A stretch of DNA of 41,108 bases from a virus. Position 1 is the first letter of the stretch; the number at the start of each line of letters is the position of its first letter. Where the stretch lies: the IMG/VR virus record IMGVR_UViG_3300002144_000640, positions 1 to 41,108 of that record; one strand, given 5' to 3'. The notes under the pieces were generated by a model. It was not told where the DNA came from and searched no databases. It saw nothing but the letters and a program-made list of their open reading frames with translations. Of the stretch, positions 1 through 41,108 are shown in pieces. The position numbers and the translations under genes were made by a program.

Positions 1-992
1 ATACCATTTGCTTCTAGAATGTCTGCGTATTCTCTACCAGAGTACATTTCATTAGTAAGATCAAGGGTAAACATATGGCACTGAGTTCCACCACTGACTA
101 CCTCAATACCAGCATCTAAAAATGTCTGTGCCATTGCATGAGCATTAATACGAATGCGTTGAGCGTATAGTTTAAACTCTGGTTGAAGTGCTTCATAAAA
201 ACACTGTGCCTTTGCCGCGATAATATGCATCAAAGGGCCACCTTGAGTTCCTGGAAACACTGCACTATTTAACTTCTTTGAGTACTGTTCATCATTCCAT
301 AGAATCATACCACCCCGAGGACCACGCAATGTCTTGTGTGTAGTAGTAGTTGCTACATGTGCATAAGGAAACGGATTAGGGTATGTGCCACCAGCAATGA
401 GACCAGAGTAATGGCTCATGTCTGCAAGTAGAATAGCACCAACACTGTCAGCAATTTCTCGGAATCTTTTCCAATCAATAACTTGACTATATGCACTAGC
501 ACCAGCAATAATCATCTTAGGGTTGTTGAATCTTGCTAGTTTTTCTACATGATCATAGTCAATAAAACCTTGTGAGTCAACAAAATACGACTCTGTATCA
601 AACCACTTACCACTGACATTAACCTTAGCACCATGACTTAAATGCCCACCACTTGCTAAATCCATACCAAGGATAAGATCTCCTGGTTTTAGGAATGCCG
701 CGAACACTGCCAAGTTAGCATTAGCGCCACTATGAGGTTGCACATTCGCAAAGTTACAACTAAAGAGTTTAGTTGCGTATTCAATCGCCAGATTTTCTAC
801 ATCATCTGCATTGTCACAACCATTGTAGTAACGCTTACCTGGAAGGCCTTCAGCGTATTTGTTGGTAAAAATGCTACCACATAGCTGCATGACTTCATTA
901 CTCGCAAAGTTCTCACTTGCAATGAGTTCAATAGTATCTGCTTGACGAATACCCTCAGCAGATAGAATACTTAAAATTCTTTTATCAATCAT
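1..992 (-). CDS. glyA: serine hydroxymethyltransferase, 3' end cut by window edge
   Basis: This is a PLP enzyme that converts serine plus tetrahydrofolate to glycine plus methylene-THF, the one-carbon donor for thymidylate. The N-terminus reads [14 protein letters not shown]. It is followed by the family hallmarks IELIASENF, the [16 protein letters not shown] region, and [14 protein letters not shown], which holds the PLP-binding lysine. About 330 of the usual ~415 residues are visible, and the C-terminus lies before base 1. The ATG at 992-990 sits 4 nt after the stop of the upstream oxygenase gene, with an AGGAAAG stretch just before it, so the two are probably co-transcribed. In a phage that also carries nrdA and nrdB, the likely role is raising dTMP supply during infection. 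The family call is firm; the metabolic role is inferred. Confidence 0.95.
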
Positions 993-996
993 TAAA

Positions 997-1842
997 TTAT
1001 TTATCTTTCCTATATTTGTTACACCAAGTATATCCATCAATTAACCCAAGTTTTTCACACATTTCGTCAGTAAATGTTCCATCTATTCTTAGAGTGTATC
1101 TAAAAGCAGGTTCTGGATCGACGCCGTGATAGTCCCTGTTATTAAAAAAATAGCTTTTAGCAGAACTGTCTAAATAAATTTTATTTTCTAATATCTCATC
1201 ATACACATAGCTTGGCCGGCTGCCACCGGTAAAGAACAGATTTAAATTGTGATCTTTATGCTCTGTCATATTGGCGTCCCTATGACACGCGACTCCAGCC
1301 CCTGGATATGTGCAAAAAAATAATACGCGGCCGATGGTTTTAAACGGCAGCGACTTAAGATATTCCATAAGCAATGGAAAGTTATTTGATACCTCTGTAT
1401 AATCGCCTTTTGAATTTTTTTGAAAGAAACTATTTTTTTTCAAGTAGAGACCAAAAAACCATGGAATTGTAGCACCCATAGCATAGTAAATATATCTATA
1501 GGCGCTAGTAAAAGATTGATCCTCTGTAAGCAATCTCTCAATTGACTTTCTATGCTCTCCGGTGGGGTCATAGGCATCAAGATGCTTTATGATATGCGTC
1601 CAAGAAACACCGTGGCCAGGAGCTAAATCGCCAAATATCATAGCTTGCTTATAGCTAGATTCAGATCTAGCCAAGCCAACAAGACATTCAGTATGGAGTT
1701 CAGAATCCATACTATGATTTATATATGGATCCATATTAATGATTGGAGTGTTGTTTAATCCAACTCCCTGGACACCAAGTTTTTCAAAGTTAAAATGCGG
1801 GATATTAATCCCACACATTTTCATAATTTCTAAATCTTGCAT
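997..1842 (-). CDS. 2OG-Fe(II) oxygenase-like protein (281 aa)
   Basis: The second half carries the pattern of a double-stranded beta-helix iron oxygenase: H187-x-D189 in CHRDAN, a distal H239 in RDYHGV, and arginines R248 and R252 in FRYTLR that could bind 2-oxoglutarate. The first ~150 residues have no motif I recognise. No signal peptide or membrane segment is visible. It lies directly upstream of the SHMT gene on the same strand and follows another small oxygenase-like gene. The substrate cannot be read from the sequence; protein, nucleic acid or small-molecule hydroxylation are all possible. The fold call rests on motif spacing only. Confidence 0.6.
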
Positions 1843-1868
1843 TATTACTATATACTTTTATAATTAAA

Positions 1869-2417
1869 CTACTTATAGAAATTTTTTTCAAACCATTCTA
1901 AAGTTTCTTCCCAGGAATATCTTTGTCTCCATCTTATACTTACAGCTAATCTATCAGTATCGCCCGGATTCCACACATTATGCGCTACGTCGGTTTTTAC
2001 TAATGCAACTTTTCCCTCAGACCATTGATCTACAACTTCACCAAAAGTGTTTTCCCAACTTTGATACCAAACATCTGCGTTAGGTTGGTAACTTAAGTTG
2101 CCTTGGGAGTTAGGAACAAACCATTGCATTACTCCTTGGCCTTCTATTAATACATTTAGGCTTGGCCAAAATGGCAATTTAGATTTGGTTGCAATGTCTA
2201 TGTGTACATTTTGCTTATCAGTGTATGGTTTCATATGAAAAACTAAAGATGTTAAATCACCTAGTTCTGATAATTTTTCATAGACATTAGCTCCTAAAAA
2301 AAGTTTAGGGTCTTGGCTTCTTACAGAAAATAATTCATTATGCCAAGGTCTAAATACCTTTGTCGTATCAGGTATTAAATCTAAGCTTGTTAAATTGAGA
2401 ACTTTGTGGCAAATCAT
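1869..2417 (-). CDS. small cupin/2OG oxygenase-like protein (182 aa)
   Basis: This short cytosolic protein has an H72-x-D74 pair in NVHIDI, a distal H146 in DVAHNVW, and arginines R156 and R162 in DRLAVSIRWR. That is the facial-triad order of 2OG-Fe(II) oxygenases and related cupins. A run of beta-type segments lies between the two His sites (GQGVMQWFVP, EGKVALVKT). At 182 residues it is close to a minimal beta-helix core. It is followed by the 281-aa oxygenase-like gene after a 26-nt gap, so the two may act on one pathway. The substrate is unknown, and a non-catalytic cupin is an alternative. Confidence 0.5.
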   Translation of the reverse strand: MICHKVLNLTSLDLIPDTTKVFRPWHNELFSVRSQDPKLFLGANVYEKLSELGDLTSLVFHMKPYTDKQNVHIDIATKSKLPFWPSLNVLIEGQGVMQWFVPNSQGNLSYQPNADVWYQSWENTFGEVVDQWSEGKVALVKTDVAHNVWNPGDTDRLAVSIRWRQRYSWEETLEWFEKNFYK

Positions 2418-2479
2418 TTTGAGCTATCGAGGAATAACCATATATAGGAATCAACCAACACCCTACACTGCGAGGCGTG

Positions 2480-3013
2480 TTAGATTTTACCTTTAAGATA
2501 TTTCAGCATAATTTCTGGACTTGACTCACCGTAAGGATCACCAGGAGCACAACTACGCATACCAGGTTCCTCGAACATATGCTCAATTGTGCAGTCAGGT
2601 CCTACGACCATTGAGTAGCGCCATGAACGATAACCGAAACCCAGGTTGCTTTTATCAACAAGCATGCCCATACCTTGTGTAAATGAACCATTGCCATCAG
2701 GTAGTGCCTTAATATTCCACACACCTTGGTCAATCATCCACTTACGCATAACAAATGCATCATTAACCGATACAACGTATACTTCGTCAATACCAAGACT
2801 TAAGATCTCATCATACGCCTTTTCATAACCAGGCACTTGAAAGGTTGAGCAAGTGGGTGTGAACGCACCCGGTAGTGAAAAGACTACACTACGTTTGTTT
2901 AGGAAGATGCCCTTGGCGGTTTTCAGCACCCACTTGAATGGATTATCACCACCAATAGTCTCATCGCGCTCACGTGTATAGAATGTTGAGTCCGGAATAA
3001 ATCTTAAATACAT
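2480..3013 (-). CDS. peroxiredoxin, Prx5/AhpC-TSA type
   Basis: This thiol peroxidase should reduce H2O2 and organic peroxides. The peroxidatic motif PGAFTPTCS places the catalytic cysteine at C55, in the PxxxTxxC context. A conserved arginine lies in the RSWRYSMVV stretch, and cysteines C141 and C155 are candidate resolving residues. PGAFTPTC and the following PGYEKAYDE resemble the Prx5 (hybrid peroxiredoxin-glutaredoxin) branch. The 177-aa length is normal for the family. An AAGGA ribosome site precedes the ATG. The gene follows tRNA-Arg on the same strand with about 20 nt between them. It probably protects infected cells, or phage redox enzymes such as RNR, from peroxide. Confidence 0.9.
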   Translation of the reverse strand: MYLRFIPDSTFYTRERDETIGGDNPFKWVLKTAKGIFLNKRSVVFSLPGAFTPTCSTFQVPGYEKAYDEILSLGIDEVYVVSVNDAFVMRKWMIDQGVWNIKALPDGNGSFTQGMGMLVDKSNLGFGYRSWRYSMVVGPDCTIEHMFEEPGMRSCAPGDPYGESSPEIMLKYLKGKI

Positions 3014-3034
3014 ATTTTATTTTCCTTATATAGT

Positions 3035-3111
3035 TGGCCTGACCAGCAGGATTCGAACCTGCGACCCACAGCTTAGAAGGCTGTTGCTCTATCCAACTGA
3101 GCTATGGTCAG
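3035..3111 (-). tRNA. tRNA-Arg (anticodon UCU), CCA encoded
   Basis: A full cloverleaf is readable on the minus strand: acceptor CTGACCA/TGGTCAG, D-arm GCTC...GAGC, anticodon stem ACAGC/GCTGT with loop CTTCTAA, and T-arm GCAGG-TTCGAAT-CCTGC. The discriminator is G and the 3' CCA is encoded at 3037-3035. The anticodon TCT (plus-strand 3075-3077) reads AGA, the arginine codon favoured in AT-rich phage genes. It is embedded between two protein genes on the same strand, and its 5' end contains the stop codon of the upstream gene. Confidence 0.96.
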
Positions 3112-3296
3112 GTAATTGTTCTATCAGCAACTTTGGCTTCAAAGATTTCCCAAAGTTTCTTAAATTTATAATCGTACAGAGCGGCAAGGCTTCTGAAGTC
3201 ACCTAGTGATGCATCCATTTCTTCCAACATACAAATGTCGTCACAGATGCCCCAACACTGCACAATCTGTTGTTCGAGATCAAATCTGTCCGACAT
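3108..3296 (-). CDS. conserved small phage protein (62 aa)
   Basis: The protein starts MSDRFDLEQQIVQCWG and is acidic and helical. I recognise this N-terminal pattern (RFDLEQQI..CW) as a recurrent small protein of T4-like marine phages with no known function. The ATG at 3296 is chosen over an in-frame ATG 42 nt upstream because the conserved block begins at MSDRFD. It overlaps the end of the dsbA-like gene by 17 nt. Its TGA stop (3110-3108) lies inside the acceptor stem of the downstream tRNA, so message translation and tRNA maturation use the same bases. Confidence 0.7.
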   Translation of the reverse strand: MSDRFDLEQQIVQCWGICDDICMLEEMDASLGDFRSLAALYDYKFKKLWEIFEAKVADRTIT

Positions 3297-3546
3297 GTAC
3301 GGGAGCGGTAATCGCTTCGTAAAGTGCATTGATATCATCTAGTTCGGTCTGAACCTGGCTGTAGTTCTGTTTATGGTAAATTGCCGCAACCTTGGCAATA
3401 TATTTTTTAGGAATATCCAATTCCTCTGCGATATCACTAATGGCTTCTTTCTGTAGGCTCTTCTCTGCCTCTGCACGTAGCATTGAGTCGGAGAGTTCCT
3501 TGACACAGTCAAGAAGTTTTTTACGGTCAGCTGGATTGCTTAACAT
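3280..3546 (-). CDS. dsbA: DsbA-like dsDNA-binding late transcription regulator
   Basis: An 88-aa helical protein resembling T4 DsbA in size and C-terminal pattern: a helix-rich N-terminus, then AAIYHKQNYSQ and a closing ELDDINALYEAI. T4 DsbA is a small dsDNA-binding protein that binds upstream of late promoters. The middle segment ISDIAEELDIPKKYI looks like a helix-turn-helix. A strong sigma70/T4-early-type promoter lies 30-60 nt upstream, which fits early expression of a regulator. The next gene overlaps its end by 17 nt. The assignment is by pattern and size, not by search. Confidence 0.6.
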   Translation of the reverse strand: MLSNPADRKKLLDCVKELSDSMLRAEAEKSLQKEAISDIAEELDIPKKYIAKVAAIYHKQNYSQVQTELDDINALYEAITAPVHVGQI

Positions 3547-3577
3547 TATATAGGTCCTTTGTTAAATTCAAGTTTAT

Positions 3578-3606
3578 ATTATAACACGTTCTGGTTGGTC
3601 TGTAAA
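3578..3606 (-). promoter_or_regulatory. early promoter for the dsbA-like gene
   Basis: On the minus strand TTTACA (3606-3601), 17 bp, then TATAAT (3583-3578). The preceding base gives GTTTAC, the T4 early promoter -35 form. Transcription would start near 3571 and read the dsbA-like gene at 3546, the small gene after it and the tRNA. Confidence 0.75.
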
Positions 3607-3610
3607 CACT

Positions 3611-3922
3611 TTAGTGCATTAAAATACGAATGAAACCAACCAAGTCAATACCAACCAATAAGGCATAGTTTGCAATCATACCAAAGCTCCTACGAGTATA
3701 AGCAGACCAACCATACAGAACGCAACCAGTAATCCATACAGGATACATGTAAAGAAGTGGAGGAGTAGGAGCAGTGACTGCCATAGTAATTGAGCACCCA
3801 ATACTAATAGCCCAAGCGATAAGCTCAACAATAAAACGTACTGGATAACTTGCCCAGTCGGTCCTAATCCATTCAAAAATTCCATGTAAGGTATTATACA
3901 CCGTCAGTTTCCATGACTTCAT
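3611..3922 (-). CDS. small integral membrane protein (103 aa)
   Basis: Three hydrophobic segments are visible: residues ~28-49 (FIVELIAWAISIGC), ~55-72 (PPLLYMYPVWITGCVLYG) and ~80-100 (GMIANYALLVGIDLVGFI). Trp and Arg residues lie at the ends. The N-terminus is soluble and basic-aromatic. No catalytic motif is seen. It lies just upstream of the dsbA promoter and its start overlaps the preceding 57-aa gene by 29 nt. A role at the inner membrane early in infection is plausible, but I do not recognise a specific family. Confidence 0.6.
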   Translation of the reverse strand: MKSWKLTVYNTLHGIFEWIRTDWASYPVRFIVELIAWAISIGCSITMAVTAPTPPLLYMYPVWITGCVLYGWSAYTRRSFGMIANYALLVGIDLVGFIRILMH

Positions 3923-4067
3923 TAAAGATAAATTCGATATGGTTTAATGAAAGTGTTGGATAAACTGCCAACATATCTTCGTAGGCTTGATCCATATCAA
4001 TAGCGCCATCTTCAATTTCGGCCAATAGTTCATTGACCATTACATAAATTTCTTTCATTTTACTCAT
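3894..4067 (-). CDS. small acidic hypothetical protein (57 aa)
   Basis: The ORF reads MSKMKEIYVMVNELLAEIED and continues to a TAA at 3896-3894. It is acidic and helical with no cysteine and no membrane segment. An AGGAGAAC ribosome site lies just ahead of the ATG. The ATG shares its A with the TAA stop of the upstream gene (TAATG), a typical translational coupling junction. Its 3' end overlaps the membrane-protein gene. No function is recognised. Coding is supported by the coupling, the ribosome site and the absence of any other gene here. Confidence 0.65.
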   Translation of the reverse strand: MSKMKEIYVMVNELLAEIEDGAIDMDQAYEDMLAVYPTLSLNHIEFIFNEVMETDGV

Positions 4068-4303
4068 TATAGTTCTCCTTTAGTTTCACCAACATATACG
4101 ACGTTGTTGCGGGTCTTTGTCATATAGTAAAAACATTTTGCAGTGGCATCATATTTTGTATTAGGATTCTTAAGCACACGCTTAAGAGCTTTAGCCATTT
4201 TTACTGGATCCTCAGTGTACTCGCCAAGACAACCACACATGCAACCAATTTTGCCAGAGTACGCACGAGTAGGGGTAGGTGTGTGAATTTGTGTAGTAGT
4301 CAT
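4067..4303 (-). CDS. small Cys-rich conserved phage protein (78 aa)
   Basis: The core is PTRAYSGKIGCMCGCLGEY, with three cysteines in CxCxC spacing, followed by a basic helix (MAKALKRVLKN) and a C-terminal strand pair ending NVVYVGETKGEL. The cysteine cluster could bind a metal, but three cysteines alone are not a full zinc site. A further cysteine at KCFYYM could be the fourth ligand. The start is set at MTTTQIHT (4303), since the upstream in-frame ATG adds only three residues. It is the first gene after one of the three near-identical early promoters. Confidence 0.65.
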   Translation of the reverse strand: MTTTQIHTPTPTRAYSGKIGCMCGCLGEYTEDPVKMAKALKRVLKNPNTKYDATAKCFYYMTKTRNNVVYVGETKGEL

Positions 4304-4336
4304 TTTTATCATCCGTTATTTGGTTGGTATGGTACA

Positions 4337-4365
4337 ATTATACCACGTCCATAGAAAAAGTACAT
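4337..4365 (-). promoter_or_regulatory. early promoter P2 with conserved leader
   Basis: Minus strand: ATGTAC (4365-4360), 17 bp, TATAAT (4342-4337), followed by the leader ACCATACCAACCAA (4333-4320), which is shared exactly with two other promoters. A GAAAGTATTA element (plus-strand 4364-4375, reverse orientation) abuts the -35 box. It drives the Cys-rich small gene and those downstream. Confidence 0.75.
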
Positions 4366-4384
4366 AATACTTTCGTATAAGATT

Positions 4385-4627
4385 TCAGTTAACTGATTGG
4401 CAGAACCAGCCTTTGTTCTTAATCTTGCGGGATGCCGTCATGTGAACCTTACGGTTCTTCATATACGCTGGAGTTGGTACAGCATGGATGCCACCGAGTT
4501 TCATGCACTCTGTAAGAGCAAGGTCACGTTTGACGTAGGTGGATAGAGCCTCAGCTGGGATAGTGAACTGACGTGGCTGACCGACTTCGTTGGTCCAGAA
4601 AAAAGATGTGTATGTAATTTTTTCCAT
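4385..4627 (-). CDS. hypothetical early protein (80 aa)
   Basis: The protein starts MEKITYTSFFWTNEVGQPRQ and ends with a basic, Trp/Cys-containing tail (KIKNKGWFCQSVN). It is soluble, with no signal peptide or membrane segment. I do not recognise a family. It is a single-gene transcription unit: it has its own early promoter 35-63 nt upstream, an AGGAGTG ribosome site, and the next promoter begins right after its stop. Such isolated small early genes in T4-like phages are often host-takeover factors, but that is only an inference from position. Confidence 0.6.
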   Translation of the reverse strand: MEKITYTSFFWTNEVGQPRQFTIPAEALSTYVKRDLALTECMKLGGIHAVPTPAYMKNRKVHMTASRKIKNKGWFCQSVN

Positions 4628-4661
4628 TTTAAAGCACTCCTTGTTTGGTTGGTATGGTTCT

Positions 4662-4690
4662 ATTATAACGCAACCGGCAGGTTTGTAAAC
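4662..4690 (-). promoter_or_regulatory. early promoter P3 with conserved leader
   Basis: Minus strand: GTTTAC (4690-4685), 17 bp, TATAAT (4667-4662), then the leader ACCATACCAACCAA (4658-4645). A GAAAGTATTAC copy sits directly upstream at 4710-4699, and an opposite-oriented copy lies at 4743-4754. Confidence 0.8.
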
Positions 4691-4698
4691 AGTTTTTT

Positions 4699-4754
4699 GT
4701 AATACTTTCTTCTACTTTTTAGCGGTATTGCGCATTTATATCCAAAAGTATTAC
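4699..4754. repeat. inverted pair of GAAAGTATTAC elements upstream of P3
   Basis: Two copies face each other: GTAATACTTTCT at 4699-4710 and CAAAAGTATTAC at 4743-4754. The second copy is preceded by GCGCATTTATATCC (4730-4743), a 14-mer found again, inverted, at 31286-31299. The second arm falls at the 3' end of the 81-aa gene. Confidence 0.6.
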
Positions 4755-4996
4755 ATATCCAAACCTGCTAGTTGGCCTATTACAAATTTGGCCTCCCACG
4801 AAGAAGTGCAGCAATCTTCGTTGACGGTGATTGATTTAAACCCCGCGATCTTAACAGTGATTGGTCCTGATTGTAGCTCAGTGAATCCTGAGGTTCTGGT
4901 CTTTTTTGAAGCAACGCCGGTACAGAAGTATAACGTTTCACGGAGCTCATCGGATACGACTTTTCTAGCATAATGCACATTGGATACTCTTTTCAT
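4751..4996 (-). CDS. hypothetical early protein (81 aa)
   Basis: It starts MKRVSNVHYARKVVSDELRE and appears mainly beta with some helix. Two adjacent cysteines (EDCCTSS) and one more (YFCTGV) are present. There is no membrane segment and no known motif. Its ATG overlaps the TGA of the metallopeptidase-like gene (ATGA), so the two are translationally coupled and may act together. A plus-strand ORF covers nearly the same bases, but the coupling and the operon favour the minus strand. Function unknown. Confidence 0.6.
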   Translation of the reverse strand: MKRVSNVHYARKVVSDELRETLYFCTGVASKKTRTSGFTELQSGPITVKIAGFKSITVNEDCCTSSWEAKFVIGQLAGLDM

Positions 4997-5451
4997 AATA
5001 TAAAAAACGTGTTTAACTTTCGTTTGGCTACTGGCTGTGGTTTTGCAAATTGCTTAAACAAAGCTTCTTGTAGCTTGAATGCTTCTTTTTCCCATGGCAG
5101 TTTGCGGTACCCTACAGTATCCTCACAGTACATTTTGCCAAGCCAAGACTTTACATTGCCAAAGGCCTCGTCACGTAGCTGACGTTTGAAGTACTGACGG
5201 ATATGAACCATCTCGTGAAACACAGTGAGAACTAACTCTTTGTCAGATAGACGCGGATCTATTTCTAACTCGAAAGTCTTGTGGTCTTCAGATAGGCAGT
5301 AACCTTCGGCGCCGTCAATGTGACGGTTTAGATATACGTCAACGTCAAGCGACATTGTACGGGGAAGCAGCTTATATAAGGCAAACTGCATAGCTGATTC
5401 AATCAGCTGCCGTTGGACCTTACGGCCACCGCGGATCCTTATCACATTCAT
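4993..5451 (-). CDS. HExxH (SprT-like) zinc metallopeptidase-like protein
   Basis: This 152-aa protein has the zincin motif HEMVH (H79, E80, H83) in a helix, FHEMVHIRQY. A downstream PWEKEAF segment (E121, E123) could supply the third zinc ligand, as in SprT/WSS1-type minimal proteases. The N-terminal half forms strands (LDVDVYLNR, FELEIDP) as expected before the metal helix. There is no signal peptide, so it would act in the cytoplasm on host or phage proteins. It is the first gene after early promoter P4 and is coupled to the 81-aa gene. The protease fold is well supported; the target is unknown. Confidence 0.7.
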   Translation of the reverse strand: MNVIRIRGGRKVQRQLIESAMQFALYKLLPRTMSLDVDVYLNRHIDGAEGYCLSEDHKTFELEIDPRLSDKELVLTVFHEMVHIRQYFKRQLRDEAFGNVKSWLGKMYCEDTVGYRKLPWEKEAFKLQEALFKQFAKPQPVAKRKLNTFFIL

Positions 5452-5481
5452 AGGTACATCCTTGTTGGTTGGTATGGTACC

Positions 5482-5510
5482 ATTATACCATGACCACCAG
5501 GAAAGTACAC
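5482..5510 (-). promoter_or_regulatory. early promoter P4 with conserved leader
   Basis: Minus strand: GTGTAC (5510-5505), 17 bp, TATAAT (5487-5482), then the leader ACCATACCAACCAA (5478-5465) and an AAGGA ribosome site for the metallopeptidase-like gene. CGAAAGCACTACAAAATACT lies immediately upstream of the -35 box. Confidence 0.8.
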
Positions 5511-5518
5511 AGTATTTT

Positions 5519-5561
5519 GTAGTGCTTTCGTCTAAGATTGAGTTTAGTGCGAAAGTATTAC
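5519..5561. repeat. inverted pair of GAAAGTATTAC elements upstream of P4
   Basis: GTAGTGCTTTCG (5519-5530) and CGAAAGTATTAC (5550-5561) form an imperfect inverted repeat with a 19-nt spacer. The right arm overlaps the stop codon of the gene ending at 5558. Confidence 0.65.
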
Positions 5562-6166
5562 TTTTTTCCGTATGTAATTATCTCTACATTATCATTAATT
5601 TTAATTTTAATGTCACCATGAAAATGATGTAATTTAAATTTAATTGAATTAAATTCATTAAACATATTTTCCCAAATTGGCCTCCAATTAGTATTTAATC
5701 TAACATTATTATTAGCTTTCCTATCTGATATCATAAAGAAATCAGATGTGCTTCTGAGATTCATGTCGAATATAGAATCAAATCCGTAAATATTAATTTC
5801 AGTTGGATTAAACTTTTTAATTGCATAATAAACTGCCATATGCCCACAATTAAAATCAGTGTAATTAGCTACATATTTTGGTTTAACTGTAAAGAATTCT
5901 TTAATTTGAGGCGAGCGCTTTATATAAAATGCTGAATGCTGTTCCATCCAAACCTTAGGTCTAAAGCCAAGAACCCATTCGCCTGGAACATCGATCACAC
6001 CTTCAGTGATAGCCTTCATCATCTTAAAATCAACGATACAGCTGGCATAAATGCCATTTACTTCAAAAGGCGGCACATTACACGCTAGCTTAAGACCCTT
6101 CCGCTCGGTTTTATTATATAAATCAGCACTATCACCATTACCAATTACATGAACTACCCTAGACAT
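5558..6166 (-). CDS. Rossmann-like sugar-cluster protein, DUF115/sialyltransferase-like
   Basis: The 202-aa protein begins VVHVIGNGDSADLY, a nucleotide-binding-type strand-loop-helix with GNG. In the middle, NCGHMAVYYAIKKFNPTEINIYGFDSIF resembles the segment of DUF115-type and CST-like sialyltransferase proteins where a helix precedes an IYGFD strand. It is the last gene of the glycosyltransferase cluster and overlaps the previous gene by 8 nt. A sugar-nucleotide-using transferase is the most likely role. The family call is tentative because no catalytic pair can be fixed by eye. Confidence 0.45.
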   Translation of the reverse strand: MSRVVHVIGNGDSADLYNKTERKGLKLACNVPPFEVNGIYASCIVDFKMMKAITEGVIDVPGEWVLGFRPKVWMEQHSAFYIKRSPQIKEFFTVKPKYVANYTDFNCGHMAVYYAIKKFNPTEINIYGFDSIFDMNLRSTSDFFMISDRKANNNVRLNTNWRPIWENMFNEFNSIKFKLHHFHGDIKIKINDNVEIITYGKK

Positions 6167-6800
6167 TCATCAAACTCCTAATATGGTCTTTACCTTTTTG
6201 GCCGGTCCAGTGTAGCACTACTGGATTTTTGGGCACTGTATTATCTAAATGATCTATCCTTAACACATTATATTTTCTTGGAAGATCATTAATATGTATC
6301 ATCTCCATTAATTGGTCTTTTATTAACAGATGCAGTACTTCTTGATCACCACGAACTGGGCTAACAGCAACTGCCTCGGCCCATGTTTTTAATATTGGTG
6401 GATTAGGCGAACCTTCAAAAGCCACAACGCCACTGTTATGCCATTTTTCTTTTGACCTTGTAGTCCATGGCATATCCACCGCCATGGTAAGTTTGCCAGA
6501 TTCAACATGATCCCAAATAGAACTTAGATCGCCTAGCACTTCACAGTCAGTATCCAGCCAACAAACTTTATCTGCTAATAAAGATGCGTTAAGCATAGCT
6601 GCGGGTTTCTTAAACCAACCATGGTCTTGGTTACCACGAAGAGACTTTCTTAATTCTGGGTATAATGCACCAAACATGCCAAAGTCATAAATCACCAATT
6701 CAGCATCTGGATTATGCTTCTTAAAATTTTCTACAAACCATGGCAACATCCATTCTGTATTACAGTCACACCCAGTAATAAATAGTTTAGATAATTTCAT
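6159..6800 (-). CDS. glycosyltransferase, GT8-like
   Basis: This 213-aa GT-A-type enzyme begins KLSKLFITGCDCNTEWM. A DxD motif in VCWLDTDCEVLGDL would bind Mn and the nucleotide sugar. The C-terminal segment VVLHWTGQKGKDH resembles the H..G..KP-type metal-binding end of GT8 proteins. An SGVVAF strand precedes a DQEVLHLL segment typical of the family. The start is set at MKLSKLF (6800); an ATG 15 nt upstream is also possible. It overlaps both neighbours, consistent with one operon for surface glycan synthesis. Confidence 0.75.
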   Translation of the reverse strand: MKLSKLFITGCDCNTEWMLPWFVENFKKHNPDAELVIYDFGMFGALYPELRKSLRGNQDHGWFKKPAAMLNASLLADKVCWLDTDCEVLGDLSSIWDHVESGKLTMAVDMPWTTRSKEKWHNSGVVAFEGSPNPPILKTWAEAVAVSPVRGDQEVLHLLIKDQLMEMIHINDLPRKYNVLRIDHLDNTVPKNPVVLHWTGQKGKDHIRSLMNV

Positions 6801-7434
6801 AGGTTTCTTTCGCATAGTTGTGCTTAGCTAAACAACCGGTTTCATTCTGAATAGTAGTAAATGAATCACGGCATTCAACTGGCCATGGATTAAACTCTTG
6901 CAGCCAAGGGAAGTTTTTTAAACTTAAAAATATATCAGTCGGTCCACCACATTCCTTAGCTTTATCCATTACAGCCTTAGCACCATCCGGGTTAATCATA
7001 TATGCATGAGCACCTGGAAAATAAGGCTTTGAGACCAAAGGGCCTACAGAAAGATATGTTGGTATATTAAATCTACCGTATGATGGTTTACCAATATTCA
7101 TAACCTTATCAAATTTAGCATTCACAGGAAGGTCGTCAACTACGACAGCATCATGCTCAAATATAATCATAGGCTTACCTGTCTTATGACAAATCTCCCA
7201 TAATCTATAATGAGAAAGAAATGCAGACATGCAATTCTCAGGCCGAGAATATTTCTCATAAAAATTGGCAACAGGAATACCAAGTTCATCTAGTTGTTTT
7301 TTTGGATCATTTTCAGGCACTGTAGCCCAAAAGTTAAATGATTCAACACCGAATCTTTTGGATGATAACATGCATCGCGATGCTGCTGCCTCAGATTGTT
7401 TATTGCCACAAATGGTAATGACGAAAGAATTCAT
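6787..7434 (-). CDS. glycosyltransferase, GT25 (LPS biosynthesis) family
   Basis: The 215-aa protein shows the GT25 pattern: an N-terminal strand (SFVITICGN), then CMSAFLSHYRLWEIC followed by PMIIFEHDAVVVDDLP, where EHDA carries the acidic metal/donor site, and GAHAYMINPDGAKAVMD near the C-terminus. These features match beta-galactosyltransferases that extend LPS cores. Its start overlaps the end of a second GT25-like gene (ATGA type) and its end overlaps the GT8-like gene. Cytosolic, with no membrane anchor. Confidence 0.85.
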   Translation of the reverse strand: MNSFVITICGNKQSEAAASRCMLSSKRFGVESFNFWATVPENDPKKQLDELGIPVANFYEKYSRPENCMSAFLSHYRLWEICHKTGKPMIIFEHDAVVVDDLPVNAKFDKVMNIGKPSYGRFNIPTYLSVGPLVSKPYFPGAHAYMINPDGAKAVMDKAKECGGPTDIFLSLKNFPWLQEFNPWPVECRDSFTTIQNETGCLAKHNYAKETYEII

Positions 7435-8147
7435 AATGATGTGGTTGATTTGGTACCTTGTACCTTTGTATAGTATTTACTTGTCACGCCTAACACACCC
7501 GGCAGCGTCTGTCGGCACATAATCGCATCATTAGGCCATGCGCCAAGCGAGTGTACAACATCCATCAATTGCCTTGCGGCTTCAGGTTTAATTATATATG
7601 CAGAATTACCGGCAAGACCTTGTGGGACGTTAAACGAATCAACCGTGGGAACTGGTAGTACCTTATCCTCTTCATAGTTCTCACCACGCATTGTTTGGAC
7701 TTGACTATCAAAAACATCTGCACGTCGAGTTGCACCTATGGGATTGTTTAGTCCGATAATACCGTATTTGGAGTCCAAGGCATATTTCGTGTATAGTTTA
7801 CGTGTCCATAGGGCGTCATGCTCTAAAATAATAATCGGCTCATCCTCGTTAACACACTTCATCCAAAGACCGTAATGGCTAATAAAACACGCCATCCGAT
7901 TCTCTTTAGTCGCCGTAGCGTATGGCGTTAGTTTCAGACCGGATTTAAGATCGGTCCGTGGTGTATCCCATGGATATGTCCAATTAAACTTTAAATATTT
8001 AAATGTAGTCTCAACCTGATTGGCTCTGGTCGCACCGTAAATTTCAATAGGAAAATCAATACTGAGTTTTTTGTGTGAGTCAATACAACGATTGGCCGCT
8101 GCCATCGATGCTTGATTTTCCAACAAAGTAATAATATAAGCTTTCAT
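7431..8147 (-). CDS. glycosyltransferase, GT25 family (second copy)
   Basis: The 238-aa protein follows the same plan as its downstream neighbour: KAYIITLLEN start, MACFISHYGLWMKC, then PIIILEHDALW and GNSAYIIKPEAARQLMD. The two share the FxSHYxLW and EHDA signatures but differ widely elsewhere, so they are an old duplication or separate acquisitions with probably different acceptor specificity. The ATGA overlap with the next gene indicates coupling. Likely product: a sugar added to an LPS-like or virion glycan. Confidence 0.85.
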   Translation of the reverse strand: MKAYIITLLENQASMAAANRCIDSHKKLSIDFPIEIYGATRANQVETTFKYLKFNWTYPWDTPRTDLKSGLKLTPYATATKENRMACFISHYGLWMKCVNEDEPIIILEHDALWTRKLYTKYALDSKYGIIGLNNPIGATRRADVFDSQVQTMRGENYEEDKVLPVPTVDSFNVPQGLAGNSAYIIKPEAARQLMDVVHSLGAWPNDAIMCRQTLPGVLGVTSKYYTKVQGTKSTTSL

Positions 8148-8158
8148 TTTAATATATC

Positions 8159-8860
8159 CTATAGGTCTTGTAAATATTCTTTTATTATTTCTAAATTTGG
8201 TAAATTGGCATCAGTAAATTTAGGATTATCAACTGTAGATAATTCATAATCAGCATTTACAGATTTATAATAATCCTCAAATTTAATGCCATCGCCAAAT
8301 ACTTTATTCTTGCCTACGACACGTGCAGCAGGTATTCCATATGCATGGGCACATATAATTCCGTGAAGACTAGAAGAAATTATCTTTTTGCATTTAGTTA
8401 TTTCTTTAGCAACCGTTAAAGGGTCTTTATTCACAACATTAATTACATGGAATTTATCTTGATATTTTCTTTTAAACTCTGTGTAGTTTTTATAATGAGG
8501 GACAATGCCTATTTCGTATTCTTTGTTGCTTTCTTCACAAAATTCTGACAACAATAACGCAGGATCACCATATATCTCTGGGCAATTGCCTCCAGAGTCT
8601 AACACAGCTTGCCTTGTAAGCGGGCCTCTCACAAATTTAAAATTGGCATCTGGATTTATTTTTTCTTCCATTCTCATAATGCCAGAGCCTAATACATTAG
8701 TGTTAGCTGATGCAAACCGAGCAATTGATCCTATAATAAATGTATTTGCGTCTTCAGGTTTATTACAATGTTTAAATGGTATCTGCAAATAATTTAAAAG
8801 GTTTGCGTTTAAAACATCTCCAAAATTCATTGGAATATCACCCCAATAAACTTTTATCAT
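8159..8860 (-). CDS. polysaccharide pyruvyltransferase-like protein
   Basis: The 233-aa protein starts IKVYWGDIPMNFGDVLNANL, the characteristic N-terminus of the pyruvyltransferase family (GD..N...L). Later come NVLGSGIM, FVRGPLTRQAV and the C-terminal CKKIISSSLHGIICAHAYGIPA. The SSxHG..A...GIP block is the family hallmark. These enzymes move pyruvate from PEP onto sugars, giving acidic ketals on surface polysaccharide. It sits inside the glycosyltransferase operon, so a negatively charged modification of a glycan is the natural inference. Confidence 0.85.
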   Translation of the reverse strand: MIKVYWGDIPMNFGDVLNANLLNYLQIPFKHCNKPEDANTFIIGSIARFASANTNVLGSGIMRMEEKINPDANFKFVRGPLTRQAVLDSGGNCPEIYGDPALLLSEFCEESNKEYEIGIVPHYKNYTEFKRKYQDKFHVINVVNKDPLTVAKEITKCKKIISSSLHGIICAHAYGIPAARVVGKNKVFGDGIKFEDYYKSVNADYELSTVDNPKFTDANLPNLEIIKEYLQDL

Positions 8861-9555
8861 TATAATACTCCTTGCGAGACTAGCGAGTTATAATTTTCAA
8901 TCTTCTCTCTCTTAGGGCCAGTCGGTGTTATTTTTGTGCGCACATGAATAAATCTTGCGTTTTCTGGTTTTGGTAGAAAACTACATTGACACCACTTCTG
9001 ATTTAAATACCATTTTCTTTCATGCTTTAAATTTGATTTAAATGCAAGAGTATGCATTACGCCTTCGTCTTCAAATTGGTATGGCTTATTATAATTCAGC
9101 ATCCATTTTGTATCTTCTTTGAGATGAGACCTAAGATTTTTCCTAAGTTCCCTATCCATTTTGTAAATAGCACCACCCCAATATGGAGCGTTGAGAGATG
9201 CTTGTTTAGGATAAGAGCGAGCAATTCTATTATGCAAAGATACTTGTGTTGCAGCGTAAAGGCCAACACCTTCAAGATCAAATACATTTTCAGTCATACC
9301 CTTTGGCGCAAACATATCTATATCAAGCATTAAGACTTGGTCATATTCATCAAATTCTGAATCTAGCATATGACATTTGTGAAACGGTGAAGTAAGATCC
9401 TGTGGTGCACCTTTTACATTTCGTAAAAATGGGGTGCCTGTTATTAACCGATAATCGGCATTTACTAAGTTAGCATATGCTTTTATGTTTTCAATCGAGA
9501 GCTCATCCAATGGTCTTAGATCACCATTAAAATGTTGTAGAATAATATTAGGCAT
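8860..9555 (-). CDS. GT-A type glycosyltransferase
   Basis: The 231-aa protein begins IILQHFNGDLRPLDELSIEN, with a Rossmann-like start. A DxD motif lies in YDQVLMLDIDMFAP. PYWGGAIYKMDREL follows, a segment where related enzymes keep an acceptor-site glycine-rich turn. No membrane segment is present. Its end overlaps the start of the pyruvyltransferase-like gene by 1 nt and its start overlaps the methyltransferase gene by 8 nt. It resembles the neighbouring DxD proteins at 10119 and 10916 in layout, suggesting a paralogous group within the operon. Confidence 0.7.
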   Translation of the reverse strand: MPNIILQHFNGDLRPLDELSIENIKAYANLVNADYRLITGTPFLRNVKGAPQDLTSPFHKCHMLDSEFDEYDQVLMLDIDMFAPKGMTENVFDLEGVGLYAATQVSLHNRIARSYPKQASLNAPYWGGAIYKMDRELRKNLRSHLKEDTKWMLNYNKPYQFEDEGVMHTLAFKSNLKHERKWYLNQKWCQCSFLPKPENARFIHVRTKITPTGPKREKIENYNSLVSQGVL

Positions 9556-10126
9556 TTTTCTTTAATACTGTATAACCAACATTTCTTGTTTCTCGTTCAA
9601 TGATGGTCCAACCACATGCTTGCGCAAAATTTTGTAGAACTTTAAAAAGTGATTCGTTTGGTTTTCCATTAACTATGCTAGTATCATGGGCAATGATATA
9701 TTTTTTTACATTAGTACCATGCAACTTTAATTCTTGCATCATATGATCTGGATGATGATACGAATCAATCACAAGCATATCTGTAGGATTCACTGAACCA
9801 AAACCAACAGAAGACGTCTGCCTCACATCAAGTTTGATATTGTTTTCTTTGCAATATGTTTCGGCTAAAGGCTTAAGGAATTTATTGTACCTAGATGTGT
9901 CAATGTCGATTAAACAAATTTCTGTTGGATTACATAACAACGCGGCAGACGCAGTACCTCCTTGATGGGTGCCGAGTTCCATATAAGAGTTGCACTCAGG
10001 CAAGTACTTTTGAATTGCATCATGGATACCGCAGTATTCAGCTCCATGTGCTGTTTCTTGTTGTTCACGAATTGACGTATTAAATTCTTTTACGTCTTTG
10101 CAATGTCCAAGTTCTGAATTAATCAT
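9548..10126 (-). CDS. class I SAM-dependent methyltransferase
   Basis: The 192-aa protein has the SAM-binding motif I in YMELGTHQGGTAS, an acidic ribose-binding strand end in ICLIDIDTSRY, and a motif II/III region MLVIDSYHHPDHMMQEL. That layout matches the cephalosporin-hydroxylase/Methyltransf_24-like branch, in which a D-x-x-H site may bind metal. Given its place between glycosyltransferase genes, O-methylation of a sugar is the best guess. It overlaps both neighbours by 8 nt. Confidence 0.75.
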   Translation of the reverse strand: MINSELGHCKDVKEFNTSIREQQETAHGAEYCGIHDAIQKYLPECNSYMELGTHQGGTASAALLCNPTEICLIDIDTSRYNKFLKPLAETYCKENNIKLDVRQTSSVGFGSVNPTDMLVIDSYHHPDHMMQELKLHGTNVKKYIIAHDTSIVNGKPNESLFKVLQNFAQACGWTIIERETRNVGYTVLKKNA

Positions 10127-10919
10127 ATTTAATAACTTCCTTTAATTTATTCATATCATAGCTATCAGCACCACGAAGCTGCACATGAACAAAGTTTGCG
10201 TTCTCAGTGTAATCTGCTATTGGTCTATTATCGCCAGTTGTTCCAGGTTGAAAAAATATCTGACTATTCCATTTATAATCCATAATACCCCAGTTAAAAT
10301 GGGGAATCATGGCATTCAAGTAATTTTGATCACCCTGATAAAAAGCAGGCAGACCACCTCGTTGCATCAATGACACATATTCTTTAAAATCAACAAACAC
10401 ATTTTGTGCTTTGACTCTACCAGCCGCACTATACATCACACAGCCAGAATTAAATACTCGATGTCTTCCTTTATCATCCTTTACCATGTCATGACCATAC
10501 ATAACTCTGATAAGGTCGTGCCACTTATTATCATTCGCACTATTGATGCCACCGATGTTATATTTTTGTCTAAACTCTGGTTGCATCCATTCTTCGCAAA
10601 TGCCTAATTCAATATTGGCCATTTGAGCAAACTCATCAAATATATTTTGGCGAGTGTTACGAGGAACTACATCAGCGTCACAAAAAAGAATATAGTCGTA
10701 GTCATCATATCCAGTATCAAAGATAGGTTTGAATGCACCATAATGTGGATTGTATCTTCCTAAATTCTGTCTTTTTATTTTTACATTTGGCCAACTTGGA
10801 TTGAGCTCGAATATATGTTCTGCTCCTATCCTATTAGCGTATTCCTTCATCAACTCAACACCGGCTTTATTGCCTGATGTAATATTGCCTTCCCAAAACT
10901 GATATATTGCACACTTCAT
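10119..10919 (-). CDS. GT-A type glycosyltransferase
   Basis: This 266-aa protein starts KCAIYQFWEG. DYDYILFCDADVVPR contains the DxD (DAD) motif after a hydrophobic strand. FNSGCVMYSAAG and a GDQNYLNAM segment correspond to the acceptor loop and the DQ site common to GT8/GT-A enzymes. The C-terminus ends with a conserved FVHVQLRGAD. It is similar in plan to the next gene upstream. No signal peptide. Likely cytosolic synthesis of a phage-modified glycan; the donor sugar is unknown. Confidence 0.75.
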   Translation of the reverse strand: MKCAIYQFWEGNITSGNKAGVELMKEYANRIGAEHIFELNPSWPNVKIKRQNLGRYNPHYGAFKPIFDTGYDDYDYILFCDADVVPRNTRQNIFDEFAQMANIELGICEEWMQPEFRQKYNIGGINSANDNKWHDLIRVMYGHDMVKDDKGRHRVFNSGCVMYSAAGRVKAQNVFVDFKEYVSLMQRGGLPAFYQGDQNYLNAMIPHFNWGIMDYKWNSQIFFQPGTTGDNRPIADYTENANFVHVQLRGADSYDMNKLKEVIKYD

Positions 10920-11707
10920 TTAACTAAATCCATTAGTTCTTCTACGTTTTCACCACTGTTAGGCAATTTGTCTTTAAGGAAAAAATGTACAAAATAAGCT
11001 TCTTTAATCTTATCGTCATGTACACCTTTAAACAAAGCATTCCATTTCCAATCAAGGCGTTTAATGTTCATCTTCTCTTTACGGATCCAGGTGTTCAGCA
11101 GTGTTTGATCCGTTGACCATTTCCACGCACCCTTACCATCTACGAAGTCCTTGAACTCTGGCCGAGTAATAAACTCACGAGCAGTATCACCACGCAAGTA
11201 CTTATGAATCTTCTTATTCATGACCATAAGACCCATGTTCATGAACTCATATCCAAGCTTATTTGGAGTAAAGTCTGCAACCTTGCCATGCAATGTTTCA
11301 TACTGCATACGAGAGTAGTTAATAATTTTCTGTTGGTACTGAGGTGTGATTGGCATGTCACGCTCTGGTACACCACCAAAGTCATACTCTTCGCCTAAGT
11401 CATCAAAGATATTCGGCGCACCATCACGGATCCAAATATCTGCATCAACAATTGCAACCTGATCATAAAGCGTAAAGGCTTCGAAAGCATTTTCCTTCTC
11501 ATAAATGGGTAGGAAACCTCCATGCTTTTCGTATGATTCCTTACTACGGTTGGTAGAGAATACATCTGGCTTGATTTTTAAAATTGGTGTACGTTGTACT
11601 ATATGATTGATACCGTGGCGACCGCAATAGTCAACAACGGATTGGATACAGTGATCGTAAAGTCGGCTAGGTTTTCCAACATAAACCTGATAAATTAAAC
11701 GTTTCAT
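10916..11707 (-). CDS. GT-A type glycosyltransferase
   Basis: This 263-aa protein starts KRLIYQVYVGKPSRLYDHC. VAIVDADIWIRD contains the DxD motif. EFMNMGLMVMNKK and STDQTLLNTWIRKE match the acceptor loop and DQ site of GT8-like enzymes, and KEAYFVHFF closes the catalytic domain. ATGA overlap with the gene downstream and TAATG overlap with the HAD gene upstream indicate a tightly coupled operon. Its similarity in layout to the 10119 gene suggests a duplicated pair. Confidence 0.75.
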   Translation of the reverse strand: MKRLIYQVYVGKPSRLYDHCIQSVVDYCGRHGINHIVQRTPILKIKPDVFSTNRSKESYEKHGGFLPIYEKENAFEAFTLYDQVAIVDADIWIRDGAPNIFDDLGEEYDFGGVPERDMPITPQYQQKIINYSRMQYETLHGKVADFTPNKLGYEFMNMGLMVMNKKIHKYLRGDTAREFITRPEFKDFVDGKGAWKWSTDQTLLNTWIRKEKMNIKRLDWKWNALFKGVHDDKIKEAYFVHFFLKDKLPNSGENVEELMDLVK

Positions 11708-12303
11708 TAGTAAAATAGTGGGTCAGTAATCTCTTCACACATTGCTTTCCAATTCGGCAGGATTGGAATACCACATGCATCTTCTTCTTTAATATGTATA
11801 TGTTTCATTAGTAAAGATCTCAGACCCATGTCGCGACCATCAACCGCGTTGGCAACTTTATCCTCAATCCAATATGCGTTGGGATATAAATGTCCGTAAC
11901 ATTCTAATGTGTCTCTTTTATCTGCGCCGGTGTCGAGGTAGACAAATTCCTCAAAGACGTGAGCACCAAAGATTGCTTCCAAGTTTTGAGTCCGAAGTTT
12001 CTGAGCAAATGGATTCAATGATAGGCTTGTGATGACGAGGAATTTATAACCATACTCATCGTGCAGTTTCTTCACACCTTTTACTGCATCAAACAGTGGA
12101 GGTAAGAATCCAATATTTGCTGAAGCGTTAAAGCCTCGGATGTACTTTTTAATCTCCGGTTCGGTCATCTCATACCGAGTGCCCTGTTGGTAAGCACGTT
12201 CGTTACCGGTGGCAAAGAGTCCGTGTTCACGCATCATCCACGCATCAAACGCACCTTGCCAATTGAGCAACACACCATCAACATCTGTTAAAATAACATT
12301 CAT
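11707..12303 (-). CDS. HAD-superfamily phosphatase
   Basis: The 198-aa protein has the HAD nucleophile motif at its very start, LTDVDGVLLNW (D8, D10). Motif II is the threonine/serine of FLVITSLSLN, and motif IV is the acidic pair in YWIEDKVANA. The cap is helical and inserted after motif I, as in 5'(3')-deoxyribonucleotidase-like and sugar-phosphate phosphatases. It heads the glycan operon behind its own early promoter, so it may dephosphorylate a sugar intermediate; a nucleotidase role is the alternative. Confidence 0.75.
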   Translation of the reverse strand: MNVILTDVDGVLLNWQGAFDAWMMREHGLFATGNERAYQQGTRYEMTEPEIKKYIRGFNASANIGFLPPLFDAVKGVKKLHDEYGYKFLVITSLSLNPFAQKLRTQNLEAIFGAHVFEEFVYLDTGADKRDTLECYGHLYPNAYWIEDKVANAVDGRDMGLRSLLMKHIHIKEEDACGIPILPNWKAMCEEITDPLFY

Positions 12304-12324
12304 AATATATTTCCTTTATATGAT

Positions 12325-12353
12325 ATTATATCATATAACAGCTGAAAAGTAAA
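12325..12353 (-). promoter_or_regulatory. early promoter of the HAD/glycan operon
   Basis: Minus strand: TTTACT (12353-12348), 17 bp, TATAAT (12330-12325). It lies in the 53-nt gap before the HAD gene, which has an AAGGAAA ribosome site. The -10 lies within a small AT palindrome (GATATAATATC). Confidence 0.65.
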
Positions 12354-12356
12354 TAC

Positions 12357-13028
12357 TCAGCCGAACAATTTTCGGTTTTTATATTTTTGAATAGTTCTAG
12401 ATAGCATCTCTACCCAATTATCACGATTCTCTTTGAACACTAATGGTTCATTATCATCAACGTCCATAACGACTACAATATTTGGAATTGCCATACCAGT
12501 TCGTTCTTCAAACATGATAGCATATGCGGTCATTTGCGCAAAGTAGTTATGAATGTTTTCTTTCTTTTTCACGCGTTTAGACGTCTTCCAGTCAACAATA
12601 GAAGGCACACCATCAAACTCTGCTATACAATCGCAGCGACCAGCCACACCGAGGTGCTTAGAATAAAGAGCAGTCTCAATACCAAAGATCTTTCCAATTC
12701 GGCCATCAAGGATAGGACGAACATTAGCTAAACTTTGCTTAATATGCGGCAAATATCCAGAGGTGTCTTTTCCACTGAGATAATCTTCAATGATAGTGTG
12801 TACAGCAGTTCCGCGAGTAGAAGCTTTATGGCTTACTTTGTTAGCCTCTTCTTCTCCTACACGTGCGCGCCATGCTTGAATAGCATCTTCACTTAATATG
12901 CTAAGAACTGAAGTGATAGAAGGATAAGAATTGCCATCAGGGTCAACGTACTTTCGCCCAGTTGGAGTAGTTTCTGCAACAAGGTCGTCATAACCAATAT
13001 CAATTTTGACATGTTCGAATACTTTCAT
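12357..13028 (-). CDS. PD-(D/E)XK exonuclease, RecB/Cas4/MGME1-like
   Basis: The 223-aa protein has the nuclease core in order: a helix with RGTAVHTIIEDYL, E118 in GIETALYS, D133 in GVAGRCDCIAEFDG, and D146-W-K148 in IVDWKTSKR, followed by a QMTAYAIMFEE helix typical of the RecB-family motif. This core cleaves DNA with two metal ions. No iron-sulphur cysteine cluster is seen. It is coupled (TAATG) to the upstream exported-protein gene and is near PhoH and RNase H, fitting a role in recombination or host DNA breakdown. Confidence 0.85.
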   Translation of the reverse strand: MKVFEHVKIDIGYDDLVAETTPTGRKYVDPDGNSYPSITSVLSILSEDAIQAWRARVGEEEANKVSHKASTRGTAVHTIIEDYLSGKDTSGYLPHIKQSLANVRPILDGRIGKIFGIETALYSKHLGVAGRCDCIAEFDGVPSIVDWKTSKRVKKKENIHNYFAQMTAYAIMFEERTGMAIPNIVVVMDVDDNEPLVFKENRDNWVEMLSRTIQKYKNRKLFG

Positions 13029-13360
13029 TATAAGTTAGGCTTTTCCGTTGTTGCCATAAAATCAAAATTAACACCTGCCGCGTGGACACATACAGTCTCA
13101 CCATCAACTTGACGATACATTGACCATTCTCTAGTATTTGGATTAAGTGTAAAAACTGTTTGTGTTCTTACTTTTTGACCGGAATGCATTACAATAGTAT
13201 CCATGGAAAACATGGGGTCCTCGTCATACATATCCAACACTTTACTAAAATCAGATAACGCAAAGCACTTTAATTCAATATCCATCGTACTGGTGACAAT
13301 ACTCTGTGCATGGGCAAATGGTGCCATGGTGCATACCAATGTAGCTAAAAGCTTTTTCAT
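13028..13360 (-). CDS. small exported protein with signal peptide (110 aa)
   Basis: The N-terminus MKKLLATLVCTMAPFAHAQS is a textbook Sec signal peptide: KK n-region, hydrophobic core, and AHA cleavage site near residue 18. The mature ~92 residues are beta-rich with cysteines in LKCFALSDF and ETVCVHA that could form one disulphide. No lipobox is present. It lies between phoH and the nuclease gene with overlaps on both sides, an unexpected place for a periplasmic protein. I do not recognise a family. A role at the envelope, for example superinfection exclusion, is possible but unproven. Confidence 0.65.
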   Translation of the reverse strand: MKKLLATLVCTMAPFAHAQSIVTSTMDIELKCFALSDFSKVLDMYDEDPMFSMDTIVMHSGQKVRTQTVFTLNPNTREWSMYRQVDGETVCVHAAGVNFDFMATTEKPNL

Positions 13361-14034
13361 TTTAAACCTAACATTTCCTTGGTCATGATATAATCACGAA
13401 CCAAACCCGATCTAACGATATCATCCCAACCATAAGTAACGACCGTAAAATACTTAAGTTGGTCAACGATACGAAGGAATTTCATAACGCCGTCTTTTTC
13501 ATTATCATGGGTAAAGTCTGACTGAAGATAGTCTCCGCAGAAAATAATCCGACAATGGTTACCCACGCGTGTCATCACAGAATCTAATTCATGGAAGTTT
13601 AAGTTCTGCATCTCATCTACGATGATAATGGTTCGGTGGAATGTGGTACCTCGGATGAACGAGGTTGTTTCAAAATCAATTTGTTTATTATTCTTTAATT
13701 TGGCATAAGCAGCAGGTTCCTTAAATAGCTCATCACAGATACCTTTATATGGAATCTCATATGATGCTTTCTTTTCCTCGACAGTACCAGGCAAGAAACC
13801 CATATCACGGACTGGTACTACTGAGCGCAGTAGAACAATTTTATCATAACCTGTAGATTTATCTAGTACCTCTTCTAGTGCAAGATACATTGCCATAAAC
13901 GTTTTACCAGTTCCTGCTGAACCTGCAAGGACCAAGTTATCACCATCATCCCATGCATCAAATGCTTTTTGTTGGTTTTTTGTAATAGGGCTGACTTGAG
14001 TCAAGTCTGTGTCTTTTACCTTAGCGCTAGTCAT
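13357..14034 (-). CDS. phoH: PhoH-like P-loop ATPase
   Basis: The 225-aa protein carries Walker A in VLAGSAGTGKTFMA (about residues 36-48), the PhoH signature VVPVRDMGFLPGTVEEK, and Walker B in IIIVDEMQNLN, followed by RIIFCGDYLQSD. PhoH is one of the commonest marine myovirus genes. Its family includes RNA helicase/ATPase activities, but its phage role is unsettled. Length is typical of the single-domain phage form. It overlaps the upstream FmdB-like gene by 8 nt and the exported-protein gene by 4 nt. Confidence 0.93.
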   Translation of the reverse strand: MTSAKVKDTDLTQVSPITKNQQKAFDAWDDGDNLVLAGSAGTGKTFMAMYLALEEVLDKSTGYDKIVLLRSVVPVRDMGFLPGTVEEKKASYEIPYKGICDELFKEPAAYAKLKNNKQIDFETTSFIRGTTFHRTIIIVDEMQNLNFHELDSVMTRVGNHCRIIFCGDYLQSDFTHDNEKDGVMKFLRIVDQLKYFTVVTYGWDDIVRSGLVRDYIMTKEMLGLK

Positions 14035-14260
14035 TAACAGTGTTTCCTTTGCCTGAATTCTTTTTAATAGTACTTAGCAAATTTTGCCATTCGCCACCTG
14101 CTTGCCGTAATGTCGACCTAGTGCCGGTAACTAGAGTCGGTGCATCGACAACACGCACAAGATTTTGATCCTCGTTTAATTGCTTCTGAAGGTCATCATA
14201 CGAACATCTGATGTCCCATTCTTTATTAGTTTTAATATCTTTAATTGTGTACGTTGGCAT
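14027..14260 (-). CDS. conserved small phage protein, FmdB-like N-terminus (77 aa)
   Basis: It starts MPTYTIKDIKTNKEWDI, like the beta-hairpin opening of FmdB/zinc-ribbon proteins (MPTY...). The cysteine pairs of a true zinc ribbon are absent; only one cysteine remains (IRCSYDDL). The C-terminal half, GEWQNLLSTIKKNSGKGNT, is basic and matches a pattern I associate with small proteins beside phoH in T4-like marine phages. The start at 14260 is chosen for the MPTYT motif over an ATG 18 nt upstream. Function unknown, possibly nucleic-acid binding. Confidence 0.6.
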   Translation of the reverse strand: MPTYTIKDIKTNKEWDIRCSYDDLQKQLNEDQNLVRVVDAPTLVTGTRSTLRQAGGEWQNLLSTIKKNSGKGNTVND

Positions 14261-14807
14261 GAAACCACTCCGGAACATTACGTTTAGACCAAGCCATTTT
14301 AAACCGATCTTGTTTTGTCTGATAAAACATGCGATATGACTTTACTGGATCATCCTCGAACATGCACTCTGGGTTTGACTTCATAGCAAGAGGAAATAAT
14401 GTTAAGCCTTGTTTAGGAATATTCCTAGGGTGTTGCTTTAACTTTGTCCGTAATAACGCATCTGTGCTATGTTGTCTATTGTATCTATATTGGTATTCAT
14501 CGCACAAAGCGATGAAATGTTGATAGTGCCATTCGTAGTTGCAAGTGCTTATCATTGTCCATTTGGTACATGGGTGACTGGCGTGAACGACTTTATACAA
14601 TGTGCTGTCCATATCAGCATCTAAGAGGCGGTATTGTGCAACGGTGCGTTTGCCAGATTTGGACGGACCAAAAGACATGACACCGTCTAGCATGCGATGT
14701 GCTGTTGAAAGCATTTGTGCAGATTCCACAATCATTTTTACAACGTGTTTGTCGCACTGTAGCTGTGCTGCAATGATTGGATCATTATCTAATATAAAAA
14801 CATTCAT
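14241..14807 (-). CDS. conserved phage protein, CDKHVVKM family (188 aa)
   Basis: It starts MNVFILDNDPIIAAQLQCDK, followed by HVVKMIVESAQMLSTAHR. I recognise this as a conserved phage and bacterial family of unknown biochemical role. His, Cys and Trp residues recur (HASHPCTKW, NYEWHYQHF, VPEWFHANVH), which suggests a metal or nucleic-acid site. The start at 14807 is fixed by the promoter: the longer ORF start at 14852 lies upstream of the -10 box and could not be in the message. It overlaps the FmdB-like gene. Confidence 0.7.
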   Translation of the reverse strand: MNVFILDNDPIIAAQLQCDKHVVKMIVESAQMLSTAHRMLDGVMSFGPSKSGKRTVAQYRLLDADMDSTLYKVVHASHPCTKWTMISTCNYEWHYQHFIALCDEYQYRYNRQHSTDALLRTKLKQHPRNIPKQGLTLFPLAMKSNPECMFEDDPVKSYRMFYQTKQDRFKMAWSKRNVPEWFHANVHN

Positions 14808-14835
14808 AATATAAAAAGCCTCATGTTGTACAGTT

Positions 14836-14864
14836 ATTATACCATAAAACACAAGGCTTGTACA
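14836..14864 (-). promoter_or_regulatory. early promoter upstream of the CDKHVVKM gene
   Basis: Minus strand: TGTACA (14864-14859), 17 bp, TATAAT (14841-14836). Predicted transcription start near 14829, 22 nt before the chosen ATG. It is followed by the phoH group. Confidence 0.75.
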
Positions 14865-14879
14865 CTCCTATTTTAGACC

Positions 14880-15038
14880 TTAGTGAATGTGACTAGCATC
14901 AATTCGTTTATTTAAGAACTCTTGTTTTTGCAATATTCGTTCCATTTTTTCTATATCGCCTCTCTTTTCTAACCTTTTAGCATAAATGCCGAGCTCTTGA
15001 GAATCTTTTCTTAAACGTTCGATTTGATTCAATACCAT
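14880..15038 (-). CDS. small coiled-coil-like protein (52 aa)
   Basis: The ORF reads MVLNQIERLRKDSQELGIYA and continues to TAA at 14882-14880. It is highly charged and predicted helical throughout (KRLEKRGDIEKMERIL), consistent with a short coiled coil. A clear AGGAG ribosome site lies 9 nt before the ATG. It fills the gap between the DUF6433-like gene and the next promoter on the same strand. No family is recognised; coding rests on the ribosome site and the helical heptad-like composition. Confidence 0.6.
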   Translation of the reverse strand: MVLNQIERLRKDSQELGIYAKRLEKRGDIEKMERILQKQEFLNKRIDASHIH

Positions 15039-15066
15039 GTATTGGTCTCCTGTTAATTGTTAAAAA

Positions 15067-15492
15067 TTAAGCATCACGAAGTAGACCTGGAAAAGCCTCC
15101 TTTACTATAGGTCGTGTCAATCCTTTTGGGGGGTTTTTATTAATCATGTCGATGACTAATTTGGCATCATCCGGATGTATGCTTTCGAGCACACCGATGA
15201 AAATCTGTTCTCTCTTTACAGCAGGAAGTTTAGTCCCTGGACCGCCTTTTACAAAGTATTTAAACTTTGCGTTTTCTCTTAAAAGGGTGGTAGGTGTGCT
15301 CTCAGGCCGGCTAGCCGTATAAGGCGGCGCGCCCACAGGCAGATTCCATGTCAATGTGGAATCCATTGAGCCTCTGATAATATCTTTGAGGGCCCACGTT
15401 TCGTGTTCTTTAAGCACTTTTACTTTATCTGCTTTTGTTTTTTGTTTTTCCACTAGTTCAATAACCTCATGGATCAATAATTCTTTTGCCAT
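15067..15492 (-). CDS. DUF6433-like T4-type phage protein (141 aa)
   Basis: The start MAKELLIHEVIELVEKQKTK is a conserved N-terminus in T4-like marine phages. It is followed by ALKDIIRGSMDSTLTWNLP, a proline-rich PVGAPPYTASRPESTP stretch, and LLRENAKFKYFVKGG. The family name is from recall. It may be a virion-associated or late protein: a TATAAATA box sits 46 nt upstream inside the preceding gene. The start is set at MAKELL (15492), where its ATG overlaps the end of the RNase H gene region; a longer start adds nine unconserved residues. Confidence 0.7.
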   Translation of the reverse strand: MAKELLIHEVIELVEKQKTKADKVKVLKEHETWALKDIIRGSMDSTLTWNLPVGAPPYTASRPESTPTTLLRENAKFKYFVKGGPGTKLPAVKREQIFIGVLESIHPDDAKLVIDMINKNPPKGLTRPIVKEAFPGLLRDA

Positions 15493-15493
15493 A

Positions 15494-16348
15494 TTACATA
15501 AACTCCGAAGCACATTCAATCAACATCCTACATTTTTTATTTATAAGATACGGTAACACCAGAGACCCTTTTCCTACTGGCTCTTTGTCAAATGCATCAA
15601 GAATTTCTTTACGCAAATGGTCTGGTGTAAATTTAAGATCAACCAACCGTTGGTTACGTTGGTAGTTGCGAAACCAAGTAGCGTTCTCAAGAGATTGACT
15701 ATCATCTTGCAGTGTAGCTATAAACGTATCCATTTTCTTTTGACTGAGCGGCGTCTGGCGTACGCCTTCAACGAACACATTATCACCAGATAATACATTG
15801 GGAACACCATCACCAGAATCACCCTTAAGAATATGAGTAAGTAATTTAAGCTTGGGATTCTTCTCTACAATGAACTTCTTCTTTAATGGACTGAACTGTT
15901 TAACATTATCCATAACCTGTAGTTGAGCAAAGTCATGGTCATTGGAGATGATAACAACATTTTCAAATTGACCGAACTCTTGTGTGTTATATGCAAGAGT
16001 ACCGATAATGTCATCGGCCTCACAACCATTAATTTGAATTAATTTATATGGAAAGTTATCATGAAGTTCTTCGCGAACGCTATTCATAATATCAAAAGCT
16101 GCAGCCCAATCAAATGATGATGCATCACGACTTTTTTTACGGTTTGCTTTGTATTGTGGATAGACATCTTTGCGCCAATTGCCTGATGCATCACAGGCGA
16201 TGATGGTATCACCATAGTCTTTTTTAGGGAATTTCTGGCGATACATTCTAATTGTGTTTAGAATCATATGCCGAGCCAAGTCTGGTTCAACAGTCTTATT
16301 GGCCAAAATTGAGGCCAGGGCAATTGCGTTGTAGTCAAAAATAATCAT
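15494..16348 (-). CDS. rnh: RNase H / flap 5'-3' exonuclease, T4 rnh-like
   Basis: The 284-aa protein is a FEN-family nuclease that removes RNA primers and flaps during lagging-strand synthesis. Conserved acidic sites appear in order: IIFDYNAIAL at the N-terminus, TIIACDASGNWRKD with the YKANRKK arch segment, GCEADDIIGTLA, VVIISNDHDFAQL and LKGDSGDGVPN (helix-hairpin-helix metal site). Length is near T4 RNase H (~305 aa). It follows its own early promoter and a GGAGGA ribosome site. The C-terminal region after ~200 is more variable, as expected. Confidence 0.9.
   Translation of the reverse strand: MIIFDYNAIALASILANKTVEPDLARHMILNTIRMYRQKFPKKDYGDTIIACDASGNWRKDVYPQYKANRKKSRDASSFDWAAAFDIMNSVREELHDNFPYKLIQINGCEADDIIGTLAYNTQEFGQFENVVIISNDHDFAQLQVMDNVKQFSPLKKKFIVEKNPKLKLLTHILKGDSGDGVPNVLSGDNVFVEGVRQTPLSQKKMDTFIATLQDDSQSLENATWFRNYQRNQRLVDLKFTPDHLRKEILDAFDKEPVGKGSLVLPYLINKKCRMLIECASEFM
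15538..15545 (-). promoter_or_regulatory. candidate T4-type late promoter box (TATAAATA)
   Basis: A perfect TATAAATA on the minus strand, 46 nt upstream of the DUF6433-like start and inside the 3' end of the RNase H gene. T4 late promoters are this octamer alone and often lie in upstream genes, but a chance match in AT-rich coding sequence is possible. Confidence 0.4.
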
Positions 16349-16380
16349 GGTATACCTATTTCCTCCGGGTAAGTATATAA

Positions 16381-16409
16381 ATTATATCACGACTGAGGCA
16401 AAATGTACA
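16381..16409 (-). promoter_or_regulatory. early promoter of RNase H gene
   Basis: Minus strand: TGTACA (16409-16404), 17 bp, TATAAT (16386-16381). A GTAATACTTTATGATTAC element, related to the GAAAGTATTAC family, lies just upstream at 16438-16421. The rest of the 115-nt gap holds nothing else recognisable. Confidence 0.75.
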
Positions 16410-16463
16410 CAACTATTTTTGTAATCATAAAGTATTACTAATGGTACACTGTGGGTGTAGATG

Positions 16464-16892
16464 TTATACTAATGTGTGATCTTCTGCACTTGTGTTTTTC
16501 AAGTGTGATGCATTGATCTTACAACCGATAAATTCATTATAATACTTAGAGCTCAATAGCACATCGTATTGAAACTGTAGTTTAGCTTCGTAATACGAAC
16601 ACTCGCCCTTGGATACACACATCCTAAGGATTTCTCGTTTATAATTATCTTTGCCGTTGGCCTCAATAAGTTGCCTTAAGAACTTATTCGAGCCGTAGTA
16701 ATCGCGCCAATCAGATTCGACTCTGGTTCGGACTCTACGTTTCCTCGTCTTATTAACTGGAAGCACTTTAGGTTTCCAAAAGAATTTCTTGCCGATGTAC
16801 ATCATACCAGTATTAAGTTCGGTTATGCAATACACAAAGCCTTGAAATTCTTCTGGTGTTTCCTTTAATTCTTGATTGTTATATAGCCACAT
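16464..16892 (-). CDS. GIY-YIG endonuclease-like protein (SegE-type)
   Basis: The 142-aa protein has the GIY-YIG opening in GFVYCITELNTGMMYIGKK: FVY at 19-21 and YIG at 32-34. A basic stretch (KTRKRRVRTRVESDW) and YYGSNKFLRQL follow, then a conserved acidic site in SYYEAKLQF near the C-terminus. This layout matches small phage GIY-YIG proteins such as T4 SegE, free-standing homing-type nucleases. The first tyrosine block is FVY rather than GIY. It lies between the RNase H promoter and a membrane-protein gene and may be a mobile insertion. Confidence 0.75.
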   Translation of the reverse strand: MWLYNNQELKETPEEFQGFVYCITELNTGMMYIGKKFFWKPKVLPVNKTRKRRVRTRVESDWRDYYGSNKFLRQLIEANGKDNYKREILRMCVSKGECSYYEAKLQFQYDVLLSSKYYNEFIGCKINASHLKNTSAEDHTLV

Positions 16893-16911
16893 GGAACTAT
16901 ATATGCGAAGC

Positions 16912-17256
16912 TTAATTTGGAGTTAGATTATATTTAGCAATCAAGTCTTTATCCTCTGTCATCATCTGTACTCTCACTGATGTTGTATAGACTTCTTTAA
17001 TCCTTAACTTCATATGTTCCTCTAGATCTTCCATGGTTACGCCCTGTCCTAAAAACACACTATCATCATATGCGTACATGACACCACCGTGGCATTGAAT
17101 CATAGCTATAACTTCTTGCGGGGTTTCATCATCTTCATCATCTTCTTCGTCTTCTTCCATATTGTATTTTATCCGTTGGATAAAGGCACCAAGGTGGATA
17201 AGCAAGTACGCTATGAAAGCCCAAACAAGAAGGTCAACTATCATCGTATTCCGCAT
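16912..17256 (-). CDS. single-pass membrane protein with acidic linker (114 aa)
   Basis: One N-terminal hydrophobic segment (IVDLLVWAFIAYLLIHLGAF, residues ~6-25) is followed by an acidic linker, EEDEEDDEDDE, and a soluble C-terminal domain of ~70 residues (QEVIAMIQCHGGVMYAYDD onward). The topology suggests an inner-membrane anchor with a cytosolic or periplasmic domain. No family is recognised. It overlaps the zinc-ribbon-like gene upstream by 23 nt. Confidence 0.6.
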   Translation of the reverse strand: MRNTMIVDLLVWAFIAYLLIHLGAFIQRIKYNMEEDEEDDEDDETPQEVIAMIQCHGGVMYAYDDSVFLGQGVTMEDLEEHMKLRIKEVYTTSVRVQMMTEDKDLIAKYNLTPN

Positions 17257-17383
17257 CTTCTATTTCTGTTGCATCCTGCCTACGCCCACACATAGGACAG
17301 AATGCTGGTTCATCTTCTGTATATTCAGATAATACACTAGTGACGTTGTCACACTCTTCGCATTCTATTTTATACGCTTTCAT
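17234..17383 (-). CDS. small zinc-ribbon-like protein (49 aa)
   Basis: The ORF reads MKAYKIECEECDNVTSVLSE and then EYTEDEPAFCPMCGRRQ. Two CxxC pairs (CEEC and CPMC) about 18 residues apart form a classic zinc ribbon. The tail is acidic. Its ATG overlaps the TGA of nrdB (ATGA), so it is coupled to ribonucleotide reductase translation. Phage zinc ribbons of this size often bind nucleic acids or proteins; the partner is unknown. Coding is well supported by coupling and the cysteine pattern. Confidence 0.75.
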   Translation of the reverse strand: MKAYKIECEECDNVTSVLSEYTEDEPAFCPMCGRRQDATEIEDAEYDDS

Positions 17384-18339
17384 GCAGCTTCCTCCCAGCC
17401 CCAATCTCCTTCCATTCCGGTTACTGAGTATTCTGTGACACGTTTTTCAAAGAAGTTATCATGTGACGCGCCATTTAATACCCAATCCAACCATGGCAGT
17501 GGATTGTCTTTTACTTTGAATTTTGGTTTTAAACCAAGCTGTAACAACCGACGGTCTGCAATGTGACGAACATATAGTTTTACATCATCACGACTTAGAC
17601 CTTGCACATCACTACCATTGAATGCTAGTTGAATAAACTTATCTTCCAATGTAACGGCAGTTTTTGCCATCTCATAGATCTTTGATTTTAATTCATCATT
17701 TACAATCTTTGGATGCTCATCACATAGGGTACGGAACAACTTCGCGTTGCCCTGCACGTGGATCGTCTCATCACGGATTGACCACTCTACAATAGTGCCC
17801 ATACCTTTCATCTTACCGAAACGTTGGAAATTCAACAACATTACGAATGATGAGAACAATGACATACCTTCATTAAAGACGGACTGGGCCAAGACAAGAG
17901 CCAAATCAGACTGACTATTTGTTTTGCCTTCTTTCATGAATTCAATCTTATCGGCCATGGCTTTATACTCCATGAACTTAAAGTATTCTTCATCACCCAT
18001 ACCGAGTGTGTCATTTAATAGAGCGTAGGCTCTTTGATGTACTGTTTCTCTTGCGGCGAAGGACGAAAGCATATTTCGAACTTCATTATTCTTAAACTTG
18101 GGAATGAGAAACTCATGGTAGTTCTCACCCACCTGGACATCGGACTGCGTAAATAAACGTAAAACCTGAGTGATAAATTCCTTTTCATCAGTAGTAAGTT
18201 TAGTGCGCCAGTCCTGCACATCCTCTGATAATTCTGCTTCATCTTCAACCCAATGGACTTCTTCATGTTTCTTTGCTAATTCTACCGCCCAAGGGTATTG
18301 GAACGGCTTATATGTTGTTGATAGTTTAAATAGTGACAT
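17380..18339 (-). CDS. nrdB: ribonucleotide reductase class Ia, beta subunit
   Basis: The 319-aa protein houses the diiron-tyrosyl radical cofactor for NrdA. Candidate ligands in order are D67 (SDVQVGENY), E98 and H101 (RETVHQRAY), E157 (FNEGMSLFSS), and E191 and H194 (RDETIHVQGN). Y105 is the radical tyrosine, four residues after H101 as in E. coli. Near the C-terminus DNPLPWLDWVL is conserved, and the tail ends with acidic and aromatic residues for docking to alpha. Shorter than E. coli NrdB (~375 aa) but usual for phage forms. It lies 23 nt downstream of nrdA, so they form one transcription unit. Confidence 0.95.
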   Translation of the reverse strand: MSLFKLSTTYKPFQYPWAVELAKKHEEVHWVEDEAELSEDVQDWRTKLTTDEKEFITQVLRLFTQSDVQVGENYHEFLIPKFKNNEVRNMLSSFAARETVHQRAYALLNDTLGMGDEEYFKFMEYKAMADKIEFMKEGKTNSQSDLALVLAQSVFNEGMSLFSSFVMLLNFQRFGKMKGMGTIVEWSIRDETIHVQGNAKLFRTLCDEHPKIVNDELKSKIYEMAKTAVTLEDKFIQLAFNGSDVQGLSRDDVKLYVRHIADRRLLQLGLKPKFKVKDNPLPWLDWVLNGASHDNFFEKRVTEYSVTGMEGDWGWEEAA

Positions 18340-18362
18340 TGTTTCTTTCTTATTGTGTGTGA

Positions 18363-20354
18363 TTAGCCTTCACAGGCTCGGCATTCGTCATCTTCTTCTA
18401 ATTCTATACTCGCACCAGACTCGAGGTGTTCCATAAGCGACTCATAACCGCCGATGTATTTGCCTTCAACATAAATCTGTGGTACCGTTTTCACATCACG
18501 GCCAGTAACTTCCTTGGCAGTTTTACCTATTTCTTCTAGGTCAATATAATCAAAGGGCATGCCGCGCAATTCTAACTCTTCTTTAGCACGAGCACACCAA
18601 GGGCAATTGCTTTTACCATATACAATAGAACGATTATCATCCTGTAGGGCAACACGTTCTACTTTTTCGGACACATTCTCCGCACGAGCCTTTGACTCTG
18701 TACGCAAGTAATATAGACCTTTCAGGCCTTCTTTCCAAGCCTTAAGGTGTACTTTATTCACATAGGACTTCTCAACACCAGAGGGGAAAAACAAATTAAC
18801 CGATTGACCTTGACATATATATTGCTGGCGATCGGCTGCGTGTTGAACAACCCAATTTTGATCCAACTCTTGTGCAGTTTTAAAGATAGCCTTTTCACCC
18901 TCGGTTAGGTTTGGCAAGTGTTGCACAGAACCACGGTTGGTGATAATAGACGTCCAAGTCGATTCATTATTAATACCATGCCGAGTCAGTACTTCTTGTA
19001 GGTAAACGTTTTTAACCAAGAATGAACCAGCACGGGTACGATGTGTATATGCATTGGCTTTCAGAGGCTCAATGGAAGGACTTGTAGCAAGAATAACACC
19101 ACTAGAAGCATTAGGAGCAATTGCAAGCAAGTGGCTATTCCGACGACCAGAGCCGATGCCATCGAGATATTCACCTCTCTCCAAAGCCAATCGTTGAGTT
19201 TGTGCAACTGCCTTTGCGTTAATATTCTTAAATACAACATGATTAATCTCCCGTGCCAATTCTGATTCCCATGCCACATTCTGCTTCTGCAGTAATGAGT
19301 GGAAACCCATCGCACCTAGACCAATTGATCTTTCACGTTCGGCTGAGTACTTGGCTCGGCTAATTTCATTTGGTGCATTTTCAATAAAATACTCAAGGAC
19401 ATTGTCGAGCATAGTAATGATATCCTCAACAATGGTAGTATTTTTCCAATCCTCATAGTACTCCAAGTTAAGAGATGAGAGGCAACAAACAGCAGTGCGA
19501 TCTGCACTGGTTGGTAAATGAATTTCATTACAAAGATTTGAACCATTAATTTTAAGACCTTTATCTTTTAGTGGTTGTGGTAGGAATTCATTTGCGCGAT
19601 CAATAAAGTTTAAGTACGGCTCACCCGTACGGAAACGAACTTCGATAATACGTTCCCATAACTTACGGGCAGATAGGGTTTCACTTACAACACCGGATGC
19701 TGGATCCTTTAAGTCCCACTGCTCATTCTTTGTAACAGCGGACATAAACGCATCGGTAATATTAATCGCGTTATGTAGGTTTAATGCCTTACGTTGTACA
19801 TCACCCGTAGGGATACGCATGTTTAGGAATTCCATAATATCAGGATGTGATACATCCATATAAGCAGCGTATGAACCTTTACGTGTCTTACCCTGCCGGT
19901 AAGCAATCATATCAGCATCAACCGTGTGCAGAAATGGGATAGGTCCAGGTGCTTTATCCGTCACGGTGCGTACGTCTGACCAGTGTCCACCAACACCACC
20001 ACCGAACACTGAGAGCCAACGTAACTCTGACGAATGCGAAATTAGACCTTCAAGAGTATCTGGCACATAAGTCAAGAAACAAGAGATCGGCAGTCCTTTA
20101 TCTTTCTTTGTACCATTAGGCGCATTCGAAAGAACGGGGCTTGCAAACATAAACCATTTTTTACTGACATATTCATATAAGCGGTTGGCCAAGGCTTCAT
20201 CCATGGTGCCTTTATAATTTGACCACGCTTGAGCTGCTCTTGAATATGCTTCTTGTGGGGATTTTTCGTAATCACGCATATAGAAATCTTTTAACATTCC
20301 TACTGCATAATCGGTTAATAAGTCGTCTCGGTCTCTTGATAAATGAATTGCCAT
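18363..20354 (-). CDS. nrdA: ribonucleotide reductase alpha subunit with internal glutaredoxin domain
   Basis: The 663-aa protein reduces ribonucleotides to deoxyribonucleotides. The catalytic cysteines appear in LPISCFLTY, SNLCNEIHLP and VCCLSSLNLEYY. The radical-transfer tyrosines are in LKGLYYLRTE, and the conserved NASSGVILATSPSIEP loop is present. The N-terminal ATP-cone that gives activity control in bacterial NrdA appears absent. Residues ~575-648 form a glutaredoxin: CPWC at 584-587, TVPQI at 623-627, then GGYES. After it the chain ends with ECRACEG, a C-terminal CxxC (658, 661) of the kind that re-reduces the active site. So the redox partner is built in just ahead of the swinging tail. 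Driven by an early promoter overlapped by an inverted repeat. Confidence 0.95.
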   Translation of the reverse strand: MAIHLSRDRDDLLTDYAVGMLKDFYMRDYEKSPQEAYSRAAQAWSNYKGTMDEALANRLYEYVSKKWFMFASPVLSNAPNGTKKDKGLPISCFLTYVPDTLEGLISHSSELRWLSVFGGGVGGHWSDVRTVTDKAPGPIPFLHTVDADMIAYRQGKTRKGSYAAYMDVSHPDIMEFLNMRIPTGDVQRKALNLHNAINITDAFMSAVTKNEQWDLKDPASGVVSETLSARKLWERIIEVRFRTGEPYLNFIDRANEFLPQPLKDKGLKINGSNLCNEIHLPTSADRTAVCCLSSLNLEYYEDWKNTTIVEDIITMLDNVLEYFIENAPNEISRAKYSAERERSIGLGAMGFHSLLQKQNVAWESELAREINHVVFKNINAKAVAQTQRLALERGEYLDGIGSGRRNSHLLAIAPNASSGVILATSPSIEPLKANAYTHRTRAGSFLVKNVYLQEVLTRHGINNESTWTSIITNRGSVQHLPNLTEGEKAIFKTAQELDQNWVVQHAADRQQYICQGQSVNLFFPSGVEKSYVNKVHLKAWKEGLKGLYYLRTESKARAENVSEKVERVALQDDNRSIVYGKSNCPWCARAKEELELRGMPFDYIDLEEIGKTAKEVTGRDVKTVPQIYVEGKYIGGYESLMEHLESGASIELEEDDECRACEG

Positions 20355-20409
20355 GCTGTATCCTTAATGCCCATTGCAGGCACCTGTGTTTGTTTTATGC
20401 TGAAGTGTT

Positions 20410-20452
20410 ATTATATATCAAAATAGCGATCTTGTACACCGCTATTTTGATA
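20410..20452 (-). promoter_or_regulatory. nrd operon promoter with overlapping 13-bp inverted repeat
   Basis: Minus strand: TGTACA (20438-20433), 17 bp, TATAAT (20415-20410). A perfect 13-bp inverted repeat, TATCAAAATAGCG (20416-20428) and CGCTATTTTGATA (20440-20452), brackets the -35 box, with the 11-nt loop containing it. It could be an operator for a dimeric repressor, or a hairpin ending the upstream spanin transcript, though no T-run follows on either side. Confidence 0.7.
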
Positions 20453-20464
20453 AATTAGACTAAA

Positions 20465-20848
20465 TTATTTTGCCGTGTCAGACGGTTCGTAATAGTCTTT
20501 GTATTTGCCGATAATGGCTTTTTGAGTCGCAAGTAGTATTCGGATCTCTGCAATCGTTAATGATAGTTGAGTATAACCATCATCCGTTAATGCAAATACT
20601 ACAGGATCTGTGCCTTGTTGCTCCAAGGCAGTAAACACGCTGTCTACGTTGTCTCGTGTAATAATAACAAATTTAAATCCACGAGCATTAAGAGGCACTG
20701 GCTCTGTTAAATTGAGCGGCGCTCTCTCTACGGCTTTTGTTTGTATTTGAACCTCTTTTACATTTGGCACATCGCCAAAGATCCAAGAAGCACAGCCACT
20801 AATTAGTAAGGGAATTGAAATTAGGATTGATAAGCGCAGGACATTCAC
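20465..20848 (-). CDS. outer-membrane spanin lipoprotein (Rz1-like)
   Basis: The start MNVLRLSILISIPLLISGCA is a lipoprotein signal with lipobox LISGC and C19 as the lipidated residue. The mature ~109 aa protein includes PLNLTEPVPL, a FKFVIITRDNVDSVF segment and a helical end (QKAIIGKYKDYYEP). I recognise this pattern as the o-spanin of T4-like marine phages. The start is taken as the GTG at 20848, preceded by GAGG at a 6-nt spacing; the ATG-based ORF at 20875 would spoil the signal with a His/Pro-rich extension. It begins inside the i-spanin-like gene in another frame, the classic Rz/Rz1 layout. It fuses membranes at lysis. Confidence 0.75.
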   Translation of the reverse strand: MNVLRLSILISIPLLISGCASWIFGDVPNVKEVQIQTKAVERAPLNLTEPVPLNARGFKFVIITRDNVDSVFTALEQQGTDPVVFALTDDGYTQLSLTIAEIRILLATQKAIIGKYKDYYEPSDTAK

Positions 20849-21278
20849 GGTTGGCCTCAATGGGTGTGGGTGCATTCTTTTCTTCTTCTGTCAATGGAGC
20901 GCCTGTTGCTAGTTCCAAACATCTAAGAGCATTTTGCACACCGCGGTTAATTAATTCCTGGGCTTTTTCTACATTACTGAGCGAAAAGGCGCCAAAATCC
21001 CTTTTGTCAAATTTACGAGCAAGTGTATCTACATCTTGCTTTTGTTTTTCATTTTCTTTTCTTAAGTCTTCATTTGCCTGTTGAATGGCAGCAATGTCTT
21101 TCTTCATTGATTCAAGCAATTCATTCTGTGCCGTGATACCTTCTTCTAGCTTTTGCTCATTCATTTGCGATATAACAAGCGCAGCCTTTAAGTCAGAAAT
21201 ATAATATAAACCACCTGCTACTACTAATACCACGATTAGCGTCGAGACTGCTTTAATGATTGGTCCAATGGCAAACAT
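20799..21278 (-). CDS. inner-membrane spanin (Rz-like), coiled coil
   Basis: The 159-aa protein has one N-terminal membrane segment (IIKAVSTLIVVLVVAGGLYYI, about residues 7-27). A long coiled coil follows (~35-90, EQKLEEGITAQNELLESM and onward), then a C-terminal domain with two cysteines (ALRCLELATG, RECPALINP). This N-in, C-out layout is that of an i-spanin, which pairs with the lipoprotein encoded in overlapping frame at its 3' end. Together they would disrupt the outer membrane in the last step of lysis. A stable pairing through the C-terminal ends is expected. Confidence 0.75.
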   Translation of the reverse strand: MFAIGPIIKAVSTLIVVLVVAGGLYYISDLKAALVISQMNEQKLEEGITAQNELLESMKKDIAAIQQANEDLRKENEKQKQDVDTLARKFDKRDFGAFSLSNVEKAQELINRGVQNALRCLELATGAPLTEEEKNAPTPIEANRECPALINPNFNSLTN

Positions 21279-21280
21279 AA

Positions 21281-21796
21281 TTAACCTATATTTTTATCTT
21301 CGATATATTTTCTAAATCTTTTTAGTAAAACAGGGATACCATCCTTACGACGACGACGGTCATGCATTACCGTTGATTTTAAACGTGGACCCATATTTTT
21401 AGTATCCTGTGGAATACCCGCGTCGGCAGTGGTAGTCATCTCATCCAAACCCAGTGCAGCAGCAACATCTTTATTTCCATATCTACTACGTAAAAGATAA
21501 GATATTGCACCTTGCTTGTCATAGCCACTAACATCTACTACTTTGCGCCTGAGTTTAATCATAGCACGAAGTTCTTTAAGGGATGACTTTTTAAGTCCTA
21601 GATATTCTTTATATATACCACTTGACTTATCAACAGCTTCCGCCACTGCTTCTTCCTTAACTACATACGAAATATCTTTAATCCCAGTGCGTGGATTAAT
21701 AAATGTACTTTTATACACCTTACCACCATTACTTTTAGAATGAGCAAGTGCAGCGGCTTTATCAGCAAACTGCTTGGTCTTAGGTGCCTTTATCAT
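21281..21796 (-). CDS. basic hypothetical phage protein (171 aa)
   Basis: The protein is strongly basic (e.g. MHDRRRRKDGIPVLLKRFRK). It has an N-terminal helix KQFADKAAALAHSKSNGGKV and a middle part LKELRAMIKLRRKVVDVSGYDKQG that looks like a helical DNA- or RNA-contacting region. There is no membrane segment. It overlaps the next gene upstream by 4 nt and lies between spanins and presumed virion genes, so a late or structural role is likely. I do not recognise a named family. Confidence 0.55.
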   Translation of the reverse strand: MIKAPKTKQFADKAAALAHSKSNGGKVYKSTFINPRTGIKDISYVVKEEAVAEAVDKSSGIYKEYLGLKKSSLKELRAMIKLRRKVVDVSGYDKQGAISYLLRSRYGNKDVAAALGLDEMTTTADAGIPQDTKNMGPRLKSTVMHDRRRRKDGIPVLLKRFRKYIEDKNIG

Positions 21797-22380
21797 TTGT
21801 AAATCTCGTTTGCTGTAATGAAAATATCTTGGTTGGTTGCCAAGTGCTTTGCTTTGTATATATTTATCCCAAACACTTGCCCTACCGGGTAAGCATCTTC
21901 ATTTACTCGGATTGGATCCTTTTGATTACAAACAACATCATACGATGAGTTAATCATTTTTTCATTTCGAAGTCTATAAACACCATGACCTAACATATCA
22001 TTATCAGTAATAAACCACTCAGATCGTTCGAGGATAAAATCCAGTGATTCAATATCTAATTTAGCAACAATTTTATCAAGTTGTTTATCTTCAAGCTTAT
22101 AGTTTTCTTTAATAAGATATAGCGCAGCAGCAAAACTACCTAATGAACTACTACCGCCTGGCACATTGGATAAAAGCCTTTTTACATTTACTGCTAATCG
22201 AATAAAAGGTGTGTATGCACTTTTCTTCTCATCAGAGTCTAACTTCACACTTTTAAGGCGCTTACCCTCAGCATCAATAATGCCTAACTTATAAGCATCC
22301 ATGCTCTCAAATGGAGTCGACATTAGGGTAACAAACCTAATAGTGTATGCTAAATCTGCTGCTCTTTTAACGATTCCCAT
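21793..22380 (-). CDS. conserved T4-like marine phage protein (195 aa)
   Basis: It starts MGIVKRAADLAYTIRFVTLM, then STPFESMDAYKLGIIDAEGK, a pattern I associate with a conserved protein of T4-like marine phages near virion genes. A glycine-serine loop VPGGSSSLGSFAAALYLI lies in the middle, and the C-terminus holds GQVFGINIYKAKHL. It is soluble. Its start overlaps the preceding 126-aa gene by 14 nt. The biochemical role is unknown; a structural or head-assembly role is inferred from neighbours only. Confidence 0.65.
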   Translation of the reverse strand: MGIVKRAADLAYTIRFVTLMSTPFESMDAYKLGIIDAEGKRLKSVKLDSDEKKSAYTPFIRLAVNVKRLLSNVPGGSSSLGSFAAALYLIKENYKLEDKQLDKIVAKLDIESLDFILERSEWFITDNDMLGHGVYRLRNEKMINSSYDVVCNQKDPIRVNEDAYPVGQVFGINIYKAKHLATNQDIFITANEIYK

Positions 22381-22747
22381 GTACTTCTCTTAATTTTTGT
22401 ATTACAACTTTGTCCATTTGAACTTGGGTGTATTGGTCATTTGAAATATACTTTAGAAATATAAGAAATGGCTTGACCACAGGCCAATGCTTTTTTTCTA
22501 ATTTAAATCCAAGTATCTCAAGCATTGCTTCAATACCAAATACATTTGAAACCACTATAAGGTGATTCATTATCAGTCTATCCGGTAATTGGCCATCTTG
22601 CAAATACCTATTCACCAGTCGCTTAATATATTTAAACCTATTTAAATCGTCATTAAATTCATCCGCATCCGTAAACTTTGGATTATAATAATGCTTTGCA
22701 GCATACAGAAATAAATTTTCTTCAGTTAACTCAGAAAAAACCAGCAT
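22367..22747 (-). CDS. conserved phage protein, DUF7207-like (126 aa)
   Basis: It starts MLVFSELTEENLFLYAAKHY. DEFNDDLNRFKYIKRLVNRYL and LIMNHLIVVSNVFGIEAMLEIL follow. I recognise this helical pattern from T4-like marine phages, usually adjacent to a gene like the one overlapping its 3' end. The family name is from recall. It is soluble and has no catalytic motif. Likely virion-associated or an assembly factor, inferred from its conserved neighbourhood. Confidence 0.65.
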   Translation of the reverse strand: MLVFSELTEENLFLYAAKHYYNPKFTDADEFNDDLNRFKYIKRLVNRYLQDGQLPDRLIMNHLIVVSNVFGIEAMLEILGFKLEKKHWPVVKPFLIFLKYISNDQYTQVQMDKVVIQKLREVHGNR

Positions 22748-22783
22748 AGATGATATAAAGTTACGTTGTTATAACCTTATATA

Positions 22784-22957
22784 TCATCCATACATCTTTG
22801 TTAAAATCAAAATTTCCTGTAGCTCTGCCAACATTTCATAGTGCGGCAATGTTTTATCAACTTCAACACCCAATTGTTCAGCCAGGGCCACGAGTTGAGG
22901 AACACTCATGTTCTCAAGGCTAGTGTTATTGGGTGGTGCTTCATTTAACATTTGCAT
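22784..22957 (-). CDS. small acidic protein, SAP/Rho-N-like (57 aa)
   Basis: The ORF reads MQMLNEAPPNNTSLENMSVP, then QLVALAEQLGVEVDKTLPHY, ending at TGA 22786-22784. The helix-turn-helix SVPQLVALAEQLGVEVD resembles the SAP or Rho N-terminal small fold. It is acidic and soluble. An AGGAATTATG stretch with an AGGAA ribosome site lies upstream. It fits neatly in the 225-nt space between two genes of the same strand. Function unknown. Confidence 0.6.
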   Translation of the reverse strand: MQMLNEAPPNNTSLENMSVPQLVALAEQLGVEVDKTLPHYEMLAELQEILILTKMYG

Positions 22958-22972
22958 AATACATAATTCCTA

Positions 22973-23950
22973 TTACTTTAGCATTGATTTGTAAAGAGCA
23001 GAGATCTTATCGATGAAAGTTTCTGTCTTATAACCAGCCTTTTTAGTGACATCATCAACAGGGTTAACAATCTTCTTGTCACCTTGCTTATTGTCACCAT
23101 CACGAGCTTTGGCATTACCTACAACGTCCACTGCTTTTTGTGTATCAGGGTGAACATCTTTTACATCAAGCTTAACTTCAGGCTCATGATCCTTCTTCAT
23201 CTTCTTAGCACCTTCGCCAGAAAGATTATCATCCATTGGTTGTGCAATGGAACCCTTTGTGTGTGGATCTTTTTTCTCTAATACAGAAATCAACGATTCT
23301 CTGATTCGTGATTCTGCAAGCACATAGCCTTTAGCAAGATATTCTTTTTGTTTATCCTTAGGCACGCGCATTACTGGATGTGACTTACCTTGTGCATCTT
23401 TACCTGGTTTAACAACCATAACTGTTTTACCTGGTTTAACAACCATAACTGTTGACTCCATTTTATCTGCAACTTGTTCGAGTTCTTCTTTCATAACACG
23501 ATCCAACATTGCTTTGGCTTGTGCATCATTAACTTTAAATGCGCTTTTTAATGCGGCAATGCCTTGCGCAGCGTTCTTTGTTGGGCCAAGAACCTTATTA
23601 ATCTGAGCATTGGTTGCTTCTTTTACAGAACCCGTTGACATCTTAGGATTCATTGTAGCAGTTTCGCCCTTAGTACCCATGGCCTTTTTAATTGTCTTAC
23701 GACGATTGTGTAGATATTTATCTGATTTATCCACATTACCATCATTATTAATATCTGCATCGGCCTTGCCAACTGGGTCCAATTTCTCTTTTACAGGACG
23801 GCCGGGGTCTTTATCGGGGGTTTGTTTGCCACCACCGTAACGAGAACCTTGTTTCTTACCAGCGCCACCATTGGGTTGTGGTTTGTTTTTATCGCGTACG
23901 GCTTTGAGCATATCATCCCAACCCTCGCGGACATTAGTTTGTTTTTCCAT
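22973..23950 (-). CDS. basic low-complexity probable head/internal protein (325 aa)
   Basis: It starts [20 protein letters not shown] and is rich in Lys, Gly, Asp and Ala, with little hydrophobic core. Features: a [14 protein letters not shown] segment resembling a dockerin/EF-hand calcium loop (about residues 66-79), a perfect 9-residue tandem repeat (TVMVVKPGK twice), and a lysine-rich C-terminal half. The start at 23950 is supported by an AAGGAT ribosome site. The composition resembles internal or core proteins of T4-like heads that are cut by the prohead protease. Specific role unknown. Confidence 0.6.
23399..23452 (-). repeat. perfect 27-bp tandem duplication in coding sequence
   Basis: Bases 23399-23425 are repeated exactly at 23426-23452, encoding TVMVVKPGK twice in the 325-aa protein. 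The lack of any mismatch, even at silent sites, points to a recent slippage event, or an assembly duplication. Confidence 0.9.
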
Positions 23951-23961
23951 TTTTTCTATCC

Positions 23962-24237
23962 TTAGTTGATATACATTGCTGCCATAGCGCCAGCGATTGA
24001 TATTACAAATATCCAAAACAATTTATTGATAACCGTAATTGTTTGGCGTTGTTCGTTAACACATTCTTCGATATTATCCAATTTTTCGGAGAATTTATTC
24101 ATTCGATCATAATTTTTAGCATGATCTTGTTGAAGACCTGCAAGTTTTTCTTCGGTACGTGCAATTGCAATTACCACGTCCGATAGTTTATCTATCTTTT
24201 CTTCGATACGATCAAGTCGTTGTGTATCCAGTGCCAT
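23962..24237 (-). CDS. coiled-coil protein with C-terminal membrane anchor (XhlA-like)
   Basis: The 91-aa protein is a heptad-rich helix ([20 protein letters not shown] through [13 protein letters not shown]), followed by one membrane segment at the C-terminus ([21 protein letters not shown]). This plan is shared with XhlA-type hemolysin-associated proteins and similar phage proteins linked to lysis. One cysteine (EECVN) might form a disulphide dimer. Membrane-anchored, with the coiled coil most likely cytoplasmic. Confidence 0.65.
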
Positions 24238-24267
24238 CAGATGTTCCTATTAGATATATGTTATATA

Positions 24268-24612
24268 TTACCAAGCTCTACAAGACCAATATCTTGCTTT
24301 GTCTTTTGGCCCTGGATTGTCACAATTATGACGGGCTCTAAATGATTTACGGTTCGAAGGAATATGCTTTTTAATAGTCATATTCTTATCGCCAAAGTTT
24401 ACCTTTTGGGCTTTACCATCACCATCAGGATCAACATATACTTTAGACTTTGCTACGTCGCCAGCAGATGGTTTATTTAAAGTTACTTTCTTACCTTGAT
24501 AAGTTGCTTCGGTTTGGCCTGGTGTCATTTTCTTAGCATGAGCCGTGGCTGAGGGTAGACCCCAATCCAACTTGTGGCTCATCTCTTCTGTATATGCTTT
24601 AAATGATTTCAT
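24268..24612 (-). CDS. capsid-tag-bearing phage protein, DUF6321-like (114 aa)
   Basis: It begins MKSFKAYTEEM, resembling the T4 capsid-targeting sequence (CTS) of internal head proteins (MKTYQEFIAEA). The rest includes VYVDPDGDGKAQKVNFGDK, then SFRARHNCDNPGPKDKARYW with WSCR at the end. This C-terminal Cys/His/Arg block is conserved in many marine phages. The two cysteines and His suggest a small metal site. It is likely a packaged or late head protein. The family name is from recall. Its start overlaps the end of the next small tagged gene by 4 nt. Confidence 0.7.
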   Translation of the reverse strand: MKSFKAYTEEMSHKLDWGLPSATAHAKKMTPGQTEATYQGKKVTLNKPSAGDVAKSKVYVDPDGDGKAQKVNFGDKNMTIKKHIPSNRKSFRARHNCDNPGPKDKARYWSCRAW

Positions 24613-24824
24613 TTGGACATGTCCGCCAAGTACTCCATGGCATCTTTCTTTTTCTTGAATGTTCTTCTATCTGCACTAGTTTTGCCAGTAACTTCCCATT
24701 CAACGTGATCACCAGAGCGCCCAGCAGGATTAGAAACTTTCTTAATCCCCGGCGTTGTGGGGGTAGATTTAGTAATATACTTATCAAATCTACCTTCAAC
24801 GGTATATGCCTTAAATGATTTCAT
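24609..24824 (-). CDS. small capsid-tag-bearing basic protein (71 aa)
   Basis: It begins MKSFKAYTVEGRFDK; the first eight residues are identical to those of the adjacent 114-aa protein. The body is basic and short, ending SADRRTFKKKKDAMEYLADM. Start set at 24824, which overlaps the stop of the 456-aa gene by 1 nt. It would be a small internal head protein if the tag is a true capsid-targeting signal. No other domain is visible. Confidence 0.65.
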   Translation of the reverse strand: MKSFKAYTVEGRFDKYITKSTPTTPGIKKVSNPAGRSGDHVEWEVTGKTSADRRTFKKKKDAMEYLADMSK

Positions 24825-26194
24825 TATGAGCATTTACCTTCATGAACTTTACCACACTGTTCACACATTGATGCTTTTTCTTTCTTCAGTTTGTCCATGA
24901 CCTTTTTATAGCGCCAGTAATTAGCATCTCTGTCGACATCTGTTTTTCCAAACTTTTCGGCATCCATCTTCTTGTCAATTTGTTTCTTGGCATAACCAGG
25001 AACATACTTGCGAAGTTTTTGTTGGATACCTTCAGCAGTATCCACTGATTTGCCAGCTGATTTGTCACCATATGTGGCTTGACGCTTTTTGGCAAGATCT
25101 TGTTTTGCTTTTACAGCAGCACCAAGTTTAGGGTCAGCCTTTAACATCCATCCGGGTTTAAGACTGCCGGTTCCTTCTTCAACTTCTTCCATCTTATTGG
25201 CAGCGCGGTTAATACCAGTTACGCGTCTTTGAGCTTTTTTATGGTCAGCTGTAGACAGTGTACCTTTATTTAATTGGTCTCTCTTTTTTCTAATATCCAA
25301 TGCTGATTTACCGTGATATTGTCTTAATGTGTTTTGTGACAACTCAGCAACTTGTTGAGTACCTTCAGTCATTTCGCTCATCATATAATCATGAGCAGTC
25401 TGCATATAGTCGGTTGCAAGAGTAATCTTTGATTGTACCCATTCAGGCAAATCAGTATCTTCTTTCAACATACCCATCATATGGTCTGCATGACGAATAA
25501 TGGTCTTAAGTTGTGAAATCGCCATGTCACCTTCATAACCATATTCACGCTCATCTTTTTTAACTGCTTCATCAAGGTCATCATCATCCTTATCACGACC
25601 TTGTGCTTTATCACGGAAGACCTTTTTCATATCTGCATCCGTAACACGTGACACACCAGTAATCATTGATGGTTGTTTTACAATCTTACGAAGATTGGCT
25701 TTTACTTCACCAGGTGACTTTGCCTTCACATACATTGTGGGCAAACCTTCTACTTCAACCTCGAATGTGGTTTCTTCACCAAGTTCGACTTCTTCTTTAT
25801 TATATTTCTTTTTTAGATACGAACCAACTTTACGGTCATATTCGTCTTTAGGTTTGTGTGGAACTTTTGTTTTTTCTTTATCCAGCATCTTACGCATGCG
25901 CGTAAGTTTATCTACATCCGTTGATTCTTTCTTTGATGCATCTTTAAAATCCTGTGCTGTTGGGCGATCAGGATGTCCAGGTGGATTAGGTTTCTCACCA
26001 CGCTTGCGCTTATTATGGATATTGGTCCAAAGGCCCGGTTTGCCTTCTTCTAAGCCTTCTTTCTTTGCAGACATATATGCCGCAATAGCTTGATCTCGTC
26101 TTTCTTTGTCGGACTTATCTTTAAACTGTGGAGCATCTGATTTCTTAAAATCATCAATCCACGCGCCCATTCCATCTGATACTTTTAATGGCAT
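24824..26194 (-). CDS. mosaic lysine-rich late protein, probable head/core polyprotein (456 aa)
   Basis: It starts MPLKVSDGMGAWIDDFKKSD, a conserved N-terminus in T4-like marine phages. Separate charged blocks follow: KPGLWTNIHNKRKRGEKPNP, a strand-rich ETTFEVEVEGLPTMYVKAKS, a helical YGYEGDMAISQLKTIIRHAD region with DYMQTAHDYMM, and a C-terminal MCEQCGKVHEGKC with three cysteines. The blocks are joined by acidic linkers (EEVELGEE, VEEGTGS), possible prohead protease sites. It lacks the MKSFK-type tag. A scaffold or core polyprotein is likely; no enzyme motif is seen. Confidence 0.6.
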   Translation of the reverse strand: MPLKVSDGMGAWIDDFKKSDAPQFKDKSDKERRDQAIAAYMSAKKEGLEEGKPGLWTNIHNKRKRGEKPNPPGHPDRPTAQDFKDASKKESTDVDKLTRMRKMLDKEKTKVPHKPKDEYDRKVGSYLKKKYNKEEVELGEETTFEVEVEGLPTMYVKAKSPGEVKANLRKIVKQPSMITGVSRVTDADMKKVFRDKAQGRDKDDDDLDEAVKKDEREYGYEGDMAISQLKTIIRHADHMMGMLKEDTDLPEWVQSKITLATDYMQTAHDYMMSEMTEGTQQVAELSQNTLRQYHGKSALDIRKKRDQLNKGTLSTADHKKAQRRVTGINRAANKMEEVEEGTGSLKPGWMLKADPKLGAAVKAKQDLAKKRQATYGDKSAGKSVDTAEGIQQKLRKYVPGYAKKQIDKKMDAEKFGKTDVDRDANYWRYKKVMDKLKKEKASMCEQCGKVHEGKCS

Positions 26195-26203
26195 TTCACT
26201 TCC

Positions 26204-27202
26204 TTAGCCTTTGGTTGTTTTATTAATTGTTTTTGTGTCACTCAAACGAGCTCTATCAAGCATACGGTCATGGCGTTTTGCATCGCTCTGTTTTTCTTGG
26301 TCAATTCTTTTTTTGGCCAAATCAGCAGCAGATGTTGCTTCATCAGTTTTTGTGTTCAACATATTCTTTAAGGTCACAATGGGTGAAATCTTTTTAACTG
26401 CTTCTAACCACATTCTTTTAGATTGACCATCCTGGTCTATTATAACATAATTCGAACCAAGATGTTTAACTATACCAACTTTATTTGATTCAATAATCTT
26501 TACCTGGTCGCCGACACTATATAGATTACCCTGAACATATTTCTCTCTGGTCTCAGAAACCTTCTTGAGTTTAATATGATTATTAAAGTTCGTTGTCTCT
26601 GTAAGACCCATGCCAGATCTAACGGCATTAAATATACCCTTAGCATCTTGGTTATTCATACCCTTAGGTAAACCTTGGGCAAAACCGGTGAAGTCATTAG
26701 ACTTGGCAAATTGTCTTTGCTTGGTAGCAGAAGCGCCACTTACGGCATCACCATCTGGGTCTCTATCACCAGCAGAAATAACACTAATGCGAGCAAAGTT
26801 AAAAAACACACCACGTGTTTTCTGACCATTATACTTGTTGAGCAATGTATCAAATTCGGTAACTCTATCAGAGCCTACAACCATGACTATGTTTTTAAAG
26901 CCTTCGTTATATAAGGCACCCGCGGCGTCTAAGAATGTTTTTACTTTTGGATTCATCATCACAGACCTTGCGTGACGAGGAAACATCTTACGAACAAATT
27001 TTATTTTGTCTTTATACGAAAGAGGGTTTTTATTTTTGTCTTGAGACTGAGATAGGAAAACACGATAAGGATTATTGCTAGCTCGAGTCGCGAGGGAATT
27101 AAGGAGTTTCTCATGGCCAATGGTAGGTGGATTCATTCTACCAAAGGTAAAATAAACCGTTTTTTCTTCTTCAACTAAATATGTCTTAAATGAATTAATC
27201 AT
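26204..27202 (-). CDS. capsid-tagged nucleotidylyltransferase (cytidylyltransferase-like)
   Basis: The 332-aa protein begins with a tag, MINSFKTYLVEEE, then a nucleotidylyltransferase domain. FTFGRMNPPTIGHEKLL carries the HxGH-type motif (T27-x-G-H30). VVGSDRVTEFDTLL follows, and SGASATKQR (~155-163) matches the second ATP-binding signature. Residues ~215-265 look like a KOW-type SH3 (LYSVGDQVKIIESNKVGIVK). The reaction would be NTP plus a phosphorylated partner giving a nucleotidyl product plus PPi; the substrate is unknown. The start at 27202 is chosen because the tag begins there and overlaps the upstream stop by 8 nt. The LVE after the tag fits a T4 gp21 cleavage site. Confidence 0.85.
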   Translation of the reverse strand: MINSFKTYLVEEEKTVYFTFGRMNPPTIGHEKLLNSLATRASNNPYRVFLSQSQDKNKNPLSYKDKIKFVRKMFPRHARSVMMNPKVKTFLDAAGALYNEGFKNIVMVVGSDRVTEFDTLLNKYNGQKTRGVFFNFARISVISAGDRDPDGDAVSGASATKQRQFAKSNDFTGFAQGLPKGMNNQDAKGIFNAVRSGMGLTETTNFNNHIKLKKVSETREKYVQGNLYSVGDQVKIIESNKVGIVKHLGSNYVIIDQDGQSKRMWLEAVKKISPIVTLKNMLNTKTDEATSAADLAKKRIDQEKQSDAKRHDRMLDRARLSDTKTINKTTKG

Positions 27203-27857
27203 TACTTGATGCTCGGCGCTTTCGTTCAACTTCATTCTTACGGACTTGTGGAAACAATTTCCGTGCAATCATTTTAATGCGCTGCTTAATTGCAGGTTTT
27301 TCTAAGCGTTTCTCAATTTCAGCTCTACGCTGATACGTCAAATCGCCCTTTGGAATATCTTTAGTAAGCTTCTTAAAGATTGCCATGCGTGCTTGCCTAG
27401 TAGCCCTTTTCTCTAATTTATCTTTAGAGGCCATGCGGCGCTTGGCTCTTTCTCTACCAAGCGAAATCTTTGCTTTGTATTTAACCATCTGTCGCTTACG
27501 TTGCAAGCGCTGTGGTACTGTAAGAGCCTCATCAACATCAGTCTCTTCTTTAAGACCGTCAAGATGTTTGTTGAGAGCAATAGTTAGTTTAGAATGTTTT
27601 TTGCCGTCAACATGAACTTCACGCTTACCAGTATTGTTAAACTCAACGCCTATATTATGCATTGCTGGACTGCCGTGTGCTTTATGGATAGCATCGTAAA
27701 TAGAGTCTTCTCCGCGCTTAAATCTTTGTGGAACATGCACAGTAGTTTTTTCGGAGACAGCTTCGCCGATGCGACGCCTCTTTTGGGCTCTATACTTAAT
27801 GATATCTGGTTCGCCTGGACGATAGTCGGCGATAACAAAATGTTTAAAATCTAGCAT
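27195..27857 (-). CDS. highly basic internal/DNA-associated phage protein (220 aa)
   Basis: It starts MLDFKHFVIADYRPGEPDI; the opening resembles a degenerate capsid tag. The middle has two VPQR-led segments (TVHVPQRFKRGEDS, ALTVPQRLQRKRQ). The C-terminal ~110 residues are extremely rich in Arg and Lys (LGRERAKRRMASKDKLEKRA) and match a pattern I know from T4-like marine phages. A protein that binds packaged DNA inside the head is the natural reading. A GAGGA ribosome site precedes the ATG, and a TATAAATG late-like box lies 22 nt upstream. Confidence 0.65.
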   Translation of the reverse strand: MLDFKHFVIADYRPGEPDIIKYRAQKRRRIGEAVSEKTTVHVPQRFKRGEDSIYDAIHKAHGSPAMHNIGVEFNNTGKREVHVDGKKHSKLTIALNKHLDGLKEETDVDEALTVPQRLQRKRQMVKYKAKISLGRERAKRRMASKDKLEKRATRQARMAIFKKLTKDIPKGDLTYQRRAEIEKRLEKPAIKQRIKMIARKLFPQVRKNEVERKRRASSND

Positions 27858-27878
27858 TGGTTCCTCGTTGGTTTATTC

Positions 27879-27886
27879 CATTTATA
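27879..27886 (-). promoter_or_regulatory. candidate late promoter box (TATAAATG)
   Basis: One base from the T4 late octamer TATAAATA, in a 34-nt intergenic gap upstream of a virion-type gene, followed by a GAGGA ribosome site. Weak as a single match. Confidence 0.35.
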
Positions 27887-27891
27887 ATATA

Positions 27892-29118
27892 TCATCTAGT
27901 AGGGCTATCCCAGCCCTTTAGAATATCCGGTGAGAAGTTGGCGTATGAAAATTCCATACGGTCAACGATCTTCACTGCATCACCACCAAGTGTATCTATA
28001 GCAACAAAACCTTCTTGACCGGTTACTTTAAAACCATTCTTGGTCTTAAGAAAAGTTTGCGTTGAAGATAGTTTGCTTAATATATTTATAAGTTTTAGTT
28101 TTGCAAGAACAATAACTTTCTGTAAATCAAACATTAATTTTAAGTTTTTCTTGTTTGATACCGAAAAAAACTTAAGCACTTCTTTAAGCTTTAAAGCCTG
28201 TGATTGCTTACCCTTTTCGCTCTTGGCCTTATCAATCTCTTTTTGGTATTTATTCTGTATATAAGCAATGAGATTATTCACATGCTTATTGGTATCCATA
28301 ATAACAGTACCAGAGCGAACAAATGTGTTGTTAAATGTCTCAATCATTTGTGCTAGTTTTTGATCCTGCTCAAGTTGCTTTAGTGTTGTACTTGCAATGG
28401 AGTTGAATATTTTACCGGCATCACTCAAGTGTGTATTCACTTCTTGAGTATCTGCTTTTGACATTGTATATTTGGTCATGTCTTTGAGCATAGCATCTTG
28501 TGACCAGACCTTAGTTGATTTTTTAAACTTTGTGACATCAACACCATATGATGCCTTAAGTGTTTCAAAGCTATTACCAGTATATGTTGTATGCCAAACA
28601 ACACCAATTTCTGCTGCTTTTACTGCTTTGGCCGCATCGGTATTTGCAGGTACTGCATAGACAAGTGTATTTGGATGAAACGTCACATAGGATTTGCCAT
28701 TAATCTTTTCTGTATTTACATCTGCTTTAGAGAAAAGAAAATCACCTTGAATGATACCTTTGATACCAAGAGCAGGTAGATGTTTCAGCGCAGCTTTAAG
28801 CTTCTCGGCCAAGTCACCACTCGTATCAGCATCAACATCTGCTGGAGTTTTATATACCTTGGGATTCTTATTAAAGATACCTTTCTTGGCTACAAAGAAC
28901 TTGCCATCACTTGGATCAGTGCCAACAAATATTGCTGGTGCACCATCCCATTTTATAGAGACCTTGCCTGCATGAGTTCCTGCAAGCATATCTCTAAGTG
29001 AACGAAGCGCAATGATTGCTTCACGAGTACCCTTGACACCACCATAAAGGACTTTGTCCTCTATATGGGGCATATGAGTATTCTTTTGTTCGGTAATAAA
29101 GGAACTAAAATTTTGCAT
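27892..29118 (-). CDS. capsid-tagged ligase-fold nucleotidyltransferase (408 aa)
   Basis: It begins MQNFSSFITEQKN, a capsid-like tag ending I-T-E. After it, SIKWDGAPAIFVG holds K56-W-D58-G59, motif I of ATP-dependent DNA/RNA ligases and capping enzymes. KFFVAKKGIF is next, GIIQGDFLF (121-129) looks like motif III, QEGFVAID (~368-375) is motif IV (EGxV), and VKIV (382-385) is like motif V. The middle ~200 residues are a lysine-rich helical insert. The fold implies covalent AMP-lysine chemistry at K56. Possible roles are sealing or end-processing of injected DNA, or AMP-transfer to RNA or protein. I recall a phage DUF6267 family of this kind, but that name is unchecked. Confidence 0.7.
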   Translation of the reverse strand: MQNFSSFITEQKNTHMPHIEDKVLYGGVKGTREAIIALRSLRDMLAGTHAGKVSIKWDGAPAIFVGTDPSDGKFFVAKKGIFNKNPKVYKTPADVDADTSGDLAEKLKAALKHLPALGIKGIIQGDFLFSKADVNTEKINGKSYVTFHPNTLVYAVPANTDAAKAVKAAEIGVVWHTTYTGNSFETLKASYGVDVTKFKKSTKVWSQDAMLKDMTKYTMSKADTQEVNTHLSDAGKIFNSIASTTLKQLEQDQKLAQMIETFNNTFVRSGTVIMDTNKHVNNLIAYIQNKYQKEIDKAKSEKGKQSQALKLKEVLKFFSVSNKKNLKLMFDLQKVIVLAKLKLINILSKLSSTQTFLKTKNGFKVTGQEGFVAIDTLGGDAVKIVDRMEFSYANFSPDILKGWDSPTR

Positions 29119-29143
29119 ATTATCTTACTTCAATCCAACCGAG

Positions 29144-30124
29144 TTAAATTTTTTCAGCTGTATTACCAGCTTTTGCTCGAGGAAATACACCCACTCGGGC
29201 TCTAGGTAAAAACTCACCAGCCACATTAGCACCACGGTCAGTAGTAAATCGTGCATAGTAAATAGCTTCGTATCCGTTACCATCTAACTTATCACCATTT
29301 TTACCTTGATGGTTCGAATTTATAGCATATACATTATTCTTTTTTACCAACTTCATAAGGCCTTGATGGAATTCATCGACGTTATCTCGACCACGTTTAC
29401 CACCAATTTTCCAATCTACTCCCCAAACTGATTGTTGGATAATGGTGTTATCTAATACTGGCCTATATACTGCTTGGCCCCTGTCTAAGCCTTTAGGAAA
29501 TTTTGCAATTGTAGACTTCATGAAATTTTTTACTTCTTTATTGTTTTTAAACACAGCAGCACTTAGGCCACCGTATTGCTGAAAATCAGTTGGCTTTGAA
29601 CCAGCTTTGTGTGATAGCCACGCAACTTCTTCTCCTTTAGGGCCTAACAAATGAAAGTCTGATTTTGGGGTGCCAGGTGTACTTTCGATTCCTGATACCA
29701 TCACTAATCTTCCGCCTACTCTCACTTTAATTGCAGGCTGATTTTCTTTTTTCAACGTTTCTTCAAGTTCTTTTCTGAATTTACTAAGAAATGCATCTTC
29801 TGCTGCAGTACCAAAACCGACTCCTTTGCCGCCAAACTCAGGTGTCTTAAAAAAATCTTTAGGATAGCTGACTTTAATTGCAGAGTTTTTATCGTTCTTT
29901 GCCTTTAGCTCTGCGCTATAACCGTTCTGTGGCATCTGAGCTTCAATCTCGTTATACTGCGACTTATCAATCTTTACCAAACCCTTTGTTGTCAAAAAGG
30001 TCTCACCGTCCTTTATTTTATCTAGAAAAGCCTGTACGCGGAATCCGCCACGCTTTGTGAGATCGTTATGCTTTAACGGCGCATACATGTTTTTTTCCTG
30101 TAAAAAAGAGATAAATGTTTTCAT
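29144..30124 (-). CDS. capsid-tagged possible PD-(D/E)XK nuclease (326 aa)
   Basis: It starts MKTFISFLQEKNMYAP, the closest match in the window to the T4 tag MKTYQEFIAEA, with L-Q-E as a candidate protease site. Around residues 105-175 a restriction-fold pattern can be traced: E109 in GTAAEDAFLSKF, D156 in PKSDFHLLG, then EEVAWLSHKAG with S171-H-K173 in the (D/E/S)xK position, followed by FQQYGG. The GGKGVGFGTAAED loop and C-terminal basic strands are also visible. The nuclease call is tentative. Preceded by a perfect late promoter box. If packaged, it would enter the cell with the DNA. Confidence 0.55.
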   Translation of the reverse strand: MKTFISFLQEKNMYAPLKHNDLTKRGGFRVQAFLDKIKDGETFLTTKGLVKIDKSQYNEIEAQMPQNGYSAELKAKNDKNSAIKVSYPKDFFKTPEFGGKGVGFGTAAEDAFLSKFRKELEETLKKENQPAIKVRVGGRLVMVSGIESTPGTPKSDFHLLGPKGEEVAWLSHKAGSKPTDFQQYGGLSAAVFKNNKEVKNFMKSTIAKFPKGLDRGQAVYRPVLDNTIIQQSVWGVDWKIGGKRGRDNVDEFHQGLMKLVKKNNVYAINSNHQGKNGDKLDGNGYEAIYYARFTTDRGANVAGEFLPRARVGVFPRAKAGNTAEKI

Positions 30125-30155
30125 TTCTTAGTAAGCAATGTTGTTTGACTTACTA

Positions 30156-30163
30156 TATTTATA
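30156..30163 (-). promoter_or_regulatory. T4-type late promoter box (TATAAATA)
   Basis: A perfect TATAAATA on the minus strand, 32 nt upstream of the MKTFISF gene, in an intergenic gap behind the DUF932 terminator. Context and exact match make this the best late promoter on the minus strand; it would read the packaged-protein genes down to ~23 kb. Confidence 0.7.
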
Positions 30164-30218
30164 CAATTTTTTAGTAGGATCTAGATATTAGAACTTTCGT
30201 ATTATAGCCTAAAGTAAT

Positions 30219-30241
30219 AAAAAAAAAGGGCCGAAGCCCTT
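30219..30241 (-). terminator. Rho-independent terminator after the DUF932 gene
   Basis: Minus strand: stem AAGGGC, loop TTCG, stem GCCCTT, then nine T. The stem-loop is at 30241-30226 and the T-run at 30227-30219, 5 nt after the stop codon. The UUCG-type tetraloop is unusually stable. Confidence 0.95.
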
Positions 30242-30245
30242 ATCG

Positions 30246-31202
30246 TTATGCCATTTCAGCAAACTCAACTGCCGCATTGAGTGCTAATCGTTTGCGCAGC
30301 TGGTTAGAGCCGTACCAGCTTGAGTAGAGCCGGTTCTCTTGGCTTCGGCCTTGCAAGTGGTCAGTCATATAAGTAACTGAGTTGAAAGCTTGCCACCAGC
30401 TGCCTTCTGCAAATTTTGCACCAGGTTGTGATTCCAACACATCAAAGGCTTGTTTTGCAGGCCGTGAAAGTGTCTCAGCTGATAGATCCATATTACGGAT
30501 ACGCTTATCGGATGTTCGTGGAAATACTGTGTTGTAGTACTCAACCAACTTGTCCATAGTGAAACGTTTGCTACCCAAGAATTGAGCCATCTCTTTGTAC
30601 TGAGAGAACTTTTCTTGTGCAATACCCAGCTGCTCTTTTACCATATCGCCATTAAACTCTGCACGATGGCCGACGCGAACACCACGTGATGCATCACGAT
30701 CTAAAGCAAGTGTCAGAGTGTTATTACATACGACACGGATAGGAGTAAAGCGAACATCAATTGACTTACCATATTGATGTGGGTTAGAAAATAGTAGAAA
30801 AGATTCAACTTCGTCACCTTTAAATAATTCAAAAGATTCTTTGACCTTGGCTAAAGCCCAGATCATTGATCCACCCTTAAGTGAACCGGCAGTGTGCATC
30901 TCCATATCGCCAGCGTATACATACTCTGAGAAGAACTCAAATGCCTGTTCATTCTGCACTGGTTTCCAATCCGCGCCTACATTGGTAAGGACTTTACCAT
31001 CTGTGCCACGAACAAGGGATTTTTGTCCAGTAGGGATTTTTCGGTCATCAAACTCAACGAAGCTTTCGACCTCATGCACGGTCCAGTCGCAACCGGCCTT
31101 TTTCATCATCTGTGTGGGTGATAAGTCATTAGAGACTGCCTCGCCTAAACCGTGCCATGGGGTTTCACCAGCGTATGCCATTGTTTCCATCATATGAGCC
31201 AT
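30246..31202 (-). CDS. DUF932 / phage-plasmid-like protein (TIGR03299)
   Basis: The 318-aa protein has the family N-terminus MAHMMETMAYAGETPWHGLG, then FSNPHQYGKSIDVRFTPIRVVCNNTL and SSWYGSNQLRKRLALNAAVE. These blocks are characteristic of DUF932 proteins on phages and plasmids, whose function is unknown. It forms its own transcription unit: an early promoter with a paired upstream element on one side and a strong terminator on the other. The unit is flanked by an inverted 19-mer (see findings). An AGGAGAATACGTA ribosome region precedes the ATG. Confidence 0.9.
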   Translation of the reverse strand: MAHMMETMAYAGETPWHGLGEAVSNDLSPTQMMKKAGCDWTVHEVESFVEFDDRKIPTGQKSLVRGTDGKVLTNVGADWKPVQNEQAFEFFSEYVYAGDMEMHTAGSLKGGSMIWALAKVKESFELFKGDEVESFLLFSNPHQYGKSIDVRFTPIRVVCNNTLTLALDRDASRGVRVGHRAEFNGDMVKEQLGIAQEKFSQYKEMAQFLGSKRFTMDKLVEYYNTVFPRTSDKRIRNMDLSAETLSRPAKQAFDVLESQPGAKFAEGSWWQAFNSVTYMTDHLQGRSQENRLYSSWYGSNQLRKRLALNAAVEFAEMA

Positions 31203-31237
31203 TACGTATTCTCCTAAAGTTTGTTGGTCATAGATGT

Positions 31238-31266
31238 ATTATACACAGTCTGGCCGGAAAGTAAAC
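31238..31266 (-). promoter_or_regulatory. early promoter of the DUF932 gene
   Basis: Minus strand: GTTTAC (31266-31261), followed by TTTCC, 17-bp spacer, TATAAT (31243-31238). This is the closest match in the window to the T4 early consensus. CGAAAGTACTACAAAATACT lies directly upstream. Confidence 0.85.
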
Positions 31267-31274
31267 AGTATTTT

Positions 31275-31353
31275 GTAGTACTTTCGGATATAAATGCGCA
31301 AATGATTCAAATAAAATTTAGTAGTGCTATAGGCTATAATACGAAAGTATTAC
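31275..31353. repeat. inverted pair of GAAAGTATTAC elements in the divergent control region
   Basis: GTAGTACTTTCG (31275-31286) and CGAAAGTATTAC (31342-31353) face each other between the divergently read DUF932 and oxygenase genes. The left copy extends into GGATATAAATGCGC (31286-31299), the inverse of the 14-mer at 4730-4743. Confidence 0.7.
31335..31340 (+). promoter_or_regulatory. candidate plus-strand promoter -10 box for the oxygenase-desaturase block
   Basis: TATAAT inside TAGGCTATAATACGAAAGT, a 19-mer also present in the opposite orientation at 30193-30211. A good -35 box is not seen (AT-rich only). The leader to the ATG at 31370 would be about 23 nt without a clear ribosome site. A CATAAATA at 31357-31364 is a possible but very close late box. 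Confidence 0.5.
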
Positions 31354-31369
31354 ACACATAAATAATTAA

Positions 31370-32227
31370 ATGCTTGACGCCAATTTTAATATTAATTCTA
31401 CTCGGGAAACTCAATTAACAAATTGTTTTGGGATTTTACCGCTTGAACCAGAATGTAAAGATGAGTACATAAAAATACCGATTGATTTGCCGTGGACAGA
31501 ATTACAAAAAGACGTAAATTTAGCCTTTGAAAATTTTGGTTGGTACGGAATGATACATCGTAGACAGAACAACTGGAATAGAAGCACTCTATATGGCGGA
31601 TTAGGTCTTACATATAATCCTGATTACAAGTTTGATTTACCAAAACACGCTCATGCTCTTGGCAATCCGCGTTCAACCACTAAAGTCGTGGATCCGAAAA
31701 TATGGATCCACGACCTTGAATCCTACATCTATTCTAATAACATAGACACTTCTAATTTTAACACTTATGCTGATTGTTTAGGTTTGCGTAATGAAACTGA
31801 TGTCACTAAGTTTAGATCATTCGCGTCGGTATTCGCAAAACTTAAACGTAAGTTAATACAAGGTAGATTAGCAGAAATTAGACCTAGATTCATAATGAAA
31901 AATGATATGGAGTTTATGTGGCATACAGACGAAAAAAATGAATTTGTTTCTAGATTGCTTATACCTATAACATACAACGATGATTATTTTATTGAGTTTA
32001 AAGAAACTGGCACTAAATTATATTTTGAGCCGGGATATGCATATCATTGGAATACATATAAAGTCCATCGATGGAATTTTAATTATAGGCGGGGCATGGC
32101 AAATAGAACTTGCATTGTTGTTGGATGGTCTCCATGGCTAGAATTTGATGGTGAACGATGGAGCACCAATGAATATTGTAATAAAATACATCCTACGGAT
32201 ATGATTAATAAAGGCCTGGTCATATAA
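31370..32227 (+). CDS. 2OG-Fe(II) oxygenase-like protein (285 aa)
   Basis: The C-terminal half has the beta-helix iron motif: H185-T-D187 in FMWHTDEKN, a distal H233 in KVHRWNF and R246 in ANRTCIVVG, separated by strands (VSRLLIPITY, TKLYFEPGYAYHWN). The N-terminal half is less informative, with IPIDLPWTELQKD and Trp-rich segments. It is the first gene of a plus-strand group with membrane desaturases, and a short palindrome directly follows its stop codon. This is the third such iron oxygenase in the window. Lipid- or protein-hydroxylation roles are open; an aspartyl/asparaginyl-hydroxylase-like fold is a good comparison. Confidence 0.6.
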   Translation: MLDANFNINSTRETQLTNCFGILPLEPECKDEYIKIPIDLPWTELQKDVNLAFENFGWYGMIHRRQNNWNRSTLYGGLGLTYNPDYKFDLPKHAHALGNPRSTTKVVDPKIWIHDLESYIYSNNIDTSNFNTYADCLGLRNETDVTKFRSFASVFAKLKRKLIQGRLAEIRPRFIMKNDMEFMWHTDEKNEFVSRLLIPITYNDDYFIEFKETGTKLYFEPGYAYHWNTYKVHRWNFNYRRGMANRTCIVVGWSPWLEFDGERWSTNEYCNKIHPTDMINKGLVI

Positions 32228-32246
32228 TATTGATACATATCAATAT
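32227..32246 (+). other. AT-rich palindrome after the oxygenase stop codon
   Basis: ATATTGAT (32227-32234), ACAT, ATCAATAT (32239-32246): a perfect 8-bp stem starting in the TAA stop and 20 nt before the first desaturase start. Too weak for a normal terminator and without a T-run. It may be an operator, an mRNA-processing site, or chance in AT-rich DNA. Confidence 0.4.
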
Positions 32247-32266
32247 ACACATAAAGAAATTACATT

Positions 32267-33028
32267 ATGAAAAAAATCTCGACTGAATATAAGTTAAAAA
32301 CCATTATAGTAATAACACACGTATTATTTTTAGCCGGTTTAATTTTTGTTAACCAAATTTCGTATTGGTATTTACTAGTTACATTATTTTCGCTTGGCCT
32401 TATTGGCAAACTCGGCGGTGAAATTGGATTTCATAGGTATTTTGCGCATAAATCATTTAAGACAGAATATTGGAAATCCAGGATGTTGCTCATACTTGGT
32501 AGCTTAAATTTATTTGGTAGCACGTTATCATGGGCGGGTACGCACAGAGTTCATCATAGATTTACCGACGATGATAACGATCCGCATAGTCCGCACACGC
32601 AAAATCCCTTTAAAGTGTGGATACTATGGTGGAAACCATTTCAAATTAGCAACCGATACGTCTCCGATATGATTAAAGACCCGTGGCAGTTGTTTATACA
32701 CAAGTGGTATTTTGAACTTGCTTTGACCTTAATTTTTGTATTAGGGCTTGTAAACTTTAAACTGCTTATGTTCGGTTTACTATTACCTTCTATTATACAA
32801 TTTCACGCAAGTTCGTTACTTGTTGATATTGTGTGTCATAAGTGGGGATACCGAAACTTTAACACATCAGACCATAGTAAAAATAATACATTTGTGAATA
32901 TGTTTACTGGCGGCAGTGGTTTACACAACAATCACCATGCCAATCCTGGTGACTATTATTTTGTGCAAAAACCCGGTGAATGGGATTTATGGGGTTTGTT
33001 TATAAAGCGTTTTTTATTAATAAAATAA
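32267..33028 (+). CDS. membrane fatty-acid desaturase 1 (acyl-CoA delta-9 type)
   Basis: The 253-aa protein shows all three histidine boxes of the stearoyl-CoA desaturase family: H56-R-Y-F-A-H61, H93-R-V-H-H97 and H220-N-N-H-H224, plus a GYRNFNTSDHS segment. Two hydrophobic pairs precede and separate the boxes (e.g. TIIVITHVLFLAGLIFV and LALTLIFVLGLVNF), as expected of a four-pass membrane enzyme with cytosolic boxes. It inserts a double bond into acyl chains using O2 and electrons from a redox partner. The Rieske protein encoded nearby is an oxygenase, not an obvious partner. First of three desaturase genes. Confidence 0.93.
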   Translation: MKKISTEYKLKTIIVITHVLFLAGLIFVNQISYWYLLVTLFSLGLIGKLGGEIGFHRYFAHKSFKTEYWKSRMLLILGSLNLFGSTLSWAGTHRVHHRFTDDDNDPHSPHTQNPFKVWILWWKPFQISNRYVSDMIKDPWQLFIHKWYFELALTLIFVLGLVNFKLLMFGLLLPSIIQFHASSLLVDIVCHKWGYRNFNTSDHSKNNTFVNMFTGGSGLHNNHHANPGDYYFVQKPGEWDLWGLFIKRFLLIK

Positions 33029-33035
33029 TTTCATA

Positions 33036-33647
33036 ATGAGCATTGAATATAGAATTTTAAATCATGATGATGCACCAGCTTTACATAATTTAATGGATGG
33101 TTCTAGGTCATATCTAGGATCACACTTAGGCTTTGAACTTTCTGAGGAATTGTTAGAAAGCTTAAAACAAGCAGCATCAAAATCGTTATCAACCGCAAAC
33201 AGCCGAACATGGGGTACGTTTGAAGACGGTGCATTAATTTACGCAATCAGTGGATTTTACCCAAAGAATTTTAAAACATGGGTTCTTCACGGGATGTACT
33301 CATCAGCTGTTAATGACAGCGGATTACAACGTTTTGAAAAATATGCAGTGCATCTTGAAAAAACAACAAAGCTATTAGAGTTATATGGTGAATCTCAAGG
33401 CTACTATTCTTTTATAGGAAGAAGGCCGGTTAGACACCAACGAGCTCATGAAAGAATGCTCAAAAGAACACAGGATAAGCACAAATGGACTTTTAGGTAT
33501 GATTGGAAATGGGAAAAAATCATTAAAAAAGGTACTAAAATAGATCAAATTAAATACCCGTTTTTAGATTTATCTTATGCTCCAACGTACGAATCATTAA
33601 CTGATATTGTGTTAATACGGTGGACATTAAAAGATGAGTATAAATAA
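33036..33647 (+). CDS. GNAT-like acyltransferase (203 aa), tentative
   Basis: It starts MSIEYRILNHDDAPALHNLM, a strand plus helix opening typical of GNAT-fold proteins. A central strand pair follows (DGALIYAISGFYP, KTWVLHGMYSS), then KYAVHLEKTTKLLELYGESQ and basic RRPVRHQRAHERML. The CoA-binding (Q/R)xxGx(G/A) turn is not clear, so acyltransferase is a fold-level guess. It lies between the first desaturase (7-nt gap) and an unrecognised gene. A double late-promoter box overlaps its stop codon. Confidence 0.4.
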   Translation: MSIEYRILNHDDAPALHNLMDGSRSYLGSHLGFELSEELLESLKQAASKSLSTANSRTWGTFEDGALIYAISGFYPKNFKTWVLHGMYSSAVNDSGLQRFEKYAVHLEKTTKLLELYGESQGYYSFIGRRPVRHQRAHERMLKRTQDKHKWTFRYDWKWEKIIKKGTKIDQIKYPFLDLSYAPTYESLTDIVLIRWTLKDEYK

Positions 33648-33655
33648 TATAAATA
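33639..33655 (+). promoter_or_regulatory. double late promoter boxes (TATAAATA twice)
   Basis: Perfect TATAAATA at 33639-33646 and 33648-33655. The first overlaps the stop codon of the upstream gene. The next start codon is at 33687 after an AAAGGA ribosome site. This suggests the second half of the desaturase block is transcribed late. Confidence 0.7.
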
Positions 33656-33686
33656 GTAGTAACTGCAAAAAAGCTAAAGGATTTTT

Positions 33687-34109
33687 ATGATTTTATTAAC
33701 AACAACATATGAACTGCACGAAGGTAGCCGCGCCGGTCTTTCTTTAGATGGCGATCCAGCCGCGCGTGCTGCAAGAATGATAGAAATTGTATATGTCAAT
33801 AATGAAAACCTTCTCGCGCAGCGCGAAAAATTAAACAAATCGACTAGATACCACAGAGTGATTAATGTTGACGGATGGTTTGTTAGCCATCACGAACTTT
33901 TTGTAAATCAAGATGACTACGATGAATATATGCTTTTAGCTAAATCTATTGCAGCTGAAAACGATGCACTAAGAACGGTTGACGCATTACCTATGAATCA
34001 AACGACTGAACTTGTTTTACAAGCTAAGTGGACAAAACTATTAGAGAATGATGTAACGTTTGACCGAATTTTTGGCTTGTCTAGTGAAGACTTGGCTAAC
34101 GCAGATTAA
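33687..34109 (+). CDS. hypothetical protein (140 aa)
   Basis: It starts MILLTTTYELHEGSRAGLSL and is acidic and mostly helical, with a segment INVDGWFVSHHELFVNQDDY containing paired histidines. There is no membrane segment and no recognised motif. An AAAGGATTTTT ribosome region and two late boxes precede it. It sits between the GNAT-like gene and the second desaturase; its 3' end shares bases with an in-frame upstream extension of the desaturase ORF, which I reject. Function unknown. Confidence 0.55.
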   Translation: MILLTTTYELHEGSRAGLSLDGDPAARAARMIEIVYVNNENLLAQREKLNKSTRYHRVINVDGWFVSHHELFVNQDDYDEYMLLAKSIAAENDALRTVDALPMNQTTELVLQAKWTKLLENDVTFDRIFGLSSEDLANAD

Positions 34110-34119
34110 TAATTTCGCT

Positions 34120-34908
34120 ATGACTAAATATTTTTATTCTAACGTTAAGGGCATTGTTATAACTCAAATACTATTTGCCGTGTTAAGCGCGGTAGGTTTG
34201 TATATAGCATTTGATGCTAATTGGTTAATTTTAAGCTTACTAGTCTATTTTGTGTCTGGATGCTTGGGGATTACCGTAACATATCATAGATATCTAACGC
34301 ACAAGAGTTTTAAAATGCCTCAATGGTGTATTTATTTATTTAGCTTTTTTGGAGCAATGGGTGGAACCGGATCTACCTTAGGCTGGTTATCAGTGCATAG
34401 AACGCATCATAAATACAGCGATAAAGATGGTGATCCGCATAGTCCTCACAACGCTGGTTGGAAAATTATATTTGGAAAATATAACTATAATTTTAATCCA
34501 ATGGATGCAAAAAGTGTATTGCGGGATAAATTTCACGTTACCCTACATAGGTATTACTACCTAATATTTGTTATATGGGGTTTGGCTCTATTTGCAATCG
34601 ACCCATACCTAGGTCTTTACGGTTTTATAATCCCAGTCACCTTACAAACTTGGATTAGCAATGTGACAAATTGGGCTAACCACTCGACTGGTTATACAAA
34701 TTTTAATACGAGTGATAATAGCAAAAACACTTGGTGGATTTCTGCTTTAAATTGGGGTGATGGTTGGCACAATAATCACCACGCCAGGCCAGGAAGTTAT
34801 ACTTTTCAACATAAATGGTGGGAAATCGATATTAGCGCATACGCTATACGTTTAATTTGCCTGTTGTCTGGCACCACCAATACCATAAAAACATTTAATC
34901 AAAAATAA
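34120..34908 (+). CDS. membrane fatty-acid desaturase 2
   Basis: The 262-aa protein starts MTKYFYSNVKGIVITQILFA. Histidine boxes: HRYLTHKSF, HRTHH in LSVHRTHHKYSD, and HNNHH in WHNNHHARPGSY. A WANHSTGYTNFNTSDNSKN segment carries the additional Asn/His ligand region. Hydrophobic pairs flank the first two boxes. The KYSDKDGDPHSPHN stretch after box 2 is typical of delta-9 enzymes. Start chosen at 34120 because it gives the family-like N-terminus; no strong ribosome site is present. It differs widely from desaturases 1 and 3, so position or substrate preference may differ. Confidence 0.93.
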   Translation: MTKYFYSNVKGIVITQILFAVLSAVGLYIAFDANWLILSLLVYFVSGCLGITVTYHRYLTHKSFKMPQWCIYLFSFFGAMGGTGSTLGWLSVHRTHHKYSDKDGDPHSPHNAGWKIIFGKYNYNFNPMDAKSVLRDKFHVTLHRYYYLIFVIWGLALFAIDPYLGLYGFIIPVTLQTWISNVTNWANHSTGYTNFNTSDNSKNTWWISALNWGDGWHNNHHARPGSYTFQHKWWEIDISAYAIRLICLLSGTTNTIKTFNQK

Positions 34909-34915
34909 TTTAATT

Positions 34916-35662
34916 ATGTTTAAAGCGACTAGTAATAAAATCTTTTCAATTCAAATATGTTCCATAATATTATCAGCCATTGGTATATATGTTTATGGCT
35001 TAGGCATTGAAGAGATAGCAACCTTTTTTATTTTTTATTTTTTATTCTGTGGTGTAGGTCTAAGTATGATGCTGCATCGTTTTTACGCTCATAAGAGTTT
35101 TACATTTAAATCACCGATTGTTGAAAAACTATGTATACTGATTATGATACTCGCTGGCCGTGGTAGCCCTATTGGATGGGTGTATGTGCATAGAGAGCAC
35201 CATGCATATTCTGATACTAGCAAAGATCCGCATAAAGCAGACACTTTATTAATGCTATTGCCACATGTGACAAAAGTTAAAAATATTAATCTTCGAGTGG
35301 TACGTGATTTACTTGATAAAGAAAATATCTTTATTGACAAATGGTATCTATTATTTCATATTATATTTGTATCAATACTTACAATTATCAATCCATGGTT
35401 AACTGTATTTGTTTGGGCCTTACCGGTGTGTCTTACTGCAACTATGTTGGACTTATCAACATACGGTAATCATGTCGAAAATTTACCGCTAAGTTATAGA
35501 AACTTCGAAACAAAAGAATACAGCAGAAATAGTTTAATGTTTGGATATTTGATGTTTGGCGAAGGTTGGCACAATAATCACCACGCAAAGGCAAGCGCAT
35601 CTAGCTTTAAACGTAAATGGTGGGAGTTTGATCCAGTCGGTAGTATTATAAAAATAGTATAA
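34916..35662 (+). CDS. membrane fatty-acid desaturase 3
   Basis: The 248-aa protein starts MFKATSNKIFSIQICSIILS. Boxes: HRFYAHKSF, HREHH in VYVHREHHAYSD, and HNNHH in WHNNHHAKASAS; YGNHVENLPLSYRNF holds the extra ligand region. It is the most divergent of the three: after box 2 it reads TSKDPHKADTLL, lacking the DGDPHSPH of the others. Four membrane spans are expected. It follows desaturase 2 with a 7-nt gap. Its stop lies within a hairpin shared with the convergent PP-loop gene. Confidence 0.92.
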   Translation: MFKATSNKIFSIQICSIILSAIGIYVYGLGIEEIATFFIFYFLFCGVGLSMMLHRFYAHKSFTFKSPIVEKLCILIMILAGRGSPIGWVYVHREHHAYSDTSKDPHKADTLLMLLPHVTKVKNINLRVVRDLLDKENIFIDKWYLLFHIIFVSILTIINPWLTVFVWALPVCLTATMLDLSTYGNHVENLPLSYRNFETKEYSRNSLMFGYLMFGEGWHNNHHAKASASSFKRKWWEFDPVGSIIKIV

Positions 35663-35671
35663 TCTATTTTT
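35650..35671. terminator. candidate bidirectional terminator between convergent genes
   Basis: AAAAATAG (35650-35657), TATAAT loop, CTATTTTT (35664-35671). A perfect 8-bp stem that contains both stop codons of the converging genes, with A-run on one side and T-run on the other, so it reads the same from both strands. The stem is AT-rich and therefore weak. Confidence 0.45.
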
Positions 35672-36578
35672 GATTTACTGATAATCGTTTTACTGCTTTG
35701 TGATAGTTTTCATAATACACACCACGATATTGATTTTGCCATTCTATCTGTTCTATAAGAGCCTGGCATTGGATTAATGGCGTCTGAATTACAAACTCCA
35801 TCCCTGCTGCTTTTTTACGACCCTTTGTAAAATCATATCCTTCCATATTAAAATCAGATCCATTATTAAACACATAAGATTTACTTGAGTTGGTACCTAG
35901 TTTACCTGGATATTTCTTATTAGCCAAGTCTTGTATGCGAGGATCTAATAGGAACGATAACATCATCTCAGGGGTGTAACTCAAAAGAAACGGGCAGCCT
36001 TCTAACTTGTTTATTCTAAAGTAGTTTAGAATTGAGTGAATAACTTCTAATTCTTCAAGAACCCATTCATCTTTATCTTTTAGATATTTTAGATACGGTG
36101 GATCGTTGCCCATGGTCGCAAAGCCATCACACCAGCTAGCAACCTTCATGGTGCTTGTTAGCCACCAGCTACCGCAATTAAATGATTTAGCTAAATTAAA
36201 TGCGTCACCGCTTTCTATAAAATTATCTAGGTTTAAGCAATATTCAATTGGTTTAACACCAATTGACCTGCAATGATCAAACGCATACTGTGTCTCGTGT
36301 ATATTATAATCTTGATCGCTGTATTTACCTTGAAGTCTGATGATAACCGGCTTAAATTTAAATCCTAACCGATGATAGACATTAAACACATATTGACTAT
36401 CCAAGCCGCCGCTGTAGAGTAGATACAGTTCACCCGCCTTATTCTCATACATGTATTTTGCCGTTTCCACGGTTTCCTCATAGTATGATTTGACTTTACG
36501 CTTGGGTGGATCTATTTCAACATGCCAAGTATCTCCGTGGCCAGTGCCTCGTAAATAATTATCTTTTAGTAATTGCAT
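35664..36578 (-). CDS. PP-loop ATPase (adenine nucleotide alpha-hydrolase superfamily)
   Basis: The 304-aa protein has the pyrophosphatase P-loop SGGLDS in LYLLYSGGLDSQYVFNVYHR (about residues 55-60). This marks the superfamily that adenylates a substrate for amide, thiolation or related chemistry (QueC, asparagine synthase C-domain, tRNA modification enzymes). A Rossmann-like strand FKPVIIRLQGKY follows. Trp/Cys-rich SFNCGSWWLTSTMKV, and KYPGKLGTNSSKSYVFN near the end, give no exact match. It overlaps the Rieske gene by 13 nt, so the two are co-translated and probably act on one substrate. That substrate is not deducible. Confidence 0.75.
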   Translation of the reverse strand: MQLLKDNYLRGTGHGDTWHVEIDPPKRKVKSYYEETVETAKYMYENKAGELYLLYSGGLDSQYVFNVYHRLGFKFKPVIIRLQGKYSDQDYNIHETQYAFDHCRSIGVKPIEYCLNLDNFIESGDAFNLAKSFNCGSWWLTSTMKVASWCDGFATMGNDPPYLKYLKDKDEWVLEELEVIHSILNYFRINKLEGCPFLLSYTPEMMLSFLLDPRIQDLANKKYPGKLGTNSSKSYVFNNGSDFNMEGYDFTKGRKKAAGMEFVIQTPLIQCQALIEQIEWQNQYRGVYYENYHKAVKRLSVNQK

Positions 36579-37369
36579 CCCGTCATAATCCTATATTCAA
36601 CCTGGCTTTTTTCCAAGTTTTCAATCGGTGCACGTTGCACCATCAACTCTGCTTGGCGCTTATCCTGTCCCCAAGCGCATTCCCATATATCAGAGTTTAC
36701 ATTGTATATATCATCTGATTTTTCGGAATCTTTATATTTAAACACGTACACATTAGTATTGCCATTTACTGTCTCACCAGCAACGGTAATGAATAATGAA
36801 CCATTTTGATACTCGATCATTGTATCCGGATAGACTGTGACCCAAGCCGCTTTGATAACACTATTTGACAAGACAACCTGTACGCTACCCCAGTCGTAAT
36901 AATACCAATCAATATTATTAATATCATCCTCAGTAATACCGATTTTATTATACACACCAGGATGGACATGTTCAATGTGTTCAACATCCAGGAATAATTC
37001 TAATATACTTTCGCGTGATGCCTTTACTGTATCAATCCTTGATTCACAAAGCACATAGTTATCAAACGATAAATCATTAAGACAATCATCGGATATTGGT
37101 GTTGTAAACTGTAGGCCACGCCATTCATATAATGGTTTTGTTTCTAACGAATGGAAAGTGTTTATACCAACACCTTTGTGATTAAAGGTTTTACCGTGAT
37201 AAGGACAGGTTCTATTTGATGTATTACCGTTGCATGTGCTAATTAGACTGCCTTGGTGTGGACAGATATTAGATACTAGAATGCCATCATACGCAACCCA
37301 ATGGTTGTTTTTTTGATTTACTATCCTGTACTGATTATCTTTTAAACTATTCTTGTGTGATATATACAT
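36566..37369 (-). CDS. Rieske non-heme iron oxygenase (267 aa)
   Basis: It has the Rieske [2Fe-2S] site in two parts, C36-P-H38 (NICPHQGS) and C55-P-Y-H58 (RTCPYHGK). The catalytic mononuclear iron motif D128-x2-H131-x4-H136 lies in FLDVEHIEHVHPG. It therefore looks like a complete oxygenase alpha subunit, though shorter than bacterial ring-hydroxylating enzymes (~420-450 aa). The chain uses O2 and an electron donor to hydroxylate or demethylate a substrate; no reductase is seen nearby. It overlaps the PP-loop gene. Its start is only 3 nt from the divergent GNAT-like start. Confidence 0.88.
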   Translation of the reverse strand: MYISHKNSLKDNQYRIVNQKNNHWVAYDGILVSNICPHQGSLISTCNGNTSNRTCPYHGKTFNHKGVGINTFHSLETKPLYEWRGLQFTTPISDDCLNDLSFDNYVLCESRIDTVKASRESILELFLDVEHIEHVHPGVYNKIGITEDDINNIDWYYYDWGSVQVVLSNSVIKAAWVTVYPDTMIEYQNGSLFITVAGETVNGNTNVYVFKYKDSEKSDDIYNVNSDIWECAWGQDKRQAELMVQRAPIENLEKSQVEYRIMTGCNY

Positions 37370-37372
37370 AAT

Positions 37373-37927
37373 ATGAGTTATATATTAAAAGTTTACGATG
37401 ATAATACTATGTATAATGATTTACGTAATCTTATACTTGACTCTATAATAGACGATAAAAATCAAGCTGCTGGTAACATGGTAAGATTATCAGAAACTCT
37501 TTCGAGATTTAATTTATTTAATCTAGTCTATGACGGCGATAAACCAATAGCTTGTGGTGGTTTGTACATTAGCGATTTTGATCCTCGATTTGCATTTATC
37601 GGCGTGCGCTCATATGTTTTACCAGAATATAAACAAAAACGAATTATAAAAAATTATATTCTAACTGCGCATAAACAATGGGCTATTAAAAATAAAATCA
37701 AAGCGATAGGTATGTCGTTTAATGATTATAATAAGAATCTTATAAAATTGTGGTCTAAGCCAAGACTCGGCATGCCGGCTGAATGTTTGCCTCAGCATTT
37801 ATTTTATTCCAACTTTAATATAGTGCCATTCCCTGTAAACATAAGGGAAACCAAACAATATGTTGCCTATGAAAATTTAGATTCTTGGGAATATGATTGG
37901 AATAAATTACGCTGGCCAGACAGTTAA
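37373..37927 (+). CDS. GNAT-like N-acyltransferase (184 aa)
   Basis: A central strand-turn-helix reads CGGLYISDFDPRFAFIGVRS, then YVLPEYKQKRIIKNYILTAHKQ. That is a GNAT-type beta4-alpha3 core with a V-x-P-E-Y-(K/R)-x-(K/R) stretch near the acetyl-CoA binding turn. IKAIGMSFNDYNKNLIKLW follows, like the C-terminal part of the fold. It is divergent from the Rieske gene with only 3 nt between start codons, so its promoter must lie inside that gene or be leaderless. Substrate unknown. Confidence 0.6.
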   Translation: MSYILKVYDDNTMYNDLRNLILDSIIDDKNQAAGNMVRLSETLSRFNLFNLVYDGDKPIACGGLYISDFDPRFAFIGVRSYVLPEYKQKRIIKNYILTAHKQWAIKNKIKAIGMSFNDYNKNLIKLWSKPRLGMPAECLPQHLFYSNFNIVPFPVNIRETKQYVAYENLDSWEYDWNKLRWPDS

Positions 37928-37930
37928 TGT

Positions 37931-37938
37931 TATAAATA
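37931..37938 (+). promoter_or_regulatory. T4-type late promoter box (TATAAATA)
   Basis: Perfect TATAAATA 29 nt before the ATG at 37968, in a 40-nt intergenic gap, with a GGAG ribosome site in between. It should drive the exported/structural cassette 37968-41108. Confidence 0.75.
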
Positions 37939-37967
37939 GATTATATAACTTTTTCTACGGAGAATAA

Positions 37968-38501
37968 ATGTTAAGAAAGCTGGCAGTCTGTGCTGGCTTT
38001 ATTATGGCTACATCACTTACGGTTGCGCAACCAATCGTTACTGAATCGACTTCAAATAGCACAGTAACATCAAACGGTAAAAATGAGACAACCGTAAAGT
38101 CTCCACCACCATCGGCGATTTCGCCATCCATTAATGCAAGCAACACCGACCTATGTACAGTTGGTGTTTCCGGTGCAGTGCAGACTCAGATCCTAGGAAT
38201 CTCGGGTGGTACAACAGTGCGCGATATGAATTGCGAAAGATTAAAGTTATCCAAAACCCTTTACGATATGGGTATGAAGGTTGCTGCTATCTCTACATTA
38301 TGTCAAGACCCGAGAGTGTTCGACGCAATGTTGATGGCAGGAACCCCATGTCCGTATGAAGGTAAAATTGGTCCAGATGCTAGAGAGGCTTGGAAACAAG
38401 CAGGTAAGACTAGCAATGTGGAATCACCGGTTGAGGATAAAGATGAAACTACAACGTATATTGGCTGGGGTCTTGTTACTCTTCTGCTTCTCGGTATCTA
38501 A
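37968..38501 (+). CDS. exported conserved phage protein (177 aa)
   Basis: A Sec-type N-terminus (MLRKLAVCAGFIMATSLTVA) is followed by a Ser/Thr/Asn-rich stretch and a TVKSPPPSAISPSINASNTD block. Then come LCTVGVSGAVQTQILGISGG, CERLKLSKTLYDMGMKVAAI and STLCQDPRVFDAMLMAGTPC. I recognise these blocks from T4-like marine phages near late genes. Four conserved cysteines could form disulphides after export. A hydrophobic C-terminal end (WGLVTLLLLGI) may anchor it. It overlaps the next gene by 59 nt. Role unknown; envelope or lysis-time function is inferred. Confidence 0.75.
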   Translation: MLRKLAVCAGFIMATSLTVAQPIVTESTSNSTVTSNGKNETTVKSPPPSAISPSINASNTDLCTVGVSGAVQTQILGISGGTTVRDMNCERLKLSKTLYDMGMKVAAISTLCQDPRVFDAMLMAGTPCPYEGKIGPDAREAWKQAGKTSNVESPVEDKDETTTYIGWGLVTLLLLGI

Positions 38502-39936
38502 AGCAGAAACTAGTCAAAACCTCATAGACCCACAAGCCTGGGATGGTGCCACATACGGTACTGACCCAGGCGGTTGTTGTGCGTCTATCTCTGGCAGTGG
38601 GGCAATGATTGATAATACAACACAAACAATCATGTTCTCTTATGGGAGAGACGTTCTTGCTCAAACCATCGCAATCAATGAAGCACTGAAACTGTCTGGC
38701 ATTGAAGTTGATGGTTTCAACTACGGATGGACATGGAGAAAACTCAGTAACAATGGTAAAGGTGGTGATACATTACAATTTGAAGTGACTGTAAAAGATG
38801 CTGCTGGTAACGAGGTTAAACAATATGTCTATGATTATAGCAGCACATTACATGCTGATGATGTTTGGCATACTGAATCTGGAACCGAAACTTTTGCACA
38901 AAGTTACTTTGATCCACAAAGCATAGCATTGAGTATCATTGGTAAAGACGGTGGATTCTGGGGAGGTTACTATGGACCAGAAGTCAAAGATGTTTCTCTT
39001 ACCTTGAACTACAGAGCAAATCCATGTGGCACTAATCCATTATTTGATCCATCATGTCCAGGGTATGCTGAAGCGTATGCAAAGATGTTATATGACCAGA
39101 ACTGTGCTGCCAATCCAATCTATGATACAGGATGTCCTGGTTATCAACAAGCGTACTTTAATCAGCAGTGTACAGCAGATGCATTATACAATTCGGCATG
39201 CCCAGGATATACTACTGCTTACTACAACCAGCAGTGTACATTGGATCCATTTTATGATATTCAATGCCCAGGATATGCCCAGGCTGTGATTGCGACATAT
39301 GTTAACACCAACACAGATGAGGAAGAAGTATTAGCAACGGTTACGGAAGAAGTGACCATGGTCTACGTTGACCCAATTGCTTCATTAACTACGGTAAGTT
39401 CGACCGGTGATGCCGTGGTTGATAGTGTCATATCAGCACCAGTTACGGTTGTATCATTAACAGAACAGGTGATGTCAAATGAACCAGAATCAGAATCAAT
39501 ATCAGACTCCAGTGCTGATGTGGAAGAGCAAATGGGAGATGGTGGGGGAGAAGATAGTGGAGGATCCGAAGCAGGGTCCGATGAAAAAGAGGATAATGCA
39601 ACTGGTGGGGATTCCAAATCTAAGTCATCGTCTGATTCAAGGCGCGATAAAATGAAAAAAGCCATGACTGAAAAAGCCATGGCACTAGCAGATGATATGT
39701 CTAAGGCAGCAACGGTCGAGGCACAAAAGGCCGTACAAGCACAAGTGCTCGCAGTTATGTCCTATGTTCCAGGTTTCGGAAGTTATGGTGGAACTATAGG
39801 CGGTGGTTCCTATTCCGACGCACAGATGTACGCACCAACGACGGTACCAGAATCAAAGCGCGGGTTACGAAATGGTTTGGCCCAACAACTTCTCCATACA
39901 AAAATAGTGGACTCACAGTATAAGGAAAGTGACTAA
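38443..39936 (+). CDS. exported Cys-rich PGY-repeat protein (497 aa)
   Basis: The start MKLQRILAGVLLLFCFSVSK, with AEA-like cleavage, is a signal peptide. The ATG at 38443 has a GAGG 6 nt upstream and gives this signal, so the longer in-frame ORF from 38356 is rejected. Domains in order: a beta-rich N-terminal domain (to residue ~190) with GWTWRKLSNNGKGGDTLQF; four ~22-residue repeats with C..(D/N)P.(Y/F)D..CPGY..AY..(Q)Q (~195-282); a Glu/Ser/Gly-rich acidic linker (~345-400); a helical DKMKKAMTEKAMALADD region; and a glycine-rich end (GFGSYGGTIGGGSYSD). It looks secreted or surface-located. Confidence 0.7.
   Translation: MKLQRILAGVLLLFCFSVSKAETSQNLIDPQAWDGATYGTDPGGCCASISGSGAMIDNTTQTIMFSYGRDVLAQTIAINEALKLSGIEVDGFNYGWTWRKLSNNGKGGDTLQFEVTVKDAAGNEVKQYVYDYSSTLHADDVWHTESGTETFAQSYFDPQSIALSIIGKDGGFWGGYYGPEVKDVSLTLNYRANPCGTNPLFDPSCPGYAEAYAKMLYDQNCAANPIYDTGCPGYQQAYFNQQCTADALYNSACPGYTTAYYNQQCTLDPFYDIQCPGYAQAVIATYVNTNTDEEEVLATVTEEVTMVYVDPIASLTTVSSTGDAVVDSVISAPVTVVSLTEQVMSNEPESESISDSSADVEEQMGDGGGEDSGGSEAGSDEKEDNATGGDSKSKSSSDSRRDKMKKAMTEKAMALADDMSKAATVEAQKAVQAQVLAVMSYVPGFGSYGGTIGGGSYSDAQMYAPTTVPESKRGLRNGLAQQLLHTKIVDSQYKESD
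39020..39290 (+). repeat. four Cys-Pro-Gly-Tyr repeats within the 497-aa protein
   Basis: Each ~66-bp unit encodes a Cys, then NPLFDPSCPGY or a variant (NPIYDTGCPGY, DALYNSACPGY, DPFYDIQCPGY), then an AY-type segment ending QQ. Two cysteines per unit allow a disulphide in each repeat or a ladder between repeats. Boundaries are approximate. Confidence 0.85.
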
Positions 39937-39939
39937 TTT

Positions 39940-40122
39940 ATGTACACATTTATAGTATATTTCTTCACCGTTGTTAATAACGGTACAGCATATGTTGTCA
40001 ATACCATGCAAGTAAGTGGTGAAAAGGAATGTGTTTCCATAGTTAAAATGGTTAACTCACAACCTACTGCTGGTGGAAAAAACGTTCGAGCAGCATGTCA
40101 TATCTCTGAAACAAGGAAATAA
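39940..40122 (+). CDS. small hydrophobic-start protein (60 aa)
   Basis: It begins MYTFIVYFFTVVNNGTAYVV; the hydrophobic start is short and broken by Asn, so it could be a signal or a membrane-surface strand. Two cysteines follow (KECVSIVK, RAACHIS). The ATG is 4 nt after the upstream stop and the next gene starts 3 nt after its own stop, with an AAGGAAA ribosome site for that gene inside it. Coding is supported by this tight packing. Function unknown. Confidence 0.55.
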   Translation: MYTFIVYFFTVVNNGTAYVVNTMQVSGEKECVSIVKMVNSQPTAGGKNVRAACHISETRK

Positions 40123-40124
40123 TT

Positions 40125-40568
40125 ATGTTAGCAGAACTCGCCGCTGCCAATGCTGCCTTTGATGTTATTAAACAGACACTTGCCAATGGTAGAGAAATCT
40201 ATGACGCAGGCGAGGCACTGGCACGTTACTTTGGTTTAAAAGCAGAAATTGCCAAGAAGGCACACCAGCACGGATATAAAAGTGACATCGTTGCGTTTAT
40301 GGCAGCGGAACAACTTGCTGCAAAAGAAAATGAACTCAGAGAGATGATGATCTACCAAGGACGTGGTGGAATGTGGGATGACTGGGTACGGTTTCAAGCA
40401 GAGATGAAACGAAGTCGCGACGAAGAAGAATTGCAGATACGTAAGGCTAAATTTGCAAGGAAGAAAAGAATTGTGAATATCTTCATGTACAGTGTATATA
40501 CTGTTACGGGAACTTTGTTAATTACAAGTGCTGTGTTTATTACACTAGCAATTATTAAATATAACTAA
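40125..40568 (+). CDS. C-terminally anchored helical phage protein (147 aa)
   Basis: It starts MLAELAAANAAFDVIKQTLA, a helical opening I know from conserved proteins next to late genes in marine T4-like phages. The middle is charged and helical (KENELREMMIYQGRGGMWDD, basic RKAKFARKKRI). The C-terminus has one membrane segment (NIFMYSVYTVTGTLLITSAVFITLAII). Most of the chain is thus predicted cytoplasmic or virion-internal, with a tail in the membrane. Possibly a lysis or membrane-assembly protein. Confidence 0.65.
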   Translation: MLAELAAANAAFDVIKQTLANGREIYDAGEALARYFGLKAEIAKKAHQHGYKSDIVAFMAAEQLAAKENELREMMIYQGRGGMWDDWVRFQAEMKRSRDEEELQIRKAKFARKKRIVNIFMYSVYTVTGTLLITSAVFITLAIIKYN

Positions 40569-40578
40569 AGGAATTTAA

Positions 40579-40932
40579 ATGGCTAAAAAAGAATTAACAA
40601 TAGAATCAGGTTCCATATTGGAAGCGGCAGATTCAAATGGTGATGGGCACATTACCAATGAAGAGTTGCATATGCACTTGGAGTTTAAGCGCAAAGAGCT
40701 TGAGGATCAAGATGCACAACGTGATGCAATGCGCAAGATGACATGGTTTGCACTATTAGGGATGCTTTTTTATCCTGGTGCTATTTTGATTACAGCAATG
40801 CTTGGTTATGACAGCGCGGCTAAAATTATTGGTGATATTGCACCAACGTATTTTGTTGCCATCTCTGCATTGGTTGCAGCATTCTTTGGCGCGAATGCTT
40901 ATAGTAATAAAAAAGCAGACCCTAAAAAATAA
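40579..40932 (+). CDS. EF-hand membrane protein, holin-like (117 aa)
   Basis: Residues ~18-29 form a canonical calcium-binding EF-hand loop, DSNGDGHITNEE. A helix (LHMHLEFKRKELEDQ) follows, then two membrane segments (MTWFALLGMLFYPGAILITAM and APTYFVAISALVAAFFGANAY). Two spans with short ends are the plan of class II holins; a calcium site on such a protein is unusual. An AAAGGAAT ribosome site precedes the ATG. It may set lysis timing or act as a calcium-sensitive pore, but the function is inferred from topology. Confidence 0.65.
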   Translation: MAKKELTIESGSILEAADSNGDGHITNEELHMHLEFKRKELEDQDAQRDAMRKMTWFALLGMLFYPGAILITAMLGYDSAAKIIGDIAPTYFVAISALVAAFFGANAYSNKKADPKK

Positions 40933-40941
40933 GGAATTAAA

Positions 40942-41108
40942 ATGTCAACAGAAGTAGAGTTTGGTGGAGTCAAGTTCACTGGCGGTAAGATGTTTGCCTT
41001 GATCACAGCACTGTCTACTTTGGGTGGTGCTGCCTGGGGTGGCTTTGAGGTCTACAAAGACTACATGGACATGAAAGCAATTATCCAAAACATTGACACA
41101 ACTGAAAT
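40942..41108 (+). CDS. small membrane protein, 3' end cut by window edge
   Basis: The visible part reads MSTEVEFGGVKFTGGKMFAL, then a hydrophobic ITALSTLGGAAWGGFEVYKD. One membrane segment with small residues is visible. Fifty-five codons are seen before the end of the window. An AAGGA ribosome site lies 6 nt before the ATG. It follows the EF-hand gene by 9 nt in the same late unit. Possibly a virion or lysis protein; too little is visible for more. Confidence 0.6.
   Translation, partial: MSTEVEFGGVKFTGGKMFALITALSTLGGAAWGGFEVYKDYMDMKAIIQNIDTTE

Follow-up and report, generated by a model that had tools for sequence, protein, structure and literature searches.

The loading of varied proteins into the phage head by means of a targeting sequence is a textbook property of T4-like phages (PMC9026906). 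T4 internal proteins IPI-III are addressed by a capsid-targeting tag (CTS), a ten-residue N-terminal sequence with aromatic residues at positions 4 and 7, Ile or Leu at position 8 and Glu at position 10, which reads MKTYQEFIAE in both IPII and IPIII. Genetic analysis of T4 has assigned residues 4 and 7 of this tag to targeting and residues 8 and 10 to cleavage and processing, and the tag has been used to package EcoRI and staphylococcal nuclease (PMC9026906). The tag pattern and a set of tagged proteins that are otherwise unrelated to one another are features common to T4 and to the marine phage locus described below, and a gp21-type protease is common to T4 and to relatives of the marine phage. 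The T4 internal proteins are small and basic, and the one of known role is an inhibitor rather than an enzyme (PMC3012670), whereas the marine candidates have predicted enzyme folds with intact motif residues.

Other viruses are known to carry enzymes into the host. Chlorovirus virions contain restriction enzymes that are thought to start the degradation of host DNA within 5 minutes (PMC7019647). Phage polyvalent proteins and effectors of the MuF and Alt types (PMC9503650) are head-carried, injected enzymes of the kind proposed here, but they are fusions to head proteins, whereas the candidate cargo of the present locus consists of separate small proteins with a cleavable tag. Finally, reports of a nucleotidylyltransferase (NMNAT-like, T4-GC190) in cyanophage virions go back to 2010 (PMC3037559), and the versions from S-SM1, S-SZBM1, S-SCSM1 and S-CREM2 are orthologues of a transferase in the locus analysed here. 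The available portions of the cyanophage publications do not mention a targeting tag; we found one on all four of these proteins.

Here, we describe a computational analysis of a virus record of 41,108 bases that belongs to a marine T4-like phage (IMGVR_UViG_3300002144_000640; this whole stretch of DNA is called the window). We present evidence for a probable capsid-cargo gene cluster in the window, whose tagged, enzyme-type products are probably packaged in the head and ejected with the DNA, and may then act in the host.

Results

Organization of the gene cluster

The closest match to the window phage in the phage collection is Phage C48C1, and its more distant relatives are Methylophilales, Pelagibacter and cyanobacterial T4-like phages. 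The cluster consists of nine minus-strand genes running from position 30124 down to 22973, and in relatives it adjoins replication genes (gp41 helicase, nrdA). Its relevant features are the following.

29144..30124, minus strand: predicted nuclease-fold protein P0003, 326 aa (phrog_13937, E=5e-53; homologues; AlphaFold)
30095..30124, minus strand: tag MKTFISFLQE, P0003 residues 1-10 (sequence; T4 IP tag positions 4, 7, 8 and 10)
27892..29118, minus strand: predicted ligase-fold protein P0002, 408 aa, Pfam DUF6267 (E=2.4e-100; motifs; AlphaFold)
29089..29118, minus strand: tag MQNFSSFITE, P0002 residues 1-10 (sequence)
27195..27857, minus strand: basic protein, 220 aa, imperfect tag, between the P0002 and transferase genes
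26204..27202, minus strand: nucleotidylyltransferase, 332 aa (PF01467, above cut-off; phrog_3041, E=4e-64)
27170..27202, minus strand: tag MINSFKTYLVE, transferase residues 1-11 (sequence)
24609..24824, minus strand: small tagged protein, N-terminus MKSFKAYTVE (tag pattern)
24268..24612, minus strand: small tagged protein, N-terminus MKSFKAYTEE (phrog_7595; tag pattern)

The transferase starts at the ATG at 27202; a longer open reading frame from 27268 relies on an upstream TTG. The tag of the basic protein, MLDFKHFVIAD, keeps the aromatic residues and is missing the cleavage Glu, and in DLP_6 and others this protein's family forms a fusion with the transferase. The small protein at 24609..24824 had no family match in profile searches of Pfam and PHROGs, and in Melnitz a homologue of the one at 24268..24612 forms a fusion with the transferase (L004 9628-11577). 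A Pfam match of P0004 to Csy4 (E=1.6e-5, barely above cut-off) was judged to be probably compositional, because it lies largely within a Lys/Arg-rich stretch.

A fixed gene pair beside a variable slot

In 141 of 147 loci, DUF6267 is followed by the transferase gene (median gap, 423 bp), and three loci encode the two as a fusion. Across 215 loci, the gene slot just upstream of DUF6267 is occupied by about 16 or more unrelated families, of which the P0003 group is the largest and several others are tagged. This position has the appearance of a slot for exchangeable cargo next to an enzyme pair that stays constant, and it resembles in spirit the variability of IP genes among T-even phages.

The same arrangement would be expected if DUF6267 and the transferase formed a two-step unit that modifies a nucleotide or a nucleic-acid end, the nuclease-fold neighbour being an unrelated, exchangeable passenger. 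The constancy of the pair, its fusions and the variety of the upstream slot all argue for such a unit, and we consider it a serious contender whose chance falls only slightly short of even. However, in cyanophages the transferase is tagged and DUF6267 is untagged, and the two therefore need not travel together.

The N-terminal tag matches the T4 targeting sequence

The reading that we favour, in which the tagged proteins are head cargo, turns on the tag itself. All three enzyme-type proteins match the T4 tag at positions 4, 7, 8 and 10, the aromatic residues lying at positions 4 and 7, as in T4, in P0003 and P0002 and being shifted by one in the transferase. The strict tag is found on 5 of the 61 window genes, all of them inside the cluster, where shuffled sequences averaged 0.09 matches and never exceeded 2 (5000 shuffles); the matches in the window are not due to chance. 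Across relatives, 155 distinct tag cores have F or Y at position 4 and F, Y or H at position 7, and 145 have I or L at position 8, where the search pattern admitted eight residues, while the Glu at position 10 was demanded by that pattern. Homologues of all three families carry the strict tag at rates of about 40-58% (DUF6267, 107/183 distinct homologues; transferase, 77/139; nuclease family, 33/83). It is also present on 54 of 1039 other nearby open reading frames, and many of those tagged resemble further cargo. A gp21-type prohead protease is encoded by 6 of 6 near-complete relatives; the 41-kb window, itself a fragment, gave no match to it.

Tagged proteins in published cyanophage virions

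The tag was compared with published cyanophage virion proteomes. In S-CREM2, whose published virion list has 52 proteins, the strictly tagged proteins were all detected in the virion (4/4, compared with 47/156 untagged proteins; p=0.0095). These four are a SAM hydrolase, a kinase, gp136 and the transferase. Inspection by eye added gp13 and a Cas9-like protein with its tag displaced to residues 18-26, both of which are also in the virion; with a looser tag pattern the association gave p=0.07, because three undetected proteins match that pattern as well. In the 30-protein proteome of S-SZBM1, the tag did not predict virion detection (1/3 tagged proteins detected; p=0.46), and the two undetected tagged proteins are small.

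The transferase itself bears the tag in every case in which it could be identified in a published virion proteome (4/4; S-CREM2, S-SZBM1, S-SCSM1 and S-SM1). Of the pair, it alone could be identified in those proteomes, and its ligase-fold neighbour could not. DUF6267 serves as a natural control: the cyanophage versions S-SZBM1_141 and S-CREM2 gp87 have no tag, and they were not detected in the virions of those phages. The untagged S-SZBM1_141 begins MAKNTH, which resembles the QKNTH predicted to remain after cleavage of the tagged form. Taken together, the S-CREM2 result, the tagged virion transferases and the undetected untagged DUF6267 proteins indicate that the tag very probably marks head cargo. 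For the window phage itself, packaging of P0002 and P0003 is what we infer from these relatives; it is well supported, if indirectly, by the T4 tag positions, by the protease in relatives and by the tagged transferase orthologues in virions.

These enzymes might instead be made after infection for repair or takeover, the N-terminal motif being a shared start peptide that has nothing to do with packaging and the virion transferase a carry-over of an abundant protein. The position of the cluster beside gp41 helicase and nrdA in relatives would suit such a role; the S-CREM2 and S-SCSM1 authors allow for co-purification or carry-over of virion proteins, and the two small tagged S-SZBM1 proteins went undetected. 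We nevertheless regard this explanation as improbable: the motif fits the residues defined genetically in T4, the S-CREM2 motif in its strict form occurs on detected proteins only, mutually unrelated enzymes among them, and the tagged transferase recurs in four independent proteomes.

Predicted folds and active-site residues

The initial annotation had proposed that three of the tagged proteins carry enzyme motifs, namely those of a nucleotidylyltransferase, of a ligase fold that forms a covalent AMP-lysine and of a restriction-like D...SHK core. All of the motifs that it quoted were found, on the minus strand, and their residues are conserved in all three families. The transferase assignment was borne out by a CTP_transf_like match, and the predicted structures of P0002 and P0003 are enzyme folds, RNA-ligase-like and R.CviJI/MspI-like, respectively. 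Neither of the outcomes that the annotation had named as fatal to its proposal, non-enzymatic models or unconserved motif residues, was thus observed.

P0002 matches DUF6267 (PF19782) with 337 bits against a gathering score of 27. It contains motif I (K56-WDG), QGD at 124-126 as motif III, motif IV (EGFV, 369-372) and motif V (VKIVDR, 382-387, with VKIV at 382-385), and thus has the motif I KxDG, the motif IV EG and the motif V lysine that make up the signature of the covalent nucleotidyltransferase superfamily. All of 74 homologues (31-94% identity) retain K56/D58/G59, Q124/G125/D126, E369/G370/V372 and K383/R387 unchanged. In the AlphaFold model (pLDDT 89.7, with residues 1-11, the tag, under 50), K56 closes strand 52-56, motif IV lies at strand 370-374, K383 is within strand 381-385, and about residues 220-350 form a helical insert. 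RNA ligases occupied the top 15 rows and row 17 of a VIA-align search with this model, over 166-194 residues, at Z 7.6-8.2 (TbREL1 and Naegleria RNA ligase, 8.2; T4 Rnl2, 8.0; T4 Rnl1, 7.8), although Z values of 7-8 are close to the level reached by unrelated folds and are weak if taken alone. An OB-fold domain after motif V, as found in ATP-dependent DNA ligases and capping enzymes, is absent from P0002, which has no room for it because the chain stops about 25 residues past motif V. Motifs and modelled fold together carry the case that P0002 has an adenylyltransferase-domain, RNA-ligase-like fold. It is thus like T4 RNA ligases 1 and 2, TbREL1 and the Naegleria RNA ligase in predicted fold and in KxDG, EGxV and KxV, and differs from them in that its motif III is QGD rather than the usual sequence, and in having a large helical insert and no extra C-terminal domain; moreover, it is predicted to be in the virion as well as in the cell.

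The P0003 model (pLDDT 91.8) has an N-terminal barrel domain (about residues 12-97) and a restriction-endonuclease domain (about 103-315) with a core of E109 and D156...S171-H-K173. E109, D156, S171/H172/K173 and Q182/Q183 are invariant in 44 homologues; Ser171 stands where most PD-(D/E)XK enzymes have Asp or Glu. In BFVD the model matched R.CviJI (P52283; E=4.5e-18, TM 0.51, 248 columns, 23% identity) and the nicking enzyme Nt.CviQII (E=6e-12), and VIA-align placed it near MspI (Z 7.4) and HinP1I (Z 6.1). Additionally, the S-CAM7 homologue has been named CviJI independently in GenBank. On the VIA-align and BFVD comparisons and the invariant motifs, the predicted fold of P0003 is of the R.CviJI/MspI restriction-endonuclease type. 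For both P0002 and P0003, a Foldseek search of the PDB with the model gave no match below 0.001, and nothing relevant was returned when profiles were searched against solved structures.

None of the 4-bp palindromes, nor RGCY, is depleted in the window DNA, and no cognate site can therefore be named for P0003. The scanned neighbours of its gene included no companion DNA methyltransferase, and a cognate C5 methyltransferase was rejected as a general companion, being present in 1 of 7 full-length P0003 genomes (C5 type only). The N-terminal barrel is shared by 31 proteins whose C-terminal domain is a different one, and long upstream proteins (430-500 aa), considered as further nucleases, were set aside since this barrel is all that they have in common with P0003.

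The transferase contains the motifs NPPTIGH and SGASATKQR, which agree with the (H/T)xGH and SxxxxR signatures of Pfam CTP_transf_like (PF01467), and G-R-N-P-P-x-x-G-H and S-x4-R are invariant in 66 homologues. Eight of eight homologues also match this Pfam family (best E=1.3e-8). An NMNAT label was rejected, the window protein scoring 13-14 bits against curated NMNAT cut-offs of 127-181; its homologues reached 1.3e-5 at best with TIGR00482 and 3e-4 with TIGR01526, and a profile search of solved structures returned only a weak match to MjNMNAT (1f9a, E=0.22). By sequence, the transferase appears nearest to the NMN/NaMN adenylyltransferases, yet it falls below their curated cut-offs.

A further reading is that the tagged proteins are internal proteins of the T4 IPI kind, mainly inhibitory or DNA-binding, which have kept their enzyme folds and lost catalysis, with P0003 blocking host nucleases rather than cutting. 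It would accord with the inhibitory T4 precedent, with the Ser in place of the second PD-(D/E)XK acid in P0003 and with the lack of target-site avoidance in the window. We consider it unlikely, as E109, D156 and K173 do not vary among the 44 diverse homologues of P0003 and the motifs of the ligase-fold protein and the transferase are preserved, which indicates selection for catalysis.

Discussion

The cargo model that we prefer would operate as follows. The tag would direct the three enzyme-type proteins into the core of the prohead. There, a gp21-type protease would cut after the Glu of (I/L)-x-E and remove the tag. The mature enzyme would then be sealed in with the DNA, and the two would presumably be ejected together. 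P0003, with its CviJI/MspI-type predicted fold, could cut the DNA of the host or of competitors as soon as infection begins, in the way proposed for the restriction enzymes of chlorovirus virions; for this step, we see the chances as evenly divided. P0002, as a single-domain protein, may adenylate itself on K56 and then join or adenylate RNA or DNA ends, and could, for example, undo cuts made by host defence. The transferase may make an adenylylated or cytidylylated nucleotide, an NAD-type product being the favoured guess. Both of these activities, self-adenylation on K56 with end joining and the transferase step, are put forward as tentative suggestions that are each somewhat less likely to be right than wrong. 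The repair of defence-made breaks and the restoration of nucleotides or NAD-type compounds are plausible candidate roles for the pair. The initial annotation put forward, as possible functions of the tagged enzymes, the circularisation of injected DNA, the capping of nucleic acids, the inactivation of host defence and the modification of an NAD-like metabolite.

P0003 resembles R.CviJI and Nt.CviQII in predicted fold, and the restriction enzymes of chloroviruses are packaged; P0003 differs in belonging to a phage of bacteria, in its predicted loading by a CTS and in having no adjacent methyltransferase.

The initial annotation called a cargo system of this kind in marine T4-like phages largely undescribed, which is too strong: the tag mechanism is in the textbooks (PMC9026906), the virion transferase dates from 2010 (PMC3037559), and neither is new. 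DUF6267 is likewise already known as an uncharacterised family; at least 599 contigs are related to it, and the open-access full-text literature does not mention it. In the same open-access literature, capsid targeting and cyanophage co-occur only in a T4 review. What is apparently new is the recognition of the tag on marine-phage enzymes, with the ligase and CviJI folds added to the cargo. The link between tag and virion in S-CREM2 is apparently new as well, and so is the variable slot for cargo that precedes the ligase gene.

More broadly, marine T4-like phages may possess a modular arsenal of injected enzymes, with a fixed ligase/transferase pair and an exchangeable slot, addressed to the head by a cleavable tag, and the SAM hydrolase, kinase and Cas9-like protein of cyanophages would bear the same address; we judge this reading to be as probable as its contrary. 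If it is true, cargo could be read from genome sequences by the tag, and sequence alone would suffice to list what ocean T4-like phages inject ahead of phage gene expression. DUF6267, a common family of unknown function, would gain a testable activity. The T4 internal-protein system would come to include, besides inhibitors, enzymes whose active-site residues are defined, and phages would offer a parallel to the restriction enzymes of chlorovirus virions. Finally, the tag would provide a possible packaging route for the enzymes that cyanophage virion proteomics has repeatedly found.

Domain architecture and gene neighbourhood around the DUF6267 gene

The tagged nuclease-fold protein P0003 (window 29144-30124, minus strand) has an N-terminal barrel domain at residues 12-97 that is Hfq/Tudor/SAWADEE-like by VIA alignment, with a Z score of about 3. 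This barrel is common to 31 proteins, mostly of 430-500 amino acids, the C-terminal domain of which is unlike that of P0003 (phrog_1462 type). The Pfam Csy4 match to the basic protein P0004 (27195-27857, minus strand; E=1.6e-5) barely exceeds the cut-off and is probably compositional. A basic domain of the P0004 type is joined to the transferase, the tagged nucleotidylyltransferase, in DLP_6 and four other loci.

The original S-PM2 record, NC_006820, splits DUF6267 (p141/p142, L008 7974-9768), with the second half joined to the transferase; in record LN828717 the DUF6267 match is single and unbroken. Across 215 loci, the gene slot directly upstream of DUF6267 is occupied by proteins that fall into approximately 16 or more families unrelated to one another; several of these families are tagged, and most are of unknown function. 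Other tagged neighbours include:

L016 4440-5987, 516 amino acids, weak AAA/kinesin-like ATPase match
L124 3126-3731, 202 amino acids, weak HAD-phosphatase match

Elsewhere, the window carries auxiliary metabolic genes (3-1040, 34060-34908, and 36566-37369), namely those for serine hydroxymethyltransferase, fatty acid desaturase, and Rieske protein; 32267-33028 also appears desaturase-like by eye.

Tagged proteins of the cyanophages S-SZBM1 and S-CREM2

In S-SZBM1, a virion structural gene adjoins those of two small tagged proteins, S-SZBM1_191 and S-SZBM1_192 (OL473597 122311-123125; MKSFKSFLSE and MKTFKQYITE), neither of which was detected by mass spectrometry of this phage. S-CREM2 (OR473000, L098 3837-13331) possesses a series of T4-type tags carried by mutually unrelated virion proteins:

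gp6, SAM hydrolase, T4-type tag
gp13, T4-type tag
gp14, kinase, T4-type tag
gp12, Cas9-like protein, displaced tag at residues 18-26

These tags may explain why S-CREM2 enzymes (SAM hydrolase, kinase, and Cas9-like protein) are found in the virion proteome.
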